Part shown: positions 1 to 64,000 of the stretch, one piece after another | Position numbering within the stretch: position 1 is the first letter of the stretch | Layout: each line of letters starts with the position of its first letter | Source: Synechococcus sp. CB0101 | Lineage (GTDB): Bacteria > Cyanobacteriota > Cyanobacteriia > PCC-6307 > Cyanobiaceae | Assembly: GCF_000179235.2 (NCBI RefSeq) | Contig: NZ_CP039373.1 | Coordinates: 558,032-622,031, forward strand | Reading direction: 5' to 3' | Length of the DNA stretch: 64,000 nt | Position numbers and translations under genes: made by a program | Notes under the pieces: generated by a model | The model's input: the letters and a program-made list of their open reading frames with translations, nothing else | The model's database searches: none | Told to the model about the DNA's origin: nothing

Positions 1-24
1 GGGCCCTTCGGGGCCCTTTTTTTG
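1..24 (+). terminator. Rho-independent terminator of a gene left of the window
   Basis: A perfect six-base GGGCCC/GGGCCC stem closed by a TTCG tetraloop is followed directly by seven T residues. The T-run on the right makes it a plus-strand terminator, so it belongs to a gene ending before base 1. The gene to its right is on the other strand and converges on it. Confidence 0.85.
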
Positions 25-33
25 TGGGCAGCC

Positions 34-1008
34 TTAGGCGGTGAGGAGTCGGAGGCGGCCCGTGCGTCCATCCAGTTCCGCCTGGCGGCCTAGCGGCAGA
101 GCCAGGTTGGGCACGCCATGGCCCACGGGCAGCTGATGCACCAGGGGAACCCCCAGCGGCTTCAACCGCTCCAGAAGGATCTCGTCCATCGAGAAATCAC
201 CGGGCAGCACATCGTCTTCCGCCCAGCTGAACCGCCCGAGGCCGATCCCCGCAACACCCTCCAGCAATCCACTGCTGCGCCACTGGGTGAGCTGGCGATC
301 GATCCGATACGGCGCCTCGCCCGTGTCTTCCAGCACAAGGATTGCGCCCTTGAGCGGTGGCAACCAAGGCGTGCCAATCAGGCTGGTGGCGATGGTGAGA
401 TTGCTCACCACCAATGGCCCCTGGGCGACACCGTCCTGCACACCCACCCCCTGCAACGGCGCCACAGGGCGGTGCTCCAACAGATCCACCAGCCGCTGCC
501 ATTGGGCCGCCTCACCGCCAAACCAGCCGTGGATGCCTCCTGCACTGCCCGCGGCCCACTGGGCCAGCAACAGGGCCGAGCAATCGGAGAAGCCCACACA
601 CCAGCGGGACTGAGGCGGAATTGCCCAGCCCTGCTCCAGCACCCGGGCACTGCCCCAGCCGGCCCCCACATAAAAAAGGGCATCCACCTGTGGATCGAGC
701 CAGGCCTTGCGCCAAGCGGTGTCGCGATGCCGATCAGAGCCGGCAAACCAGCGCCAACGCTGCTGGAGCGCCGGTGAACGCACCAGCTCCCAGCCTTGGG
801 CCGTGCAGCGCCGACTCAGTTGATCCAGCCATGGATCGTTGGGATCGAGCCAGGTGCCCGGTGCCAAGGCAGCAATGCGGCTACCCGGCCGGAGGGCAGG
901 GGGGTACGGGCCGGCCGATCCTGGGCTGCGGGCCCAAGACAGGGAGCGGCTCGCCAGGGATCCACCAGCCAGGGCAAGACCCGCCTGCAGCAGCCGGCGT
1001 CGCCGCAT
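34..1008 (-). CDS. LD-carboxypeptidase, peptidase family S66 (LdcA-like)
   Basis: Serine peptidase of the family that removes the terminal D-Ala from the L-Lys/mDAP-D-Ala bond of muropeptides during peptidoglycan recycling. The 324 residues carry the family landmarks: GFSD with likely nucleophile Ser141, an LEDTGEAPYRID block with likely catalytic Glu231, and VGHGVPN with likely catalytic His297. The N-terminus reads MRRRRLLQAG followed by a hydrophobic stretch to about residue 20, resembling a twin-arginine signal; classical LdcA is cytoplasmic, so location is uncertain. It sits 7 bases after purQ on the same strand and may be co-transcribed with purS-purQ. Family assignment is firm; substrate is inferred. 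Confidence 0.88.
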   Translation of the reverse strand: MRRRRLLQAGLALAGGSLASRSLSWARSPGSAGPYPPALRPGSRIAALAPGTWLDPNDPWLDQLSRRCTAQGWELVRSPALQQRWRWFAGSDRHRDTAWRKAWLDPQVDALFYVGAGWGSARVLEQGWAIPPQSRWCVGFSDCSALLLAQWAAGSAGGIHGWFGGEAAQWQRLVDLLEHRPVAPLQGVGVQDGVAQGPLVVSNLTIATSLIGTPWLPPLKGAILVLEDTGEAPYRIDRQLTQWRSSGLLEGVAGIGLGRFSWAEDDVLPGDFSMDEILLERLKPLGVPLVHQLPVGHGVPNLALPLGRQAELDGRTGRLRLLTA

Positions 1009-1015
1009 CCCAGGC

Positions 1016-1669
1016 TCAGCCGATCAGGCTGGCCAACAGACGACGCCCATCCACACCGCCCGTGGCGGGATCACAAGCTCGCTCCGGGTGGGGCATCAGC
1101 CCGAGCACATTGCCCTTGGCATTGGTGAGCCCCGCCACATCACCCACCGAGCCGTTGGGGTTGCTGCAGTAGCGCAGCACCACCTGTCCCCCATCCTCCA
1201 ACTGCTGCAGCAGTGCAGGATCGGCCTGGTAGCGGCCCTCACCGTGGGCGATCGGGAAGTTCACCACTTCGCCGCTGCTGTAGCCCTGCAGACATGCGCA
1301 CTGGCCGGGCTCCACCCGCAGATCCGTGGGCTCACAGAGGAAGTGGAGCTTTTGGTTGCGCGTCAGTGCACCAGGCAGCAGGCCCATTTCCGTGAGCACT
1401 TGAAAGCCATTGCAGATGCCCAGCACCCGGCCGCCGCGCTCGGCGAAGGCTGCCACTTCCTGCAGCACCGGCGCAAAGCGAGCGATGGCCCCGCAACGCA
1501 GGTAATCGCCATAGCTGAAGCCGCCTGGGATCACCACCGCATCCAGCCCGCTCAGGTCACGCTCCTCATGCCAAAGGAAGCGCGTGGGAATGCCCAGGCA
1601 CCCCTGGGCAGCCCACTGCACATCCCGGTCGCAATTGGAACCGGGGAAGACCACAACACCGAGGCTCAT
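1016..1669 (-). CDS. purQ: Phosphoribosylformylglycinamidine synthase, glutaminase subunit PurQ
   Basis: Class I glutamine amidotransferase subunit that supplies ammonia to PurL for the FGAR to FGAM step of purine synthesis. The 217-residue length is normal for PurQ. The N-terminus [13 protein letters not shown] is typical, the nucleophile is Cys86 in GICNGFQ, and the His/Glu partners are His194 and Glu196 in MPHPE. It starts 2 bases after the purS stop, so purS and purQ are almost certainly one transcript. PurL is not in the window. Confidence 0.97.
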
Positions 1670-1671
1670 CG

Positions 1672-1941
1672 TCAGGCTCCTGCGCTGTGGTCGTCCTTGA
1701 GCTCGAGGGTCCAGTTCTCGATCACCGGGTTCGCCAGCAGGCGATCGCTCAGCAACTCCAGCTGGGCGCGGGCGGTCTGAGCATCCGGCGCCTCCAGCTC
1801 CACCTCCACGGCCTTACCGATGCGCAGCTTGCTCACGCCATCCACGCCCAAGCGAGCTGCAGCAGCCCGAGTGGCCTCTCCGGCGGGATCCAACACCGAC
1901 GGCCTGAGGGACACCAACACGCGAGCGGAGAAGAGCGGCAC
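1672..1941 (-). CDS. purS: Phosphoribosylformylglycinamidine synthase subunit PurS
   Basis: Small subunit that bridges PurQ and PurL in the three-part FGAM synthase and helps channel ammonia. I place the start at the GTG at 1939-1941 ([19 protein letters not shown]), giving 89 residues, the expected size. A GGAG element lies a few bases upstream. The reading frame stays open for about 140 more codons, but that extension is antisense to the secreted-protein gene at 2036 and looks like no PurS sequence. The family core [17 protein letters not shown] and the ending [11 protein letters not shown] are clear. Confidence 0.95.
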
Positions 1942-2035
1942 CTGAGCTCCACGAGGATTGTTAAATCTTGGCAGGCCGACTGCCACACCCCCTTGTGCAT
2001 GGTCACGGTGGAGGTAGTTCCCGCCTGGTCGGCCC

Positions 2036-2389
2036 GTGCTGCATCGCCGCCTCACCCAGCGCATCTGCCCAGGCTGGTTGGCAGCGGGATTGCTCGTGCC
2101 TTGGCTCGGACTCACAGCCGCCCACGCCGAACCCAAGCTGAGCCTGCCGGTGGAGTGCCAGCTCGCGCAGGGACCGTGGCAGCCCTGCACCCTCACGATT
2201 GAGCAGGTGGGTGAGCACTGGTGGCTGCAGGTGGGCTCCCAGACCCTGGTGTTCCGCAGCAATGGCCGCGGTGAAATAACCCTGCGCGATCCCGCGGGCA
2301 TCACGAAAACAGTGCAGCCGGTGTGGACGGCCCAACGGGCCCTCTGCTGGGACGGGGTCTGCACCAAGGGCGACTTCCCCCTGGATTAA
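2036..2389 (+). CDS. Small secreted hypothetical protein
   Basis: This 117-residue protein starts at a GTG. Residues 1 to about 31 form a signal peptide: positive MLHRRLTQR, a hydrophobic core, and a likely cleavage site after AHA. The mature part is short and Trp-rich with three Cys (in VECQLAQGPWQPC and LCWDGVC) and mainly beta-like sequence, suggesting a periplasmic or lumenal protein. I do not recognise a named family. It is divergent from purS across about 94 bases and converges with cobW. It is real on the strength of the signal peptide and its occupying the space between two well-defined genes. Confidence 0.72.
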   Translation: MLHRRLTQRICPGWLAAGLLVPWLGLTAAHAEPKLSLPVECQLAQGPWQPCTLTIEQVGEHWWLQVGSQTLVFRSNGRGEITLRDPAGITKTVQPVWTAQRALCWDGVCTKGDFPLD

Positions 2390-2412
2390 CCACTGAGCAC
2401 CCCGGCGCAGCG

Positions 2413-3468
2413 TTACGCCTGAAGGGCTTGCTTTAGGGCAGCACCATCCACCGACAACCCGAGCGCCACCACTTCGAGGCCATCCGCCGCAGGCCGCTCA
2501 GCCGGGGCCTGGCTGTCAAACCAACATTCGATCCGTGGACCCACGGCCTGGATCTGCAGGGGATGACGCTTGCCGGGCAACCAGGCACGGCCCTTCAGGC
2601 GCAGCAGCTGTTGCGATCGAATCTGCGCATCGAGAGCTGCCTCCAGTTGGCTGCGCTCGAAGGCACCCTCCAACCGAATCACCGCTGATTGCATCGCCAC
2701 ATGGCTGTGGTCGTGGTGGTCGTGGTCGTGGTCGTGGTCGTCATGGTCATGCGAGCCGTGGTCCCCATGGTCTTCACGCTCCAGCCCCAACAACAACGCC
2801 GCCGGCACCTCACCGCGTTGCATCGGCAGCACCGACACCCCTGGGCGAGCCTGGGCTGTGATCTGGGCCGTAATCGCTTCGATTTGATCGGCCTGCAACC
2901 GGTCAGCGCGGCTCACCAACACCAGATCAGCCGCATCCAGCTGATCGTGAAACAGCTCCTCGATGGTGCTGAGGTGATCGAGGTTGGGATCGGCCAGGCG
3001 CTGCGCCTCGAGGGCCGTGGGATCTCCCACCACGCTGCCGGCAGCAAGGGCCTCACCATCCACCACCGTGATCACGCCGCTCACACGGGTGCGGGTGCGG
3101 ATTTCAGGCCAACCAAAGGCCTGCACCAGCGGCACCGGCAGGGCCAAACCACTGGTTTCCACAACGATCCCATCGAGTTGATCGGCGCGCTCCAGCAGCA
3201 CCTGCATCGTGGGCAGAAACTCGTCCTGCACCGTGCAGCAAAGGCAGCCGTTAGCGAGCTCCACCACGCGGCCATCGAGCTCCTCCTCCGGGCAGAAGCC
3301 GCAGCTGCGGATCAGATCGCCATCGATCCCCACCTCGCCGAATTCGTTGACAAGAACGGCGAGGCGCAATCCGCTGTTCAGCAGCAGCTGGCGGAGCAGC
3401 GTGGATTTACCCGCGCCCAGAAAGCCCGTCACCACGGTGACCGGCAAGCGCCGATGGGTTGCAGGCAT
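2413..3468 (-). CDS. CobW/COG0523-family GTPase, metal chaperone
   Basis: G3E-family GTPase thought to deliver a metal ion to a target protein or pathway. Visible features: P-loop GFLGAGKST (residues 15-23), a CGFC pair at 56-59, the family metal motif GCLCC (Cys 75, 77, 78), SRAD in place of the usual NKxD (about 186-189), a His/Asp-rich metal-binding stretch at about 233-256, and a CobW C-terminal domain from about 262 to 351. It begins 1 base after the hupE-like gene and so lies in the same cobalamin-riboswitch operon. That context favours cobalt/B12 as its cargo, but zinc or nickel cannot be excluded from sequence alone. Confidence 0.93.
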   Translation of the reverse strand: MPATHRRLPVTVVTGFLGAGKSTLLRQLLLNSGLRLAVLVNEFGEVGIDGDLIRSCGFCPEEELDGRVVELANGCLCCTVQDEFLPTMQVLLERADQLDGIVVETSGLALPVPLVQAFGWPEIRTRTRVSGVITVVDGEALAAGSVVGDPTALEAQRLADPNLDHLSTIEELFHDQLDAADLVLVSRADRLQADQIEAITAQITAQARPGVSVLPMQRGEVPAALLLGLEREDHGDHGSHDHDDHDHDHDHHDHSHVAMQSAVIRLEGAFERSQLEAALDAQIRSQQLLRLKGRAWLPGKRHPLQIQAVGPRIECWFDSQAPAERPAADGLEVVALGLSVDGAALKQALQA

Positions 3469-3469
3469 C

Positions 3470-4057
3470 TCAGGCGACCAGAGTGGTCCAGCTGAAGGCG
3501 GCGCCGATGCCGATCAAGGTTCCCGCCAGCAGAGTGCGCGTCTGAACATTGAGCTGTTGCGCAACGCCTCGCAGGCTGAGCAGCGCCAGCAGCAGGGCTC
3601 CCTGGCTCAGCAACAGGCCGAGGAGATAGGTGGCGATGGGGGTGCTCTCCCAACCGATCACAGAACCGCTGAGCACGTAGCCATGCAGCGCAAAGGCCGG
3701 GAGCAGCAGGCCCTGGGGCAAGCGGCCCAGCACCACCAGGCCTTCCACAACCAACGTGAGCGACACCAACAGCTCAGCCGCCGGCAAACCGGGCCAGATC
3801 AGACCCAGGGAACTGCCTGCGAGCCCCACGGCGAGCAGGGTGATCATCCAGCGGCCGGAGCGCTGCAGACCCACCAGGGCGAGGGCCACCAAAAACAGCA
3901 GGTGATCGGGGCCGAGCAGGGGGTGGGCCAGACCGCTGATCAAACCGGTGAAGGCACTGGGCACCAACTGCATGCCCTCCATCGGATGGTGAGCCAAGGC
4001 AGGCCCTGCCACCAGAAGAGCCAGGGCGCCGGCAACCGGCATGAGGCGGTGAAACAT
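3470..4057 (-). CDS. HupE/UreJ-family permease, likely cobalt uptake
   Basis: A 195-residue integral membrane protein with a cleavable-looking N-terminus (ending GPALA) followed by HHPMEGM, about six hydrophobic helices, and the family signature HPLLGPDHLLF. HupE/UreJ proteins move nickel or cobalt. Its leader contains a cobalamin riboswitch, which by analogy with other riboswitch-controlled HupE proteins points to cobalt uptake for B12. The next gene is a CobW GTPase, 1 base downstream. The AGG ribosome-binding element lies inside a small hairpin between the riboswitch and the ATG. Substrate is inferred from regulation, not sequence. Confidence 0.92.
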   Translation of the reverse strand: MFHRLMPVAGALALLVAGPALAHHPMEGMQLVPSAFTGLISGLAHPLLGPDHLLFLVALALVGLQRSGRWMITLLAVGLAGSSLGLIWPGLPAAELLVSLTLVVEGLVVLGRLPQGLLLPAFALHGYVLSGSVIGWESTPIATYLLGLLLSQGALLLALLSLRGVAQQLNVQTRTLLAGTLIGIGAAFSWTTLVA

Positions 4058-4062
4058 GTCTG

Positions 4063-4083
4063 AACCTGATCCGCGTCAGGGTT
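4063..4083 (-). promoter_or_regulatory. Hairpin covering the hupE ribosome-binding site
   Basis: On the minus strand CCTGA and TCAGG pair around a six-base loop, with flanking AA/TT able to extend the stem. The AGG of the second arm sits 8 bases before the ATG at 4057. This is suited to translational control by the riboswitch just upstream: the stem would hide the ribosome-binding site when B12 is bound. Confidence 0.5.
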
Positions 4084-4095
4084 GAGGGAGCGAAA

Positions 4096-4225
4096 ACCGG
4101 CGGGCGTTCTGACTGCGAACCAGACCCAGGGAGCCGGCTCGATCACAGCTGCGGGACAGCGCCGGATTCACACCGGTCTTTCCCCGTTTCCTCTTCGGGT
4201 TGATCCCCCGAAGAACCGACGCCAT
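4096..4225 (-). ncRNA. Cobalamin (B12) riboswitch
   Basis: Read on the minus strand the leader holds the conserved cobalamin-aptamer core: GGGAAAGACCGGTGTGAATC, then CCGGCGCTGTCCCGCAGC and TGTGA, ending in a B12-box-like segment AGTCAGAACGCCCGCCGG (about 4097-4115). These are the diagnostic blocks of the class. A 5' stem-loop with arms CTTCGGG and CCCGAAG (4197-4216 region) precedes the core. It controls the HupE-like permease and CobW genes, presumably shutting them off when adenosylcobalamin is plentiful. Exact ends are approximate. Confidence 0.93.
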
Positions 4226-4226
4226 C

Positions 4227-4232
4227 AATGTA
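4227..4232 (-). promoter_or_regulatory. Candidate -10 element for the riboswitch operon
   Basis: TACATT on the minus strand lies just before the 5' edge of the riboswitch, placing transcription start near 4220, where the aptamer begins. No good -35 hexamer is visible, so the call rests on position and a TAnnnT match. Confidence 0.35.
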
Positions 4233-4265
4233 GTGGGTCCGTGAAGTGGGGCTTTCGTTGGGTGA

Positions 4266-4778
4266 TCAGCGGCAGTTGAGGCTGTCGCGAGTGTTCACGC
4301 CCGTGCGTGCGTTCGTGCCGCCGGCTCGCTCGCAGAGCGCCTTTTGTTGGGGCAGATCCAGCACCGCATCAGTGAAGTCGGCGCCGTCGATCACCGAGCC
4401 CGCAAATTTGCTATTCATCAACATCGCGTTGCGAAGCACCGCGTCGCTGAGATCCGCGTTGTCAAAGCGGCTGGCGAAGGCCACAGCGTCTTCCAGGTCT
4501 GCGGCATGCAAATTGGCGCCCTGCAGGTTGGCGGTGTTGAACACGGCGCCGCGCAAGTCGCTTTCGCTGAAATCAAAACCTTCGAGGTTGGCCTTGAGAA
4601 ATTCCTGCTGCTGCAGGTTCCGGCCATGCATGTCGGGCTGGAGGTCTTGAACGCTGCGCTGCCCGCGCAATTCAGGCGCCGTGATCGCAGCGGCGCTCTG
4701 GCACCACAACAGCAGGGGGAGCACCAGCACAAATGCCGCCCGCAGCGCGTCAGCCAGGAAGCGTGGAAGCGGCAACAC
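4266..4778 (-). CDS. Thylakoid-lumen-type pentapeptide repeat protein
   Basis: About 170 residues from a GTG at 4776-4778 (MLPLPRFLADALRA). Residues 1-31 form a signal or transit segment with a hydrophobic core ending QSAAA, so export to the lumen or periplasm is likely. Residues about 45-135 are tandem A(D/N)LXX pentapeptides (for example LEGFDFSESDLRGAVFN), which fold as a right-handed quadrilateral beta helix. The tail LPQQKALCERAGG...TRDSLNC carries the paired Cys common in cyanobacterial and chloroplast lumenal members. A longer frame exists upstream but runs into the start of the divergent gene at 4834. Function unknown; no enzyme motif. Confidence 0.82.
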   Translation of the reverse strand: MLPLPRFLADALRAAFVLVLPLLLWCQSAAAITAPELRGQRSVQDLQPDMHGRNLQQQEFLKANLEGFDFSESDLRGAVFNTANLQGANLHAADLEDAVAFASRFDNADLSDAVLRNAMLMNSKFAGSVIDGADFTDAVLDLPQQKALCERAGGTNARTGVNTRDSLNCR

Positions 4779-4833
4779 GGCAGCACTACGTTGGGCAGCC
4801 AAGTTATTGCAGGCAGCCGCCGCAGCGCGATCG

Positions 4834-5478
4834 ATGAGCAAGACCCTGCGAGTGGTGGTGCCGCCCCATCCCCTAATCGGCCACTGGCTCACCCTGCTGC
4901 GCGATCGCGAAACCCCGCAGGCGCTGTTCAACACCGCCATGGCGGAACTGGGGCGTTGGCTCACCTACGAGGCGATGCGCGATTGGATTCCCTATCAACG
5001 GGTGCAGGTGCAAACGCCGCTGGCGAGCACTGAGGGCACGGTGGTGGATTGGTCGGTGCCGATGTTGGCCATCCCTCTGCTTCGCGGCGGACTGTCGCTC
5101 TGGGAGGGAGCACGGCCGGTGGTGCCCAGTGCATCCGTGGCCCATGTGGGCGTGAGCGAGGGCGAGGGAGCCGCACTGTGGTGCAACACCCTGCCTGAGG
5201 CGATCCCAGCGCGAGCCGGGGTTCTGGTGTTTGCCCCGCAAGTGGCCGGTGGCCAGGATTTAATACGCGTGCTCGAGCTCCTGGAGCAGCGAGGCGTGAG
5301 CGGCGTGCAACTGAGAGTGATCACAGCTCTCACCGCTAGCCCTGGCCTCAAGCAACTGGGCGAGCGCTACGAAGACCTCACCATCTACACCTCCTGCATC
5401 GACGCGGAACTCGATGAAAGCGGCCGGATCCTGCCGGGCTTCGGTGACGCGGAACAACGCCTCTATGGCCTGGGCTAG
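4834..5478 (+). CDS. Uracil phosphoribosyltransferase-like protein with altered PRPP loop
   Basis: 214 residues from the ATG at 4834 (MSKTLRVVVPPHPL). It aligns by eye to UPRTase along its length: HPLIGHWLTLLRDRETP, LTYEAMRDW, IPLLRGGLSLWEG, YTSCIDAELDESG and the uracil-binding ending LPGFGDAEQRLYG. The PRPP-binding loop is not canonical. Where UPRTases have DPMLATGGS this protein has APQVAGGQD, losing the acidic residue and the TGGS. It may therefore be a weak or repurposed enzyme, or bind another ligand. It is divergent from the pentapeptide gene. A 153-base in-frame extension upstream is excluded because it overlaps that gene and has no UPRTase similarity. Confidence 0.85.
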   Translation: MSKTLRVVVPPHPLIGHWLTLLRDRETPQALFNTAMAELGRWLTYEAMRDWIPYQRVQVQTPLASTEGTVVDWSVPMLAIPLLRGGLSLWEGARPVVPSASVAHVGVSEGEGAALWCNTLPEAIPARAGVLVFAPQVAGGQDLIRVLELLEQRGVSGVQLRVITALTASPGLKQLGERYEDLTIYTSCIDAELDESGRILPGFGDAEQRLYGLG

Positions 5479-5522
5479 CCGAAGTTCGTAGGCTGAGCAC
5501 ACTGCATTTAGGCAACGGCGCG

Positions 5523-5819
5523 ATGGCCAACCGAGACAGCGGTTCCGGCTCCCTGGGCACCCTGCTGGCCGGTGCCCTGATTGGTGCAGCTGGCCTCGGG
5601 TGGTGGCTGCTCTCAGAAGCGGAGCGCCGCCGCGATCAGCATCGCCAGGCCCGCAGCCTGCGGATCAATCGCCTCTCCTGGAAAGAAGACGAGGCCGTGG
5701 ACCCCAAGAGCAGCCAGAGGCCCCTCCGAGAAACCGAACTGCAAGACAAGGTGCATGAGCTCAATCAGGCCATCGAAGACGTGCGCCGCCAGCTGGAGAG
5801 CATGAGCACCCAGGGCTGA
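5523..5819 (+). CDS. Small membrane-anchored coiled-coil hypothetical protein
   Basis: 98 residues. A Gly/Ser-rich N-terminus leads into one hydrophobic helix (about residues 12-30, [19 protein letters not shown]). A strongly charged segment follows ([16 protein letters not shown]), and the C-terminal third has heptad spacing ([22 protein letters not shown]) that should form a coiled coil. The topology suggests a membrane-tethered scaffold or assembly factor. I do not recognise a named family. It lies between the UPRTase-like gene and ilvD on the same strand. Confidence 0.7.
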
Positions 5820-5872
5820 GCCGTTTCTGGCCAGGCCGCTCGGTAGGTTGCTGCTACGACACTGCCGTAGCC

Positions 5873-7564
5873 ATGCTTCGCTCCGCCGCGATCACCCAGG
5901 GCATTCAGCGCTCCCCCAACCGCGCCATGCTTCGGGCGGTTGGTTTCGGTGACGGCGACTTCAGCAAGCCGATCATCGGCATCGCCAACGGCTACAGCAC
6001 GATCACGCCGTGCAACCTGGGCCTGAACGACCTGGCCCGCCGCGCCGAGGAGGCCGCCCATGCGGCCGGCGCGATGCCCCAGATGTTCGGCACGATCACG
6101 GTGAGTGATGGCATCTCGATGGGCACCGAGGGGATGAAGTACTCCCTGGTGAGCCGTGAGGTGATCGCCGATTCGATCGAAACCGCCGTCAACGGCCAGA
6201 GCATGGATGCTCTGCTGGCCATCGGCGGCTGCGACAAGAACATGCCCGGCGCCATGCTCGCCATGGCCCGCATGAACATCCCCTCGATCTTTGTGTACGG
6301 GGGCACGATCAAGCCGGGCAAGCTCGGCGCCTGCGATCTCACGGTGGTGAGCGCCTTTGAGGCGGTGGGTCAGTACAGCGGCGGCAAGATCGACGAGCAG
6401 GAGCTCACCGCGATCGAAAAGAACGCCTGCCCCGGCGCCGGCAGCTGCGGCGGCATGTTCACCGCCAACACGATGAGTGCTGCCTTCGAAACGATGGGCC
6501 TGAGCCTGCCCTACAGCTCCACGATGGCGGCCGAAGATCCCGAAAAAGCCGATAGCGCCGCCCGCAGCGCGGAGGTGCTGTCTGAGGCGATCAAGGCCAA
6601 CATCCTTCCCCGCGACCTGATGACCCGCGAGGCCTTTGAAAACGCCATCAGCGTGATCATGGCCGTGGGGGGCTCCACCAACTCGGTGCTGCACCTGCTC
6701 GCCGTGGCCCGCACCGCCGGCGTTGACCTCTCGATCGATGACTTCGAGACCATTCGCCAGCGGGTGCCTGTGATCTGCGATCTCAAGCCCAGCGGCCGCT
6801 ACGTGACCGTGGACCTGCATCAGGCCGGTGGCATCCCCCAGGTGATGAAGCTCCTGCTGGATGCCGGCCTGCTCCACGGCAACTGCCAAACGATCGAAGG
6901 CAAAACCCTCAAGCAGGTGCTCGCCGATGTGCCCTCAGTGCCCCCCGCTGGGCAAGACGTGATTCGCCCTCTGAGCAATCCGCTTTATGCCAAGGGCCAC
7001 CTGGCCATCCTCAAGGGCAACCTCGCTGAAGAAGGCGCCGTGGCCAAGATCAGCGGTGTGAAGAACCCGGTGATCACCGGCCCCGCGCGCGTGTTTGAAA
7101 GCGAGGAAACCTGCCTCGCCGCCATTCTCGACAAGCAGATCAACCCTGGCGACGTGGTGGTGGTGCGCCAAGAAGGCCCCGTTGGCGGCCCCGGCATGCG
7201 TGAAATGCTCAGCCCCACCGCCGCGATCGTGGGCCAGGGCCTTCTGGATTCCGTGGCGCTGATCACCGATGGCCGCTTCTCCGGAGGCTCCTTCGGTCTG
7301 GTGGTGGGTCATGTGGCACCGGAAGCCGCCGTGGGCGGCATGATCGGCCTGGTGGAAGAGGGCGACAGCATCACGGTGGATGCCAACCAACTGCTGATCC
7401 AGCTCAACGTGGAGGAGGCCGAGTTGGCCAAGCGCCGCGCCGCCTGGACCAGGCCCGAACCCCGCTACCGCACCGGTGTGCTCGGCAAATACGCCCGTTT
7501 GGTGAGCTCCAGCAGCAAGGGCGCCGTCACCGATCAGGCTGAACTCAGCGCCAACCATGATTAA
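5873..7564 (+). CDS. ilvD: Dihydroxy-acid dehydratase
   Basis: Iron-sulfur dehydratase of valine, leucine and isoleucine synthesis, converting dihydroxy acids to 2-keto acids. The 563 residues match the usual length. The cluster ligands are visible: Cys47 (STITPCNLG), Cys120 (GGCDKNMPG) and Cys192 (GAGSCGGMF). The C-terminal block [21 protein letters not shown] is diagnostic. Three such Cys are compatible with a [2Fe-2S] or [4Fe-4S] enzyme. The start at [14 protein letters not shown] is standard for cyanobacterial IlvD. The gene stands alone on the plus strand. Confidence 0.98.
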
Positions 7565-7584
7565 CGCTGTGCCGAGCTGAACCC

Positions 7585-8667
7585 TTGGCCTACAGAAAGC
7601 GGTTTCTGCCAACAGTCGCGGGTTTAATACTCCTGGGTTTGGCGGCCCCAGGGCGGGCGCAGCCCATCACCGTGGGCGTGCCTGTGGGACTGGCACCTTG
7701 CTCGTTTCGTGAAAGCGGGAGCTGGTCCGGCTGGACCTATGACTTCTGGATCAAGGCGTCCGCCGACCTCGATATCGATCAAAAGATCAAGCCAATCCCA
7801 TCGTTGCGGGAGGGCATACGCCAACTGGCAAATCAAGAGATTGATGTATTGGCCACCTGCCTAACGGTGACGCCAGAGCGAACAGATCGGATTGACTTCT
7901 CAGCACCGATGAATGAGCGCGGGCTCAGGCTGCTGCAACGGAGAAAAACAGCAGGACCACTGAGCTTTTTAGCTTGGTTAGCGCGCAATCAGGCCTTTCT
8001 GATCTCGTTGTCGGCACTGATAGGACTCGCACTGACAGCAGCCACGCTACAGCCGATACTGGAACGTAAGCGCTGGAATTCGAGAGAATTTCTCCAGCAC
8101 ACAGGCATGGTGCTGATCGGCACGGGCTTGAACCTCTTAGGCCAGAAGCCCAAAACAGTTGTGATGTGGACGGCCATTGGCCTAATGCGCACAATTGTGA
8201 TCACGCTGTTCACCGCGAGTCTGACCAAAAGTCTGATCAACGATCAAGAATCAACTCGCGTAACCCTTCCATCCTTAAAAGAAACGACGTTCGCAACAAG
8301 CGACCGAATCGGAGTATTTGACGAAAGTGCGGCAATTAGCCTGCTCACCGCAACCAGCGACGCACTGGAAGAGCCATTCGGAAATCTCCGCAGATTCTCC
8401 AGCGAGGAAGATCTCGTCAATGCCCTTGCAAACAGAGAGATCGATTATGGATTAATCGATGAAGACCACGCAAAAGAGATAGAAAGAAAACCCATATACA
8501 GAAGCAGGGTAACGTTTGATGACGGTGAAGCAAGTTTCAAGCTTCCACAAAGCCTGGGACTCAGCAAGGGGTTACCAGATCAGCTCCGAGACAAGATCAA
8601 CCGAAGCATTATCAGCGAACGGATAACCCTGGAAGTCCAAAAGGCAATTGGCAGTCAACAGCCGTAA
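7585..8667 (+). CDS. GluR0-like ionotropic receptor: periplasmic binding domain split by a pore
   Basis: 360 residues from a TTG at 7585. The order matches prokaryotic glutamate receptors (S1-M1-P-M2-S2): signal peptide (1-25), first binding lobe (27-122) with CLTVTPERTDRIDFSAPM, where Arg99 matches the ligand-carboxylate arginine, helix M1 (about 136-156), a pore-loop-like segment (167-190), helix M2 (about 191-213) and the second lobe (220-355) with IDYGLIDED. The potassium-channel-like filter TVGYGD of GluR0 is replaced by LNLLGQ before the shared KPKT-type flank. It could be a non-selective channel or a non-conducting sensor. Base composition is far lower in G+C than ilvD (about 40% in 8461-8520), suggesting transfer. 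The start codon is uncertain. Confidence 0.82.
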   Translation: MAYRKRFLPTVAGLILLGLAAPGRAQPITVGVPVGLAPCSFRESGSWSGWTYDFWIKASADLDIDQKIKPIPSLREGIRQLANQEIDVLATCLTVTPERTDRIDFSAPMNERGLRLLQRRKTAGPLSFLAWLARNQAFLISLSALIGLALTAATLQPILERKRWNSREFLQHTGMVLIGTGLNLLGQKPKTVVMWTAIGLMRTIVITLFTASLTKSLINDQESTRVTLPSLKETTFATSDRIGVFDESAAISLLTATSDALEEPFGNLRRFSSEEDLVNALANREIDYGLIDEDHAKEIERKPIYRSRVTFDDGEASFKLPQSLGLSKGLPDQLRDKINRSIISERITLEVQKAIGSQQP

Positions 8668-8803
8668 ATTTAAATATGACGATGCAAGAAGAGCATAAAG
8701 ACTGGTGGTGGTTGCATCATGGCAGGTAGCGATCCGCGATCGACCAGAAACTTCGCTCTAGTTGTGGATAGAACCCAAAAGATGGCTCACACTCTTATAA
8801 ATA
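8668..8803 (+). other. A+T-rich convergent spacer, no gene seen
   Basis: These 136 bases separate two genes that converge. The stretch is markedly richer in A+T than its surroundings (for example ACTCTTATAAATACTAG near 8790). I see no strong terminator hairpin. A 60-codon open frame starting in it runs antisense into the next gene and has no family character. Confidence 0.4.
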
Positions 8804-9229
8804 CTAGTAGATGTCCACAGAAATCAACGAAGCACGTATCCGCCGGCAGAACGCCTCCAGCGGCGCTCCATCGGCGGGCCGCTCGCAGCGTTCGCCACTA
8901 GCCGGATGCATCCACACTGGATGGCTCCCGTGCCAGAGCATGGGGGCTTGTTCGTCGCGCACGCGACTGAGCATCAAGTTGAGATCGTCGCCGCTGCGGT
9001 AGATCTCCAATTCCAGATCGCACTGCTCCACGCGCACACCGTCGCAGTCGCGCGCTTCGATCAATAAAGCGCAATCGCTGCACTCACCAATGGTGGTGGG
9101 AGCCTCGCCACTGAACCGCAGGGCATGGCGATACGGCTTGAGGCAGAGATCGGCCGCCTTGGCCAGATCCACGAGAAAGATCTCGAAGGGATCGACTGGC
9201 TCGCCGGCATCAAAGGGGGAGAGATCCAT
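8804..9229 (-). CDS. Hypothetical protein, last gene of the gnd-pgl cluster
   Basis: 141 residues, acidic, soluble, with seven Cys including a CSDC pair (in TIGECSDCALL) and CDGVRVEQCDLELE. The N-terminal part (DPFEIFLVDLAKAADLCLKPYRHALRF) looks helical, the middle beta-rich. I do not recognise a family. It follows the CIA30 gene after 13 bases on the same strand, so it is probably the end of a gnd-pgl-CIA30 transcript. The Cys pattern hints at metal or redox binding, which is only inference. Confidence 0.72.
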   Translation of the reverse strand: MDLSPFDAGEPVDPFEIFLVDLAKAADLCLKPYRHALRFSGEAPTTIGECSDCALLIEARDCDGVRVEQCDLELEIYRSGDDLNLMLSRVRDEQAPMLWHGSHPVWMHPASGERCERPADGAPLEAFCRRIRASLISVDIY

Positions 9230-9242
9230 CAGCGCTCGCCTC

Positions 9243-9794
9243 TCACACCACAGCCCGGATGGAACGGATCAACAACTGCAGCTCGCCAGGCCGGAATCCA
9301 GGGTTACGGCCGCCCATGTCGCCGAATTTGGAATGGAGAATCTGCAGCCGCGTGACGCCTGCGGCATCAAACCGCACCGGTAAACCCACCGGGGTGGCAC
9401 GCACGCTGGGGGTGAGCCGATTGAACGGAATCACCACAACGGAAGTGCCGTTGGGACGCGTGGAAAATTCGGCGACCCAGCGAAGGCCTCCAGGGATCAG
9501 CTCGGTGAGACCGGCCAACCCATCGCGGCAAGCGATGGCGAGCTTGTAGCGGCGGCCGTCACCATCAACCGCGAGCTCGAGGGCTCCATAAGCGGAGAGA
9601 TCCAGAGGCGGATCAAACACCGGTGAACGGCAGCTCACGAACCCACCACCTTCGGGCTCCACAAAGGCCTGAAGCAACAGCCCCTCGCTGGTGGTCTGCA
9701 CAGCCCCCTGGCTGCGGCCACCCATGATCGTGTCGTTCAGGGCCTGCCAGCCGGCAAAGCCATCACCACTGGCGATCGGCTGGGGAACAAGCAT
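9243..9794 (-). CDS. CIA30-domain protein (complex I intermediate-associated family)
   Basis: 183 residues. The CIA30 signature is clear near the N-terminus (GWQALNDTIMGGRSQG), followed by the jelly-roll-like pattern ending LQILHSKFGDM...PFRPGELQL style (here NPGFRPGELQLLIRSI). In mitochondria the family assists NADH dehydrogenase assembly; in phototrophs related domains occur in NAD(P)H-linked or chaperone-like proteins. It lies 8 bases from pgl and 13 from the next hypothetical. A role in NDH-1 assembly is possible but rests on family name only. Confidence 0.85.
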   Translation of the reverse strand: MLVPQPIASGDGFAGWQALNDTIMGGRSQGAVQTTSEGLLLQAFVEPEGGGFVSCRSPVFDPPLDLSAYGALELAVDGDGRRYKLAIACRDGLAGLTELIPGGLRWVAEFSTRPNGTSVVVIPFNRLTPSVRATPVGLPVRFDAAGVTRLQILHSKFGDMGGRNPGFRPGELQLLIRSIRAVV

Positions 9795-9802
9795 CGAGGA
9801 GA

Positions 9803-10531
9803 TCAGGCAGACAGGGCTTGGGCCGCTTCGGCGTCCGCGAGCACCAACACGGGAGCCTGCGGTTGCACCAGCTTGGCGGGTGTGCGCTCCGCTTGTTCCG
9901 CAGGATCAAGCAGGCGCCGCAGGGCCTCGCCCTTGCCAGCACCGCTCACCAGAAACATCACCTGACGCGCCGCACTGAGCACCGGTGCCGTCAGGCTGAT
10001 GCGCTCCATCCCTTTGCCAGCTCCGATCGTCACCAGACGGGTGCGCTCTTGGGTGGCGGGGGTGCCGGGGAAGAGTGAAGCCGTATGGCCATCGTCGCCG
10101 AGGCCCAGCAGCATCACATCAAACACAGGCGGATCTCCCGGGCAGAGATCGCGGACGTATCGCTCGAAGGCATCCACCGAAGCCTCTGGTGTGGGGAGCT
10201 CCGTGGGCACAGGATGAAAGCGGGCCTGGGCACCGGGGCCGCCCTCAGCGAGCAGCGTTTCCCGCAACATGCGGGCGTTGCTCGCGGGATCTGTGGCACT
10301 CACCCAGCGTTCATCGCCGAGCACCACATCCACCCGGTTCCAGGGCAGATGTTCCTGGTTCAGTAAGCGGTAAGCAGCCGCCGGCGTGGTTCCGCCGGAG
10401 AGCGCCACATGGGCGCGGTCGCGCTCATCCAGGGCGAGGTCGAGTAACGCGGCGATCCGCTCGGCGCAGACACGTGCCAGCTGGGTGGCATCCGCAGCCA
10501 CCTCCAGCTTGTAGGTCGCTGAGGCCGTCAT
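9803..10531 (-). CDS. pgl: 6-phosphogluconolactonase
   Basis: Hydrolyses 6-phosphogluconolactone in the oxidative pentose phosphate pathway. The 242 residues belong to the DevB/SOL/NagB-like lactonase family: HVALSGGTTPAAAYRLL (phosphate-binding), VVLGDERWV, and the diagnostic LLGLGDDGHTASLFPG. It starts 4 bases after gnd, so the two oxidative pentose phosphate enzymes are translationally close and presumably co-regulated. No zwf/opcA is in the window. Confidence 0.97.
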   Translation of the reverse strand: MTASATYKLEVAADATQLARVCAERIAALLDLALDERDRAHVALSGGTTPAAAYRLLNQEHLPWNRVDVVLGDERWVSATDPASNARMLRETLLAEGGPGAQARFHPVPTELPTPEASVDAFERYVRDLCPGDPPVFDVMLLGLGDDGHTASLFPGTPATQERTRLVTIGAGKGMERISLTAPVLSAARQVMFLVSGAGKGEALRRLLDPAEQAERTPAKLVQPQAPVLVLADAEAAQALSA

Positions 10532-10535
10532 CGGC

Positions 10536-11951
10536 TCACATCCACTCGGTGTGGAAGGTGCCGGGCTGATCGACGCGCTCGTAGGTGTGGGAGCCGAAGC
10601 AATCGCGCATCGCCTGAACCAGGTTCTGGGGCAGGCGACCGGTGAAGTAGCTGTCGATGTAATCGAGCGAGCTGCTCAAGCAGGGAACAGGGATTCCTGC
10701 AGCGGCAGCCCCAGCCACCACCTGGCGCAGGCCGGCGATGCGGCGTTGGATTTGATCCGCGAACCAGGGATCCACCATCAAATTGGCGAGATCAGCCTTG
10801 GCGGTGTAGGCGTTCTGGATGCGCTGCAACAGCCGGGCGCGAATGATGCAGCCACCTTTCCAGATCTGGCCGATGGCCGACATGTCGAGGTTGTAGTTGT
10901 GCAGCTTGGAGGCTTCCTGCAGCAGCGCCATGCCCTGGGCGTAGCTGGCGATGCAGGCGAGCACACAGGCATCCATCAGCGGTGCCATCGCATCGGCTGG
11001 AGTGCCGAGGTTGATGGCACGAGAGGCCGGTGCCTGAATCAGGCCATCAGCGGCCATGCGCTCGCTGCGCATCGAGCTGAGAACGCGGGCATTGAGGGCG
11101 GCATAGATCGTGGGAACGGGCACACCCATCTGCAGGGCGCTCTCCACGGTCCAAAGGCCCGTGCCTTTCTGGCCCGCCGCATCGACGATCTTCTCCACCA
11201 GATCAGCACCATCGGCTGGATCCTTGGTGCGCAGGCAGATCTCGGTGATCTCCACCAGGAATGACGACAACTCCTCGGTGGCGTTCCATTGCTTGAGCAC
11301 GTCGGCCATGGCGTCGCCGTTCATGCCGGCGCTGCGCTTCATCAGGTCGTAGGCCTCGGCGAGGATCTGTTCGATCCCGTATTCGATGCCGTTGTGCACG
11401 GTCTTAACAAAGTGGCCGGCACCACCAGGACCGATGTAGGTGACGCAGGGGCCGTCGTCGACCTGGGCCGCCATCTTGCGCACCAGGCTTTCGATCGCGT
11501 CGTAGGCGGCTTTGGTGCCGCCCGGCATCATGCTCGGCCCCTCTAAGGCACCCTTGGCGCCGCCGGAGACACCCATGCCGATGTAGCCGAAGCTCTTGCT
11601 CTCCAGCGTGGCCACACGGCGCTCGGTGTCGGTGTAGAGGGAGTTACCTCCGTCAATCAGCAGATCACCCTCCTCGAGCAGAGGAGAGATCTGCTCGATC
11701 ATGGCGTCGATCGGGTCGCCGGCCTTGATCATCATCAAGATGCGGCGCGGACGCTGCAGCTTGGCGACGAAATCTTCGAGCGACGTGGCGCCGATGATCT
11801 GTTTTCCAGCTCCGCGCCCCTTGAGGAACTCCTCGGTCTTGGCGTAGGTGCGGTTGTAGACGACGCTTGAGAAGCCGTTGCGCTCAGCGTTGAGCACAAG
11901 GTTCTCTCCCATCACGCCAAGGCCAATCAGGCCGAAATGGGCCTTGTCCAT
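10536..11951 (-). CDS. gnd: 6-phosphogluconate dehydrogenase (decarboxylating)
   Basis: NADP-linked oxidation and decarboxylation of 6-phosphogluconate to ribulose 5-phosphate. With the start at 11951 (MDKAHFGLIGLGVMGENLVLNAERNG is the usual N-terminus) it has 471 residues, the normal length. Visible: Rossmann motif GLIGLGVMG, substrate block GVSGGAKGALEGPS, catalytic-lysine region GPGGAGHFVKTVHNGIEYG and the ending HTEWM. An upstream in-frame extension of 23 codons lacks family similarity. It lies between glgC (83 bases upstream) and pgl. Confidence 0.97.
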   Translation of the reverse strand: MDKAHFGLIGLGVMGENLVLNAERNGFSSVVYNRTYAKTEEFLKGRGAGKQIIGATSLEDFVAKLQRPRRILMMIKAGDPIDAMIEQISPLLEEGDLLIDGGNSLYTDTERRVATLESKSFGYIGMGVSGGAKGALEGPSMMPGGTKAAYDAIESLVRKMAAQVDDGPCVTYIGPGGAGHFVKTVHNGIEYGIEQILAEAYDLMKRSAGMNGDAMADVLKQWNATEELSSFLVEITEICLRTKDPADGADLVEKIVDAAGQKGTGLWTVESALQMGVPVPTIYAALNARVLSSMRSERMAADGLIQAPASRAINLGTPADAMAPLMDACVLACIASYAQGMALLQEASKLHNYNLDMSAIGQIWKGGCIIRARLLQRIQNAYTAKADLANLMVDPWFADQIQRRIAGLRQVVAGAAAAGIPVPCLSSSLDYIDSYFTGRLPQNLVQAMRDCFGSHTYERVDQPGTFHTEWM

Positions 11952-12034
11952 CGCAGGGTTGGAAGTAGTTGTCACAAGTGTGGCGAGGCTGCACGCTCGG
12001 TGCAGCCCCATCGTTGCCAACTGGCAACGTGCGT

Positions 12035-13330
12035 CTAGATCACCGTGCCGTCGGCGATGGTGGCGTTCTTTACCACCACCACGATGCCGTTGCGGATGTA
12101 GAAGCCGAGCTCGGGGCGATCGGCTTCTTCCACCCGGTCCTTGTTCACGATCGTCACATCGCGGCCGATGCGCACGTTCTTGTCGAGGATCGCGCGCTTC
12201 ACCGTGGTGCCCCGGCCCACACCCAGAGGGATTCCACCGCGCTCACGCAACACGGCTCGCTCTTCGCTGGATTCAAAGAAATCGCTGCCCATCACCAGGG
12301 TGTCCTGAAGCACGGCTTCGTCTTCCACCCGGGTCCGCACGCCGAGCACGCAGTGGTGAATGCTGCAGGCCTTGAGCATCGAGCCCTCGCCGATGATCGA
12401 CTGGGTCACCTGCGCGTCGAGCATCTTGCTCGGGGGCAAGTAGCGAGGGCGGGTGTAGATCGGGAACTGCTCGTCGTAGAAGGAGAACGCCGGGTTGGGC
12501 TGATCGGTCAGCGCCAGGTTGGCTTCGTAGAACGCACCGATGGTGCCGATGTCCTCCCAGTAGTCATCGAAAAGGAAGCTCTGCAGGTTGTCGCCGCGGC
12601 TGAGGGCCTCAGGAATGATCTCCTTGCCGAAGTCCGTTGCGGTGGGGTTCTTCGCGAGGAGATCGAACAGCGTCTCGCGGCTGAACACATAGATGCCCAT
12701 CGAGGCGAGGTAAGGCCGCTTCAGCGCTTCATCAGCCGAGAGGCCGAGCTTGGAGGTATCCACCCACATCTCCTTGAGCGCTTCACCTTTGGGCTTTTCG
12801 CGGAATTCCCGGATGCGGCCGTGCTCATTGGTGTGCATCAACCCGAAGCCTTCGGCCTGGGCGGCGTCCACCGGCAATGCACCAATGCTCACGTCAGCGC
12901 CTGTGGCGATGTGGTGATCAACGAAGGTGCTGTAGTCCATCCGGTAGAGCTGGTCGCCGGAGAGGATCAAGTAGTGGTCAACGTCCCACTCCTGGAACAG
13001 CCACTGGTATTTGCGAACCGCATCGGCGGTGCCCTCAAACCAGCTGGGGCTCTCCGGGGTCTGCTGAGCAGCAAGGACCTCCACGAAGCCCTGGCCAAAG
13101 CCGGAGGAGAGGTTGTAGCTCTGGGTGAGGTGACGATTCAGCGAAGCGCTGTTGAACTGCGTCAACACGTACATCTTGTTGATGCCGGAGTTGATGCAAT
13201 TACTGATCGGAATATCAATCAGGCGATATTTACCCGCCAACGGCACGGCGGGCTTGGCGCGCATCTTGGTGAGCGGATAGAGGCGCGTGCCAGCTCCGCC
13301 GCCGAGAATGATCGCCAGAACGCGCTTCAT
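12035..13330 (-). CDS. glgC: Glucose-1-phosphate adenylyltransferase (ADP-glucose pyrophosphorylase)
   Basis: Makes ADP-glucose, the committed step of glycogen synthesis; in cyanobacteria it is activated by 3-phosphoglycerate and inhibited by phosphate. The 431 residues fit. Visible: nucleotide-binding [38 protein letters not shown], the substrate region [17 protein letters not shown]-like [18 protein letters not shown], and a left-handed beta-helix C-terminus with the ending ATIADGTVI. It sits between hemA and gnd. Confidence 0.98.
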
Positions 13331-13410
13331 GCCTGATCCCTAGTGCCTTGGGCGCCAAGACGGTAGGCGAAGCAACGGCCTCACCGGAACCCTTCTGAGC
13401 AGATTGGCTG

Positions 13411-13442
13411 AAAACGGAAAGGCCGCGTCACAAGCGCGGCCT
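13411..13442 (-). terminator. Terminator after hemA
   Basis: On the minus strand the stem AGGCCGCG/CGCGGCCT with a short loop is followed by TTTCCGTTTT. It lies in the 143-base gap between the hemA stop and the glgC start, so glgC probably has its own promoter in that gap. Confidence 0.7.
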
Positions 13443-13473
13443 CAGCAGGTCTTCGGGAGCACAGAAGCAGGGC

Positions 13474-14778
13474 TCAATCCTGGCTATCGTGCAGCTCAAA
13501 CAGGTCTTGGAGCACCTTCATGGCCTGGTGACGCTGCGGACGAGGTTGGGGTGCCCGCAGGTTGGTCACCGGGGTGTGCAGGATCTTGTTGATGATGCCC
13601 TTGGTGAGCGCTTCCACCACCTTGCGCTCGCGGGCCGACAGGTCGGGACCCATCCGGCTGAGGGCCTTCTGCAGTTCCTGCTCACGGATCAGCTCAAGCT
13701 GGGTGCGCAGGCGGTTGGCCACCGGCACGGCCTCCAGGCCATCCCACCAATCGAGAAAATCGCGCCCCTCCTGGCGCAGCATCCCTTCGGCTTCTGCAGC
13801 AATCTCGCGGCGCGCTTCCTGGTTGCGGGCCACCACTTCCTGCAGGTCGTCAACGTCATAGGAGTCGACGCCGCCCAGATCGCCAACGCCAGCAGCGATG
13901 TTGCGGGGAACGCCAATGTCCACCAACATCAGAGAAGAGCGGCGATTGAGCTTCTCGAGGCGCTCCACGGTGATGATCGGCTCATCGGCCCCGGTGCTGG
14001 TGAACACCAGCGAGCAAGTGCTCAGGCAGTGATCGAGATCAGCGAGGGGACGGCACTGCACTGGTAGCCCCGGGAAATCGGCGGCCATCGCTTCAGCGCG
14101 CTGAACGGTGCGATTCAGCAGCACCACGCCCTTGGCGCCCTTGGCCTGCAGGTGCTGAAGCAGAAGCCGTGCCATGCGGCCGGCACCCACCACGGCGATC
14201 TGCTCTTGATCCAGGGGCACCAGATCATCAACGCCGCGGGCTTGGCCCACCTTGAGCTGAGCCAGTTCCACAGCAGCCGAACTGATCGAGACAGCACCGG
14301 TACCGAGGTTGGTTTCGCTGCGCACCCGCTTGCCGGTGCTCACCGCCTGGTTGAGCAGGCGATTGAGGATCGGCCCAATGGAGCGATGCTCCTGGCCCAG
14401 GCGATACATCTTCTTCACCTGGGAGAGGATCTGCCCCTCACCCAGCACCAGAGAGTCCAGTCCAGCGGCCACCCGCATCAGGTGGGCGACGGCTTCTTCG
14501 TGGTGATAGGTGAACAGGTGCGGGGTGAGCTCATCGAGCTCTAGCCCCGAGTGATCGCTTAAGAAGCTGCCAACCGCCGAAACGCCCTGTTCGGGATGGC
14601 GCAGCAGCGTGTAGATCTCCAGTCGGTTGCAGGTGCTGAGGATCGAGGCCTCTAGAACGTCGTCGCTGGAGCGCAGACGCTGCAGCGAATCCTCGATCGC
14701 CTGCTCGGCAATGCTGAGCCGTTCCCGGATCTCCACCGGGGCCGTGCGGTGACTGAGGCCGACGACGGCGATGTGCAT
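13474..14778 (-). CDS. hemA: Glutamyl-tRNA reductase
   Basis: NADPH-dependent reduction of glutamyl-tRNA to glutamate-1-semialdehyde, the first committed step of heme, chlorophyll and bilin synthesis. The start at 14778 (MHIAVVGLSHRTAPVEIRE) is the standard N-terminus and gives 434 residues; 17 upstream in-frame codons are not family-like. The catalytic Cys lies in STCNRLEIY, the NADPH domain in VVGAGRMARLLLQHL, and the C-terminal dimerisation helix is present. It is flanked by terminators, so it may be transcribed alone. Confidence 0.98.
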   Translation of the reverse strand: MHIAVVGLSHRTAPVEIRERLSIAEQAIEDSLQRLRSSDDVLEASILSTCNRLEIYTLLRHPEQGVSAVGSFLSDHSGLELDELTPHLFTYHHEEAVAHLMRVAAGLDSLVLGEGQILSQVKKMYRLGQEHRSIGPILNRLLNQAVSTGKRVRSETNLGTGAVSISSAAVELAQLKVGQARGVDDLVPLDQEQIAVVGAGRMARLLLQHLQAKGAKGVVLLNRTVQRAEAMAADFPGLPVQCRPLADLDHCLSTCSLVFTSTGADEPIITVERLEKLNRRSSLMLVDIGVPRNIAAGVGDLGGVDSYDVDDLQEVVARNQEARREIAAEAEGMLRQEGRDFLDWWDGLEAVPVANRLRTQLELIREQELQKALSRMGPDLSARERKVVEALTKGIINKILHTPVTNLRAPQPRPQRHQAMKVLQDLFELHDSQD

Positions 14779-14833
14779 GGAGCGGAAACGAAGCGTGCGA
14801 GGGAAGGCAGAAACAGAGTGCCAACACAAAGGC

Positions 14834-14862
14834 GGGGTGCCCTGAAGGTTTCAGAGCACCCC
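14834..14862 (-). terminator. Terminator after glpX
   Basis: The minus strand reads GGGGTGCTCTGAA, a short loop, then TTCAGGGCACCCC with one mismatch, followed by GCCTTTGT. The stem is strong and the T-tract weak. It sits just after the glpX stop and before the hemA start. Confidence 0.65.
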
Positions 14863-14879
14863 AACCTGTGCGGGACAGA

Positions 14880-15884
14880 TCAGCGCAGAGCGATGCTCTG
14901 GGCGCCGTCCTTGATGTGCACGGTGGTGGTGAAACGAGCGGTGTTGTCCAGGGTGCTGATCACCAGGGAGCTGGTGCGGGTGCAGTCCTTCTCGAACTTC
15001 ACACCGTCAAACAGCAGACCGTCGGTAATGCCGGTGGCCGCGAACACCACGTTTTCGCCGCAAGCCAGCTCGTCGGCCTCATAGATGCGGTCGGGATCGC
15101 TGATGCCCATCTCAGCCAGACGGGCGAGGTTGCCTTCCTTGGTGAGACCTTCCCACTCGGAGGTCTGAGCCACGGCGGGGTCATACACCAGCTGGCCCTG
15201 GAAGTGACCGCCCAGAGCGCGGAGGGCAGCGGCGGAGATCACGCCTTCAGGAGCAGCGCCGATGCCCATCAGGCAGTGGGTGCCGGTCCCTGCGAAACCA
15301 CAGGCGATGGCGGCCTGCACGTCGCCATCAGAGATGGGCTGCACGCGGGCGCCGGTGGCGCGGATCTCCTTGATCAGATCCTTGTGGCGGGCGCGGTCCA
15401 TCACCACGATCACCAGCTCATCCTTGGGGATGCCGAGGCACTGGCTGAGGATCTCGATGTTCTCGGTGGCCGACTTGCGGATGTCCACCTTGCCCTTCGC
15501 AGCCGGGGGAGCGGCCAGCTTCTTCATGTAGAAGTCGGGCGCATTGAACAGACCGCCGCGGTCGGACGCCGCAAGCACAGCCATCGAACCGCGCTGGCTG
15601 TTGGCGCAGAGGTTGGTGCCTTCGCAGGGATCCACGGCGAAATCAACGCCGGGGCCGGTGCCGCTGCCCACTTCTTCACCGATGTAGAGCATCGGCGCTT
15701 CATCGCGCTCGCCCTCACCGATCACGATGCGGCCCTGCATCTGGATCTTGTACATCCGCTCGCGCATGGCTTCCACCGCGGCGGCGTCAGCCTCGTTCTT
15801 GAGGCCCATGCCGGTGAGCTTGGCGGAAGCGATGCCTGCCTGCTCAACAACCTCGAGAATTTCTTGAATCAGGGTGCGATCCAC
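14880..15884 (-). CDS. glpX: Class II fructose-1,6-/sedoheptulose-1,7-bisphosphatase
   Basis: Bifunctional phosphatase of the Calvin cycle in cyanobacteria, acting on fructose- and sedoheptulose-bisphosphates. 334 residues starting at GTG ([17 protein letters not shown]). Metal and substrate motifs of the GlpX family are visible: [14 protein letters not shown], the [11 protein letters not shown] box and [15 protein letters not shown]. It is divergent from rpe, another Calvin-cycle/pentose-phosphate gene, across about 230 bases, which allows joint control. Confidence 0.97.
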
Positions 15885-16082
15885 AGGCGGTGCAGCGAAG
15901 GGAAAGAGAGGTCAACACCTGGAGGTGCCTGGCATCGTGACCGCCGGAACCGCGTGAACAGCCGGTTCGGCCAGCAACACCAAGGCCTTTCAGGCTTGAA
16001 GCGCCGCTCACTGTATCAGTGCTGCCACGGCGCTTTCGAACCGTTCCGGCGACCCTTAAAAGGGTGTTGGAAGGTGCATTCC

Positions 16083-16088
16083 TACAAT
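16083..16088 (+). promoter_or_regulatory. Candidate -10 element for rpe
   Basis: TACAAT lies 28 bases before the rpe ATG. A perfect palindrome ACCCTTAAAAGGGT (16052-16065) lies just upstream and could be an operator or part of the promoter. No convincing -35 hexamer is present. Confidence 0.4.
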
Positions 16089-16116
16089 CGGCCCTCTTCC
16101 TGCCAGCAGCGCTGCC

Positions 16117-16800
16117 ATGAGCACCAAACCCCTGGTGATCTCGCCGTCGATTCTTTCGGCCGACTTCTCCCGCCTCGGCGACGATGTGCGCGCTGTGGAC
16201 CAGGCCGGTGCCGACTGGATTCACGTGGATGTGATGGACGGCCGCTTCGTGCCCAACATCACCATCGGCCCCCTGATTGTTGAGGCCCTGCGTCCGGTCA
16301 CCCAGAAGCCCCTGGATGTGCACCTGATGATCGTGGAGCCCGAGAAATACGTGGCGGATTTCGCCAAGGCCGGCGCCGACATCATTTCGGTGCAAGTGGA
16401 AGCCTGCACCCATCTGCACCGCAACCTGGCTCAGATCAAAGACCTGGGCAAGATGGCCGGCGCCGTGCTGAACCCCGGCACCCCGATCGACACCCTCGAG
16501 TACTGCCTCGAGCTGTGTGACCTGGTGCTGGTGATGAGCGTGAACCCCGGCTTCGGCGGTCAGAGCTTCATCGAGAACCAGGTGCAGAAGATCCGCGACC
16601 TGCGCCGCATGTGCGATGAGCGGGGCCTTGATCCCTGGATCGAAGTGGATGGCGGCATCAAAGCTGAAAACGCCTGGAAGGTGATCGAAGCTGGCGCCAA
16701 CGCCATCGTGAGCGGCTCCGGCGTGTTCAACCAGCCCAGCTACGCCGATGCGATCACCGGGATTCGCAACAGCAAGCGCCCCGTGGCCGTAGCAGCCTGA
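16117..16800 (+). CDS. rpe: Ribulose-phosphate 3-epimerase
   Basis: Interconverts ribulose 5-phosphate and xylulose 5-phosphate in the Calvin and pentose phosphate cycles. 227 residues with all family blocks: [13 protein letters not shown], the metal/catalytic [39 protein letters not shown] and [11 protein letters not shown]. It is divergent from glpX and ends in a strong terminator. Confidence 0.98.
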
Positions 16801-16858
16801 TCAAGCTTCGCTAACGCGCTGCGCTCAGCCAGCGGCATCCGCCGAATCAGAAAAATCA

Positions 16859-16883
16859 CGGGGCCAGAAGGCCCCGTTTTTTT
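16859..16883 (+). terminator. Terminator after rpe
   Basis: CGGGGCC, loop AGAA, GGCCCCG, then seven T residues. A textbook Rho-independent terminator for the plus-strand rpe. The next 175 bases up to the convergent ccsA stop contain nothing I can identify. Confidence 0.93.
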
Positions 16884-17058
16884 GGGCACCGACAAGAGCG
16901 CTAGAGAACTGCCTGTCGCTGCCGGGGCTCCGGCTCACAGGACATAGGCAGAAGGGAAAGAGAACAAGCCCGAATCTGTACAACCTGTACGGAATCAAGC
17001 TTTGAGCAGACCGTGCAAAACATCTGGACACGGCAACGATGCGCACGCAGCAGGCAAC

Positions 17059-17979
17059 TCACGCGCTGAGGAACCAGCCGTAGCTGTGCAGGCCGATGCC
17101 CAGCAGATTCACGCCGATGTAGCAAACGCAGATCACCACCAGACCTGCCACCGCCACCATCGCCGGGCGACGCCCCTGCCAACCGCGGCTCAAACGGGTG
17201 TGAAGGTAGGCGGCATACACCAGCCAACAGATCAGAGCCCAGGTTTCCTTGGGGTCCCAGCTCCACCAGCTCCCCCAGGCTTCATTGGCCCAAACAGCCC
17301 CACTCACGATGCCAATCGAGAGGAGCAGGAAGCCCACCGTGATGGTGCGGTAGCTGAGGCTGTCGAGCTGCTCGCTCAAGGAGATGGTGGCGCTGCTGAG
17401 CTGAAGACCAGCAGGCACACCACCCTCGGTGGCGAGGCTGGCCTGGCGGAAGGAACCACTACCAATGGAACTGCTGCGCAGCTCCAGTTGCTGGCCGCGG
17501 TCGGTGAACAGCACCGCCAACGAGAGCAGCGAGCCCACCAGCAGCGCCGCGTAGCTCACCATGATCACGCTCACATGCATCACCAACCAGCTGGAGCGCA
17601 GTGCGGGCACCAGGGGAGCGGCCTGCTGCAGCTGATCCGGTAGTGCGAAGCTCGCGAAGGCGACGCACCCCAGGCCCATCGGCGTGGCCGCAGCCGCCAC
17701 AATCGGCGAGGGATAGCTGCGTTCCACCAACAGCTGGGTGAGGGTGCAGGCCCAGGCCAGGAAGCAGAGCGATTCGTAGAGGTTGCTGATCGGGAAATGC
17801 CCCGACTGCCACCAACGCAGCACCAGCTGGGCCGTGAGGGCCAGGTTGGCCGCCGCCACCATCCAACGCACCGCCTGACTGCCCTGGCCACCGCCACTCA
17901 CACTCCAGAAGGCCAGTGGAAGCGCCAGCAGCAGCAAGGCAAAGGCACCGAGGCCAAGGGCCAAAACCGGATCGGTCAC
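17059..17979 (-). CDS. ccsA: Cytochrome c biogenesis protein CcsA (system II)
   Basis: Membrane subunit of the CcsBA heme ligase that attaches heme to c-type cytochromes on the lumenal side. 306 residues from a GTG, with about eight hydrophobic helices. The heme-handling WWD motif ([14 protein letters not shown]) is near residue 230, and conserved His residues lie in flanking loops (for example [13 protein letters not shown] and YLHTRLSRG). It lies 54 bases after lptF on the same strand. The partner CcsB is not in the window. Confidence 0.96.
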
Positions 17980-18033
17980 GAAAAAGGGGAGCGATGCAAA
18001 TGAGTGGAGCCCAGTCTGCCGTGCAGAGCAGGG

Positions 18034-19230
18034 TCAGCGACTGGCTTGTTTCAACAACACAAGACCACCGCCCAGGCCGATGAACACAGGCATCCAGGCG
18101 GCGAAGAAAGGCAGAAGGGTGCCTTTGATCCCCAGCGAACTGAAAATGAATGACATCAGGTAGTAGCCGAAAATCAGCAGCACGCTGATGCCAAAGCCCT
18201 GGCTGCGGCTGGTGCGGGCATTGGGGCGGACCCCGAGGCTGCTGCCGATCAAGCCAAAGACCAGGCAGATCGCAGGGAAGGCGAACTTCTCCTGAATCCG
18301 CACCCGCAGGCGCCGAGCTTCCTTGCGATCGCCGGCCTGCTCCAGCAGGGCCTCGGCCCGCCAGGCCTGAGCCACCGTCATCTGGGCGGCATCACTGGGC
18401 AATTTGCCCACATCAAGGGGCGCCTTGGTGAAGGGATAGAAATAGCGATCGAAATCCGCCGAGGTGGTGCGGTTATTGGCGCTGTCAATATCCACGATGC
18501 GGCCAGCACGGAATTCCCACATGCTGCGGGCATCGTTCCAGATGCCCGTTTTGGCGATCAGCAGCTGCTGGTGACCAGCCTTGGTGAAGTCCAGGAGCGT
18601 GACCTCGTACATCTTTCCTTCGCGGAACCGCCGCGAATAGAAGAGCTGCGCCAGATCGTTGCCGGTGCGCTCACGGCCCTTCTCATCGATGCTGGTGAGC
18701 TGGGCATAGCGGGAATACACCACGTTGTCGCCCCGTTCTGCAGCCACCGAGCGCCCCAAGGCGGCGTCAAGGGTGTCGGCCGCAGCGAGGTTGGCGCTGG
18801 GCACGATCACATCGTTGAACACAAAGGTGAGCACGGTCATCAGCGCTGCCACCACCAGCGCCGGCACCACCATCCGCCACGTGGGCACCCCGATGCTGCG
18901 CAGGGCCGTGAGTTCGCTGGAACTGGAGAGACGGCTAAAGGCGAGCAAGGTGGCCATCAGCGTGGCCATGGGGAACGACAACACCAGGAAACCGGGCAGG
19001 CGCAGCCCCAACACCTGCATCGCCACCAAGGGCGGCAGGCCTGCTTCGGCCACCTTGCGCACCAGCTCGAACACCACACCCACCGAAAGGGAAACGGCGG
19101 TGAAAGCGGCGACGCCAAACAGCAAAGGCCCCAGCAACTCCGAAGAGAGCCAGCGATCCATCAGCGGCACCCGTTGCCATTGGCTCTGCAGGCGCTGCAC
19201 AGGGCGGCGCAGGAACGTCGGAGTCCTCAC
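18034..19230 (-). CDS. LptF/LptG-family permease of lipopolysaccharide export
   Basis: Membrane subunit of the ABC exporter that extracts lipopolysaccharide from the inner membrane. 398 residues from a GTG overlapping the lptB stop by 4 bases. Topology fits YjgP/YjgQ: three N-terminal helices, a large periplasmic beta-jellyroll domain (about residues 140-280) and three C-terminal helices. Only one such permease gene lies in this operon, whereas enterobacteria use an LptF/LptG pair; cyanobacteria may use one protein twice or encode a partner elsewhere. Confidence 0.9.
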   Translation of the reverse strand: MRTPTFLRRPVQRLQSQWQRVPLMDRWLSSELLGPLLFGVAAFTAVSLSVGVVFELVRKVAEAGLPPLVAMQVLGLRLPGFLVLSFPMATLMATLLAFSRLSSSSELTALRSIGVPTWRMVVPALVVAALMTVLTFVFNDVIVPSANLAAADTLDAALGRSVAAERGDNVVYSRYAQLTSIDEKGRERTGNDLAQLFYSRRFREGKMYEVTLLDFTKAGHQQLLIAKTGIWNDARSMWEFRAGRIVDIDSANNRTTSADFDRYFYPFTKAPLDVGKLPSDAAQMTVAQAWRAEALLEQAGDRKEARRLRVRIQEKFAFPAICLVFGLIGSSLGVRPNARTSRSQGFGISVLLIFGYYLMSFIFSSLGIKGTLLPFFAAWMPVFIGLGGGLVLLKQASR

Positions 19231-19955
19231 AGCCGAAAGTCCTCCCCGAGGTAGTGACGACGCACCAACGGATCGTTCGCCATCTCACGGGATGGGCCAC
19301 TGGCGAGGATGCTCCCCTCCGTAAGGATGTAGGCGCGGTCGGTGATCGCCAACGTTTCGCGCACGTTGTGATCGGTGATCAGGATGCCCATGCCGCGATC
19401 GCGCAGGCGAGCAATCAGGCTCTGGAGATCCGCCACAGCCAGGGGATCCACCCCAGCAAACGGTTCATCAAGTAACAGATAGCGGGGGCCCTGTTCGCCA
19501 ACCGCCAGGGCGCGGGCCACCTCACAGCGCCGCCGTTCTCCGCCGGACAACTGAAAACCACGCCGCTCCACGAAGGGGCGCAGATGGAAATCATCCACCA
19601 ACTGCTCCACCCGCAAGCTGCGCTGGCCACGTGGAGCGGCGCTTTCCTGCAGGGCCAGCAGCAGGTTGTCACGCACGCTGAGGTTGCGAAACACGCTGGC
19701 TTCCTGGGGCAAATAGCCGATGCCCAGGCGTGCCCGCTCGGGCATCGACAGATCGGCAACCGATTCCCCGTCCATCACCACGGCTCCCGAATCGGGCCGC
19801 AGCAGGCCGGTCACCAAGTTGAACGTGGTGGTTTTGCCGGCGCCGTTCGGTCCAAGCAAACCCACCACCTCTCCAGGGTTGAGGTTGAGGCTCACTTGCT
19901 TCACCAGGGGCCGCCCTCCAATCGTGAGGGCGACGTGATCCAACACCAAACTCAT
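19227..19955 (-). CDS. lptB: Lipopolysaccharide export ABC transporter ATPase LptB
   Basis: Cytoplasmic ATPase that drives Lpt export. 242 residues with Walker A GPNGAGKTT, signature LSGGERRRCEVARAL, Walker B YLLLDEPFAGVDP and the switch His in ITDHNVRETL. The LptB-specific stretch GYLPQEASVFRNLSVRDNLLLAL is present. It overlaps the lptA end and the permease start by 4 bases each, showing tight translational coupling. Confidence 0.96.
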   Translation of the reverse strand: MSLVLDHVALTIGGRPLVKQVSLNLNPGEVVGLLGPNGAGKTTTFNLVTGLLRPDSGAVVMDGESVADLSMPERARLGIGYLPQEASVFRNLSVRDNLLLALQESAAPRGQRSLRVEQLVDDFHLRPFVERRGFQLSGGERRRCEVARALAVGEQGPRYLLLDEPFAGVDPLAVADLQSLIARLRDRGMGILITDHNVRETLAITDRAYILTEGSILASGPSREMANDPLVRRHYLGEDFRL

Positions 19956-20527
19956 GACTGAGTCGCCGGAGCGGCCGCGGGCGCTGCTGGAGTGGGTGGA
20001 GGAGTCTGCTGAATGCGAACCCGGCTAAACACCTGTTGGCCGCTGGGGGGAACCGCGATCAGCCGCTCACCATCCACCAGATAAACAACCCGCTCAGCCC
20101 GAATCAGGTTGCCGCCCTCCTGAACGATGTCGACATCCCCGCTCAGCACCACGCGGTTTTCCTTGCTGAAGTACTGGGCCTGGCGGGCTGTCGCCACCAC
20201 GCGCTCGTCGGGATAAACGATGCGCACATTGCCGGTGGCCGTGATCACGCCGGTGAGCTGATCGGCGCGCTGCTGATCCGATTCAATCGTCACCAAACCG
20301 GTGCTGACCCGAGCGGGCTGCGCGTCTGCAGGTGAAGCAGCAGCGGCAGGTTCCGCTGCGGCAGGCGCAAGCGCCGGCGTGGAGGCTTCTTGAACAGGAG
20401 GCGTTTGTGCTGCCACCTGCGGCACACCTGCGGTACCCAACAGCAGCGCAACCAGCAGGGCGGAAGCGTGTCTGGGACTGCTGCACACGGCGGCCAAACC
20501 CCGCTCCTCTGGCGATCTTTCGGTCAT
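19952..20527 (-). CDS. LptA/OstA-like periplasmic lipopolysaccharide-transport protein
   Basis: About 191 residues from the ATG at 20527 (MTERSPEERGLAAV); 17 more in-frame codons upstream are possible. A signal peptide runs to about AQT, followed by an Ala/Pro-rich linker. The OstA/LptA domain spans about residues 70-150: VTIESDQQRADQLTGVITATGNVRIVYPD and LSGDVDIVQEGGNLIRAERVVY. A Pro/Ala-rich tail ends the protein. The family forms the beta-jellyroll bridge across the periplasm. The gene overlaps lptB by 4 bases. Confidence 0.9.
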   Translation of the reverse strand: MTERSPEERGLAAVCSSPRHASALLVALLLGTAGVPQVAAQTPPVQEASTPALAPAAAEPAAAASPADAQPARVSTGLVTIESDQQRADQLTGVITATGNVRIVYPDERVVATARQAQYFSKENRVVLSGDVDIVQEGGNLIRAERVVYLVDGERLIAVPPSGQQVFSRVRIQQTPPPTPAAPAAAPATQS

Positions 20528-20552
20528 CGTATCGCTCAGTTCGCCCGGCCCA

Positions 20553-20945
20553 TCAGGCATTTGCGCAATTGGCATCAAGCCTTGGTATCGCCAGGGGCGT
20601 GGGGTCTTGATCCTGCTGCAGAGCCTGAAGACGGGCCCGGGCCTGCTGCCGCAGCTGTTCGAGGTTCAGCCCCAGTTGATCGGGCCCTGCGTTCTGCAGA
20701 CGGCCCAACCCTTCTCCCAACAGCACGGTGGCTCCGCGCCGGTTACCCCGTTCCAGATGCAGATGGGCCACAGCGATCTGGAGGATCCCCTGCAGCACCT
20801 TGCGGCAGGGGCCCTGGGTTTCATGCCAGAGCTCCTCAAAGCCGTCGTGGCAGGCGTACCACTCGCCGGCATTAAAAAGCCTGACGGCCTCCCCGAAACG
20901 GGGATCGACCATCAGGCTGGCTTCTTCCGAGAGGGAGTCGCTCAA
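20553..20945 (-). CDS. DUF309 protein
   Basis: 130 residues (or 119 from the ATG at 20912, MVDPRFGEAVRLF). The DUF309 motif is clear: FNAGEWYACHDGFEELWHETQGPCRKVLQGILQIAVAHLHLERGN, an all-helical fold with conserved His and Glu. Function of the family is unknown. It starts 10 bases after the typA stop and ends 25 bases before the lptA start, so it is likely in the same transcript. Confidence 0.9.
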   Translation of the reverse strand: MSDSLSEEASLMVDPRFGEAVRLFNAGEWYACHDGFEELWHETQGPCRKVLQGILQIAVAHLHLERGNRRGATVLLGEGLGRLQNAGPDQLGLNLEQLRQQARARLQALQQDQDPTPLAIPRLDANCANA

Positions 20946-20955
20946 ACGAGCCCGA

Positions 20956-22764
20956 TCAACGGCGGGCCGGCTTCTTCACCGGCAGTTTGCGCAGACGGAT
21001 CGACTCGGGGGTGACCTCGAGCATCTCGTCGGGGCCGATGTACTCGAGCGCCCGCTCGAGGGTCATCTGCATCGGGGCCTGCAGGGTGTCGAGTTCCTCA
21101 GCGCCGGCGGAGCGCATGTTGGTGAGCTGCTTGGTTTTGCAGACGTTGATCTCGAGATCCTGAGGGCGGTTGTTCTCGCCCACGAGCATGCCCTTGTACA
21201 CCTTGGTGCCAGGGGTAATGAAGAACTGGCCGCGATCTTCGGCGTTCTTCAGGGCATAGAAGGTGGCAGTGCCCTCTTCGAAGGCGATCAGCACACCGTT
21301 GCGGCGGGTCTCGAATTCGCCCTGCATCGGGCGGTAATCGAGGAAGGAGTGGCTCATGATCCCTTCACCGCGGGTGGCGCGGATGAACTCGCCACGGAAA
21401 CCGATCAGACCGCGGGAGGGCACCACAAACTCCAGCTGGGTGCGGCCGTCGTTGGTGTTCTCCATGTTCTGCATCTCAGCCTTGCGGATGCCGAGCTTCT
21501 CGATGCAGGCGCCCACGGCTTCTTCGGGCACATCCAGCACCAGGGTTTCGAAGGGTTCCGAAGGGGTGCCATCAATGGTGCGGAAGATCACCTGCGGCTG
21601 GCTCACCTGGAACTCGTAGCCCTCACGGCGCATCGTTTCAATCAGGATGCCCAGGTGCAGCTCACCACGGCCGCTCACGGCCCAGCGGTCGGGGGAATCG
21701 GTGTCTTCCACGCGGAGCGCCACGTTGGTGAGCAGCTCTTTGTTCAGACGGTCGCGCACCTGACGGCTGGTGACGAACTTGCCCTCTTTGCCGGCGAAGG
21801 GCGAATCGTTGACCACGAAGGTCATCTGCAGGGTGGGCTCATCCACCTTGATCAGCGGCAGAGCCTTGGGCTCATCCGGGCAGGCGATGGTCTCGCCGAT
21901 GTTCACTTCATCGAAGCCGGCCACAGCCACGAGGTCGCCAGCTCGGGCCTCCTCGATCTCCACCCGCTGCAGGCCCTGGAAGCCCAGCAGCTTGCTGATC
22001 CGGCCACGCTTGACGCTGCCGTCGTCGCGGAGCAGCGCCACCGGCTGGTTGGCGCGGATCGTGCCGTTGTGGATGCGGCCGATCATGATCCGGCCAAGGA
22101 AATCGCTGTAGTCGAGGGTGGTCACCTGCAGCTGCAGGGGCTTCTCGGGATCACCCACCGGCGGCGGAACGTGGCGCAGGATCGCGTCAAACAGCGGACG
22201 CATGGTCTCGCTGTCGGTCTTCATGTCCGGCTTGGCGTAACCGCCCATGCCGCTGCCGAACAGATAGGGGAAGTCGCACTGGTCGTCGTCGGCGCCCAGC
22301 TCCAGGAACAGATCGAGCACCTTGTCGACGGCCTGCTCGGGATCGACGCGGGCACGGTCGATCTTGTTGACGAACACGATCGGACGCAGACCCTTCTCTA
22401 GGGCCTTCTTCAGCACGAAGCGGGTCTGGGGCATCGGGCCCTCGTTGGCGTCCACGATCAGCAGACAGCCGTCCACCATGCCGAGCACCCGCTCCACCTC
22501 ACCGCCGAAGTCGGCGTGACCGGGGGTGTCAACGATGTTGATCCGGATCCCCTCGTAGTCCACCGCCGTGTTCTTGGAGAGGATGGTGATGCCGCGCTCG
22601 CGCTCCAGATCGTTGGAGTCCATCACGCAGGTGGGGACGGCCTCGTTGTCGCGGAAGATGCCCGACTGAGCCAGCAGCGCATCCACCAGGGTGGTTTTGC
22701 CGTGGTCAACGTGGGCAATGATTGCGATATTGCGGATCGGTGTTCCCGGATGCTCGCCGCTCAT
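20956..22764 (-). CDS. typA: Ribosome-binding translational GTPase TypA/BipA
   Basis: Translation-factor GTPase that binds the 70S ribosome and supports assembly and stress or cold growth. 602 residues from the ATG at 22764 ([26 protein letters not shown]); nine codons upstream are out of character. Visible: P-loop [33 protein letters not shown] domain II, then the BipA-specific C-terminus with [12 protein letters not shown] and TRGEGIMSH. It lies 196 bases after the U32 gene, room enough for its own promoter, and leads the DUF309-lpt run. Confidence 0.97.
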
Positions 22765-22960
22765 AAATGGTGGTGCTGGTTGTGATCTCAATGGCGCACG
22801 CCGCAGGCGTTGGCGTGGGAACGATGACTGAAACCCCTGAGCTCGATCGCCGGGCCTAAAGCAAAGCGATTGGTTCTGGACTCCCCTGCAGCGTGGCCTG
22901 CAGAATCCCTACGGTGCGTTAAGCAAATCTATCGCAGGGCCCGACGCCTGAGTCTCCTGC

Positions 22961-25495
22961 TTAGCGCCGCTCCGCCAGGGTTCCACGGGTCACGCCCAAG
23001 CGGCTATCGAGCTGTTCCCGTTGCCAAACGGTTTTGCCGCTGATCTCGCCGGCCAGGGCTTGCTGATACAGCGCCACCCGGCGCTGGGTATCGGCAGCTG
23101 AATCATCGAGCAATTCCAGTCGTAGCCGCCGCACCCCGGCCGCCAAAAACTGCGGGATCGCTTCGGCTGCGGTTTGGGCGCGGCCATTGAAGAGGGTGTT
23201 GCGGCAACCGAGATCGGCGCGCAGTGGATGCTCAGCACCACTGCGGTCACGCAGAAGCACGGTGTGCTGTTCACAGGGCCGGCCGCAATCGGTGTGGTCG
23301 TGGCCCTCTGAGAGAAAGGCGCAGAACAGGCAATGCTCCATATGAAAGAGCGGCATGTGCTGGTGCAGGGTGATCTCCACGCGGCCCGGTGCGGTTCCTT
23401 CCACCAACGCCAGCAGCTGCTCCAAGGCCAGGTCGTAGCTGGCGGTGATCCACTCCAGCCCCCATCGCTGAAGCAGCCAGTGGGCCGTGAGGGGGTTGGC
23501 CACATTCAACGAAAAATCACCCGCGCAGGGCGCCACCGGCGTCAGCCGCTCCAGCTGATCGGCATTGCGCACCAGGAAGCCATCCGGTTCCGCCCGCAGC
23601 AACGGCTCCAGGGTCCAGGCTTCGTCAGGCCTTGTGATGCGGGGTCCCGCAGCCCAGATTCCGCCGGGCCAACAGCCCCGGTAGCTCCGCACCGCCTCCC
23701 GCAATTGGGCGGGATGCTCGAGATCTACGATCATGCGTTGAACCGGCTGGTCGCGCAGGGCCTCGAGCTGCTCGAGGCTGCGCACCAACACGCTCAGCTC
23801 AACCGCTTCAGCGCCTGCAGGCGACACGCCAGCCCTGGCCTGGGCCATCACCCGGTGCAACGGATCCTGGGCATCGGGAATCGGGGATCGGCTTGGCTGC
23901 GCTGCATCCCGCTCGGCCATGGCCTGGGCCAACGCATCCACGAGGGCACGGCGCATCGCATTGAGCTGGGCCACCGGTAAAAACAGCTCACCTTTGAGGT
24001 CGACATCAAGCGAGGCCAACTGCCAGGGGGTTCCGCCCAAGCGGCCCAGCTGCTGCTCCAGGCGTTCCGGGTTGAGGCCGGCGCCGCGAGCCGCTTGCAG
24101 AGGCTGCTGCGACAGCACCCGCCACGGACCGCCCGGCACACCGGGAATGCAAGCCGCCTCCAGCGTGAGGGGTTGATCCGCCTGGCCCCAAACCTTGAGG
24201 TGCAGACCATGGCGCTGTTCCTGCACGTCAGCCGCTGCAAGGCGCTCCAGCTGGCGCTCCAGCTGAGGATCACTCGTGAGCCAGCAGGGACTACCCGGCT
24301 GCAACCCACGGAGATCCACCCGGCCAGGGCCGAGCTTGAGCGCCAGCTGACCGCGAGGCAGGGGCGTGACCTGCATCAACCGTCCACCCACTTCCCGGGG
24401 GGGCAGGAGGGGATCAGCGCTCGGCACTTCCAACACCACCCCATCGCCCGGTTTGAGCGACTGCCGGGTGCGGAGCAGCAGGCGGCCATCAGGCTCCACC
24501 GCCTGCAAACGGCCCAGCCACGGCCCTCGCTTTTTGCTCCAGCGGCCGTGCACCAGCTCACGATGATTCACCCCATCGAGCCAGCCGTGGCTGAGGCCCC
24601 TGGAGAAACTGAGCTCAAGCTGGCGGCGCAGCTGATCATTGGTGTCCGCTGCTGGTTCCGTTGCCGTTGACGCAGCCCCGAGGCGATCAAGGCCCTGGCG
24701 GTAGGCATCGGTGACAGCCGCCACGTAGGTGGATTCCTTGAGTCGTCCTTCGATCTTGAGGCTGGCGATGCCACAGGCCGCGAGCTGAGGCAGCAGATCC
24801 CAGGCGGCCAGATCCTGCGGTGACATCAAATAGCGCTGCTCACCGAGGTCGCGCTCTTCGCCATCCACGATCAATTGATAAGGAAGCCGGCAGGCCTGGG
24901 CACATTCACCGCGATTGGCGCTGCGCTGACCGAGGGCCTCGCTAGTGAGGCACTGACCCGAATAGGCCACGCAGAGCGCCCCATGCACAAACACCTCCAG
25001 CGGCATCGCCAGTCCGCGGCGCTGGAGCTGCTGCTGGATGCGTTGCAAATCGCGCAGGCTGAGCTCACGGGCGAGCACCACACGGGTGCAGCCCAGCTCA
25101 GCCGCCATCGCCACACCGGCAGCACTGGTGATCGACATTTGCGTTGAGCCATGGATCGGCAGCTCAGGCGTGATCTGTTGAGCGAGCCAAGCCAGACCGA
25201 CGTCTTGCACGATCAGGGCATCCACCCGCGCCGCCTGCGCCGCCAGCAACAGCTCGGCCGCCTGCTCCAGTTCAGCGGGAAAGATCAACACGTTCACGGT
25301 GAGGAATCCCTTCACACCGCGGCGGTGCAGCCAATTCATCACCTCCGGCAAATCGGCGACGCGGAAGTTTTCAGCACGCAGACGAGCGTTGAACTGCTCC
25401 ACGCCGAAATAAACGGCATCGGCCCCATTGGCCACGGCAGCCTTCAACGACTCCCAACAACCGGCGGGAGCGAGTAGCTCAGGCAGGCGCGCCAT
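22961..25495 (-). CDS. U32-family protein (RlhA/TrhP-like RNA hydroxylation), with DUF3656 region
   Basis: 844 residues. The N-terminal 300 residues are the U32 core: LLAPAGCWESLKAAVANGADAVYFG and the signature EVFVHGALCVAYSGQC followed by RGECAQACRLPYQL. A long middle-to-C-terminal part resembles the DUF3656-containing long U32 proteins, and a Cys/His cluster (HMEHCLFCAFLSEG and CGRPCEQHT) lies near residue 750. U32 proteins once called collagenases are now linked to prephenate-dependent tRNA U34 or 23S rRNA C2501 hydroxylation and carry an iron-sulfur cluster. It overlaps the vanY-like gene by 1 base. Which RNA it modifies cannot be told here. Confidence 0.9.
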   Translation of the reverse strand: MARLPELLAPAGCWESLKAAVANGADAVYFGVEQFNARLRAENFRVADLPEVMNWLHRRGVKGFLTVNVLIFPAELEQAAELLLAAQAARVDALIVQDVGLAWLAQQITPELPIHGSTQMSITSAAGVAMAAELGCTRVVLARELSLRDLQRIQQQLQRRGLAMPLEVFVHGALCVAYSGQCLTSEALGQRSANRGECAQACRLPYQLIVDGEERDLGEQRYLMSPQDLAAWDLLPQLAACGIASLKIEGRLKESTYVAAVTDAYRQGLDRLGAASTATEPAADTNDQLRRQLELSFSRGLSHGWLDGVNHRELVHGRWSKKRGPWLGRLQAVEPDGRLLLRTRQSLKPGDGVVLEVPSADPLLPPREVGGRLMQVTPLPRGQLALKLGPGRVDLRGLQPGSPCWLTSDPQLERQLERLAAADVQEQRHGLHLKVWGQADQPLTLEAACIPGVPGGPWRVLSQQPLQAARGAGLNPERLEQQLGRLGGTPWQLASLDVDLKGELFLPVAQLNAMRRALVDALAQAMAERDAAQPSRSPIPDAQDPLHRVMAQARAGVSPAGAEAVELSVLVRSLEQLEALRDQPVQRMIVDLEHPAQLREAVRSYRGCWPGGIWAAGPRITRPDEAWTLEPLLRAEPDGFLVRNADQLERLTPVAPCAGDFSLNVANPLTAHWLLQRWGLEWITASYDLALEQLLALVEGTAPGRVEITLHQHMPLFHMEHCLFCAFLSEGHDHTDCGRPCEQHTVLLRDRSGAEHPLRADLGCRNTLFNGRAQTAAEAIPQFLAAGVRRLRLELLDDSAADTQRRVALYQQALAGEISGKTVWQREQLDSRLGVTRGTLAERR

Positions 25496-26253
25496 TAACG
25501 GCCGAGCCGCTGGGCGGCCTCGAAGGTTTTCAACGCCTCCGCTGTGCCCTCAAACCGCCAGTGCCAGGGCTCGTAACTCACGCCCTGGGCGTTGCCAGCC
25601 GGGAACGAGAGCGTGAAGTGATAACGATTGGCATGGGCCTGCAGCCAGGCAAAGGCCGCAGTGCTTTCAAACCGAGCCGAGAGGTTGGTATCCGGCGCTC
25701 GGCCATCACCCAAATCAACGGCATAACCGGTGCTGTGTTCCGAAAAACCAGGCGGGGCGCTCACCTGAGCCCGCTCCAGGGCGCTCTGATTCCGCTCGGA
25801 CTTCACCTCGAAAAAGATTTCCTTTTGCAGATCAACGGAGCGATAGGCGCTCAGCACCCGCAGATCAATGCCATCGGCCGCGGCGGCATCCAGCAAGCGA
25901 GCCAGGGCATCAGCGGCATCGCGATGAAGCTCCACCCCGGGAGCAATCGCCACCAGATCGCCTGCGGCAGCTTCGCTGTAGGGAAAGTGGCCGAGCAGCC
26001 GGCCATCCAATCCCACCCGTGCCGGCAACCCTTGCACCGGAGGCGGGGCGATCAAGCGCCGCAAGGGTTGGGGAAACACCACGGCCAGGGCTCCAGCAGC
26101 GAGCAAGGCAGCACCGGCAGCGGTGAGGGCTGCGCGCCAGGGGGTGCGCCGCTGGAGCGCGGGCGAAATCGTGCGCTGTGCGAGGGGGATGTCGTCGGTA
26201 CTGCGGCGCTTGGCGCTGCGCAGCGCTGTGGACTGCCGACTGGCGCTGGGCAA
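25495..26253 (-). CDS. D-alanyl-D-alanine carboxypeptidase, VanY type (M15B)
   Basis: Zinc carboxypeptidase that trims the terminal D-Ala from peptidoglycan stem peptides. 252 residues. A membrane anchor lies at about residues 42-62 after a basic tail. The zinc site is visible: SEHSTGYAVDLGD (His-x6-Asp) and YEPWHWRF (His with catalytic Glu). LRVLSAYRSVDLQ is also typical. The predicted start is a TTG with no clear ribosome-binding site, so the N-terminus is uncertain. Its TAA overlaps the ATG of the U32 gene by 1 base. Confidence 0.92.
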   Translation of the reverse strand: MPSASRQSTALRSAKRRSTDDIPLAQRTISPALQRRTPWRAALTAAGAALLAAGALAVVFPQPLRRLIAPPPVQGLPARVGLDGRLLGHFPYSEAAAGDLVAIAPGVELHRDAADALARLLDAAAADGIDLRVLSAYRSVDLQKEIFFEVKSERNQSALERAQVSAPPGFSEHSTGYAVDLGDGRAPDTNLSARFESTAAFAWLQAHANRYHFTLSFPAGNAQGVSYEPWHWRFEGTAEALKTFEAAQRLGR

Positions 26254-26375
26254 GCGACGACTCCCATGGCAGCAGGGTTGACCGATGGTAAGGCTGGGGC
26301 CCAGGAGCGCCAGCAGATGCCCGCTCAGCGGTGTTAGCTTCCACCCAACATCCTTCTGGCGGAGCGGGTTTCAAG

Positions 26376-27758
26376 ATGTTGCGAGTCGCGGTGGTGGGCG
26401 GCGGCCCGAGCGGTTCCTGTGCTGCTGAAGTGCTGGCGAAGGCCGGCATCGAAACCTGGATCTTCGAGCGCAAGCTGGATAACGCCAAACCCTGTGGCGG
26501 GGCGATCCCGCTGTGCATGGTGGCTGAGTTCGACCTGCCCGAATCGATCATCGATCGGAAGGTGCGCAACATGAAGATGATTTCCCCCTCCAACCGTGAG
26601 GTGGACATCAATCTGGAGAACGACAACGAATACATCGGCATGTGCCGGCGTGAGGTGATGGATGCGTTCCTGCGCAACCGTGCCGCTGAGTTGGGTGCGC
26701 ACCTGGTGAACGGCCTGGTCACCAAGATCGACACCGGTGCCAACCGCCAGGGTCCTTACACCCTCACCTATTCCGATTACAGCGACGGCGAGGCCACCGG
26801 CACCACCCAAAGCCTCGAGGTGGATCTGATCATTGGCGCCGATGGCGCCAACAGCCGCGTGGCCAAAGCCATGGATGCCGGCGATTACAACGTGGCCATC
26901 GCCTTCCAGGAGCGCATCAAGCTCCCGCCTGAGGAGATGAAGTACTACGAGAGCCTGGCGGAGATGTATGTGGGCACCGATGTGTCCCCCGACTTCTACG
27001 CCTGGGTGTTCCCCAAGTACGACCACGTGGCCGTGGGTACCGGCACCATGCAGGAGAACCAGGCCCTGATCAAGAGCCTGCAGGAAGGGATCCGCGAGCG
27101 CGCCAAGAAGCGCCTGGTGAACGGTGAAGTGATCAAGGTGGAAGCCCACCCGATCCCCGAGCACCCGCGCCCGCGCCGTGTGGTGGGCCGCATGGCCCTA
27201 GTGGGCGATGCCGCGGGGTATGTGACCAAGAGCTCCGGCGAAGGCATTTATTTCGCGGCGAAGAGCGGTCGCATGTGCGCCGAGCAGATCGTGGAGTCGA
27301 GCCAGGGCGGCAAAAAAGTGCCCAGCGAGGCCGACCTCAAGAAGTACCTGAAGAAGTGGGACCGTCAGTACGGCGCCACCTACAAGGTGCTTGAAATTCT
27401 GCAAAACATCTTCTATCGCAACGACGCCGCCCGCGAAGCCTTCGTGGAGATGTGCGATGACAAGGATGTGCAGCGCCTCACCTTCGACAGCTACCTCTAC
27501 AAGCGAGTGGTGGCGATGAACCCCTGGCAGCAGCTCAAGCTCACCCTGCTCACCCTCGGCTCGGTCCTGCGCGGCAATGCGCTGGCACCTCAGGGCTACA
27601 AGCCGGTTCCGAGCGCCGTGCGTGAAGAAGCTGAAGTGAACGCCATGCTGGCCGTGAGCACCATCAAAGGTGGCATTCGCGTTGGCAAGGCCAAGGATGC
27701 GAAAGCAACCGGTGAAGCGAGCGACGAGCGCGAACCCGTCTTGGCCGGCAAGGGCTGA
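26376..27758 (+). CDS. chlP: Geranylgeranyl reductase
   Basis: Reduces geranylgeranyl groups to phytyl for chlorophyll and tocopherol. 460 residues from the ATG at 26376 (MLRVAVVGGGPSGSCAAEVL); 15 codons upstream are not family-like. Visible: FAD motif GGGPSGSCAAE, the early block ERKLDNAKPCGGAIPLCM, and the second flavin block VGDAAGYVTKSSGEGIYFAAKSG. Length and ending fit plant and cyanobacterial ChlP. It ends in a terminator and is divergent from the vanY-like gene. Confidence 0.97.
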   Translation: MLRVAVVGGGPSGSCAAEVLAKAGIETWIFERKLDNAKPCGGAIPLCMVAEFDLPESIIDRKVRNMKMISPSNREVDINLENDNEYIGMCRREVMDAFLRNRAAELGAHLVNGLVTKIDTGANRQGPYTLTYSDYSDGEATGTTQSLEVDLIIGADGANSRVAKAMDAGDYNVAIAFQERIKLPPEEMKYYESLAEMYVGTDVSPDFYAWVFPKYDHVAVGTGTMQENQALIKSLQEGIRERAKKRLVNGEVIKVEAHPIPEHPRPRRVVGRMALVGDAAGYVTKSSGEGIYFAAKSGRMCAEQIVESSQGGKKVPSEADLKKYLKKWDRQYGATYKVLEILQNIFYRNDAAREAFVEMCDDKDVQRLTFDSYLYKRVVAMNPWQQLKLTLLTLGSVLRGNALAPQGYKPVPSAVREEAEVNAMLAVSTIKGGIRVGKAKDAKATGEASDEREPVLAGKG

Positions 27759-27784
27759 TGAAGGCCTAAGCGATTCATTCACAA

Positions 27785-27813
27785 GAGCCGTCCCGCGAGG
27801 GGCGGCTTTTTAT
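27785..27813 (+). terminator. Terminator after chlP
   Basis: AGCCGTCCC, loop GCGA, GGGGCGGCT (one G-T pair), then TTTTATT. It lies 27 bases after the chlP stop, and the next gene converges from the right. Confidence 0.88.
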
Positions 27814-27864
27814 TGAAATTGCACCTACGGGACTTGATACAGCGCGAAAAAGACTGATAAATGC

Positions 27865-28965
27865 CTAAGCCTCAGTCATCGAGACAAGCTGCTGCTTGTT
27901 GCTGTCCCAGAGAATCAGACTAAAACATCTCGGCAAATCCTGCAGACGCAGATAGGTGCAATCACCAAGCAGATGCTGATTGGCCTCATGACATGCCCGC
28001 AAGCGGTAATTCGGGATTCGCTCACAAAGGTGGTGAATACTGTGGAAGGCGATATCAGCCGAAAACCAGTGGAGAACGGGCGGAAGGATTAAGTTACTGC
28101 TTCCCTCGGTAGCCCCCTTGAAATAGCTCCAGTCATTCGTGCGGTGCGCATACGAACCTGGGAAATTGTGCTGCACAAAGAAGATGCAAATAAAAATTGC
28201 AGCGGAGCAAGTCATCACAATCGCGTAGCAACTCCAAAACAACCCAATCCCTAGCCAATGGCTCATCAACCACCAACTAGCAAGTACGCAGGCATTGTTT
28301 GCTGCCAAATCAACGAATTCCCCGCTCGTATACCAGTGGCTTGACTCAAACGCCAAGGTGAGACGACCCAAAGCGAAGAGCGCACTGGGGCCATCTCGGC
28401 GCATTGCGGCAGCCATAGCCGAAGCCCATTCAGCCAAGCCAAGCAACAGCTGCAGGCGTGGACGTAGAACGAGATAAAAGAAACCACCCGGAAATAACAT
28501 GAAGGGATGACGAGACCATCCGTAGCGTTGCTTCTGCTGCGGTGTTAGCCGTTGGTATTGCTCAACAGTGAGCAAGGAAGAAGGGCCTCGGTAGCGTTCC
28601 CAATTGCCGTTATGAAGATGATGAAAGGCATGACCCCGCGACCATGGATGTTGCGGAATGGCATTGACAACACCAAGCAGGAAACCAACAGCTCGGTTAA
28701 CTGCCTTGCCGTGGAATAAAGACTCGTGCCCGCAGTCATGCATCAACGAAAAGGACCGCGCTGAAAACAGCACAAGCAAGGCCAGCACCGGAACGATGAG
28801 CAGGCTTTGGAGCCTCAGCGGCTGCACGACCCAAGGCACACATACCCACAGCAATGCCGTTGGCAGCAGCGTGCTGAGGAGTTGCCAAACCGCGAGACGG
28901 TTGTCCGAACGGCGAAAGGGCGCTAGCGAAAAGTCGGTGCGCTTCCTGACCTGAGATGCTTGCAA
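27865..28965 (-). CDS. Membrane fatty-acid desaturase (acyl-lipid, DesA-like)
   Basis: 366 residues. Di-iron desaturase with the three His boxes: HDCGHESLF (about 77), HAFHHLHNGN (about 113) and HSIHHLCERIPNY (about 314). Hydrophobic segments flank them in the usual pattern. The third box with IPNYRL is typical of the delta-12/omega-6 branch, but position specificity is not certain. The first codon is TTG (28965) with no visible ribosome-binding site. Base composition is lower in G+C than neighbours (about 47% in 28261-28320 by count), hinting at later acquisition. It stands alone between chlP and glyS. Confidence 0.88.
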   Translation of the reverse strand: MQASQVRKRTDFSLAPFRRSDNRLAVWQLLSTLLPTALLWVCVPWVVQPLRLQSLLIVPVLALLVLFSARSFSLMHDCGHESLFHGKAVNRAVGFLLGVVNAIPQHPWSRGHAFHHLHNGNWERYRGPSSLLTVEQYQRLTPQQKQRYGWSRHPFMLFPGGFFYLVLRPRLQLLLGLAEWASAMAAAMRRDGPSALFALGRLTLAFESSHWYTSGEFVDLAANNACVLASWWLMSHWLGIGLFWSCYAIVMTCSAAIFICIFFVQHNFPGSYAHRTNDWSYFKGATEGSSNLILPPVLHWFSADIAFHSIHHLCERIPNYRLRACHEANQHLLGDCTYLRLQDLPRCFSLILWDSNKQQLVSMTEA

Positions 28966-29048
28966 GATGGATGTTGGCCCTGATCACCAGGTGCGCCAAA
29001 TCACCTGCTCAACCCACACCCTAGTGGCCAGCATCCGCCGATGCCGCG

Positions 29049-31214
29049 TCAGCCGCTGATGCGGCTGAAATCAGCCAGCACCGACGCCTGATTACGCAGC
29101 ACACCGAGGAGATTCAGGCGGTTGGTGCGAATCGCCGGATCGTCGGCCATCACCATCACGCTCTGGTCGCCATCAAAGAAGGCGGCCAGAGCAGCGGTGC
29201 CTGCAATGAGGCCCTGAGCCAGTTGGCTGTAGCGATCAGCACCAGTGGCCGTCGCCACCGGCTCGAGCTGATCAATCACCTGAAGCATGCCCGCTTCACT
29301 GCTCTTCTCAAACAGGGCTGCGTTCACAACGCCGGCTGCAGAAAGCACAGTGGCGGACAGGTCGCCCTTCTCAGCCAAACGCGCGGCACGCGTCACCACA
29401 GCCTGAACAGCAGCCAGGTCGCCGCTGGCCCGCAGTTGCATCAACAGATCTGCCCGCTCGCGAGCGTCGGCGGGATCCCGGAGCAGCCGCTCGAGGGGCA
29501 CGCTGTCGCCGGCGACCGCCTGCACCAGATCCGCATCCGTACCCACCTCTTCCAGCAGGCTCTGAACACGCTGCCGCAGCAGATCGCCCAGATCAGCCGC
29601 CAAGGCACCTGCTTCCACCTTGAAGTCAGGCAGCAGAACAGCCCAGTGAGCGCAGGCCCGCTGCAGGAGCTGCAGCAGATCCAGGCGCCAGCCTTTAGCC
29701 CAGAGGATCTGCAGCACACCGTTGCCGGCGCGGCGCAGCGCATAGGGGTCGGAAGAGCCGCTGGGGCGCTCGCCTTTGGCATAGATGCTCAGCAGAAGCT
29801 CAAGGCGTTCAGCTAACGCCACCACGGCACCGGCATCCGAGGCGGGCAGATCATCGCCAGCACCGCGGGGGAGGTAGTGCTCCAAAACAGCGAGAGCTAC
29901 CTCGCGCGGCTCGCCTTCGGCCAACAAGTATTTGCCACCCATCACACCCTGGAGCTCGGGGAATTCACCCACCATCTGGCTCACGAGATCGTGCTTGCAC
30001 AGGTGAGCGGCATGACGGGCGTGGGCTGCCGTGGCCTCAGGCAACGCCAGCTGCTCGAGCAGAACATCGGTGATCCACTCCAGCCGCTCGACGCGATCCA
30101 GCAGTGAGCCCAAGCCAGCGGCGAAGGTCACGCGGGCTAACTGATCGCGCCGATCGATGCTCGGCACGGCGCGATCGGCATTCACAAAGAATTCGGCGTC
30201 CGCCAGCCGGGCTTTGAGCACCCGTTCATTACCGCGGCGCACGGTGTCGAGGGCTTCAGGCAGGCCATTGCCGATGCAGAGAAAACGCGGCAACAGGCTG
30301 GTGCGGGCATCGAGAGCCAGGGGATCCTGGTCAGCACCGCGGCGATAGAGCGGCACATAGCGCTGGTGCGCGCGCATCACCGTGCTCAGGACCTCAGCCG
30401 GCAAGGCGAGGTAGTGCTCATCCACGCTCCCTTCGATCAGCAGCGGCGCTTCCACCAGATCGGTGAGCTCCTCGAACAGATCGTTAGGCAGATCCGCGGT
30501 GGCTTCGAGTGATTCGGCGGCCTTGGCCACCGTGTCGCGAATCCAGGCGGCCCGTTGGCTGCGATCCACCTGCACGCCCGCTGCGGCCAAGGCCTCGTCG
30601 TAAGCGGAGGCACTGTTGATGGCGACAGCACCACCGTGGAGGCGGTGGCTACGGCTGCTGTTGCCGCTCACCACCTCAGGGTCACTGCCCTCGAGTCGAA
30701 CCGGCACCACCTCACGATCCAGCAACGCCACCAGCCAACGCACCGGCCGGGAAAAGCGGCTCTCACCGGAGCCCCAGCGCATGAAGCGGCGCCCCTGGAG
30801 GCTGCTGATCCATTGGGGGATCCAGCTGCTGAGCAGCTCAGGTGCCGGGCGACCCCGCTCGAGCACGGTGGCGAACACAAAAGGGCCTTTAGGGGTTTCA
30901 CGAACCTCGAGAGCCTCGGCGGCGATACCGCAGCGCTTGGCAAAGCCTTCAGCGGCAGGTGTAGGTACGCCGTCTTTGAAAGCCTGCGCGGCAGGCGGGC
31001 CTTTGCGCTCTTCCTCGAGATCAGGTGCGGCGGATTGCAAGTCGTGCACTTGCAGCGCGATGCGGCGTGGCGTACTGGTGCAGCGAATGGCACCGTGGCC
31101 CAACCGGGCTTCGCTCAGGTCACGGCGCACCATCTGCTCGAGCTGGGGCAACGCGAGACGGGCAAAATCGGCGGGCAGTTCCTCGGTCCCGATCTCCAGC
31201 AGAAAGGTCGACAC
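29049..31214 (-). CDS. glyS: Glycyl-tRNA synthetase beta subunit
   Basis: Beta chain of the alpha2beta2 bacterial GlyRS. 721 residues from the GTG at 31214 (MSTFLLEIGTEELPADF); this motif is the standard N-terminus, and 31 upstream in-frame codons are not homologous and run toward the divergent sir gene. Family blocks: TPRRIALQV, RFMRWGSGESRFSRPVRWLVAL, and an HD-like region around HAAHLCKHDLVSQMVGEFPELQG. The alpha subunit glyQ is not in the window. Confidence 0.97.
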   Translation of the reverse strand: MSTFLLEIGTEELPADFARLALPQLEQMVRRDLSEARLGHGAIRCTSTPRRIALQVHDLQSAAPDLEEERKGPPAAQAFKDGVPTPAAEGFAKRCGIAAEALEVRETPKGPFVFATVLERGRPAPELLSSWIPQWISSLQGRRFMRWGSGESRFSRPVRWLVALLDREVVPVRLEGSDPEVVSGNSSRSHRLHGGAVAINSASAYDEALAAAGVQVDRSQRAAWIRDTVAKAAESLEATADLPNDLFEELTDLVEAPLLIEGSVDEHYLALPAEVLSTVMRAHQRYVPLYRRGADQDPLALDARTSLLPRFLCIGNGLPEALDTVRRGNERVLKARLADAEFFVNADRAVPSIDRRDQLARVTFAAGLGSLLDRVERLEWITDVLLEQLALPEATAAHARHAAHLCKHDLVSQMVGEFPELQGVMGGKYLLAEGEPREVALAVLEHYLPRGAGDDLPASDAGAVVALAERLELLLSIYAKGERPSGSSDPYALRRAGNGVLQILWAKGWRLDLLQLLQRACAHWAVLLPDFKVEAGALAADLGDLLRQRVQSLLEEVGTDADLVQAVAGDSVPLERLLRDPADARERADLLMQLRASGDLAAVQAVVTRAARLAEKGDLSATVLSAAGVVNAALFEKSSEAGMLQVIDQLEPVATATGADRYSQLAQGLIAGTAALAAFFDGDQSVMVMADDPAIRTNRLNLLGVLRNQASVLADFSRISG

Positions 31215-31319
31215 GAGGTTCAGGCCACAACAGCCGCCCACTGTATTGAAGGGCTCAGGCTCAGCCCCAGGTCTGTTCAGTGGTGAACGGCGTTTCGCTA
31301 CGGTCATACCTCCATCTCG

Positions 31320-33128
31320 ATGCAGCGTGTGACCGTGACGGCAGGGTCCGAAGAGCGCAGCTCTGAGCTGCAGGGCAGCCGCCCGTTCTCGCCTTGCATT
31401 GCCAACGGCGCCGAGCGCAGCAAATTCGAGCAGCTCAAGGCCGATAGCGCCTATCTGCGCGACCCCTTGGCGGCCGAACTCGAGAACGACCTACCCAATT
31501 TCAGCGATGGCGCTGTTCAACTGCTGAAGTTCCACGGCAGTTATCAACAAGACAACCGCGAAAATCGCCAGAAAGGCCAAGAACGCGATTGGCAGATGAT
31601 GCTGCGCTTGCGCAGCCCCGCCGGCCGCATTCCGGCTTCGCTGTTCCTCGCCATGGACGATCTGGCCGATCGCCTTGGCAATGGAACCCTGCGGGTTACC
31701 ACCCGCCAGGCCTTCCAGATGCATGGCATCCGCAAGCACAACCTGCGCGAGGTGATCGGCACGATCGTGCGGGGCATGGGCTCCACCCTCGCGGCCTGCG
31801 GCGATATCAACCGCAATGTGATGGCTCCGGCGGCACCGTTCGACAAAGGTGCCTACCCGGCAGCCCGCCAGCTCGCCAACGACATTGCAGACACCCTCAG
31901 TCCCGTGGCTGCTGAAGGCGCGTATCTCGACCTCTGGGTGGATGGTGAACTGAGCTACCGCATCAAGCCCACCCGTGCGGTGAACAAGGTGCGCGAGCGG
32001 CAGCACGACGCTGGCGTGTTCAGCGGCGATGCCGAGGAACCGCTCTACGGCACCACCTATTTACCCCGCAAGTTCAAGTGCGCGGTGACGGTGCCCGGTG
32101 ACAACTCCGTGGACCTGCTCACCCAGGACATCGGCTTGGTGGCCTTTGCCGATGCCAATGGAGCGCTGCGGGGTTGCAACGTGTATGTGGGTGGCGGCAT
32201 GGGCCGCACCCACAACAAGGAAGAAACCTTCGCCCGCACGGCCGATGCGCTCGGTTATGTGGACGCCGAGCATGTGCTCGATCTGGTTCAGGCGATCCTG
32301 GCCCTCCAACGCGACTACGGCGACCGGCAAAACCGCCGCCATTCGCGGATGAAATACCTGATTCACGATCAAGGGATCGCCTGGTTCAAGCAGGAACTGA
32401 AGGCGAAGTACTTCGCGCATCCGATCAAAGGCATGCGCCTGGAGCCCAAGGCCAAACTGCAGGACTATCTGGGCTGGCATCGCCAAGGCACCGGCAAATG
32501 GTTTGTGGGGATTCCGCTGCTGTGCGGCCGACTCGCCGGTGAGCTGAAGCGCGGCCTGCGGGAGCTCGTGGAGACCTATCAACTGGAGGTGCGCCTCACC
32601 CCGAACCAAGACCTCCTGCTCTGCAACATCGGCACAGCCCAGCGGGCCAGCGTGCGCACCGCTCTCGAGGCCATGGGCATCACCACACCGGAGGCACCGC
32701 CACTGCTGGCAAGGCATGCCATCGCCTGCCCGGCTCTGCCGTTGTGCGGCCTCGCGGTCACGGAAGCTGAGCGAATCCTGCCCCAGGTGCTCGATCGCCT
32801 TGATGCGCAGCTGCGCAGGCTGGAGATCGAAAAGCCCATGCTGGTGCGGATGACAGGCTGCCCCAATGGCTGCGCTCGGCCCTACATGGCCGAACTGGGG
32901 CTGGTGGGTGACGGAGTGAACCAGTACCAGGTTTGGCTGGGTGGCACGCCCAACCTCACGCGTCTGGCCGAGCCCTACGTTGAAAAAATGCCGCTGGAGA
33001 AGCTCGAAAGCACGCTCGAGCCGTTGCTGCTGGGCTGGAAAGCAGCCGGCGGCCGCCGCTCCTTCGGCGATTACGTGGCCAAGCTCGGCCGCGAGCAGGT
33101 GGAATCGCTCCTAGCTGCCACCGCCTGA
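31320..33128 (+). CDS. sir: Ferredoxin-sulfite reductase
   Basis: Six-electron reduction of sulfite to sulfide with ferredoxin for Cys synthesis. 602 residues. The siroheme/[4Fe-4S] ligands are Cys470 and Cys476 (ACPALPLCGLA) plus Cys514 and Cys518 (TGCPNGCARPYMAELG). Two duplicated sulfite/nitrite-reductase half-domains are visible, and the N-terminus (SKFEQLKADSAYLRDPLAAEL) favours sulfite over nitrite reductase. Divergent from glyS; its last 18 bases overlap the vanX-like gene tail to tail. Confidence 0.95.
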   Translation: MQRVTVTAGSEERSSELQGSRPFSPCIANGAERSKFEQLKADSAYLRDPLAAELENDLPNFSDGAVQLLKFHGSYQQDNRENRQKGQERDWQMMLRLRSPAGRIPASLFLAMDDLADRLGNGTLRVTTRQAFQMHGIRKHNLREVIGTIVRGMGSTLAACGDINRNVMAPAAPFDKGAYPAARQLANDIADTLSPVAAEGAYLDLWVDGELSYRIKPTRAVNKVRERQHDAGVFSGDAEEPLYGTTYLPRKFKCAVTVPGDNSVDLLTQDIGLVAFADANGALRGCNVYVGGGMGRTHNKEETFARTADALGYVDAEHVLDLVQAILALQRDYGDRQNRRHSRMKYLIHDQGIAWFKQELKAKYFAHPIKGMRLEPKAKLQDYLGWHRQGTGKWFVGIPLLCGRLAGELKRGLRELVETYQLEVRLTPNQDLLLCNIGTAQRASVRTALEAMGITTPEAPPLLARHAIACPALPLCGLAVTEAERILPQVLDRLDAQLRRLEIEKPMLVRMTGCPNGCARPYMAELGLVGDGVNQYQVWLGGTPNLTRLAEPYVEKMPLEKLESTLEPLLLGWKAAGGRRSFGDYVAKLGREQVESLLAATA

Positions 33129-33830
33129 TCGGCCGTAGATGGCCTGGCGCACGCCAGTGCGCCAGGCCCAGAGCTGATCGCCGTGGCTGAAATGCCACCA
33201 CTCGTTGGGGTGCTGCGCGAATCCGGCCTGGTGCATCACCGCCGCCAGGGTTGCACGCCGCTCGTGGAAGAGCGCCGCTTGCTGTCGGCGTGTGGGATCG
33301 CTGGCATCCCTTGCCAGTTCCGCGAAGTGCTCGGGATGGGAGACGGGGCCCAGGGCATCAATGGGAGAGCCCAGATCCCATGGCTCCCCGTCACGAGAAG
33401 CAAGGGTGAGATCCACCGCCGCACCGGTGCTATGGGGCGGCGGCGTGGCCGGGTTGTCGCTGGGTGGCGCCCAGAAGCGCCCCACCTCCTGCTCCACCGC
33501 CTGAAGCTCTGGGCTAGGACGGCTGGGATCAACCCCCCGCGCCGCGCATTCCTCCGCCGTGGCATGGGCCACCATGAAGCGCTGCACCGCAATCGGTCGC
33601 CAGGCATCAAAGATGGCCAGCCGGCAATCGGGGGTGTGCTGCTGTAACCGCCTCTGGGCCTCCAGCAGCCGCGTGATCACCCCCTGGCGCAGGCGAAATG
33701 GAGAAGCACCCTCGCCATAGGGAGCCCCCAAACGGGCATAGGGGTGGGGCTCGAGGCGGTGCAGCTCCGCGGGCAACGGCAGCAACGGCTCACCGCACTC
33801 ATGAATCGGAATCGGGCTCCAAGGGCGCAT
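33111..33830 (-). CDS. D-Ala-D-Ala dipeptidase, VanX/DdpX type (M15D)
   Basis: Zinc dipeptidase cleaving D-Ala-D-Ala. 239 residues with FDAWRPIAVQRF, zinc site HSTGAAVDLTL (His-x6-Asp) and the catalytic Glu with third ligand in NEWWHFSHGDQLWAW. There are no vanH/vanA neighbours, so peptidoglycan turnover or nutrition is more likely than glycopeptide resistance. The stop lies inside the sir 3' end (18-base convergent overlap). It starts 4 bases before the recG stop on the same strand. Confidence 0.93.
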   Translation of the reverse strand: MRPWSPIPIHECGEPLLPLPAELHRLEPHPYARLGAPYGEGASPFRLRQGVITRLLEAQRRLQQHTPDCRLAIFDAWRPIAVQRFMVAHATAEECAARGVDPSRPSPELQAVEQEVGRFWAPPSDNPATPPPHSTGAAVDLTLASRDGEPWDLGSPIDALGPVSHPEHFAELARDASDPTRRQQAALFHERRATLAAVMHQAGFAQHPNEWWHFSHGDQLWAWRTGVRQAIYGRSGGGS

Positions 33831-33834
33831 CGGT

Positions 33835-36339
33835 TCAGTTCAAACGGGCTGGGGCAGCCGTGCGCTGCCGCTGTTCTGCCAGGGCTTGGGCCAGGGAGGG
33901 ATGGGCCTCGAGGCCGGGATCGCGCTCCATGATCTGCTGCGCCACCAAGCGCGCCTGCTCGAGCACATCGCCATCGTCGGTGAGGCTGGCCAGAGCTAAA
34001 TCCGGCAGGCCGCTCTGGCGGGTACCGAGCACTTGTCCAGGCCCGCGCAGGCGCAGATCCATTTCGGCAATTTCGAAGCCATCGGTGGAATGCACCAGCA
34101 CCTCGAGGCGCTGACGCGCGAGGGCGTTCCGGCTGTCATTGATCAGCTGACAGAACGAGGCTGCCGCACCCCGCCCCACACGACCACGCAACTGGTGCAA
34201 CTGGGCTAAACCAAAGCGATCAGCGTGTTCGATCACCATCACGCTGGCCTCCGGCACATCCACACCCACTTCCACCACCGTGGTGCTCACCAGCACCTGG
34301 GTATCGCCCGCGGCGAAGGCACCGATCGCGGCCTGTTTGTCGGCACTGGCCATGCGGCCATGCAGCAAACCCACCTGCAGATCGGGAAAGATCTGCTCGC
34401 TGAGCTGCTGATGCACCTCAACTGCCGAGCGCAGATCCAGTTTTTCCGATTCCTCCACCAGCGGCAGCACCACATAGGCCCGCTGGCCCAGGGCCACCTG
34501 CTCGCGAATCAGTTGATAGGCCTGCTCACGCTCGGCGGCAGATAACAGAGCGGTACGAATCGGCGTGCGGCCCGGGGGCAACTCATCGATCTGACTCACC
34601 TCCAGATCACCGTGCAGCGAGAGCGCCAGGGTGCGTGGAATCGGCGTGGCCGTCATCGTGAGCAGATGGGGCTGGAGGCCCTTATCCAGCAGGCGATTGC
34701 GTTGATGCACCCCGAAGCGGTGCTGCTCATCCACCACCACCAGGCCCAAGCGGGCGAACTGAACCGGGTCTTCCAGGAGGGCGTGGGTGCCCACCAGCAT
34801 CTTGAGGGTGCCATTGGCGAGATCCGCCAGCAGTTCCCGGCGCCGCCGCGCTGGCGTGGAGCCAGTGAGCAGGGCGCAGCTCACATGCAGCTGGGGAAGC
34901 CACTCACAGAGCTTGCGGTAGTGCTGCTCGGCCAACACCTCGGTGGGGGCCATCAAGGCGCCCTGGCAACCGGCTTCGATGGCGGTGAGCAGGGCGGCGA
35001 TGGCCACCACGGTTTTGCCGCTGCCCACATCGCCCTGCACCAATCGGGCCATCGGTTCCTGCCGCTCCAGGTCAGCGCGAATTTCCGCCAGCACCCGTTG
35101 TTGCGCTCCGGTGAGCGGGAACGGCAACAGCTCCAGAAACGCAGGCAACAACGTGCCACTGGGGTTGTTCAACGCCGGTGCCGGCCGGCTGGTGAGCTGA
35201 CGGCGACGCTGCAGCAGCCCCAGCTGCAGATACAGAAACTCATCGAACACCAAGCGGCGCCGGGCCTTGGCCAGAGACGCCTGATCGCTGGGGGCGTGAA
35301 TCTGAGTGAGGGCTGTGCCGAGGTTCACCAACTGCTCCTGCTGCTGAATCGAGGCCGGTAGCGGATCGGGCCAACCCTGCGCTGCCGCCAACAACGGCCG
35401 CACCAAGGCCCGAAGGCGATCAGCGCTGAGGCCCTCCGTGAGCCCGTACACCGGCAACAAGCGACCGATCTGCTCGCTCTGCACCGGCGCATGAGGGCTG
35501 GCCAGCACCTCCATCAATGGATCTTGAAACGCCGGGCCATAGGGGGTTTCCTTCACCAAACCGCTCACAGCAACGGTGGCGCCGGTGGGGTATTGCCGCT
35601 GTTGCGCTTTCAGCCAGGCCGGCGAGCTGAAGCGTTTGCCAGCAAAAAACTTGGAGATGCGAATGCGACCGGTGATATCCGCCAGCTGCAACTCCAGGAT
35701 CGAAAGATTGGGGTTGCGGGGGCTGGTGAAACTGTGGCTGCGGCGCACGGTGGCCACGATCGTGGCGGTGCGTCCAGGTTCGAGGGCCGCGATGCGCACC
35801 AGGTTGGAATAGTCGAGGTAATCGCGCGGGTAGTAGCGCACCAAATCCCGCGCCACCCAGAGATCGAGGGCCGCCAGCCGCGTCGCACTTTTCGGTCCTA
35901 CCCCCTTGATCTCACTGAGCGGGGTGTCGGGGCGAATGCTGGCGAGCCCCGATGCCGCAGGCGCCTCAGCCTCTGGCACCAAGCGCAGCCTTGGGGGAGC
36001 AACGGGCCGCACCGGCTCATGGGCCCGCTGCAGTTCATGCAGGGCCTGCCGGGTACGGCGCACCAGCGACTGCCTGCCGGCCTGCGTGAGATCGGTGTAG
36101 GTCTCAAACTGCTGAGCCAATTGCTCCAGCAGTTGTTGTTGATGGGGGGGCAAGGGCCCGGGTGCCTCCCGCAAGCTGCGGCTGAGGAAGGCTTGAAAGG
36201 GCTCACGCCGCCCCTGAAGGTTGCCGAAGCCACGATTGGCCTCCAGCTGCAACCCCTGCTGGAGGGGCCGCAGCCAGGCTGGAAGGCTCAGGACTGATCC
36301 GCCGCCGGAGTCAGGTTGTGGGCATGGTCCTGAAACCAC
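33835..36339 (-). CDS. recG: ATP-dependent DNA helicase RecG
   Basis: Branch-migrating helicase that remodels stalled replication forks. Up to 834 residues. Visible: wedge/OB domain, helicase motifs LVQGDVGSGKTVVA, VDEQHRFGVHQR, TMTATPIPRTLAL and HQLRGRVGRG. The N-terminal extension (about 100 residues with a Gln/Leu-rich helical segment) is common in cyanobacterial RecG. The start is uncertain: the GTG at 36339 overlaps the preceding gene by 52 bases, and no ATG lies near the family-like stretch LPAWLRPLQQGLQLEA. Confidence 0.94.
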   Translation of the reverse strand: MVSGPCPQPDSGGGSVLSLPAWLRPLQQGLQLEANRGFGNLQGRREPFQAFLSRSLREAPGPLPPHQQQLLEQLAQQFETYTDLTQAGRQSLVRRTRQALHELQRAHEPVRPVAPPRLRLVPEAEAPAASGLASIRPDTPLSEIKGVGPKSATRLAALDLWVARDLVRYYPRDYLDYSNLVRIAALEPGRTATIVATVRRSHSFTSPRNPNLSILELQLADITGRIRISKFFAGKRFSSPAWLKAQQRQYPTGATVAVSGLVKETPYGPAFQDPLMEVLASPHAPVQSEQIGRLLPVYGLTEGLSADRLRALVRPLLAAAQGWPDPLPASIQQQEQLVNLGTALTQIHAPSDQASLAKARRRLVFDEFLYLQLGLLQRRRQLTSRPAPALNNPSGTLLPAFLELLPFPLTGAQQRVLAEIRADLERQEPMARLVQGDVGSGKTVVAIAALLTAIEAGCQGALMAPTEVLAEQHYRKLCEWLPQLHVSCALLTGSTPARRRRELLADLANGTLKMLVGTHALLEDPVQFARLGLVVVDEQHRFGVHQRNRLLDKGLQPHLLTMTATPIPRTLALSLHGDLEVSQIDELPPGRTPIRTALLSAAEREQAYQLIREQVALGQRAYVVLPLVEESEKLDLRSAVEVHQQLSEQIFPDLQVGLLHGRMASADKQAAIGAFAAGDTQVLVSTTVVEVGVDVPEASVMVIEHADRFGLAQLHQLRGRVGRGAAASFCQLINDSRNALARQRLEVLVHSTDGFEIAEMDLRLRGPGQVLGTRQSGLPDLALASLTDDGDVLEQARLVAQQIMERDPGLEAHPSLAQALAEQRQRTAAPARLN

Positions 36340-37496
36340 TGGTGTTCAGCCTCAAGGGCGCTCAGGCGGCGCTGCCAACTGCGGTAGCGCTTGGCCATTG
36401 TGCGCAATGCACGGCGGCGCTGCTCGAGGCGCTTGCGGCAAGTGCGAAGCCGGGGCTGTTCATATTCCAGATCGGAGCTGCGCAGCAGCAGAGTGAGCAC
36501 CTCGGTGGGAGCATTCGGTCCAAGCACCTGACCCAGGGGCAGCGGAAGGCGCAGCAAATTGGCGGGAGCTGGCAGGGCATCCACCTGGCCATCCAGCACC
36601 GCGTCGAGCAAGTTCATCGGCAACAGGCCTTGGGCCAGCCCTAGCCGCAGCATCTCCACATTCACCGCATGGGAGAGGTTTCGTAGCCGGCGGCGCAGGG
36701 CGCGATCGAAATGGGTCCACCAGCGCAGTTGCAACAGGGGGTCGCGCGGGAGGGTGGAGGCGGTCACCCGGGTATCGAGATCGGGCAGCGCTGCCAAGAG
36801 CGTTGTGGCCTCATCCGATGCAGTCGGCGCTTGCTCCGATGGATCCTCAGACGCGCCCAATTGCAAACCCTCGGCCACCATCTGAAACAGCGACTGCAAC
36901 AGCTCCTGCTCCGAAGTGGGCTGATCAGCCGTGGGCTGCTCAGGGTCGGACGAAGCCGCTGTTGGGGGCTCAGGGTCCGCAGGCGGCGTGGGTAATCCCG
37001 GTAGTCCCCGATCAAACAGGTCCGCCGACACCGGCAGATCGAGGCTCAGGTGCACCGAAGCACCCTGAGCTGTGGCGGCTTCACCAGAGCCGGCAGGCAA
37101 CGGAGCCGAACTCTCCTCGGAGCTTGGTTCTGCCTCGCCACCTTCACCATTGAGGCAGGCTTCAAGCACGCGCTGCTGCTGCGCCCGTTGGCGGCGATGC
37201 TCCCGGCGCTGCTGCTCCGCCAGCCCCATCACCTGCTCCACGGTGAGCAACGTGCTGGTGCGCTGCACCAGCTCCTGGAGCCGTTGCTGAAACGCCTGGC
37301 GACGGTCGGGGGGCAATTGGTTGTAGCGCTCTGGCACCACCTGGGTGGCCAGATGAAAACAGGCCTGCTGCACGGCATGCAGCAGGCCTTCACGAAGCAC
37401 CTGTAGGTACAGGGCCAGATCGCGGTAGAGCTCAGGTGCCAGCTCCTCCTGCTGCTGCAGGAGGAGGTTGATTTGGCGCTGGGCCTCTTCGCGCAT
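36288..37496 (-). CDS. Unrecognised 402-residue protein with disordered acidic linker
   Basis: Three parts can be seen. Residues 1-115 are helical and rich in Gln/Leu/Arg with coiled-coil character (QRQINLLLQQQEELAPELYRDL). Residues about 115-240 are low-complexity, rich in Glu, Pro, Ser, Ala and Thr, and likely disordered. Residues about 245-402 are again helical and basic (WWTHFDRALRRRLRNLSHAVNVEMLR, then RTCRKRLEQRRRALRTMAKRYRSWQ). No catalytic motif or membrane segment. It starts 1 base inside the tsf stop (TGATG) and overlaps recG, so it is translationally coupled to a translation factor and a repair helicase. I do not know its function; RNA or DNA binding by the basic C-terminus is a guess. 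Confidence 0.8.
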   Translation of the reverse strand: MREEAQRQINLLLQQQEELAPELYRDLALYLQVLREGLLHAVQQACFHLATQVVPERYNQLPPDRRQAFQQRLQELVQRTSTLLTVEQVMGLAEQQRREHRRQRAQQQRVLEACLNGEGGEAEPSSEESSAPLPAGSGEAATAQGASVHLSLDLPVSADLFDRGLPGLPTPPADPEPPTAASSDPEQPTADQPTSEQELLQSLFQMVAEGLQLGASEDPSEQAPTASDEATTLLAALPDLDTRVTASTLPRDPLLQLRWWTHFDRALRRRLRNLSHAVNVEMLRLGLAQGLLPMNLLDAVLDGQVDALPAPANLLRLPLPLGQVLGPNAPTEVLTLLLRSSDLEYEQPRLRTCRKRLEQRRRALRTMAKRYRSWQRRLSALEAEHQWFQDHAHNLTPAADQS

Positions 37497-38152
37497 CAGG
37501 CAGCCTGCATTGCAGCCACTTCAGCCGCGAAGTCCATCTTCTCCACTTCGATGCCCTCGCCGAGGGTGAAGCGCACGAAGCGACGCACCTGGATGTTTTC
37601 ACCCACTTTGCCGGCCACCTGCTTCACCATCTCCTCAACGGTCATGGTGCTGTCCTTGATGTAGGCCTGATCAAGCAGGGCCATCTCCTTGAGGCGCTTG
37701 CCGATCCGGCCCGCCACGATCTTCTCCTTCATCTCCTCCTTCTTGCCGGCGAGGTCGTCGCGACCCATTTCGATCTGCTTCTCGCGCTCAGCCACTTCGG
37801 CAGGGATGTCGTCGACCTTCACGAAGTCAACGCTCGGGCAGGCGGCGATCTGCATCGCCACGTTACGGATCAGCTCCTGGAAGATCTCGCCGCGGGCCAC
37901 GAAATCAGTTTCGCAGTTCACTTCCACCAGCACACCCACGCGGGCGCCGGTGTGGATGTAGCTGCCGATAGCACCTTCAGCTGCGGTACGGCCCGACTTC
38001 TTCTCGGCGGAAGCGATGCCCTTCTGGCGCAGCCACTCAACGGCCTTGTCCTTGTCGCCGTTGGTTTCTGCAAGCGCCTTCTTGCAGTCCATCATGCCGG
38101 CGCCGGTGACGTCGCGCAGTTCTTTAACGAGCTTGGCGGAGATCTCAGCCAT
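37496..38152 (-). CDS. tsf: Translation elongation factor Ts
   Basis: Nucleotide-exchange factor for EF-Tu. 218 residues from the ATG at 38152 ([27 protein letters not shown]), with the key blocks [12 protein letters not shown] and [13 protein letters not shown]. It follows rpsB by 134 bases, the usual rpsB-tsf order; the gap contains two hairpins. Confidence 0.98.
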
Positions 38153-38198
38153 GGATCTGAAGTGGAAAGAGGGAAAAAATGCTGGGCTCAAACAGGCA

Positions 38199-38222
38199 GG
38201 AGCTCCCCCTCAGGGAAGCTCC
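38199..38222 (-). promoter_or_regulatory. Hairpin in the rpsB-tsf spacer
   Basis: Minus-strand arms GGAGCTTCCC and GGGGGAGCTCC pair around TGA. A T-run (TTTTTT) follows only about 25 bases later, so it is not a simple terminator. It may act in processing, stability or partial attenuation between rpsB and tsf. Confidence 0.45.
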
Positions 38223-38242
38223 ATCGCCGCAAGGGTGAGGTG

Positions 38243-38276
38243 ATCAGGCGAGAGCTTCTCAGCTCTTAGGCCTGAT
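38243..38276 (-). promoter_or_regulatory. Stem-loop just after rpsB
   Basis: An inner perfect stem AGAGCT/AGCTCT with a GAGA loop sits within an outer ATCAGG/CCTGAT pairing. It lies 10 bases after the rpsB stop, with no T-run. Likely an RNA stability or processing element in the rpsB-tsf transcript. Confidence 0.45.
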
Positions 38277-38286
38277 GGGCTGGTGT

Positions 38287-39009
38287 TCAGCCTTCCTCGT
38301 CGTCGTAACCGCCGCGCTGGTCGTTAGCGCCGTGGCGACCTTCATTGATGGCATCGGCAAGACGACCGAGCACCAGTTGCACCGAACGCACAGCGTCGTC
38401 GTTGCAGGGGATGGGCACGTCGCAGAGATCCGGATCGCAGTTGGTGTCGAGCATCGACACCAGGGGGATGTCCAGCTTGCGGGCCTCGAGCACAGCGTTG
38501 GTCTCACGGCGCTGGTCCACCAGCACCACCACGTCGGGCAGACGACGCATGTTCTTCAGGCCGCCCAGGTACTTCTGGAGGCGCTCAAGCTCACGGCGCA
38601 GCACAGCGGCTTCCTTCTTCGGGCGCATCGCGATGGCACCGGAGGATTCCATGCGCTCCAGATCCTTGAGGCGATCGATGCGGGCGCGCATCGTGGTCCA
38701 GTTGGTGAGCATGCCGCCCAGCCAACGCTGGTTCACGTAAGCAGCGCCGCAACGGGTGGCCTCGATGGCAATCACCTCGGAGGCTTGCTTCTTGGTTCCC
38801 ACAAACAGGAAGCGCTTGCCGCTGCGTGCAGCACTGCGCACCCACTTGTAGGCGTTGTTCATGCAGACAGCGGTCTGCACGAGGTCGATGATGTGAACAC
38901 CATTGCGCGCGCAATAGATGTAGCGCGACATCTTGGGGTTCCAGCGGCGGGTTTGGTGCCCAAAGTGGGCACCCGCCTCCATCATTTCGGCGAGAGTGAC
39001 AACAGCCAT
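38287..39009 (-). CDS. rpsB: 30S ribosomal protein S2
   Basis: 240 residues. [27 protein letters not shown] is the standard N-terminus, and [17 protein letters not shown] with [21 protein letters not shown] is diagnostic. The tail is acidic and Gly-rich (GGYDDEEG). First gene of an rpsB-tsf-402 aa-recG run. A possible -10 (TAGGGT, minus strand, 39103-39108) lies about 95 bases upstream. Confidence 0.98.
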
Positions 39010-39132
39010 GAGTTGAGGGTTTCGGGTTCGCCTCCACCTGCCAGGGACTCCGCGAGCGGGTCACCCGAAACGTGCAGGTGTGCGGTTTGAAAGAACCCGA
39101 CGACCCTACCAAATGGCAGTGAGGCCCTTCCC

Positions 39133-40065
39133 TCAGGCCAGCCCTTCCGCCCTGGCTTCGCGGTAGAGCGCACGCACACCGATCCGATTCAGGGGGAGCC
39201 GCAGCAACTCCATGGCGAGGCCGGGCCGCCCGCTGCGGATCAACCAAGCCAGCATCGGCCGCAGGCTGCGCTCATTCAGCAGGCCCCCAAGGGTGAGCAG
39301 CTCCCACAGAAGCCGATGCAGCAGGGTGAACTGAATGATGAAGCGCACCCGACGCGTGGGGTGCTTCCGGTAAAACACCAGGCCCATCTTGGCCCGCTCG
39401 CCCTCCACGGCGATCAGGCGGGGCACCTGCTCCAGGCTCAAGGGCGGATGCCAGTGGTATCCCACCGCTTCAGGGCAGCGCACCAGCACCACGCCCATCC
39501 GCCGCAACCGCTCGCCGAGCTCGAGATCTTCCCAGCCATAGAGGCGGAAGCGGGTGTCAAACAGCCCGCTGCGCTCCAGCACCTCACGATCAATCGCCAC
39601 ATTGCCGGTGGCGAAGTAAGCCCAGGAGAGATCACTGAGCTTGTGGGGTTCGGCCGTGGGCTCATCGAAATTGGCGGTGTTGATCACCGCGCCATAGGTG
39701 AAGCAGAGCCGATCGCCACGCTGCTGCCAGGTCTGCTCCAACTTGAGCGCGTGGCTGATCAGGAAGCTTTCGGTGACCACCAGGTCACTGTCGATGAACA
39801 CAATCACATCGCCGCGGGCGTGATCCACCCCACGGTTTCGTCCTTCGGCCGGGCCGCCATGGTCCTGCTGCACCAGGCGCACGTGTGGAAACTCAGCGCT
39901 GTTGCGCAGCAGCCAAGCCACGGTGTCGTCGGTCGACCCGTCGTCGACCACCACCACCTCATAGGCGCTGATCGGCGCTTCGAGCCGCTGCTGCTCGAGG
40001 GCCCGCAGGCATTTCTCCAGGATCGGCAGCCGGTTGTAGGTGGGGATGACGACGCTGAGAAACAT
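39133..40065 (-). CDS. Family 2 glycosyltransferase
   Basis: 310 residues. GT-A fold: VVIPTYNRLPILEKCLRAL, VVVDDGSTDDTVAWLL, the DXD-type site IVFIDSDLVV (FIDSD) and a C-terminal acceptor region with LYGWEDLELGERLRRMG. The C-terminus is basic and hydrophobic. Substrate unknown; surface polysaccharide or glycolipid synthesis is the likely field. It follows a terminator and stands 123 bases before rpsB. Confidence 0.9.
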   Translation of the reverse strand: MFLSVVIPTYNRLPILEKCLRALEQQRLEAPISAYEVVVVDDGSTDDTVAWLLRNSAEFPHVRLVQQDHGGPAEGRNRGVDHARGDVIVFIDSDLVVTESFLISHALKLEQTWQQRGDRLCFTYGAVINTANFDEPTAEPHKLSDLSWAYFATGNVAIDREVLERSGLFDTRFRLYGWEDLELGERLRRMGVVLVRCPEAVGYHWHPPLSLEQVPRLIAVEGERAKMGLVFYRKHPTRRVRFIIQFTLLHRLLWELLTLGGLLNERSLRPMLAWLIRSGRPGLAMELLRLPLNRIGVRALYREARAEGLA

Positions 40066-40109
40066 GGCGCGGGGGTGGCGCAGACCGGAAGGACGATGGG
40101 CTCAGGGAC

Positions 40110-40134
40110 AAAAAAGGGGATCCCGTGGGATCCC
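40110..40134 (-). terminator. Terminator after the 51-residue basic protein gene
   Basis: On the minus strand GGGGATCCC, loop AC, GGGATCCCC then TTTTTT. It lies about 25 bases after the small gene stop and may end the whole pcyA-devBCA transcript. Confidence 0.9.
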
Positions 40135-40159
40135 CAGCAGAGGCATGGAGGGCAGACGA

Positions 40160-40315
40160 TCAGTCGGCCGCACCACCGTTGTTGGCTGTTCCGGTCACGC
40201 CGTTGCCAGCACCTTCACCGCGGCCGTCGTTGCGGAGCTTGCGCTTCTTGAACTTGCGGGCGTAGGCGCGGTTGCGCTCCTGCTTTTCTTTCTTGAGGTT
40301 GCGGCGTTTGGCCAT
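40160..40315 (-). CDS. 51-residue very basic protein, unrecognised
   Basis: The frame runs from the ATG at 40313-40315 to TGA at 40160. The N-terminal 30 residues contain 15 Lys/Arg (MAKRRNLKKEKQERNRAYAR start); the tail is Gly/Asn-rich and flexible and ends in Asp. Size and charge recall ribosome-bound or RNA-binding mini-proteins, but I know no named family. It follows devA by 47 bases on the same strand and is closed by its own strong terminator. Reality is supported by the exact fit between devA and the terminator and by its biased composition. Confidence 0.75.
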   Translation of the reverse strand: MAKRRNLKKEKQERNRAYARKFKKRKLRNDGRGEGAGNGVTGTANNGGAAD

Positions 40316-40362
40316 CGAGACGGCTGGAACTTTTGGGTAAACACCACACTACTGAATGACGT

Positions 40363-41073
40363 TCAGTGGCTGGTCACCAATCTTGGAGGTTCCGCCTCGC
40401 TGAGCTGACCATCTTCCATGCGCACCAGGCGATCAGCGATATCGAGGATGCGCGGATCGTGGGTGACCATCAGCACCGCACAGCCCTGCTCCCGAGCCAG
40501 GCGCTGCAGCAGTTCCACCACCTCACGGCCGGTTTTCGAATCCAGGGCGGCTGTGGGTTCATCCGCCAGCAGCAGCCGCGGATGCGCTGCCAGGGCACGA
40601 GCAATCGCCACCCGTTGCTTCTGGCCGCCTGACAAATCGTGGGGCAATTTATTGAGCTCATCCCCAAGACCGACCGAGCGCAACCACTCACGGGCCTGAT
40701 CACGGCGGGCGCGATAACTCAGAGCAGGCAGCAGATCCGAGCCCATCTGCACGTTCTGCTCAGCCGTGAGGCAACGCAGCAGGTTGTGACCCTGAAAGAT
40801 CATCCCGATGGAGCGGCGCAGCAGTTGCCGCTCGCGGCGGCCGGCTCCGTTGAGCTCCTGACCCAACACACGCACCGATCCCTGCTGCACCTGGCGCAGG
40901 GCCCCCACCAGGGTGAGCAGCGTGGTTTTGCCGCAGCCGGAAGGCCCGGTGAGCAACACCACCTCACCCGGGGCCACCTGGAGGTTCACCCCCTGCAGCA
41001 CCTGGCGCCGCATGTCACCGCTGCCATACCAATGGCAGAGGTCGTGAAGATCGATCGCAGCCGTCTGAGCCAT
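40363..41073 (-). CDS. devA: DevA-like ABC exporter ATPase
   Basis: ATPase of a DevBCA-type (MacB-like) exporter. 236 residues from the ATG at 41073 (MAQTAAIDLHDLCHWYGSGD); an upstream extension of 52 codons is antisense-like junk over devC. Visible: Walker A GPSGCGKTT, signature LSGGQKQRVAIARAL, Walker B LLLADEPTAALD and the switch VTHDPRI. It begins 5 bases after devC. Confidence 0.93.
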   Translation of the reverse strand: MAQTAAIDLHDLCHWYGSGDMRRQVLQGVNLQVAPGEVVLLTGPSGCGKTTLLTLVGALRQVQQGSVRVLGQELNGAGRRERQLLRRSIGMIFQGHNLLRCLTAEQNVQMGSDLLPALSYRARRDQAREWLRSVGLGDELNKLPHDLSGGQKQRVAIARALAAHPRLLLADEPTAALDSKTGREVVELLQRLAREQGCAVLMVTHDPRILDIADRLVRMEDGQLSEAEPPRLVTSH

Positions 41074-41078
41074 GGTGT

Positions 41079-42296
41079 TCAGAAGATCTCGGCAGGATCC
41101 GCGTCCGCCAGGCGACGCATGGCGAGGCCAGCGGAGGCCATGCACATCACCAGGATCATGGTGAACACCGTCACGGCGCGGGTGGTGTCCATGTACACCG
41201 GCAGTTGGGTGGCGCTGCGCACCAGCCAATACAGGCCCTGGCCTGCGGCATAGGCCGGCAGATAGCCAAACGCCGCCAGCAACAAGCCTTCGCGGGCCAC
41301 CACCCCCAACAGGCTAAAAAGCTTGTAGCCCATCGCCATCAAGGTGGCGTATTCCGGCAGGTGATCACTCACATCCGAATAGAGCACCTGATACACGATC
41401 ACGCAGCCCACCACAAAACCCATGGCGGCACCGAGGGTGAAGATGAAGCCGATCGAGGTGCTGGTGCGCCAGTAGTTCTGCTCGAAATCAATGAAGCCCT
41501 GCTTCGTGAGCACCTTCACGTCGGTGGGGAGTTGAGCCTGGAGGCGCTGGGCCACGGCCTCGGGATCACTGCCCGGTTTGAGGCGAATCAGGCCCACTTC
41601 AATGCTGCCGGGGGGAGTGTTGGGCAGCAGCTCGAGGAAGGTTTCTGAGCTGGTGAGCAGGTTGCCATCGGCGCCGAAGGAGGTTCCCAGCCCCACCAGG
41701 CCTGCCACACGCACGCGTTTACCGGCGATCTCGCTCTCCACCGTGCGGCCAGCCTTGAACCAAGGCGCCACAGGTCCGAACTCCGGGCGTGATTGTTCAT
41801 CGAAGAGCACCCGACCCTTCTGGGTGAGCAGGCGTGCCTTCGGCGCCAGCGTGGGGTCGGTGAACAGGGGATCGTTCGGTTCAAACCCAAGGGTGAGGAT
41901 CGAGCGGGTGCCCCTGGTTTCAGGGTTGCGCCAAAGCAGCAGATTCCAGTGCACCGGCGTGATGCCTGCCACTTCCGGGGCTGCCATGGCCTGCACCAGG
42001 CGTCGCTTTGGAAAGCCCGCCATGCTCACGGAACTGGTCGACCTGGGACTGATCAACACCAGGTCGGCATCAAACAGCCGGTGGATCGTGACGCTGGCAT
42101 CGAACAGGCCATCGCGAAATCCGAGCTGCATGAACATCAGGATCCCGGCGAAGCTGATCCCGGCCAGGGCCACAGCCAGACGCACCGGCTGACGGGTGAG
42201 CAGCATCAGCGCCAGCGGAATGCGGCGGCTCTGCCAGAGACCCGCCAGCCAGCGCTGCAGCGAATGGGGCTGAAGGCGCACGGAATTCGGCCTCAC
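41079..42296 (-). CDS. devC: DevC-like ABC exporter permease
   Basis: 405 residues from a GTG overlapping the devB stop by 4 bases. MacB/FtsX topology: one N-terminal helix (about 30-55), a large periplasmic domain (about 60-270), and three C-terminal helices starting with GFIFTLGAAMGFVVGCVIVYQVLYSDV. The DevC-like stretch LPEYATLMAMGYKLFSLLGVV is present. In heterocyst-forming cyanobacteria DevBCA exports glycolipids; here the cargo is unknown. Confidence 0.93.
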   Translation of the reverse strand: MRPNSVRLQPHSLQRWLAGLWQSRRIPLALMLLTRQPVRLAVALAGISFAGILMFMQLGFRDGLFDASVTIHRLFDADLVLISPRSTSSVSMAGFPKRRLVQAMAAPEVAGITPVHWNLLLWRNPETRGTRSILTLGFEPNDPLFTDPTLAPKARLLTQKGRVLFDEQSRPEFGPVAPWFKAGRTVESEIAGKRVRVAGLVGLGTSFGADGNLLTSSETFLELLPNTPPGSIEVGLIRLKPGSDPEAVAQRLQAQLPTDVKVLTKQGFIDFEQNYWRTSTSIGFIFTLGAAMGFVVGCVIVYQVLYSDVSDHLPEYATLMAMGYKLFSLLGVVAREGLLLAAFGYLPAYAAGQGLYWLVRSATQLPVYMDTTRAVTVFTMILVMCMASAGLAMRRLADADPAEIF

Positions 42297-43189
42297 GGGG
42301 TGAAGCGTGCGATCACCTTCAAACCTGCGAGATCCCGCACCTGGCTGGCATCAGCCGGATCCAGGGCCAAGCGCACCTCCACCACACGCGCATCCGCATC
42401 ACCCGTGGGGTCGGTGGAGAGCACGGCGCGCTGACGCACCTGCGGTGAAATCCGGATCACACGCGCCTGCAGGGAGCCGCTGAAGCCGCCGTTCTCGCTC
42501 ACCAGCGTCACGGTCTGGCCGAGCTTCACGCGGTTGATGTCGCTCTCGTACACCTCCGCCACCGCCTCCATCTGGTCGCCCGCACCGAGCTCCAGAACGC
42601 CGTCATTGCCAGGACGCTCCCCAGCACGGCTGTGGATCTTGAGCACGGTGCCGGCCAGGGGCGCGCGCAGCTCGCTGTCGGCCAGATCCACCTGCAGACC
42701 CTGGCGCTGAGCCTGAGCCTCACGCAGCTGCCCCTGCAGCTTCACCAGCTCATCTTTCTTTTCTTCCAGTAGCACCATTGCCGCAGCACCGGAGCTGGCG
42801 GCGTTTTGGTAGCGCTCCACTTCCCGGGTTTGCATGCGGATCTGCACCTGGAGGCTGCTGATCCGGGCTTGCAGGGCAGCGAGATCGGCCTGGAGCTTGG
42901 GGCGGTTATCGAAGGTGGCAAGCAGCTGCCCCTGCTTCACGCGCTGCCCCTCCTGCACCTGGAGGCTGAGCAGGCGTGGGCTGCCGCCCATGGCACTTGA
43001 AGGCGCAGCCAGGCGGCGCACATCACCAGCGGGCTGCAAGGTGCCCAGCGCCGACACCGCCTCCAAACGAGGTGTACTCACAGCGGCAGGAACGGCAGCC
43101 GGGGGCTTGGGCGTACTGCGGCGGCTCACCACCACCGCCAGCAGCACCAATACCAGCGCTCCACCGGCGAGAAGCCACGGGCGTCGCAT
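42293..43189 (-). CDS. devB: DevB-like membrane-fusion (HlyD) protein
   Basis: 298 residues from the ATG at 43189 (MRRPWLLAGGALVLVLLAVVV). An N-terminal membrane anchor is followed by a lipoyl-type half motif, a coiled-coil hairpin (about 80-150, LAALQARISSLQVQIRMQTREVERY), the second lipoyl half LRAPLAGTVLKIHSRAGE and a beta barrel. It is the adaptor that links DevCA to an outer-membrane channel. Its ATG shares one base with the pcyA stop (TGATG), so it is translationally coupled to pcyA. Confidence 0.93.
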   Translation of the reverse strand: MRRPWLLAGGALVLVLLAVVVSRRSTPKPPAAVPAAVSTPRLEAVSALGTLQPAGDVRRLAAPSSAMGGSPRLLSLQVQEGQRVKQGQLLATFDNRPKLQADLAALQARISSLQVQIRMQTREVERYQNAASSGAAAMVLLEEKKDELVKLQGQLREAQAQRQGLQVDLADSELRAPLAGTVLKIHSRAGERPGNDGVLELGAGDQMEAVAEVYESDINRVKLGQTVTLVSENGGFSGSLQARVIRISPQVRQRAVLSTDPTGDADARVVEVRLALDPADASQVRDLAGLKVIARFTP

Positions 43190-43920
43190 CAGCCCAGCGG
43201 CAGGGGATCGTCGAAGAGCAACTCCTCGATGTAGCGGTCCGCCCAGGCTGGATTGAACGCCTTCTCCAGCACGCGTCTGGTCTTGTCGTTGCGCTTCTGC
43301 TGCCGGCAATACGAGAGCTGACCGTCGTGTCGCTTCACAGTATCCGGGTGGTCGATCGGCTGCGGTTCAGCGGCCTGGCAGGCAGCGCTGAGCACCTGCA
43401 GGAAGTCGCTCACAACACCAATGAACTGCTGTTCCTCGGCTGCATCAGCAGGCCGCACGAATCGCACATAGGGGGAAAAGATCGAGCCCCACTCCGGCAA
43501 CTCGCGCTCCTGGCTGAAGGATCGCGCTGGCAGAGCAGCCAGGCCCTGCGCCACAGCGTCAGGCAACTGGCCGCTCACCGGGGAGAGATCCACGATCGCT
43601 GCCGACACCACACCCCGCCCAGCAACGATGTCGGCCCCGAACACCGGCAGGTCGTAGCGGGGATCTGGGAAATACACGCAATGGAGGATCTGCAGGCCGG
43701 CCCCCAGACGAGCGGTTTCCAGGTGGAGTTTGCGCAGCCCCTGGCACTGACGCAGCTCATTGCGAATGAACAGCGCCTCGCCATCAAGGCTGCCGCTGAT
43801 GGCCTCGAGCTCCGGATCCACCGCCAGTGGTTGCAGTGCGGGCAGCTGCTCCCAGCTGCTGCGGATCTGTTCAGCGAGCGCGTCCACCAGCGGGTGGATT
43901 CCCAAAGCAGCTGAACTCAT
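43189..43920 (-). CDS. pcyA: Phycocyanobilin:ferredoxin oxidoreductase
   Basis: Four-electron reduction of biliverdin IXalpha to phycocyanobilin. 243 residues, normal length. Active-site residues are visible: Glu68 (RKLHLETA), His80 (QILHCVYFPDP) and Asp97 (VFGADIV). It shows that the organism makes its own phycobilin chromophores. It is the first gene of a pcyA-devB-devC-devA run and lies divergent from the M16 peptidase genes. Confidence 0.97.
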   Translation of the reverse strand: MSSAALGIHPLVDALAEQIRSSWEQLPALQPLAVDPELEAISGSLDGEALFIRNELRQCQGLRKLHLETARLGAGLQILHCVYFPDPRYDLPVFGADIVAGRGVVSAAIVDLSPVSGQLPDAVAQGLAALPARSFSQERELPEWGSIFSPYVRFVRPADAAEEQQFIGVVSDFLQVLSAACQAAEPQPIDHPDTVKRHDGQLSYCRQQKRNDKTRRVLEKAFNPAWADRYIEELLFDDPLPLG

Positions 43921-43988
43921 GGGCTTCCCGGCAGACAGGCTGCCGATCCTGCCAGCAGAATGAGGTTTCAGACACAGCGCCTGATCCG

Positions 43989-45254
43989 TTGCCCGCGTTG
44001 CCCGGTCCCTCGACCCCGCCCCTGCCGGACCCGCGGCGCCACCAACTCGACAACGGCGTGAGCCTGGTGCAAATCGAGCTGCCGCAGGCGCCCGTGGTGT
44101 GCCTGGATCTGTGGTGCCGCGCCGGCAGCGCCTGGGAAACCAAGGATGAATCGGGCTTGGCGCACTTTCTCGAACACATGGTGTTCAAGGGCAGCCAGCA
44201 CCTCGACGCCGGCGAATTTGATCTGAAGGTGGAAGCCCTCGGAGGCAACAGCAATGCCGCCACCGGATTCGACGACGTGCATTACCACGTGCTGATCCCC
44301 CCGGCCGCAGCACCGCAAGCCCTGGAATTGCTGCTCGATCTGGTGCTGCAGCCCCGGCTGGATGCGGACGACTTCGCCATGGAGCGCCAGGTGGTGCTCG
44401 AGGAGCTGGCCCAGAGCGAAGACCAACCGGAAGAGGTGGCATTCCAGGAGCTACTGCGCCAAGCCTGTGGTGATCACGCCTATGGCCTGCCGATCCTGGG
44501 CCGACGCGAAGCCCTCGAGGGCCACACCCCCGAAGCGATGGCCGCCTTTCACCAGCGCCACTACCGCGCCGATCGCTGCTGCCTCTCGGTGGCTGGCCCC
44601 CTGGCGGGGCTGCAGCTGGATGCGCCATTGCAGCAATCGCCGCTGGCCGCTCTGGCACCAGCAGAGCAACTCAGCACCGTTCCCAAGCTGCAGTTACAGC
44701 CGGGACGCCACCGGATGGAGTTGGCGCGCCTGGAAGCAGCTCGGCTGCTGATGGCCTGGCAACTCCCCGGTGCCGCCGATCAAGACAGCGTGATGGGCGG
44801 TGACCTGATCACCACGCTGCTGGCGGAAGGGCGCCGCAGCCGCCTGGTGGAGCAGCTGCGGGAGCGCCTGCGGCTGGTGGAGAGCATCGACCTGGATCTG
44901 AATGTGCTCGAGTCGGGCTGTCTGGTGCTACTGGAGGCGGTGTGTGAACCGGAGCAGTTGGCGGCGGTGGAGCAGCAGGTGCGCCAGGTGTTGCTCGAGT
45001 TGATGGAGCAGTCCCCCAGCGAAGCGGAGCTGCAGCGGGCCAAGCGGCTGGTGGGGAATGGCTACCGCTTCAGCCTGGAGGTGGCTGGTTCGGTGGCGGC
45101 GATGGTGGGCAACAGCCAGCTCTGGGGACGCCGCCACAACCTGCAGCGACCGTTGGAGTGGCTGGAGGGCTGGAGCACCGAACGCTTGAGCCGAGAGGTG
45201 ATTCCGCTGCTGCACCCCGATCGGGCCTTCTGCCTGCAGGCGGTGCCGGCATGA
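43989..45254 (+). CDS. M16 family zinc peptidase (catalytic subunit)
   Basis: About 421 residues from a TTG at 43989; the start is uncertain, as the frame is open back to 43827 but would then overlap pcyA head to head. The inverted zinc motif HFLEH is at about 59-63 (His59, Glu62, His63), with the downstream Glu region MERQVVLEELAQSEDQPEE. Two M16 half-domains give the pitrilysin/processing-peptidase-like fold. It overlaps the next M16 gene by 4 bases (ATGA), the usual arrangement of a two-subunit enzyme. Substrates unknown. Confidence 0.92.
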   Translation: MPALPGPSTPPLPDPRRHQLDNGVSLVQIELPQAPVVCLDLWCRAGSAWETKDESGLAHFLEHMVFKGSQHLDAGEFDLKVEALGGNSNAATGFDDVHYHVLIPPAAAPQALELLLDLVLQPRLDADDFAMERQVVLEELAQSEDQPEEVAFQELLRQACGDHAYGLPILGRREALEGHTPEAMAAFHQRHYRADRCCLSVAGPLAGLQLDAPLQQSPLAALAPAEQLSTVPKLQLQPGRHRMELARLEAARLLMAWQLPGAADQDSVMGGDLITTLLAEGRRSRLVEQLRERLRLVESIDLDLNVLESGCLVLLEAVCEPEQLAAVEQQVRQVLLELMEQSPSEAELQRAKRLVGNGYRFSLEVAGSVAAMVGNSQLWGRRHNLQRPLEWLEGWSTERLSREVIPLLHPDRAFCLQAVPA

Positions 45255-46531
45255 GCCAAGAAGCGGTGCAACAGCTGGAGCTGCCGGGCGGATGCCCGGT
45301 GTGGTTATTGCAGCGGCCAGGGGCCGGGATCCTCTCCGCCAAGTTGTGGATGCGTGGCGGCAGCAGCGCAGACCCCAGCGGTCAGCGCGGCGCAGCGCAG
45401 CTGCTGGCGGGAGTGCTGAGCCGTGGTTGCGGTGAGCTCAGCGGCGATGCCCTCGCCGATCTGGTGGAAGGATGCGGCGCCGGCCTGCGCTGTGAAGCCG
45501 CTGAAGACGGCACCCTGTTGAGCCTCAAGTGCGCCAGCAGTGATGCGGAAGCCTTGCTGCCGCTCTTGCTGCTGATGGTGCGGCGGCCCTGGCTGGTGGA
45601 AGACCAGATCAACCTGGAGCGCCAACTCAATCTCCAGACCCTCCAACGCCAAAAGGAGGATCCCTTCCAGCTCGCCCACGACCAACTGCGCCGCCTGCTC
45701 TACGGCGAAGGTCCCTACGGCCATGACGCCCTGGGCGTGGAGGCGGACCTGCAAGCGATCGATCGATCCCAGCTCGACGCGCTGGCCGGCGCCTACGGCC
45801 AGGCCGGAGCGGTGCTGGTGCTCACCGGCGAACTGCCGCCCCAGGCGCAGGACCTACTCCTGGCTGGTCTTGATGGCGAAGCCTGGCCCTGTGTGGCTCC
45901 CCAGCGCCTGGCGGGCCCCAGGGGGCTGAAACAAGCGCAGCTGGCCTGCAGTGAAGACGACACCGAACAACTGGTGCTGATGCTCGGTGCGAGCACCACC
46001 GCCCTGGGAGCACCCCATGCGCTGGCGTTGCGGCTGCTGCACTGTCATCTGGGGGTTGGCATGTCGAGCCGCCTGTTCGTGGCGCTTCGCGAAGAACACG
46101 GCCTCGCCTACGACGTGGGGGTTCATTACCCAGCCCGCTTGGGGGATGCCCCCTTCGTGTTCCACCTCTCCACCAGCAGCGACCGCGCCGCCCAAGCCAC
46201 CCGGGAACTGCTGGCCGAGTGGCAACGCCTCCTGGACCAAGCGATCACAGCGGATGACCTGCAGCTCGCCCTGGCCAAATTCCGAGGCCAAGAGGCCCTC
46301 GGCCGCCAGACCAGCAGTCAGCTGGCCGATCGCCATGCCCTGGTGCTGGGCCACGGCCTGCCCTTCAACTTCGCCGATCGCTGCCTGGAGGAAGCGGCTG
46401 AGCTCACCACCGACCATCTCCTCCAGGCCGCCCGTGAACTGCTCACCGCACCGAGCCTGAGCCTGTGCGGACCGCGCGCTGCCATCACCCAAGCCGAGGC
46501 TGTGTGGCAAAGCCACAGCCTCGGCGGCTGA
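45251..46531 (+). CDS. M16 family protein lacking the zinc motif (regulatory subunit)
   Basis: 426 residues. Same fold as the preceding gene, but the HXXEH position reads QLLAGVLSRG, so it cannot bind zinc. The conserved glycine-rich and R/Y-type substrate-grip segment appears late in the sequence (VGMSSRLFVALREEHGLAYDVG). Such pairs form heterodimers in which one chain is catalytic. Overlaps the active partner by 4 bases. Confidence 0.92.
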   Translation: MSQEAVQQLELPGGCPVWLLQRPGAGILSAKLWMRGGSSADPSGQRGAAQLLAGVLSRGCGELSGDALADLVEGCGAGLRCEAAEDGTLLSLKCASSDAEALLPLLLLMVRRPWLVEDQINLERQLNLQTLQRQKEDPFQLAHDQLRRLLYGEGPYGHDALGVEADLQAIDRSQLDALAGAYGQAGAVLVLTGELPPQAQDLLLAGLDGEAWPCVAPQRLAGPRGLKQAQLACSEDDTEQLVLMLGASTTALGAPHALALRLLHCHLGVGMSSRLFVALREEHGLAYDVGVHYPARLGDAPFVFHLSTSSDRAAQATRELLAEWQRLLDQAITADDLQLALAKFRGQEALGRQTSSQLADRHALVLGHGLPFNFADRCLEEAAELTTDHLLQAARELLTAPSLSLCGPRAAITQAEAVWQSHSLGG

Positions 46532-46547
46532 GGGGAGACCGAGCAGA

Positions 46548-46787
46548 TCAGTCGCTGACAGGCTCGAGTTGCCGGGCTTCCAACAGAAACGTGCCCCGGC
46601 GGAAACGCACGGCCAGTTGCTCCAGGGCCCGCAAGCCCACCACCTCGCCCTCCTCCTGGGCATCGACCAGATCGGGTGGGCGCAACATCGGCATCGGATC
46701 GGCACTCTTCAGGAAAGAGGGCAGTTCCCGCAAACGAACGCGGCTCCCAACTGAAAAGGGCAGCGCCGGCGAGGCGGGATCCGTCAT
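46548..46787 (-). CDS. sipA: SipA, DUF3148 protein interacting with histidine kinase NblS
   Basis: 79 residues from the ATG at 46787 (MTDPASPALPFSVGSRVRL). The DUF3148 core is unmistakable: KSADPMPMLRPPDLVDAQEEGEVV and VRFRRGTFLLEARQLE. In Synechococcus SipA is an SH3-like small protein that binds the sensor kinase NblS, which controls high-light and phycobilisome-degradation responses. Upstream in-frame codons are excluded because they lie inside bioY. Its start codon overlaps a possible bioY ATG in one CATGA. Confidence 0.9.
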   Translation of the reverse strand: MTDPASPALPFSVGSRVRLRELPSFLKSADPMPMLRPPDLVDAQEEGEVVGLRALEQLAVRFRRGTFLLEARQLEPVSD

Positions 46788-46827
46788 GACGACACAAACG
46801 CTTGCAAGGCCACCACTCTCCTGCAGG

Positions 46828-47424
46828 ATGGTGGCCAGCGACTGGCAACCCGTGCGAGCCCTCACCAATTGGAGCGGTGCCCTCGCCGGACTGTTGCTGA
46901 TCGTGTGCGGGAGCTTGGTGCAGGCGGCCCTCCCCAGCTTCGGCCCCAACGGTTTCAGCCTGATCGCCTTGCCGATCACCCTGCAGGTGCCGGCCTTGCT
47001 GCTCACGGCCCTGGTGTGTGGGGCCCGCTCGGCCATGTTGGCGGGGGTGGCTTACATCAGCCTCGGCCTGTTTCAACTGCCTGTTTTTCAGGCTGGCGGT
47101 GGGGTCACCTATCTCCTCGACCCGGGCTTCGGCTACATCGCCGGCTTTTTACCGGCGGCATGGCTCACCGGTCGCTTGGCCAAGCAGGGCGGGATGGACA
47201 ACCTGCTCAGCCTGACCGCTGCCTCCATGCTCGGCCTGCTGGTGTTGCAACTGTGTGGCCTGGCGAACCTGCTCCTGGGCGGTCTGGTGGGGCGCTGGAA
47301 TGGAGCCCTGCCGCAGCTGTTGATCAGCTACAGCTTTGGCCCGTTGATCCCCCAGCTGCTGTTGTGTTGTGCCGTGGCGCTGTTGGCCCTCGGGCTGCGG
47401 CGTGTGCTGCTGCTCGAGTCATGA
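46828..47424 (+). CDS. bioY: BioY-family substrate-binding transporter subunit
   Basis: About 198 residues, six hydrophobic helices. Family blocks: LIALPITLQVPALLLTALVCGARSAMLAGVAYISLGLFQLPVF, GGGVTYLLDPGFGYIAGFLPAAW. BioY is the S-component of energy-coupling-factor biotin transporters; ECF genes are absent here, and solitary BioY proteins are common. I place the start at the ATG at 46828; an ATG at 46786 is in frame but coincides with the sipA start. Overlaps lspA by 4 bases. Confidence 0.9.
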   Translation: MVASDWQPVRALTNWSGALAGLLLIVCGSLVQAALPSFGPNGFSLIALPITLQVPALLLTALVCGARSAMLAGVAYISLGLFQLPVFQAGGGVTYLLDPGFGYIAGFLPAAWLTGRLAKQGGMDNLLSLTAASMLGLLVLQLCGLANLLLGGLVGRWNGALPQLLISYSFGPLIPQLLLCCAVALLALGLRRVLLLES

Positions 47425-47891
47425 TCCGGCCGGTGTATCTCACCGCCCTGGTGGTGGTGGTGAGCGATCAGCTCAGCAAGCTCTGGGCTCTGCAGCACCT
47501 CAGCGGCCGCGGCGTGGCGCCGCTCCTGCCGGGCCTGCTTCAGCAGCGGCTGGTGTTCAACACCGGCGCCGCCTTCAGCATGCTGGAGGGCAACGCCTTC
47601 GGTCTGGGCCTGGTGAGTGCCGCAGTGGCCGTGGGGCTGGTGTGGTGGATCCAAACGAGCGGCCCCCTCAGCCGTTGGCAGAGCCTGGGCCTGGGCTTGC
47701 TCTTGGGTGGGGCGATCGGCAATGGGCTCGATCGCATGCGCCTGGGCAGCGTGGTGGATTTTCTGGAGTTTGTGCCCATTCAGTTCCCGGTGTTCAACCT
47801 GGCGGACACCGCGATCAACCTGGCGGTGGTGTGTCTGCTGATCGATCTGCTGCGCCGGCAGGATGGGCGTCATGACCGCCCGGCCCGCTGA
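47421..47891 (+). CDS. lspA: Lipoprotein signal peptidase (signal peptidase II)
   Basis: Cleaves lipoprotein signal peptides in the inner membrane. 156 residues, four membrane helices. The two catalytic aspartates are Asp104 (GNGLDRMRLGSVVDF) and Asp129 (FNLADTAIN). VFNTGAAFSML is the third family block. The ATG overlaps the bioY stop (ATGA) and the next gene begins inside its 3' end. Confidence 0.96.
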   Translation: MIRPVYLTALVVVVSDQLSKLWALQHLSGRGVAPLLPGLLQQRLVFNTGAAFSMLEGNAFGLGLVSAAVAVGLVWWIQTSGPLSRWQSLGLGLLLGGAIGNGLDRMRLGSVVDFLEFVPIQFPVFNLADTAINLAVVCLLIDLLRRQDGRHDRPAR

Positions 47892-49998
47892 ACTGAGCTG
47901 GAGCAACGGCGCTGATGGCGAGCAGCGCAAGCTGTTGCAGCCAGGCGCCTACCGCATCGGTCGTGATCCAGGGGCGGAGATCTGCCTGCCAGCGGTCGGG
48001 GTGAGCCAGCAGCACGCCCTGCTCGAATGCATTGGAGGGCAGTGGCTGCTGAGCGATCTGCAGTCGACCAATGGCCTGTGGTGGCGGGGCCGGCGCATTC
48101 AGCAATTGCTGCTTCGCGATGGCGATCGCATCCAGCTCGCTCCAGGCGAGGCCGGTGCAACGGCCGAACTACGGTTTCAACAGCCCAGCCAACGGCCCTT
48201 GAGCCTGCTGCGCCACTGGGGAAGTGCAGCCCTTGCCCTGCTGGCGCTGGGCGGTGTGGCCCTGTGGGGCTTGGGCCGGTTGCAGGTGCCCGTGGCTGCG
48301 GGGCTCGGCGCGAGCCGGGGGCCCCTGCTTCTGTTTGATGGCGCGAATCGCCCACTGATCGCGGCGGAGTCGAGCCAACACCAGGAGCAACGCAGCCTGA
48401 GCGGCTATCCGGCGGAGCTGATCAGCGCCTTGCTGGCCAGCGAAGACAACCGGTTCTGGTGGCATCCCGGCATCGACCCGATCGGCACCGCTCGCGCCTT
48501 GCTCACCAACCTCAGCGGGGGAAGAGTGTTGGAGGGGGGCAGCACCCTCACCCAGCAGTTGGCACGCAGCCTGCATCCCGAACAGGTGGGCCGCGGCGAA
48601 ACCCTTGGCCGGAAGTGGCGAGAGCTGCTGGTGGCCCTGCAACTGGAGGCGCTTCACAGCAAACGGGATGTGCTGCTTGCCTACCTCAACCGGGTGTACC
48701 TGGGGGTGGGCTGGGGCTTTGACGATGCCGCCCGCCATTACTTCGCGCGCCCTGCCGCTGCCCTCAGCCTTGAAGAGGCAGCACTGCTGGTGGGCCTGTT
48801 GCCCTCACCCAACGGTTTTGATCCCTGCAGCAATCCAGAAGCGGCCCTTAGTTCCCGCAACCGGGTGCTGCTGAAGATGGTGGAGGCGGGGCGGCTGAGC
48901 GCGGAACGGGCCAGGCGTGCCAGGCGGCAACCGCTGCAACTGGCCCCGCAGGCCTGCGGTTCAGCGACCAAGCAAGCGGCTCAGCCGATGCCCTTCTACA
49001 CCGATCAGGTGAAACGAGATCTCGAAGCCCTGCTCGGAGCCGATGTGGCTTCAGAAGGCAACTTCCTGGTGAGCACCTACCTGGATCCGCTGCTGCAACA
49101 GGTGGTGGAGCGGCGGCTCAGCGGCCTCCTGCGCTCCAAGGTGGGTCCGCAGCAAGGCGCCGTGGTGGTGATCGATCAGCGCAACGGCGGCATCCTGGCG
49201 ATCGCCGGCGGACGCGATTACAGCCAGAGCCAATACAACCGAGCCAGCATGGCGCTGCGCCAACCGGGCAGCACGTTCAAGCTGTTTCCCTACCTCGCCG
49301 CCCTGGAGCTGGGGCTGCAGCCCAGCGATCGGGTGAGCTGCAGCCCGCTCGAATGGGGCGGCCAGATCTTCGCCAGCAGCTGCGGCGGCAGCCTCAGCCT
49401 CCAGCAGGCGCTGGCCAGCTCCAGCAACACCGCCGCTCTGCGCCTGGGCCGGCGTGTCGGGCTGGATCGCGTGGTCGACATCGCCCGCCGGCTTGGCATC
49501 ACCACCCCACTGGAGTCCGTACCAGGTCTGGCCCTTGGCCAAGCCGAGGTGCGCCTGGTGGAGCTCACCGGCGCCTACGCCGCCGTGGCCAATCAGGGCG
49601 TCTGGCATCCCCCCACCACGATCCGCCAACTCACGGATGGGGAACAGCAGCGCAACAGCTCCAGCCAGGCACAACGCTTGCGTCCGGGGCGGCGCGTGTT
49701 GAGCGAGGCCCAGGCACGCCAGATGCAGGCGATGCTGCGGGAGGTGATTCGATCCGGCACCGGCCGCAGCGCCAGGGTTGGTGGAGAGGAAGGCGGCAAG
49801 ACCGGCACCACCAACAACGGCCGCGATCTGCTCTTCATTGGCTACGAACCAAGCCGGCACTGGGTGATGGGCATCTGGCTCGGCAACGACGACAACAGCC
49901 CCACCGGAGCCAGCAGTGCCTTGGCGGCAGAGCTCTGGGGCGAGATCATCCGCTCAGCCGGTCGAGGCAGCCTCGAACGCGGCATCACCCTGCGCTGA
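47863..49998 (+). CDS. FHA-domain class A penicillin-binding protein
   Basis: Bifunctional peptidoglycan glycosyltransferase/transpeptidase with a cytoplasmic FHA domain. 711 residues (708 if started at 47872). FHA spans about 24-100 (YRIGRDPGAEICL, VSQQHALL, STNGLWWRG). One helix at about 118-140. The GT51 domain has catalytic Glu194 (ASEDNRFWWHPGID) and GGSTLTQQLARSL. The transpeptidase has Ser470/Lys473 (PGSTFKLF), an SSN triad (ASSSNTAAL) and KTGTTNN at 646-652. FHA domains bind phosphothreonine, so cell-wall synthesis may respond to a Ser/Thr kinase. It overlaps lspA by 29 or 20 bases. Confidence 0.95.
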   Translation: MGVMTARPAELSWSNGADGEQRKLLQPGAYRIGRDPGAEICLPAVGVSQQHALLECIGGQWLLSDLQSTNGLWWRGRRIQQLLLRDGDRIQLAPGEAGATAELRFQQPSQRPLSLLRHWGSAALALLALGGVALWGLGRLQVPVAAGLGASRGPLLLFDGANRPLIAAESSQHQEQRSLSGYPAELISALLASEDNRFWWHPGIDPIGTARALLTNLSGGRVLEGGSTLTQQLARSLHPEQVGRGETLGRKWRELLVALQLEALHSKRDVLLAYLNRVYLGVGWGFDDAARHYFARPAAALSLEEAALLVGLLPSPNGFDPCSNPEAALSSRNRVLLKMVEAGRLSAERARRARRQPLQLAPQACGSATKQAAQPMPFYTDQVKRDLEALLGADVASEGNFLVSTYLDPLLQQVVERRLSGLLRSKVGPQQGAVVVIDQRNGGILAIAGGRDYSQSQYNRASMALRQPGSTFKLFPYLAALELGLQPSDRVSCSPLEWGGQIFASSCGGSLSLQQALASSSNTAALRLGRRVGLDRVVDIARRLGITTPLESVPGLALGQAEVRLVELTGAYAAVANQGVWHPPTTIRQLTDGEQQRNSSSQAQRLRPGRRVLSEAQARQMQAMLREVIRSGTGRSARVGGEEGGKTGTTNNGRDLLFIGYEPSRHWVMGIWLGNDDNSPTGASSALAAELWGEIIRSAGRGSLERGITLR

Positions 49999-50010
49999 GG
50001 CCCAGCCCCT

Positions 50011-51576
50011 GTGAAACCCCCTGCACGGCTTTGGCTCTGGCTCGGCGGCGGCCTGCTGGTGCTGGTGGTGATCACCGCTGTGCTGCAGGCCATCAACAAC
50101 CTGGTCTGGCAGCTGAGCTATCTGCTGCCGGCCTGGCTGGTGGGCCCGTTCATGCTGCTGCTGTTTGGCGGCGGCGCGCTGGTGATGGCGCGGGTGGCCT
50201 GGCCATGGCTGGAGGGCTGGCGCCGCAATCGTTTGGGCAACAACCGCCCTGAAGGCGCACCCCCAGCACCACCGAGCAACCGGCAGGAAGCCGCCCAGCA
50301 GCAGCTGCAGGCGGTGGATCAACTGCTGGAGCGCATTCGCGATGCCGTGCAGCGGGAAGCCCTGCAGCAGGAACGCGCCCGGGTGGCCGCCGAACTAGAG
50401 CGAGGCGACCTGGTGGTGGTGGTGTTTGGCACCGGCTCCGCTGGCAAAACCTCGCTGATCCGTGCCCTGCTCAAGGATGTGGTGGGACAGGTGGGAGCCG
50501 CCATGGGCTCCACCGATGCCTGCGTGAGCTATCGGCTGCGCTTGAACAACCTCAGCCGTGGCATCCGACTGGTGGACACGCCCGGCATCCTCGAGGCCGG
50601 TGATGCTGGTCAGCGACGCGAACAACTGGCCCGCAAGCAGGCGGCCGAAGCGGATTTGCTGCTGCTGGTGGTGGATGGCGACCTACGCGCCGCCGAACAG
50701 GAGGTGTTCACCGCCCTGGCGCAGCTGGGTAAGCGATTGCTGCTGGTGCTCAACAAGTGCGACCTACGGGGCAGCGAGGAAGAGCGCCGTCTCTTGGCCC
50801 TGCTGCGCCGCCGCTGTCAGGGCCGGATTGAAGCCGACGACGTACTTGCCGCCAGTGCCGCCCCGCAATCGGTGCCGATGCCAGGCGGAAAACCGCTGCA
50901 ACCAGCACCCGAGCTCGATGCCCTTCTGCGGCGCATCGCCCACGTGCTGCACAGCGATGGCGAGGAGCTCATCGCCGACAACATCCTGATGCAAAGCCGG
51001 CGTTTGAGCGCGGCGGGCCGGAGGCTGCTCAACGACCAGCGTCAGCAGGATGCAGAAGCGGTGGTGGATCGCTACAGCTGGATCAGCGCCGGGGTGATCG
51101 CTGCCACCCCCTTGCCCGGTGTGGATCTGCTGGGAGCAGCGGCGGTGAATGCCCAGATGGTGATGGAAATCGGGCGCATCCACGGCGTGAGCCTGAGCCG
51201 CGCTTCCGCACAGGAACTGGCGGTGTCGGTGGGACGAACCCTGGCCAGCCTCGGCGTGATCAAAGGAGGCATGGGCCTGATCAGTGCAGCCCTGAGCCTG
51301 AATGTGCCGGCCCTGCTGCTCAGCCTTGCTGTGCAGGCGGTGGGCGCCGGCTGGCTCACCCGCGTCGCGGGTCGCAGTTTCATCACCTACTTCCAGCAGG
51401 ACCAGGATTGGGGTGATGGCGGCATGCAGGAGGTGGTGCAGCGGCAATACGACCTCAACAGCCGCGATTCCGCGCTCAAAGCCTTTTTGAGTGCTGCGTT
51501 TAATCGAGTGGTGGAGCCGTTGCAGCGTCAGCAGAAGCGGGAACAGCTGCCACCGAGGCCGCAGGAGCGGAGCTAA
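50011..51576 (+). CDS. Membrane GTPase with DUF697 domain
   Basis: 521 residues from a GTG. Two N-terminal helices (about 8-30 and 42-62), a coiled-coil stretch (about 90-130), then an Era/TrmE-like G domain: P-loop GTGSAGKTS (140-148), DTPG (189-192) and NKCD (248-251). The C-terminal part (about 345-470) is the DUF697 domain with hydrophobic segments (AGVIAATPLPGVDLLGAAAVNAQMV). Role unknown; related proteins are linked to envelope stress or membrane remodelling. It follows the penicillin-binding protein by 12 bases. Its end overlaps an opposite gene by 77 bases. Confidence 0.88.
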   Translation: MKPPARLWLWLGGGLLVLVVITAVLQAINNLVWQLSYLLPAWLVGPFMLLLFGGGALVMARVAWPWLEGWRRNRLGNNRPEGAPPAPPSNRQEAAQQQLQAVDQLLERIRDAVQREALQQERARVAAELERGDLVVVVFGTGSAGKTSLIRALLKDVVGQVGAAMGSTDACVSYRLRLNNLSRGIRLVDTPGILEAGDAGQRREQLARKQAAEADLLLLVVDGDLRAAEQEVFTALAQLGKRLLLVLNKCDLRGSEEERRLLALLRRRCQGRIEADDVLAASAAPQSVPMPGGKPLQPAPELDALLRRIAHVLHSDGEELIADNILMQSRRLSAAGRRLLNDQRQQDAEAVVDRYSWISAGVIAATPLPGVDLLGAAAVNAQMVMEIGRIHGVSLSRASAQELAVSVGRTLASLGVIKGGMGLISAALSLNVPALLLSLAVQAVGAGWLTRVAGRSFITYFQQDQDWGDGGMQEVVQRQYDLNSRDSALKAFLSAAFNRVVEPLQRQQKREQLPPRPQERS

Positions 51577-51727
51577 CCGCCAAACCCATGGCTTCAGGAG
51601 GAGGCGGCAACAGCGGACCGCGGGAATCCAGCACCGTGATCAGCACCAGATAGGCCGCCGCGATCAGGATCGAAATGGCGCCCGTGATGATGGCCACCCA
51701 GCGGCCGCGGGTCTGGGGAGCAGTCAT
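51500..51727 (-). CDS. Small single-span membrane protein
   Basis: 75 residues from the ATG at 51727 (MTAPQTRGRWVAII). One helix at about 9-31 (GAISILIAAAYLVLITVLD), then RGPLLPPPPEAMGL and an Ala/Ser-rich tail. No family name known to me. The tail overlaps the end of the DUF697 GTPase gene on the opposite strand by 77 bases; the membrane-protein head and the Pro-rich block look genuine. Confidence 0.62.
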   Translation of the reverse strand: MTAPQTRGRWVAIITGAISILIAAAYLVLITVLDSRGPLLPPPPEAMGLAVSSAPAASVAAVPASADAATAPPLD

Positions 51728-51737
51728 ACAGGGCGAA

Positions 51738-53189
51738 TCAGCGAAGGGGCACAGAAGCGTGAACTGAGGCAGCCACCACCTCAGCCACCGCTTCCAGCTG
51801 GGCTGCACCGGTGTGGGGATTGCCCAGCACGGCCTTGAGGTGGTGGCGACCTTGATACAGCGGGCGCGACAGCATCAGCTGGCGTTCAAGCAAGTGGTGG
51901 CGGGTCTGCAGCGACCACTGCTCTGCCTGCGCGGGAGCGAGGCCTTCGGGGGTAAAGGCCAGGAGATGCAATGGACCGCTGCAGTGCTCCAGCGGTAAGC
52001 CGGCCAGCAGCGCTTGTAACTGGGAACGGCGCTGCAGGGCTCCATCGAGGAGCTGGGCAATGCCACTCAGCCCCAGCTGACGCAGGCCAAGCCAGAGCTT
52101 GAGCACCTCCGCTGGGCGGGTGCCCTGCAAGCCACATTCACCGCCATGGGCATCGGCCCAACTGGGTTCCATGTAGGGGAGACCGGTGGCAAAGCAGGCC
52201 GCCAAAGCATCGGGTTGGCGCAGCAGCAGCAGCGAGGAGGTTTTGGTGATCCCGAGCAACTTCTGCGGATTCACGGTGAGCGAATCGGCGTTGCTGAGGC
52301 CATCGATGAGATGAGCGTGAGCAGCACTCAGGCCGAACACAGCACCAATCGCACCATCCACATGCAGCCAGATCTGGCGCTGACGGCAGAGCGCTGCGAT
52401 GGCGGCCAAGGGATCAATGGCGCCACGCACGGTGGTGCCGGCCGTGGCCACCACGGCCAGCACCGGCACACCAGCGGCGGCAGCACCATCCAGTTGAGCG
52501 GCCAGATCATCCACCTGCAAACCACCGTGTCCATCCACCGGCACCGGCCGCAGGGCGGTGGCAGGTAGGCCCATCACCGCCAGGGCCTTCGCGATCGAAA
52601 CATGGGCATCGGCGCTGCAGAACACCAGCGCTTCCGGCACCCCCACCAGCCCGCGCTGATGGCGCGCCACCACCAGCGCCATGAGATTGCTCAAGCTGCC
52701 GCCACTCGCGGCCACGCCGCCGGCCTGATCACCCAGGCCCAACCGCTCCGCCATCCAGGCACACAAGCTGCGTTCCAGGCGCGAGAGGCTGGGGGAGAGC
52801 TCCTCAGCCAAGAGGTTGTTGTTGAGGCCTGCGCAGATCAGATCCGCTGCCACCGAAGCGGTGAGCGGCGGTGGATCCAGGTGGGCCATCGATCCCGGGT
52901 GCACGGGATTGAAAGCTCCATCCATCACCAGCTGCAGGTCGTCCAGCAGGGCGATGGGATCGAGGCCGGTGGGGCCGGGTGCTGCCTCCGGCAGCACACT
53001 CAGCAGGGGAAGCGGCGAACGGGTGCTCGAATCGGCCCACCAGCGGCACAACTGATCACCGGCCTGCTGAAGAAAGGCGCTCAAAGCCGGATCCAGCTGC
53101 GCCGGATCGGGGAACAGCGGCAGAGATGCAGGGGCCGCAGGCTCGTGCTGAGGGGCTGGAGCCAAGGCGGCGCCACAGGGTTCTCCCAT
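51738..53189 (-). CDS. Group II PLP-dependent amino-acid decarboxylase
   Basis: About 483 residues from the ATG at 53189 (an ATG at 53225 is also possible). Features of the glutamate/DOPA/diaminobutyrate decarboxylase family: HPGSMAHLDPPPL, GVAASGGSLSNLMAL, TAGTTVRGAIDPL, the PLP-binding HVDGAIGAVFGL and the Schiff-base Lys in VNPQKLLGITKTSSL. In this family the motif is usually NPHK, so Gln replaces His. The substrate is not predictable from this alone. Divergent from tadA across about 55 bases. Confidence 0.9.
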   Translation of the reverse strand: MGEPCGAALAPAPQHEPAAPASLPLFPDPAQLDPALSAFLQQAGDQLCRWWADSSTRSPLPLLSVLPEAAPGPTGLDPIALLDDLQLVMDGAFNPVHPGSMAHLDPPPLTASVAADLICAGLNNNLLAEELSPSLSRLERSLCAWMAERLGLGDQAGGVAASGGSLSNLMALVVARHQRGLVGVPEALVFCSADAHVSIAKALAVMGLPATALRPVPVDGHGGLQVDDLAAQLDGAAAAGVPVLAVVATAGTTVRGAIDPLAAIAALCRQRQIWLHVDGAIGAVFGLSAAHAHLIDGLSNADSLTVNPQKLLGITKTSSLLLLRQPDALAACFATGLPYMEPSWADAHGGECGLQGTRPAEVLKLWLGLRQLGLSGIAQLLDGALQRRSQLQALLAGLPLEHCSGPLHLLAFTPEGLAPAQAEQWSLQTRHHLLERQLMLSRPLYQGRHHLKAVLGNPHTGAAQLEAVAEVVAASVHASVPLR

Positions 53190-53244
53190 TCTCCCCAATG
53201 GCGGGATGGGATCAGGCGCTGGCATTGTGCTCAAAGCAGAAGCG

Positions 53245-53763
53245 ATGGATCTGGAGCCGGCGGAGCACATCCTCTGGATGCAGCGGCTGCTGCGGCGCGC
53301 TGAGGCCGTGGGCTGCGAAGGAGAAATCCCAGTGGCTGCCGTTGTGCTCGATGCCCAAGGCCGAGCCGTTGGCTGGGGAAGCAACCGGCGCGAGCGGGAT
53401 CAACAGCCATTGGGCCATGCCGAGCTGATGGCGCTGCAGCAAGCTGCGCGCCTGCGGGGCGACTGGCGCTTCAACGACTGCACCCTGTTGGTCACCCTCG
53501 AACCCTGCCCGATGTGCGCCGGGGCTCTGGTGCAAGCGCGAGTCGGCCAGGTTGTGTTTGGAGCCCACGACCCCAAGCGCGGCGGTTTGGGAGGTGTGCT
53601 CGATCTCAGCACAAGCCCCAGCGCCCACCACTCGATGCTGGTGGTGGGCGGCGTGGAGGCCGAGCGCTGTGCGACTCAGCTGGAACGCTGGTTCAAGCAG
53701 CGGCGGCGGCAACAGCGGGAGCAGCGCTCCGGAACGCCGGCAGCTCCTGCTCCAGGAGGTTGA
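53245..53763 (+). CDS. tadA: tRNA-specific adenosine deaminase
   Basis: Deaminates A34 of tRNA-Arg(ACG) to inosine. 172 residues from the ATG at 53245. Zinc site HAELMAL (His and catalytic Glu) with PCPMCAGALVQARV (two Cys). The stretch VVFGAHDPKRGGLGG is typical. The last 71 bases overlap the aminotransferase gene tail to tail. Confidence 0.95.
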   Translation: MDLEPAEHILWMQRLLRRAEAVGCEGEIPVAAVVLDAQGRAVGWGSNRRERDQQPLGHAELMALQQAARLRGDWRFNDCTLLVTLEPCPMCAGALVQARVGQVVFGAHDPKRGGLGGVLDLSTSPSAHHSMLVVGGVEAERCATQLERWFKQRRRQQREQRSGTPAAPAPGG

Positions 53764-54883
53764 GCAACAGGTCGACGTTTTCCTCGCGGCTGTTGTAGCC
53801 CATCAGGCCGATACGCCAGACCTTGCCGGCCAGAGCGCCGAGACCGCCGCCGACTTCAATGCCGTGCTTGTTGAGCAGGTGCAGCGTGAAGGCCTTGCCA
53901 TCCACACCCTCGGGGATGCGAACGGTGGTGAGGGTGGGCAAGCGCAGCTCGGCCGGAACGTGGCATTGCAGACCAAGCGCTTCAAGACCGGACCACAGAC
54001 GCTCCGCATTGCGACGGTGGCGCTCCCACACGTTGTCGAGACCCTCCTCGGCGATCAGGCGCAGGGCCTCACGCATGCCGAAGTTCATGTTCACCGGAGC
54101 GGTGTGGTGATACACCCGATCACTGCCCCAGTACTGGTTGAGCAGGCTCACATCCAGGTACCAGTTGGGCACCTTGCCGCTGCGGGCCGCCAGCTTTTCT
54201 TCGGCGCGGGGTCCCATGGTGAAGGGGCCGAGGCCCGGAGGGCAGCTGAGGCCCTTCTGGCTGCAGCTGTAGGCCAGGTCCACCTTCCAGTCATCCAGGA
54301 AGAGCGGCACAGCACCGAGGGAGGTGACGGTGTCGAGCAGCAGCAGGCAGTCGTACTGGCGGCAGAGATCACCAATGCCTTCCATCGGCTGCCGCACACC
54401 GGTGGACGTTTCGGCATGCACCATCGCCAGGATCTTGGGGCGGTGCTCCTTCAGACCGGCTTCGATCTCCTCGAGGCTGAAGGCCTCACCCCAGGGCTTC
54501 TCGATCGTGCGCACATCGGCGCGGTAACGGCCGGCCATGTCCTGCAGGCGCAAGCCGAAATAGCCCTTAACGGCCACCAGCACGGTGTCGCCGGGCTCCA
54601 CCATGTTGGCGAGGGTGGCTTCCATCGCCGCCGAACCCGTACCGCTCATCGGCAGGGTGAGGCGGTTATCCGTCTGCCAGACGTAGCGCAACAGCTCCTG
54701 CACCTCGCTCATCAACGCCACGTAGAGCGGATCGAGGTGACCGATCGGTGTGCGGCTCAGGGCCTGCAGCACCGTGGGGTGGGCATTGGAGGGGCCAGGA
54801 CCCAGGAGCAACCGATCCGGTGTGGCGATCGGACCAAGGTTCAGACGATGCCGATCGGACACAGGAGGAGTGGAGGTTGCCAA
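53693..54883 (-). CDS. Serine/alanine-glyoxylate aminotransferase (class V)
   Basis: 396 residues. AGXT family: LLLGPGPSNAHPTVLQAL, MSGTGSAAMEATLAN, LLLDTVTSLGAVPLFLDDWKVD and the PLP lysine Lys210 in SCSQKGLSCPPGLGP. In cyanobacteria such enzymes transaminate glyoxylate formed by photorespiration. The first codon is TTG; a GTG at residue 8 is an alternative. It converges with tadA (71-base overlap) and follows apcF by 49 bases on the same strand. Confidence 0.93.
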   Translation of the reverse strand: MATSTPPVSDRHRLNLGPIATPDRLLLGPGPSNAHPTVLQALSRTPIGHLDPLYVALMSEVQELLRYVWQTDNRLTLPMSGTGSAAMEATLANMVEPGDTVLVAVKGYFGLRLQDMAGRYRADVRTIEKPWGEAFSLEEIEAGLKEHRPKILAMVHAETSTGVRQPMEGIGDLCRQYDCLLLLDTVTSLGAVPLFLDDWKVDLAYSCSQKGLSCPPGLGPFTMGPRAEEKLAARSGKVPNWYLDVSLLNQYWGSDRVYHHTAPVNMNFGMREALRLIAEEGLDNVWERHRRNAERLWSGLEALGLQCHVPAELRLPTLTTVRIPEGVDGKAFTLHLLNKHGIEVGGGLGALAGKVWRIGLMGYNSREENVDLLLNLLEQELPAFRSAAPAVAAAAA

Positions 54884-54932
54884 GGCCGGTTGCTGGTCTG
54901 TGGTGGGAGCCTACGCAGTCGCAGAGGCGAGA

Positions 54933-55463
54933 TCAGCGGGCGCGAACGTTGTTATCAGCGAGGCCGCGGCAGAGATGCTCAAACGGTGCCCGCACAACGG
55001 CGGAAAGCTGTTCAGCCGTTGCTACGCCGGCATCCAGCAAAAGCTCACACACCACATCTGCCATCAGCGCAATGCTGCGAACCGTGGGACCTGTGGGCAC
55101 GCCAAGGCTCTTATAGGTGTCATCGAGACCATTCAGCACTCGCTCGTTGAGGATCGTGCTGTCGTCGGCCACGAGGGCGTAGCTGGCGTAGCGCAGGAAG
55201 TAATCCATGTCGCGCAGGCAGGCAGCCCAGCGACGGGTGGTGTAGGCGTTGCCGCCAGGCAGCAGCAGTTCCGGATCCGACTGCCACAGGCGCTGGCTGG
55301 CCTCACGCACGATTTCAGCGGCTTCGCGATTGATCAACTCAACAGCGGCCAAACGCAGTTGCGCCTGAGAGAAGTAGGTGGCAATGCGATCAACTGCATC
55401 GCGATCGAAGTAGCGGCCCAGCTGGTCGTACCGACCGATCAGACCGGTGATGGCATCGCGCAT
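54933..55463 (-). CDS. apcF: Allophycocyanin beta-18 subunit
   Basis: Core subunit of the phycobilisome that helps form the terminal emitter trimers. 176 residues from the ATG at 55463 ([20 protein letters not shown]); 15 upstream codons are not family-like. The bilin Cys is Cys82 in [21 protein letters not shown], and Asn72 in [10 protein letters not shown] matches the methylated asparagine of beta subunits. It is slightly longer than typical ApcF because of the tail [15 protein letters not shown]. The divergent neighbour is glnA. Confidence 0.95.
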
Positions 55464-55597
55464 GGCGTGAAGGATCGACGCACCTGAGCCGGAACGTAGC
55501 ACCTGCAAACCCTCAGATCCCTTGCGATTGCATGGATCTGATCAAGTTGACAGAAACGGTTACGCAAGCGATCCAGTCCGAATCAGTCACGAATTTG

Positions 55598-55640
55598 GTT
55601 ACAGGTGATACACAGGCAGGGCAGGGCTGCTCCGTACGGT
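55598..55640 (+). promoter_or_regulatory. Candidate NtcA-activated promoter of glnA
   Basis: GTTACAGGTGATAC (55598-55611) matches the NtcA consensus GTA-N8-TAC except for T at the third base. After 23 bases comes TACGGT (55635-55640), a TAnnnT -10. This spacing is that of class II NtcA promoters, and glnA is a classic NtcA target. Transcription would start near 55647, about 47 bases before the ATG. Confidence 0.7.
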
Positions 55641-55693
55641 CCCGCGAGCCCGGTTCCAGGCGGGCTTCCTCTCAGCCTCCAAGCGTTCACGTC

Positions 55694-57112
55694 ATGGCCA
55701 AAACCGCCCAGGACGTCCTCCGTCAGATCAAGGACGAGGGCATCGAACTGATCGATCTCAAGTTCGTCGACCTTCACGGCAAGTGGCAGCACCTCACCGT
55801 CTGCCAGGACCTGATCGACGAAGCCGCCTTTACCGAGGGTGTGGCCTTCGACGGCTCCTCGATCCGCGGTTGGAAAGCGATCAACGAATCGGATATGGCG
55901 ATGGTGCCGGATCCGAATACCGCCTGGATTGATCCCTTCTACAGCCACAAAACCCTCAGCCTGATCTGCTCGATTCAGGAGCCCCGCAGCGGTCAGCCCT
56001 ACGCCCGTTGCCCCCGCGCCCTGGCACAGAAGGCCCTTGATTACCTCGGTTCCACAGGCCTGGCTGACACCGCCTACTTCGGCCCGGAGCCCGAATTCTT
56101 CGTTTTTGACGACGTTCGCTACAAGAGCGCCAACGGCTCCAGCTTCTACAGCGTGGATTCGATCGAAGCTCCTTGGAACACCGATCGAGTGGAAGAAGGC
56201 GGCAACCTCGCCAACAAGATCCAGCTGAAAGAGGGTTACTTCCCCGTCGCCCCCAACGACACCCTGCAGGACATGCGCAGCGAAATGCTGCTCACCATGG
56301 GTTCCCTGGGCGTGCCGATCGAAAAGCAGCACCACGAGGTGGCCACGGCGCAACACGAACTCGGCATGAAGTTCGCCGAGCTGATCAGCGCGGCCGACAA
56401 CGTGATGATCTACAAGTACGTGGTGCGCAACGTTGCCAAGAAGTACGGCAAGACCGCCACATTCATGCCCAAGCCGATCTTTGCCGACAACGGCAGCGGC
56501 ATGCACGTGCACCAGAGCCTCTGGAAAGGCGGCCAACCTCTGTTCTGGGGTGAAGGCACCTACGCCAACCTCTCGCAAACCGCCCGTTGGTACATCGGTG
56601 GCCTGCTGAAGCACGCCCCCAGCTTCCTGGCCTTCACCAACCCCACCACCAACAGCTACAAGCGACTGGTGCCCGGCTTCGAAGCACCGGTGAACCTGGT
56701 GTACTCCCAGGGCAACCGCTCCGCCGCCGTGCGCATCCCCCTCACCGGAACGAACCCGAAGGCCAAGCGCCTCGAGTTCCGCTCCGGCGACGCGCTCTCC
56801 AACCCCTATCTGGGTTTCGCGGCCATGCTGATGGCCGGCATCGATGGCATCAAGAACCAGATCGACCCGGGCGACGGCACCGACGTTGACCTGTTCGAGC
56901 TCTCGGCCGAAGAGCTGGCCAAGATCTCCACGGTGCCCGCTTCGTTGAACGGTTCTCTGGAAGCCCTCAAGGCCGACCACGAGTATCTGCTCGCCGGTGG
57001 CGTCTTCACCGAAGACTTCATCGACAACTGGATCGCTCTGAAATACGAGGAGGTGCAGCAGCTGCGTCAGCGGCCTCACCCCCACGAATTCACCATGTAC
57101 TACGACGCCTGA
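55694..57112 (+). CDS. glnA: Glutamine synthetase type I
   Basis: Main ammonium-assimilating enzyme, glutamate plus ammonia and ATP to glutamine. 472 residues from the ATG at 55694 ([21 protein letters not shown]); the frame extends 54 codons upstream over the promoter. Signatures: [50 protein letters not shown] and the adenylylation-loop region near SAEELAKI. Ends in a strong terminator. Activity control by GifA-type inhibitors, common in cyanobacteria, cannot be judged here. Confidence 0.98.
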
Positions 57113-57148
57113 TCAGCGCCGGATCGTCGCTGCCTGGCAGCCCTATTC

Positions 57149-57175
57149 AGCCCCGGTTCACCCGGGGCTTTTTTT
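57149..57175 (+). terminator. Terminator after glnA
   Basis: AGCCCCGG, loop TTCAC, CCGGGGCT, then seven T residues. Strong Rho-independent terminator 36 bases after the glnA stop. Confidence 0.94.
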
Positions 57176-57184
57176 GTGGGGAGA

Positions 57185-57412
57185 TCAGTCGTGGCGAAGC
57201 TGGGCGATGGCGCTGTCGTGGAGACGGCGCTCGTGGGCATGGCGCTCAGCCCAGGCGACCTCCTGGGAATGCACGTTGGAAGCCTCGCTTTGGTCGGCCG
57301 TGGCATGGCGCTGGGCCACCACGGGCTGGTGACGCCGTTGCTCCTGCTGGCGGTGCCGCATCCACTCCACAAAGAGAGGCTCGCTCTGGGAGGTGTTGAT
57401 CGAGGCGCTCAT
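57185..57412 (-). CDS. Small His/Arg-rich soluble protein, unrecognised
   Basis: 75 residues. Rich in His, Arg and Glu (FVEWMRHRQQEQRRHQPVV, then VAWAERHAHERRLHDSAIAQLRHD), no membrane segment, likely helical. A perfect AGGAGG ribosome-binding site lies 5 bases before the ATG at 57410-57412, the best in this part of the window, which argues that the gene is real. It converges on the glnA terminator. Confidence 0.72.
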   Translation of the reverse strand: MSASINTSQSEPLFVEWMRHRQQEQRRHQPVVAQRHATADQSEASNVHSQEVAWAERHAHERRLHDSAIAQLRHD

Positions 57413-57446
57413 CGCATCCTCCTGGGGATTCGCATGGGCCCATTCT

Positions 57447-57460
57447 GTAGCGGTTGCTAC
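57447..57460 (+). promoter_or_regulatory. Perfect GTA-N8-TAC dyad (NtcA-box-like)
   Basis: GTAGCGGTTGCTAC is a perfect inverted repeat GTAGC-N4-GCTAC and a perfect NtcA consensus. It lies in the divergent gap between the small protein at 57412 and the methyltransferase at 57591. No TAnnnT -10 stands at class II distance on either strand, so its role is uncertain. Confidence 0.45.
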
Positions 57461-57590
57461 GGAATATCGGGTTGCTCCATGAAACGTGATCTGCGTTCAG
57501 GCCGGCACAGAACAGCGCCTGGCCCCAACCGATCGCGATGCCGCATGGGATCCGTTGGAATGGAAGGCCGCTGCGACCCTGCCCAGCTCC

Positions 57591-58646
57591 ATGGCCGATA
57601 CCCTCACCAAGCTCGCCTATCAGGCCCTGCAGCAGGGCAAGAGCCTGGTGGGCGTGGCCCACAAGGAAGTGAGCACCAAGCTGATGGAGCTGGTGGCACC
57701 CCAGGGTGCTCCGAAAACGCGGCCGATCCCGCCGCAAATGCTGCTGGATCTGCAGGCGGCCAACACAGCCCTGATGGAGGTTGATTGGGAGGAAGCCGAG
57801 CAGGGCTTGTATCCCACCAGCCTCTTATTCGATGCGCCCTGGCTGGAATGGGCTGCCCGCTACCCCATGGTGTGGCTCGACATGCCCAGCACCTGGAACC
57901 GGCGCAGTGAACGCAATGTCAACGACCTGCCGCGCGATGTGGAGGCCGAGAACTATCCCGATTACTACCTCCAGAACTTCCATCACCAAACGGATGGCTA
58001 TCTGAGCGACCACTCCGCCTCGCTCTACGACCTGCAAGTGGAAATCCTCTTCAACGGCACCGCCGATCCGATGCGGCGCCGTGTGATCAAACCGCTGGTG
58101 CAGGGGCTGCGGGCCTTCAAGGATCGCCCGGCCTCCCAACTGCGGGTGCTGGATGTAGCCACCGGCACCGGTCGCACCCTGCGGCAAGTGCGCGCGGCTC
58201 TGCCCCAGGCGCAATTGGTGGGGATCGACCTCTCCGCCTCCTACCTGCGCCAGGCCAACCGCTGGCTGAGCCAGCTCCCCGACGAATTGCCCCAGCTGGT
58301 GCAGGGCAATGGCGAGGCCATGCCGTTCGCCAGCGGCAGCATGCAGGGCGTGACCTGTGTGTTCCTGCTGCATGAACTGCCAGCGGAAGCGCGCCAGAAC
58401 GTGATCAACGACTGCTTCCGGGTGCTGGAGCCCGGCGGAGTGCTCGTGTTGGCCGATTCCGTACAACTCGCGGATTCGCCTCAGTTCGAAACCGCCATGG
58501 ACAACTTCCGGCGTGTGTTCCATGAGCCTTACTACCGCGATTACATCGGCGATGACATCGAGGCCCGCCTCAGCAGCGCTGGCTTCAGCAACATCCGCGC
58601 CACCTCCCACTTGATGACACGGGTCTGGAGTGCCACCAAGCCCTGA
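57591..58646 (+). CDS. SAM-dependent methyltransferase
   Basis: 351 residues from the ATG at 57591. The N-terminal 190 residues include an unusual lead with WLEWAARYPMVWLDMPSTW and RDVEAENYPDYYLQNFHHQTDGYLS. The class I methyltransferase core follows: motif I VLDVATGTGRTLRQV (about 215), LVGIDLSASYLRQA, NGEAMPFASGSMQGVTCVFLLHEL and RVLEPGGVLVLADS. Resembles UbiE/chloroplast-type small-molecule methyltransferases. The substrate is unknown. Confidence 0.88.
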   Translation: MADTLTKLAYQALQQGKSLVGVAHKEVSTKLMELVAPQGAPKTRPIPPQMLLDLQAANTALMEVDWEEAEQGLYPTSLLFDAPWLEWAARYPMVWLDMPSTWNRRSERNVNDLPRDVEAENYPDYYLQNFHHQTDGYLSDHSASLYDLQVEILFNGTADPMRRRVIKPLVQGLRAFKDRPASQLRVLDVATGTGRTLRQVRAALPQAQLVGIDLSASYLRQANRWLSQLPDELPQLVQGNGEAMPFASGSMQGVTCVFLLHELPAEARQNVINDCFRVLEPGGVLVLADSVQLADSPQFETAMDNFRRVFHEPYYRDYIGDDIEARLSSAGFSNIRATSHLMTRVWSATKP

Positions 58647-58702
58647 CAAAGGGCCGTGGCCATCGCTCAAACGCCATAGGGTCCGCCCAAAGCGATGAGG
58701 GC

Positions 58703-59026
58703 ATGAGCAATCCGTTCAGCGTGCGCTGGTTGGCAGGCTGGACCTTCCAGACGGTGTTCATGGAGGGATGTGTACAGGTGGAAGCCCACGGCTTCGGCAT
58801 CTGTCTCCGCACACCCCTGCTGTCTGGTGAGAGCCCTGTTGTGGCTGCTGATCGGCTGGTGCTGGCGGAAGATCAGCGCCGCAGGGCGCTCCACAACGCG
58901 TGGCTCAGGGGAAACCGTCTCCCCGCATCGCCGCCGGCGCCACCGCTCAACGGCGCGAGCGCAGAGGTGGAACCAACCCCCTTGAACGCACCTGATCTCG
59001 AACCACTGATCCGCCTGGCAGCCTGA
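58703..59026 (+). CDS. Hypothetical protein, 107 residues
   Basis: Soluble, no signal or membrane segment. The N-terminus SNPFSVRWLAGWTFQTVFMEGCVQVEAHGFGI looks beta-rich; the rest is Ala/Pro-rich with RRRALHNAWLRGNRL. No family known to me. Same strand as the methyltransferase, 56 bases downstream. Accepted because the frame fills a gap between two genes and its N-terminal half looks structured. Confidence 0.6.
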   Translation: MSNPFSVRWLAGWTFQTVFMEGCVQVEAHGFGICLRTPLLSGESPVVAADRLVLAEDQRRRALHNAWLRGNRLPASPPAPPLNGASAEVEPTPLNAPDLEPLIRLAA

Positions 59027-59039
59027 TTGCAAGCGAGCA

Positions 59040-59312
59040 TCAGCGCTTCAGCCACAGCGCCAGGAGCAGGCCGACGCCACCCCAGCGAAGGCCACTCCAC
59101 AGTGCTGTTTCGCTCCAGAGGCTCGGCCGCAGCGGAACGGGCAACGGGTCCAACACGCGTTGCGCCAGTGCCATCCGTTGACGCAGGCGCCGGGCCTGAA
59201 GGCTTTCGTCGCCACTGCTGATCCGTTCAGCCCGCGACACCTGGGCCATCAGGTTCGCCAGCTGATGCAGCCAACGAATCGGCGTATGGGGAGACCTCGG
59301 GCGCTGCTGCAT
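59040..59312 (-). CDS. Small hypothetical protein with C-terminal membrane helix
   Basis: 90 residues from the ATG at 59312 (MQQRPRSPHTPIRWL). A helical charged middle (AERISSGDESLQARRLRQRMALAQRVL) is followed by a C-terminal hydrophobic helix (WSGLRWGGVGLLLALWLKR), so it may be tail-anchored. Divergent from the next gene by 9 bases. Unrecognised. Confidence 0.55.
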   Translation of the reverse strand: MQQRPRSPHTPIRWLHQLANLMAQVSRAERISSGDESLQARRLRQRMALAQRVLDPLPVPLRPSLWSETALWSGLRWGGVGLLLALWLKR

Positions 59313-59321
59313 GGCGCCAGG

Positions 59322-59636
59322 ATGGCCCTCCAGCCGAGGTTTCGTCCAGTGTCTACGCGTCAACCGTGGCCGGAAGGTAGCCGAGAAACGGCGGAAGCCC
59401 TGCATCGCCTGCTCACCATCGACAACCGCGATTGGCATGCGCTCAAAGGCCAACCCCAGCGGCGTGCAGCCGAACAGATCGCAGCGGCCCTGGTGCAGCT
59501 GCTCGATCCAGCCAACCCGGCCCATGCTCCGGTTCCCACCGCACAACGGGAGCAGGCCATCGCCCTGCTGGAGCATGGCCTGGGTTGGTTACGGGGTGAG
59601 CTGAAAGATCCGGGCTGTCCGAGCCACGGTCACTGA
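59322..59636 (+). CDS. Hypothetical protein, 104 residues, helical
   Basis: From the ATG at 59322. All-helical pattern: TAEALHRLLTIDNRDWHALKGQPQRRAAEQIAAALVQLLD, then REQAIALLEHGLGWLRGELKDPGCPSHGH. It looks like a small conserved cyanobacterial DUF (possibly DUF6439, not verifiable here). Its stop overlaps the anti-sigma-like gene by 7 bases. Confidence 0.68.
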   Translation: MALQPRFRPVSTRQPWPEGSRETAEALHRLLTIDNRDWHALKGQPQRRAAEQIAAALVQLLDPANPAHAPVPTAQREQAIALLEHGLGWLRGELKDPGCPSHGH

Positions 59637-60031
59637 GGCGACGGTTGACGCCGCAAAGCCACCTGCACGCGATTGCCGCGCGCGCTCCAGCGCACGTCAT
59701 CGAAGCAGGAGTGAATCAAAAACAACCCGCGGCCGCAGAGGGCATCAGCCTGCTCCGGCAACACCCCATGGCGGGCATCGCTGGGCACGCCGCAGCCTTC
59801 GTCCTGCACCTGAAACACCCACCAGCGAGGGGTCACAATCCGCCGCACCCGCAGGCATTTGCCCGGATCGTTGCCGTTGCCATGACGCACCGCATTCACC
59901 AGCACCTCCTGCAGGCCGAGTTGCAGTGAAGACAGCTGCTGGCTGCAACTGATCGGCTCGAGCAGCACCTCCAGCAGCGGGGAGAGCTGCAGGGTGGATG
60001 GGGTGATGAAATCGGCCCAGCGATGTGGCAT
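59630..60031 (-). CDS. Anti-sigma-factor-type serine kinase domain (RsbW/SpoIIAB-like ATPase)
   Basis: 133 residues from the ATG at 60031; a TTG at 60040 is an alternative. GHKL ATPase blocks: LGLQEVLVNAVRHGNGND (N box), VFQVQDEGCGVP (G1) and CGRGLFLIHSCFDDV (G2). It lacks a His-kinase dimerisation part, so it matches HATPase_c_2 anti-sigma or switch proteins. No anti-anti-sigma or sigma gene lies next to it. Confidence 0.85.
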   Translation of the reverse strand: MPHRWADFITPSTLQLSPLLEVLLEPISCSQQLSSLQLGLQEVLVNAVRHGNGNDPGKCLRVRRIVTPRWWVFQVQDEGCGVPSDARHGVLPEQADALCGRGLFLIHSCFDDVRWSARGNRVQVALRRQPSPQ

Positions 60032-60096
60032 CGAACCCAAACCGGCGGAGGCCCCGCCCAGTGATTCGAAACTACCGCTGCAGCGAACCGGCTGAT

Positions 60097-60819
60097 CTAG
60101 GCCGACACGCGCTGTTGCAGCCCAGGATGCGACAGCAGCGCATCCATCAGACGCACGCCCCGCAACTGATTCACCAGGGGGAGATGGCCCTCAGGTGCCT
60201 CCAACGACCAGGTGAAGGCGGAGGGGTAACGCGTCCAGACGCCACCCTGCTTCCAGCCCAGCCGAGGCCAGAGTTGATCCCAACGGCCATTGAGGGAGCG
60301 CAGCAGGCGGATCTGCACCGAAAAGCCGAAGCGACCCTGGGAATACACCACCCAGAGGCGATCCAGGCTTTCCAGATCCACCGAGGCGATCGGAGGCACT
60401 TCGGAGTAGTAGACGTAGCCGCGCTTCACCGCTGCTTCACCGGCCAATTGGCGTAGGTGCTCGCTGGTGAGACGGTCGGCCTCTTCAAAGGCCTGCTCCA
60501 CCAAAGCCTTCTGCAACGGGCCGTAATCGAGACCCGCCGCGCTATACACCGCCAGCCAGCCGTCGCTGTAACGCTGGCGAAAGGCCTGGCTGAGGCTGTC
60601 GTCCTCAGCCATCAACAGCTGAATCAACAGGCCTGCCGCCCAGTCGTCGGCGGTGGCATCGAGACGATCGATCTGTTCCGGGATCAGCGGCCGCAGCTCA
60701 GCTGCACGCTGCTGAACCTGCGTCAGCAGGCTGCGGCGCTGGCGGGGATTCGCCGCCAGAAAACGCTCCAACAGTTGCTCGGCGCTAACCGTGGTGGTGA
60801 CGGGGGGTCCGGAAAGCAT
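60097..60819 (-). CDS. gun4: GUN4-domain protein, Mg-chelatase regulator
   Basis: 240 residues, close to cyanobacterial Gun4. N-terminal helical-bundle domain (about 1-85), then the porphyrin-binding GUN4 domain: LRQLAGEAAVKRGYVYYSEVPPIASVDLESLDRLWVVYSQGRFGFSVQIRLL and RYPSAFTWSLEAPEGHLP. Gun4 binds protoporphyrin and stimulates Mg-chelatase H subunit. In the GUN4 core the residue usually written as a tilted Trp/ADxxT segment reads EEADRLTSEHLRQ. Divergent from mnmH. Confidence 0.9.
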   Translation of the reverse strand: MLSGPPVTTTVSAEQLLERFLAANPRQRRSLLTQVQQRAAELRPLIPEQIDRLDATADDWAAGLLIQLLMAEDDSLSQAFRQRYSDGWLAVYSAAGLDYGPLQKALVEQAFEEADRLTSEHLRQLAGEAAVKRGYVYYSEVPPIASVDLESLDRLWVVYSQGRFGFSVQIRLLRSLNGRWDQLWPRLGWKQGGVWTRYPSAFTWSLEAPEGHLPLVNQLRGVRLMDALLSHPGLQQRVSA

Positions 60820-60895
60820 GTAAGGGGATCAGACCTGCCAGGGGCCAGCGTTGGCCCACTATGTCAGGCATGGCCAGGCCAGGGCGGGTTCATTG

Positions 60896-61969
60896 ATGGT
60901 GGGGATGGAACGGAACCGCCAACCGGTGGAACGGTTTCTTGAGGGCACAGGTCCGGTGGTGGATGTGCGGGCGCCGGCGGAGTTTGCCCAGGGGCACATT
61001 CCAGGGGCCCGCAATCTGCCGCTGTTCAGTGATGACGAGCGCGCAGCCGTCGGCACCACCTACAAGCAACAGGGGCGCCAGGCCGCTGTGCAGCTAGGGC
61101 TTGAGCTGGTGGGGCCTCGGCTCGGGGAGCTGGGCAGCGCGCTCAACGCCCTCGCCGAAGCAGCAGGGGGTGAGCCACTGCGGCTGCACTGCTGGCGCGG
61201 CGGCATGCGCTCCGAAAGCATGGCCTGGCTGGCGGCCCAGCTCGATCTCTCGGTGCTCCTGCTGGAGGGGGGCTACAAGGCCTTCCGCCGCTGGGTGCTG
61301 GAGCGATTTGAGTGCAGCTGGCCGATCCATTTGATGGGTGGGCGCACCGGCAGCGGCAAAACCGATCTGTTGCTCGCCCTGGCCCAGCGCCAAGCGGCCG
61401 TGGTGGACCTGGAGGGGTTAGCCCATCACCGCGGCAGCAGCTTCGGCAGCCTCGGCATGCCACCCCAGCCCAGCACCGAGCACTACGAAAACCGCATCGC
61501 CATCGCCCTCCAAGGCATGCAGGAAGCGGAGCAAATCTGGGTGGAGGCAGAGAGCGTGCAGGTGGGTCGCTGCCGCATTCCCGCTGGGCTCTGGCGGCAG
61601 ATGCAGGCCGCGCCACTGCTGGAAATCCGTAGGCCGCTGGAGGAGAGGCTGGAGCAGTTGGTGGAGGTGTACGGCAACCAGGACCCCACTGCGCTGCGCG
61701 AGGCCACCGAACGGATCGCCCGCCGGCTGGGCCCCCAACGCACCAGCGCCGCCTTGGCGGCCATTGCCGAACGGCAGTGGGGAGAGGCCGCGCGCCAGAT
61801 GCTCGATTACTACGACCGCTGCTACGACCACGAATTGGAACGGCATGGCGGCTCCAATCAGCACCAGCTGCTGGGTCATGTCGATCTGGCTGGACTCAGT
61901 GCCGATGCCGCCGCCGACCAGCTGATCAGCCGTGGTGTGATCAGGACCCAGGGCCGGAACGCTGCCTAG
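60896..61969 (+). CDS. mnmH: tRNA 2-selenouridine/geranyl-2-thiouridine synthase
   Basis: 357 residues from the ATG at 60896. Rhodanese domain: [24 protein letters not shown] and the active Cys in [17 protein letters not shown]-loop domain: [12 protein letters not shown]. MnmH (SelU) converts 2-thiouridine at U34 to geranylthio- and selenouridine. Whether selenium is used depends on SelD, which is not in the window. Confidence 0.93.
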
Positions 61970-61994
61970 GATCGAGCTTTGCTGGGTTCGATCG

Positions 61995-62366
61995 ATGGCC
62001 GCCATTCAGTTCTTCCGCGGTGTCGACGAGCCTGTGGTTCCTGATATCCGCATGACCCGCTCGCGCGATGGGCGCACCGGTCAGGCGATTTTTGTGTTCG
62101 ATCAGCCCGAAGCCCTCTCCCCCGAAAGCATGGGCGACATCGGCGGGATGTACATGGTGGATGAGGAGGGCCAACTGGTCACCCGCGAGGTGAACGCCAA
62201 GTTTGTGAACGGCAAACCAGCGGCACTCGAAGCCACCTACACCTGGAAAACCCCGGAAGATTTCGAGCGCTTCATGCGCTTCGCCCAGCGCTACGCCGAC
62301 AGCCACGACCTCGGGTTCTCCCAGAAAGAGAACAACGCTGGCGATAACGCCGAAGCCGCCGAGTAA
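61995..62366 (+). CDS. psb28: Photosystem II assembly factor Psb28
   Basis: 123 residues. Psb28 N-terminus [38 protein letters not shown] and the block [22 protein letters not shown] are diagnostic. It binds early PSII intermediates near CP47 during assembly and repair. The tail is acidic. It follows mnmH by 25 bases and precedes the AI-2E gene by 10. Confidence 0.96.
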
Positions 62367-62376
62367 GCCAAAGACC

Positions 62377-63432
62377 ATGCGATTTGGCCAGGCACTCGGT
62401 CTGATCGCAACGGCGGCCGCAGTGCTGTTGCTGTGGTCGCTGCGGCATGTGGTGATTCAGCTGTTCGCGGCCGTGGTGCTGGCCATGGCGTTATGCACCC
62501 TGGTGGGTGTGGTGCGCGTACGGCTGCGCTGCAGCCGCCCCCTGGCACTGCTGCTGAGCCTGGTGGGGCTGCTGCTGCTGGTGGCCGTAGCCCTTGCCGC
62601 CGTGGTGCCGCCGTTTGTGGAGCAGTTCCAGCAGCTGCTGCTGCAATTGCCCATCGCCGCCGACCGTGCCGGGACCCTGCTGCGTGACCTCATGGATGTG
62701 AGCAGCCGCATGCTTTACGGCCAGCAGGCCCTCGATTGGCTCCGGCAGAACTGGGGCAGCAGCAGCTCCAACACTGAAGCCCTTGGACAGGGCTTGCAGA
62801 ACCTGCTCGGTTTGGCGGGAAATCTTGGCGGCGGCCTGCTCCAGCTGCTGTTTGTGCTGGCGGTAGCCCTGATGATTGCCGTGCAGCCCACGGCCTACCG
62901 CGAGGTGGCTGTGCTGCTGGCGCCGTCGTTTTATCGCCGCCGTCTGCGGGAGGTGCTGCTGCAATGTGGTGAAGCCCTCAGCAGCTGGATGGGCGGAGTG
63001 CTGATCAGCTCCGTCTGTGTGGCGCTGCTGGCGGGGATCGGGCTGTCGCTCCTGGGCGTGAAGCTGGTGGTGGCCAATGCCCTGCTGGCGGGGCTGCTCA
63101 ATGTGATCCCCAATGTCGGGCCCACCTTGAGCACCGTGTTCCCGATGTCGGTGGCGCTGCTGGTGTCGCCGTGGAAGGCTCTGGCTGTGTTGGGGCTCTA
63201 CGTGCTGGTGCAAAACCTGGAGAGCTACCTGATCACCCCATCGGTGATGCAGCACCAGGTGAAGCTGCTGCCTGGGCTCACCCTGGCGGCACAGTTTGTC
63301 TTCACAGTGCTGTTTGGTCCACTCGGCCTGCTGCTGGCACTGCCGCTGGCGGTGTGTCTGCAGGTGGTGATTCGTGAGGTGTTGATCCACGATGTGCTCG
63401 ATCCGTGGCAGCGCCAACGCCTCTCCCCATGA
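62377..63432 (+). CDS. AI-2E transporter-family membrane protein (PerM-like)
   Basis: 351 residues, about eight hydrophobic segments. Family signature near the C-terminus: LLNVIPNVGPTLSTVFPMSVALL and LVQNLESYLITPSVMQHQVKLLPGL, then [13 protein letters not shown]. Substrate uncertain in spite of the family name; relatives include sodium/proton antiporters and AI-2 exporters. Overlaps the next family member by 4 bases. Confidence 0.92.
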   Translation: MRFGQALGLIATAAAVLLLWSLRHVVIQLFAAVVLAMALCTLVGVVRVRLRCSRPLALLLSLVGLLLLVAVALAAVVPPFVEQFQQLLLQLPIAADRAGTLLRDLMDVSSRMLYGQQALDWLRQNWGSSSSNTEALGQGLQNLLGLAGNLGGGLLQLLFVLAVALMIAVQPTAYREVAVLLAPSFYRRRLREVLLQCGEALSSWMGGVLISSVCVALLAGIGLSLLGVKLVVANALLAGLLNVIPNVGPTLSTVFPMSVALLVSPWKALAVLGLYVLVQNLESYLITPSVMQHQVKLLPGLTLAAQFVFTVLFGPLGLLLALPLAVCLQVVIREVLIHDVLDPWQRQRLSP

Positions 63433-64000
63433 CCCTGCGCGGCCTGATCGGTTTGCTCGCCCTGGTGGTGCTGGGGCTGTTGGCCTGGGAACTGCGCTGG
63501 GTGCTGCTGGTGCTGTTCGGCGCCGTGGTGCTGGCGGTGGCTCTGGATGTGCCGGTGAGCTGGCTGCGGCGGTTCACGCCGATGAACCGGCCCCAGGCCC
63601 TCACGGTGGTGGTGCTGTTGTTGCTGCTGGGGGGCTGGCAGCTGGGTGAAGTGCTGCTGCCCGAATTGATCGAGCAGGTGCAGCAGTTCACCCAATTGGT
63701 GCCGGCACTACTCAACCGTGTGGGGGAGCTGCTGGGCGGGGTGGCCATGCTCGAAAGCCTGGAAGGTCGCGTGGCCGAACTGGCCACCTTCGACAAACTG
63801 CAACCCCTCGGCGGCCAATTGCTCGGCTTTGCAGGCGGCGCCGCCAACGGCACGATTCAGCTGCTGCTGATGGTGCTGCTGGCTCTGCTGCTGGTGCTCG
63901 ATCCCCGCAGCCATCAACGCTTGGTGGTGGCGGCCACACCAGCCCACTACCGCGGCATGGCGGGTGAACTACTCAGCGCCTGCCGCCAGGCCTTGGGGGG
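63429..64000 (+). CDS. AI-2E transporter-family membrane protein, partial (cut by window end)
   Basis: Starts at ATG 63429 (MTLRGLIGLLALVVLG), overlapping the previous stop (ATGA). The visible 190 residues show helices at about 4-38, a second hydrophobic stretch (LTVVVLLLLLGGWQLGEVLLP), the helical periplasmic region (IEQVQQFTQLVPALLNRVGE) and a further helix (LLLMVLLALLLVLDP). Same family and topology as the preceding gene, so the two are probably tandem paralogues. The conserved C-terminal motif lies beyond base 64000. Confidence 0.88.
   Translation, partial: MTLRGLIGLLALVVLGLLAWELRWVLLVLFGAVVLAVALDVPVSWLRRFTPMNRPQALTVVVLLLLLGGWQLGEVLLPELIEQVQQFTQLVPALLNRVGELLGGVAMLESLEGRVAELATFDKLQPLGGQLLGFAGGAANGTIQLLLMVLLALLLVLDPRSHQRLVVAATPAHYRGMAGELLSACRQALG

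Follow-up and report, generated by a model that had tools for sequence, protein, structure and literature searches.

Prokaryotic ionotropic glutamate receptors (iGluRs) have been sorted, in the passages of Ger et al. (2010; PMC2950845) drawn on here, into a Group 1 with the K filter and a Group 2, defined by exclusion, whose P regions match no channel of known selectivity (22 proteins altogether), so that non-K prokaryotic receptors as such are already known, and some of the Group 1 entries are described there as annotated 'possible ligand gated channel'. GluR0 (Slr1257) of Synechocystis, to judge from the portion of PMC12226733 that treats it, retains an aspartate at the place equivalent to +4. 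On the eukaryotic side, sections of a review (PMC11479355) cite the argument that Q-to-R editing makes the iGluR pore slightly permeable to chloride, relate an acid at the cytosolic mouth of the pore to the cation versus anion selectivity of AMPA receptors, and treat anion permeation through plant GLR3.4 as plausible from an Arg in its filter. Few natural intermediates link a K-selective, GluR0-like ancestor to the glutamate receptors of animals and plants with their non-K pores.

Here I discuss a gene of Synechococcus sp. CB0101 that appears, from sequence comparison, to encode a GluR0-type receptor-channel subunit, most likely (at a probability of roughly 0.6) an amino-acid-gated channel that is not K-selective. 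The open reading frame at 7585-8667 (+) of the 64,000-nucleotide stretch that was analysed (the window) is confirmed as real, with 360 residues and a TTG start 20 bases past the ilvD stop; its parts and neighbours, in window coordinates, are as follows.

5873..7564 (+): ilvD, dihydroxy-acid dehydratase, upstream neighbour (Pfam ILVD_EDD)
7585..8667 (+): putative GluR0-like receptor-channel gene, 360 aa, stop included (ORF, Pfam; alignment and tree among relatives)
7585..7659 (+): signal peptide, residues 1-25 (hydropathy peak 7-25; presumed cleavage after GRA)
7663..7950 (+): first half (S1) of the binding domain, residues 27-122, containing Cys39, Cys92 and the ligand residue Arg99 (Pfam, alignment)
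7699..7701 (+): Cys39 codon (Cys in 51/52 of the non-K set defined below against 0/20 others)
7858..7860 (+): Cys92 codon (Cys in 52/52 of the set against 0/20 others)
7990..8064 (+): M1 helix, residues 136-160 (hydropathy 137-155; low-confidence model)
8080..8115 (+): predicted pore helix, residues 166-177 (low-confidence model; the equivalent in the model of the relative L069 is helix 187-200)
8116..8130 (+): probable filter-equivalent IGTGL, residues 178-182, GYG becoming GTG (alignment, spacing, profiles)
8128..8145 (+): LNLLGQ, residues 182-187, the filter of the first-pass annotation (immediately downstream of the GxG columns)
8158..8241 (+): M2 helix, residues 192-219, with the FTASLT motif at its end (hydropathy, model, alignment)
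8188..8190 (+): Arg202 in the M2 core (Arg at the column in 51/52 of the set against 0/20)
8242..8664 (+): second half (S2) of the binding domain, residues 220-360, containing Asp292 (family alignment)
8804..9229 (-): dn1, conserved protein without Pfam match, downstream neighbour (widespread, in 220/251 family genomes)
9243..9794 (-): CIA30-domain protein, second downstream neighbour (Pfam CIA30, E 3.9e-33)

With GluR0 and the K-filter proteins of Group 1 the CB0101 protein shares a signal peptide, the order S1-M1-P-M2-S2, the S1 Arg, the S2 Asp and an M2 motif of the FTAS type, whereas it lacks TVGYGD (having GTG with no acid after it), carries Arg202 in M2 and the pair Cys39/Cys92, and has Gln322 where K types have Tyr in 14/15. 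A non-K filter and the same part order are also features of Group 2, as far as the relevant passages of Ger et al. go, but the CB0101 protein is unlike the four Group 2-like cyanobacterial proteins of the present sample, whose pore loops read AT or GA, then QA or QV, then [DE]EMP, which are without GxG, Cys pair or M2 Arg, and which lie within the K set in the tree (Ger's ten Group 2 proteins being compared by description only). The eukaryotic iGluRs and plant GLRs (AMPA, NMDA, GLR3.4) likewise have a binding domain in two halves separated by a pore loop, whereas the CB0101 protein ends with S2 and is without M4 and without an amino-terminal domain, its hydropathy peaks lying at 7-25 (signal), 137-155 and 191-209 with none after M2. 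Unlike family-3 ABC binding proteins, finally, it has an interrupted domain: the 132 positions of Pfam SBP_bac_3 (residues 28-341, E 4.4e-14) are stretched over 314 residues with two helices inside, which is expected when an insert splits the domain, and the Lig_chan-Glu_bd match falls below its cut-off.

The order of signal, half lobe, helix, pore loop, helix and half lobe had been proposed in the first-pass annotation, and the split SBP_bac_3 match, hydropathy and alignment all agree with it; re-entry of the loop into the membrane, placed there at 167-190, is not contradicted and has been weakly tested, since it rests on a model with mean pLDDT 55.5, pTM 0.38 and residues 177-189 below 50. 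That low-confidence model has M1 at 136-160, a short helix at 166-177, a loop, and M2 at 192-219, and its geometry was set aside. As for the ligand site, TVTPER (residues 94-99) and DFSAPM (104-109) are kept just as had been read, and the alignment places ligand residues at Arg99 in S1 (present in 63/63 aligned proteins) and at Asp292 in S2 (present in both proteins of type C, described next). The site of the relatives' G-[TS] is occupied in the family alignment by E247-S248, and there is no specific support for glutamate being the ligand. Cys39 and Cys92 may form a disulphide.

Used as a probe, the CB0101 protein gave matches at E <=1e-3 in 103/251 genomes of its family, and a two-sequence profile built with L002 gave matches in 149/386 genomes of the phylum, many of the latter being short frames of soluble-binding-protein size. 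L002, from another genus of the family, is the sole close full-length relative (36% identity, same locus, IGSGI filter and Arg in M2, differing in a gene GC of 62.7% and a longer M1-filter linker), and this type is rare, with 2/400 family genomes and profile scores of 760 and 680 bits against at most 135 for the rest. Searches by peptide patterns found no close relatives in the genome contigs and viral contigs searched and one record (26%) among plasmids, and an alignment search of viral contigs for A-type proteins found none. By their pore loops the proteins of the tree are K type (TVGYGD; 15), Group 2-like (4), type A (31; mostly ATGPG[TS]N, one GEGD, one GSGD), type B (10; mostly GTGIYKMG) and type C (2; IGTGLN in CB0101, IGSGIH in L002), with SSGLYKMG in L004.

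The unrooted tree (63 proteins, 364 columns, LG+F+R4, 1000 ultrafast bootstraps; repeats L039-L047, L069, L070, L072 and L073 omitted) separates K plus Group 2-like from all others with support 100, so that the CB0101 protein is not grouped with K-filter proteins, and gives 100 to A, 100 to B, 100 to CB0101 with L002, and 99 to these two with L004. Companions of the CB0101 protein in the tree share the S1-M1-P-M2-S2 order, and soluble binding-protein NCBIfam models fall far below their cut-offs, both of which speak against placing it among non-channel SBP_bac_3 proteins. Types A, B and C as one clade were considered, and this is not what the unrooted tree shows: A, B+C and K+Group 2-like join at one internal branch system, and midpoint rooting places A beside K rather than beside B and C, so what holds the set together is its shared residues and not the tree. 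One type B protein (L074, 1240-2472) lies on a contig titled uncultured Opitutae bacterium, which is possibly mis-binned or a case of gene transfer.

The first-pass annotation had put the filter at LNLLGQ, a placement that is not confirmed. In the family alignment the GYG columns of the K-type relatives fall on G179-T180-G181, with flanks reading LIGTGL and with LNLLGQ downstream, and the spacing to M2 agrees: from the second filter Gly to the FTAS position there are 29 residues in the five non-K proteins counted (CB0101 included) and 28 in four others counted (three K type, one Group 2-like), whereas the earlier register, on G186, would leave 24. Profile-profile comparisons of K with A and of A with B+C back IGTGL; that of K with C, the latter a three-sequence set, yields the earlier register instead. 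With alignment and M2 spacing in agreement and one profile comparison dissenting, it is well supported, not certain, that the filter-equivalent would be IGTGL (178-182), about five residues upstream of LNLLGQ. The resemblance seen earlier between GQKPKT and what follows the filter in GluR0 is one of letters, and it is G186 that aligns with the Pro kept in 19/19 K and Group 2-like proteins.

What unites the non-K set (types A, B and C, and L004) was counted over 72 distinct proteins, one being kept per identical last 250 residues from 96: 52 of the set, 15 K type and 5 Group 2-like or similar (one from Agrobacterium), all found with the CB0101 protein or its profiles, so the proportions are not a census. 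GxG stands at the filter in 51/52 of the set; an acid at 182-183, after the filter, is present in 2/52 against 19/20 of the others; the M2 core (198-206) holds a basic residue in 52/52 against 0/20; and Gln322 is found in 52/52 against 0/20. The exceptions are L004, which has its Arg one residue later and no first Gly, and L071, whose partial locus lacks the Cys39 region. Almost every member belongs to the picocyanobacterial family of CB0101. Column 202 is Gly, Ser or Ala in K types, at a spacing that I take to be that of the gating-hinge glycine of KcsA. The filter change is, as aligned, common to a whole protein set, accompanied by an M2 basic residue that the first-pass annotation had not mentioned, and neither the set nor its M2 Arg is described in the parts of the open-licence literature covered (including PMC2950845, PMC12226733, PMC6385376 and PMC11479355).

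Structure prediction and distant profile matches point to the same fold. Models were built for the CB0101 protein and for L069 (type B, record title Cyanobium usitatum), each on seven sequences, and the latter (pLDDT 69.9, pTM 0.43) has the same part order, with helix 187-200 preceding M2. In Foldseek all 50 matches listed for L069 are iGluR chains (E 1.2e-12 to 6.8e-11, TM-score about 0.4), while for the CB0101 model the first four rows are kainate, delta and AMPA receptor chains, after which binding proteins are mixed in, at TM-scores of 0.17-0.26 and an rmsd of at least 18 over long alignments. VIA puts binding proteins at the top among the 50 matches listed for each model; those listed for L069 include the GluR0 binding cores 1ii5 and 2pyy (against 1ii5, Z 17.2, rmsd 4.0, 206 aligned) and no eukaryotic receptor, and those for the CB0101 model include two AMPA receptor chains. 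Plant GLR3.4 is matched by a 15-member family profile in one stretch from S1 through the membrane part to S2 (profile positions 78-373, E 1.2e-17), and a 16-member profile of the S1 end and membrane part runs through GLR3.4 (E 3.4e-7) and ends in M1 of NMDA receptors. The original proposal, a channel protein akin to glutamate receptors whose filter is altered and non-K, is thus supported by the Foldseek matches of L069 and the profile match to GLR3.4.

The gene lies at a locus that is shared more widely than the gene itself. In L002 the receptor gene stands at the same place (ilvD 90%, dn1 56% and CIA30 62% identical), but when the best 30 of the 220 genomes with dn1 were compared, one being CB0101 itself, ilvD and dn1 were close together in 29/29 other loci with the receptor gene between them in 0/29, the gap between aligned ends exceeding 250 bases in 7/29. 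No remnants of the receptor gene were recognised in eight ilvD-dn1 gaps (one of 75 bases) by permissive tblastn with seven family proteins and blastn with the window, the lowest tblastn E among the matches listed being 0.007, over 26 residues. Two of these loci (L076, 1054-1500; L082, 1038-1500) hold a reverse-strand frame in the gap, alike in both and judged unrelated by eye, and since a different small frame is found there, genes may be exchanged at this junction. GC is 52.7% (GC3 57.9%) in the receptor gene against 64.3% for the window, and GC3 is 71-85% in seven neighbouring frames; we infer a recent arrival by exchange at the shared ilvD-dn1 locus. A scan for promoters and terminators stayed at chance level, and the only Rfam match in the window is a cobalamin riboswitch (RF00174, 4082-4235, minus strand, 53.7 bits, above its gathering score).

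How, then, might such a protein work? K+ selectivity is very unlikely, because GTG has neither the Tyr of K filters nor the Asp that comes next in them and because Arg202 stands in M2, and the missing K filter together with the positive charge in M2, as in the relatives, makes non-K permeation or current-free signalling probable. The alternative drawn in the first-pass annotation, a channel of other selectivity or a silent receptor, survives as an idea, though the filter letters it was built on were probably wrong. As a non-K channel, which is the preferred reading, the protein would form a tetramer in the cytoplasmic membrane, its binding domains facing the periplasm, Arg99 and Asp292 would hold an amino acid or a similar ligand, the domain would close on it, and closure would pull M2 open in the manner of GluR0 and the eukaryotic receptors, so that, going by the fold, an inverted two-helix pore would open on ligand binding in the periplasmic two-lobed domain. 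The next choice is a silent or little-conducting receptor, whose domain would sense the ligand while the membrane part anchors or transmits, or else a gene drifting after transfer, and this I regard as possible although unlikely. It would suit a P-loop 40% and an S2 27% identical to those of L002, the one close relative (the pore not being the best-kept part of this pair, since S1 stands at 47%), an S2 that has drifted to E247-S248 in place of G-[TS], and an M1-filter linker of 24 residues against 32-36 in eight others counted; the low GC and the absence of the gene from 29/29 other loci fit as well, and the poor model, the P-loop figures, the linker and the GC all count against the channel reading. 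Yet the open frame, signal, both lobes and pore parts are intact, GTG, Arg202 and FTAS are kept, and the P-loops of A and B pairs are 63-84% identical, so the relatives' pore is probably working (P-loop/S1/S2: L003-L005 84/55/45%, L003-L006 63/40/34%, L010-L013 63/52/43%, L010-L021 63/59/45%, L015-L024 63/76/74%). The P-loop is better kept than either lobe in 4/5 of these pairs and in both K-type pairs (L048-L051 71/51/49%, L058-L066 55/49/30%), not in CB0101 and L002.

A ligand-gated anion channel is thinkable because the filter acid is lost and an M2 basic residue gained, and the passages of PMC11479355 on Q-to-R editing, the entry acid and the GLR3.4 filter Arg lend it some colour, as do the counts for the M2-core basic residue (52/52 against 0/20) and the acid at 182-183 (2/52 against 19/20). 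Doubt prevails all the same, for the mean net charge of the filter mouth (176-185) is 0.00 in K, -0.16 in A, +1.00 in B, 0.00 in C and -2.00 in Group 2-like proteins and does not separate the groups, the K-type Asp being followed by Lys or Arg. The weight of an anion-selecting pore consequently rests on Arg202, but its column, at the hinge-glycine spacing assumed above, need not face the lumen. To take the picocyanobacterial set, with CB0101 as an outlying member, for a third prokaryotic GluR group, without the Tyr and acidic ring and with the M2 Arg, acting as an amino-acid-gated anion channel, would be similarly improbable; should any member conduct anions, this would, to my knowledge, be a selectivity not yet seen in a native bacterial receptor with this fold. 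Far less credible, and already disfavoured, is a membrane-anchored binding protein of an ABC importer: the Pfam and NCBIfam domain names do come from such proteins, but the domain is split by M1-P-M2, no transporter gene is among the neighbours identified by Pfam, and TIGR01726 (the HEQRo-type amino-acid ABC permease, the usual partner of such binding proteins) finds nothing in the CB0101 genome while 11/14 control genomes are positive. The receptor is also the only SBP_bac_3 match found in this 2.79-Mb genome.

Whichever ion, if any, is carried, a set that combines GPG, GTG, GSG and GEG filters with a charged M2 offers many natural variants for selectivity measurement. Two type A members, L032 and L050, have GSGD and GEGD, which in letters come nearer to GYGD than the other filters of the non-K set. 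Outside cyanobacteria, plasmid pAt of Agrobacterium tumefaciens (L126, 1444-2493) encodes a protein resembling GluR0, annotated as a transporter substrate-binding protein, whose pore segment, SIATAGRATARKN, is non-K, with basic residues in the loop and none in the M2 core.
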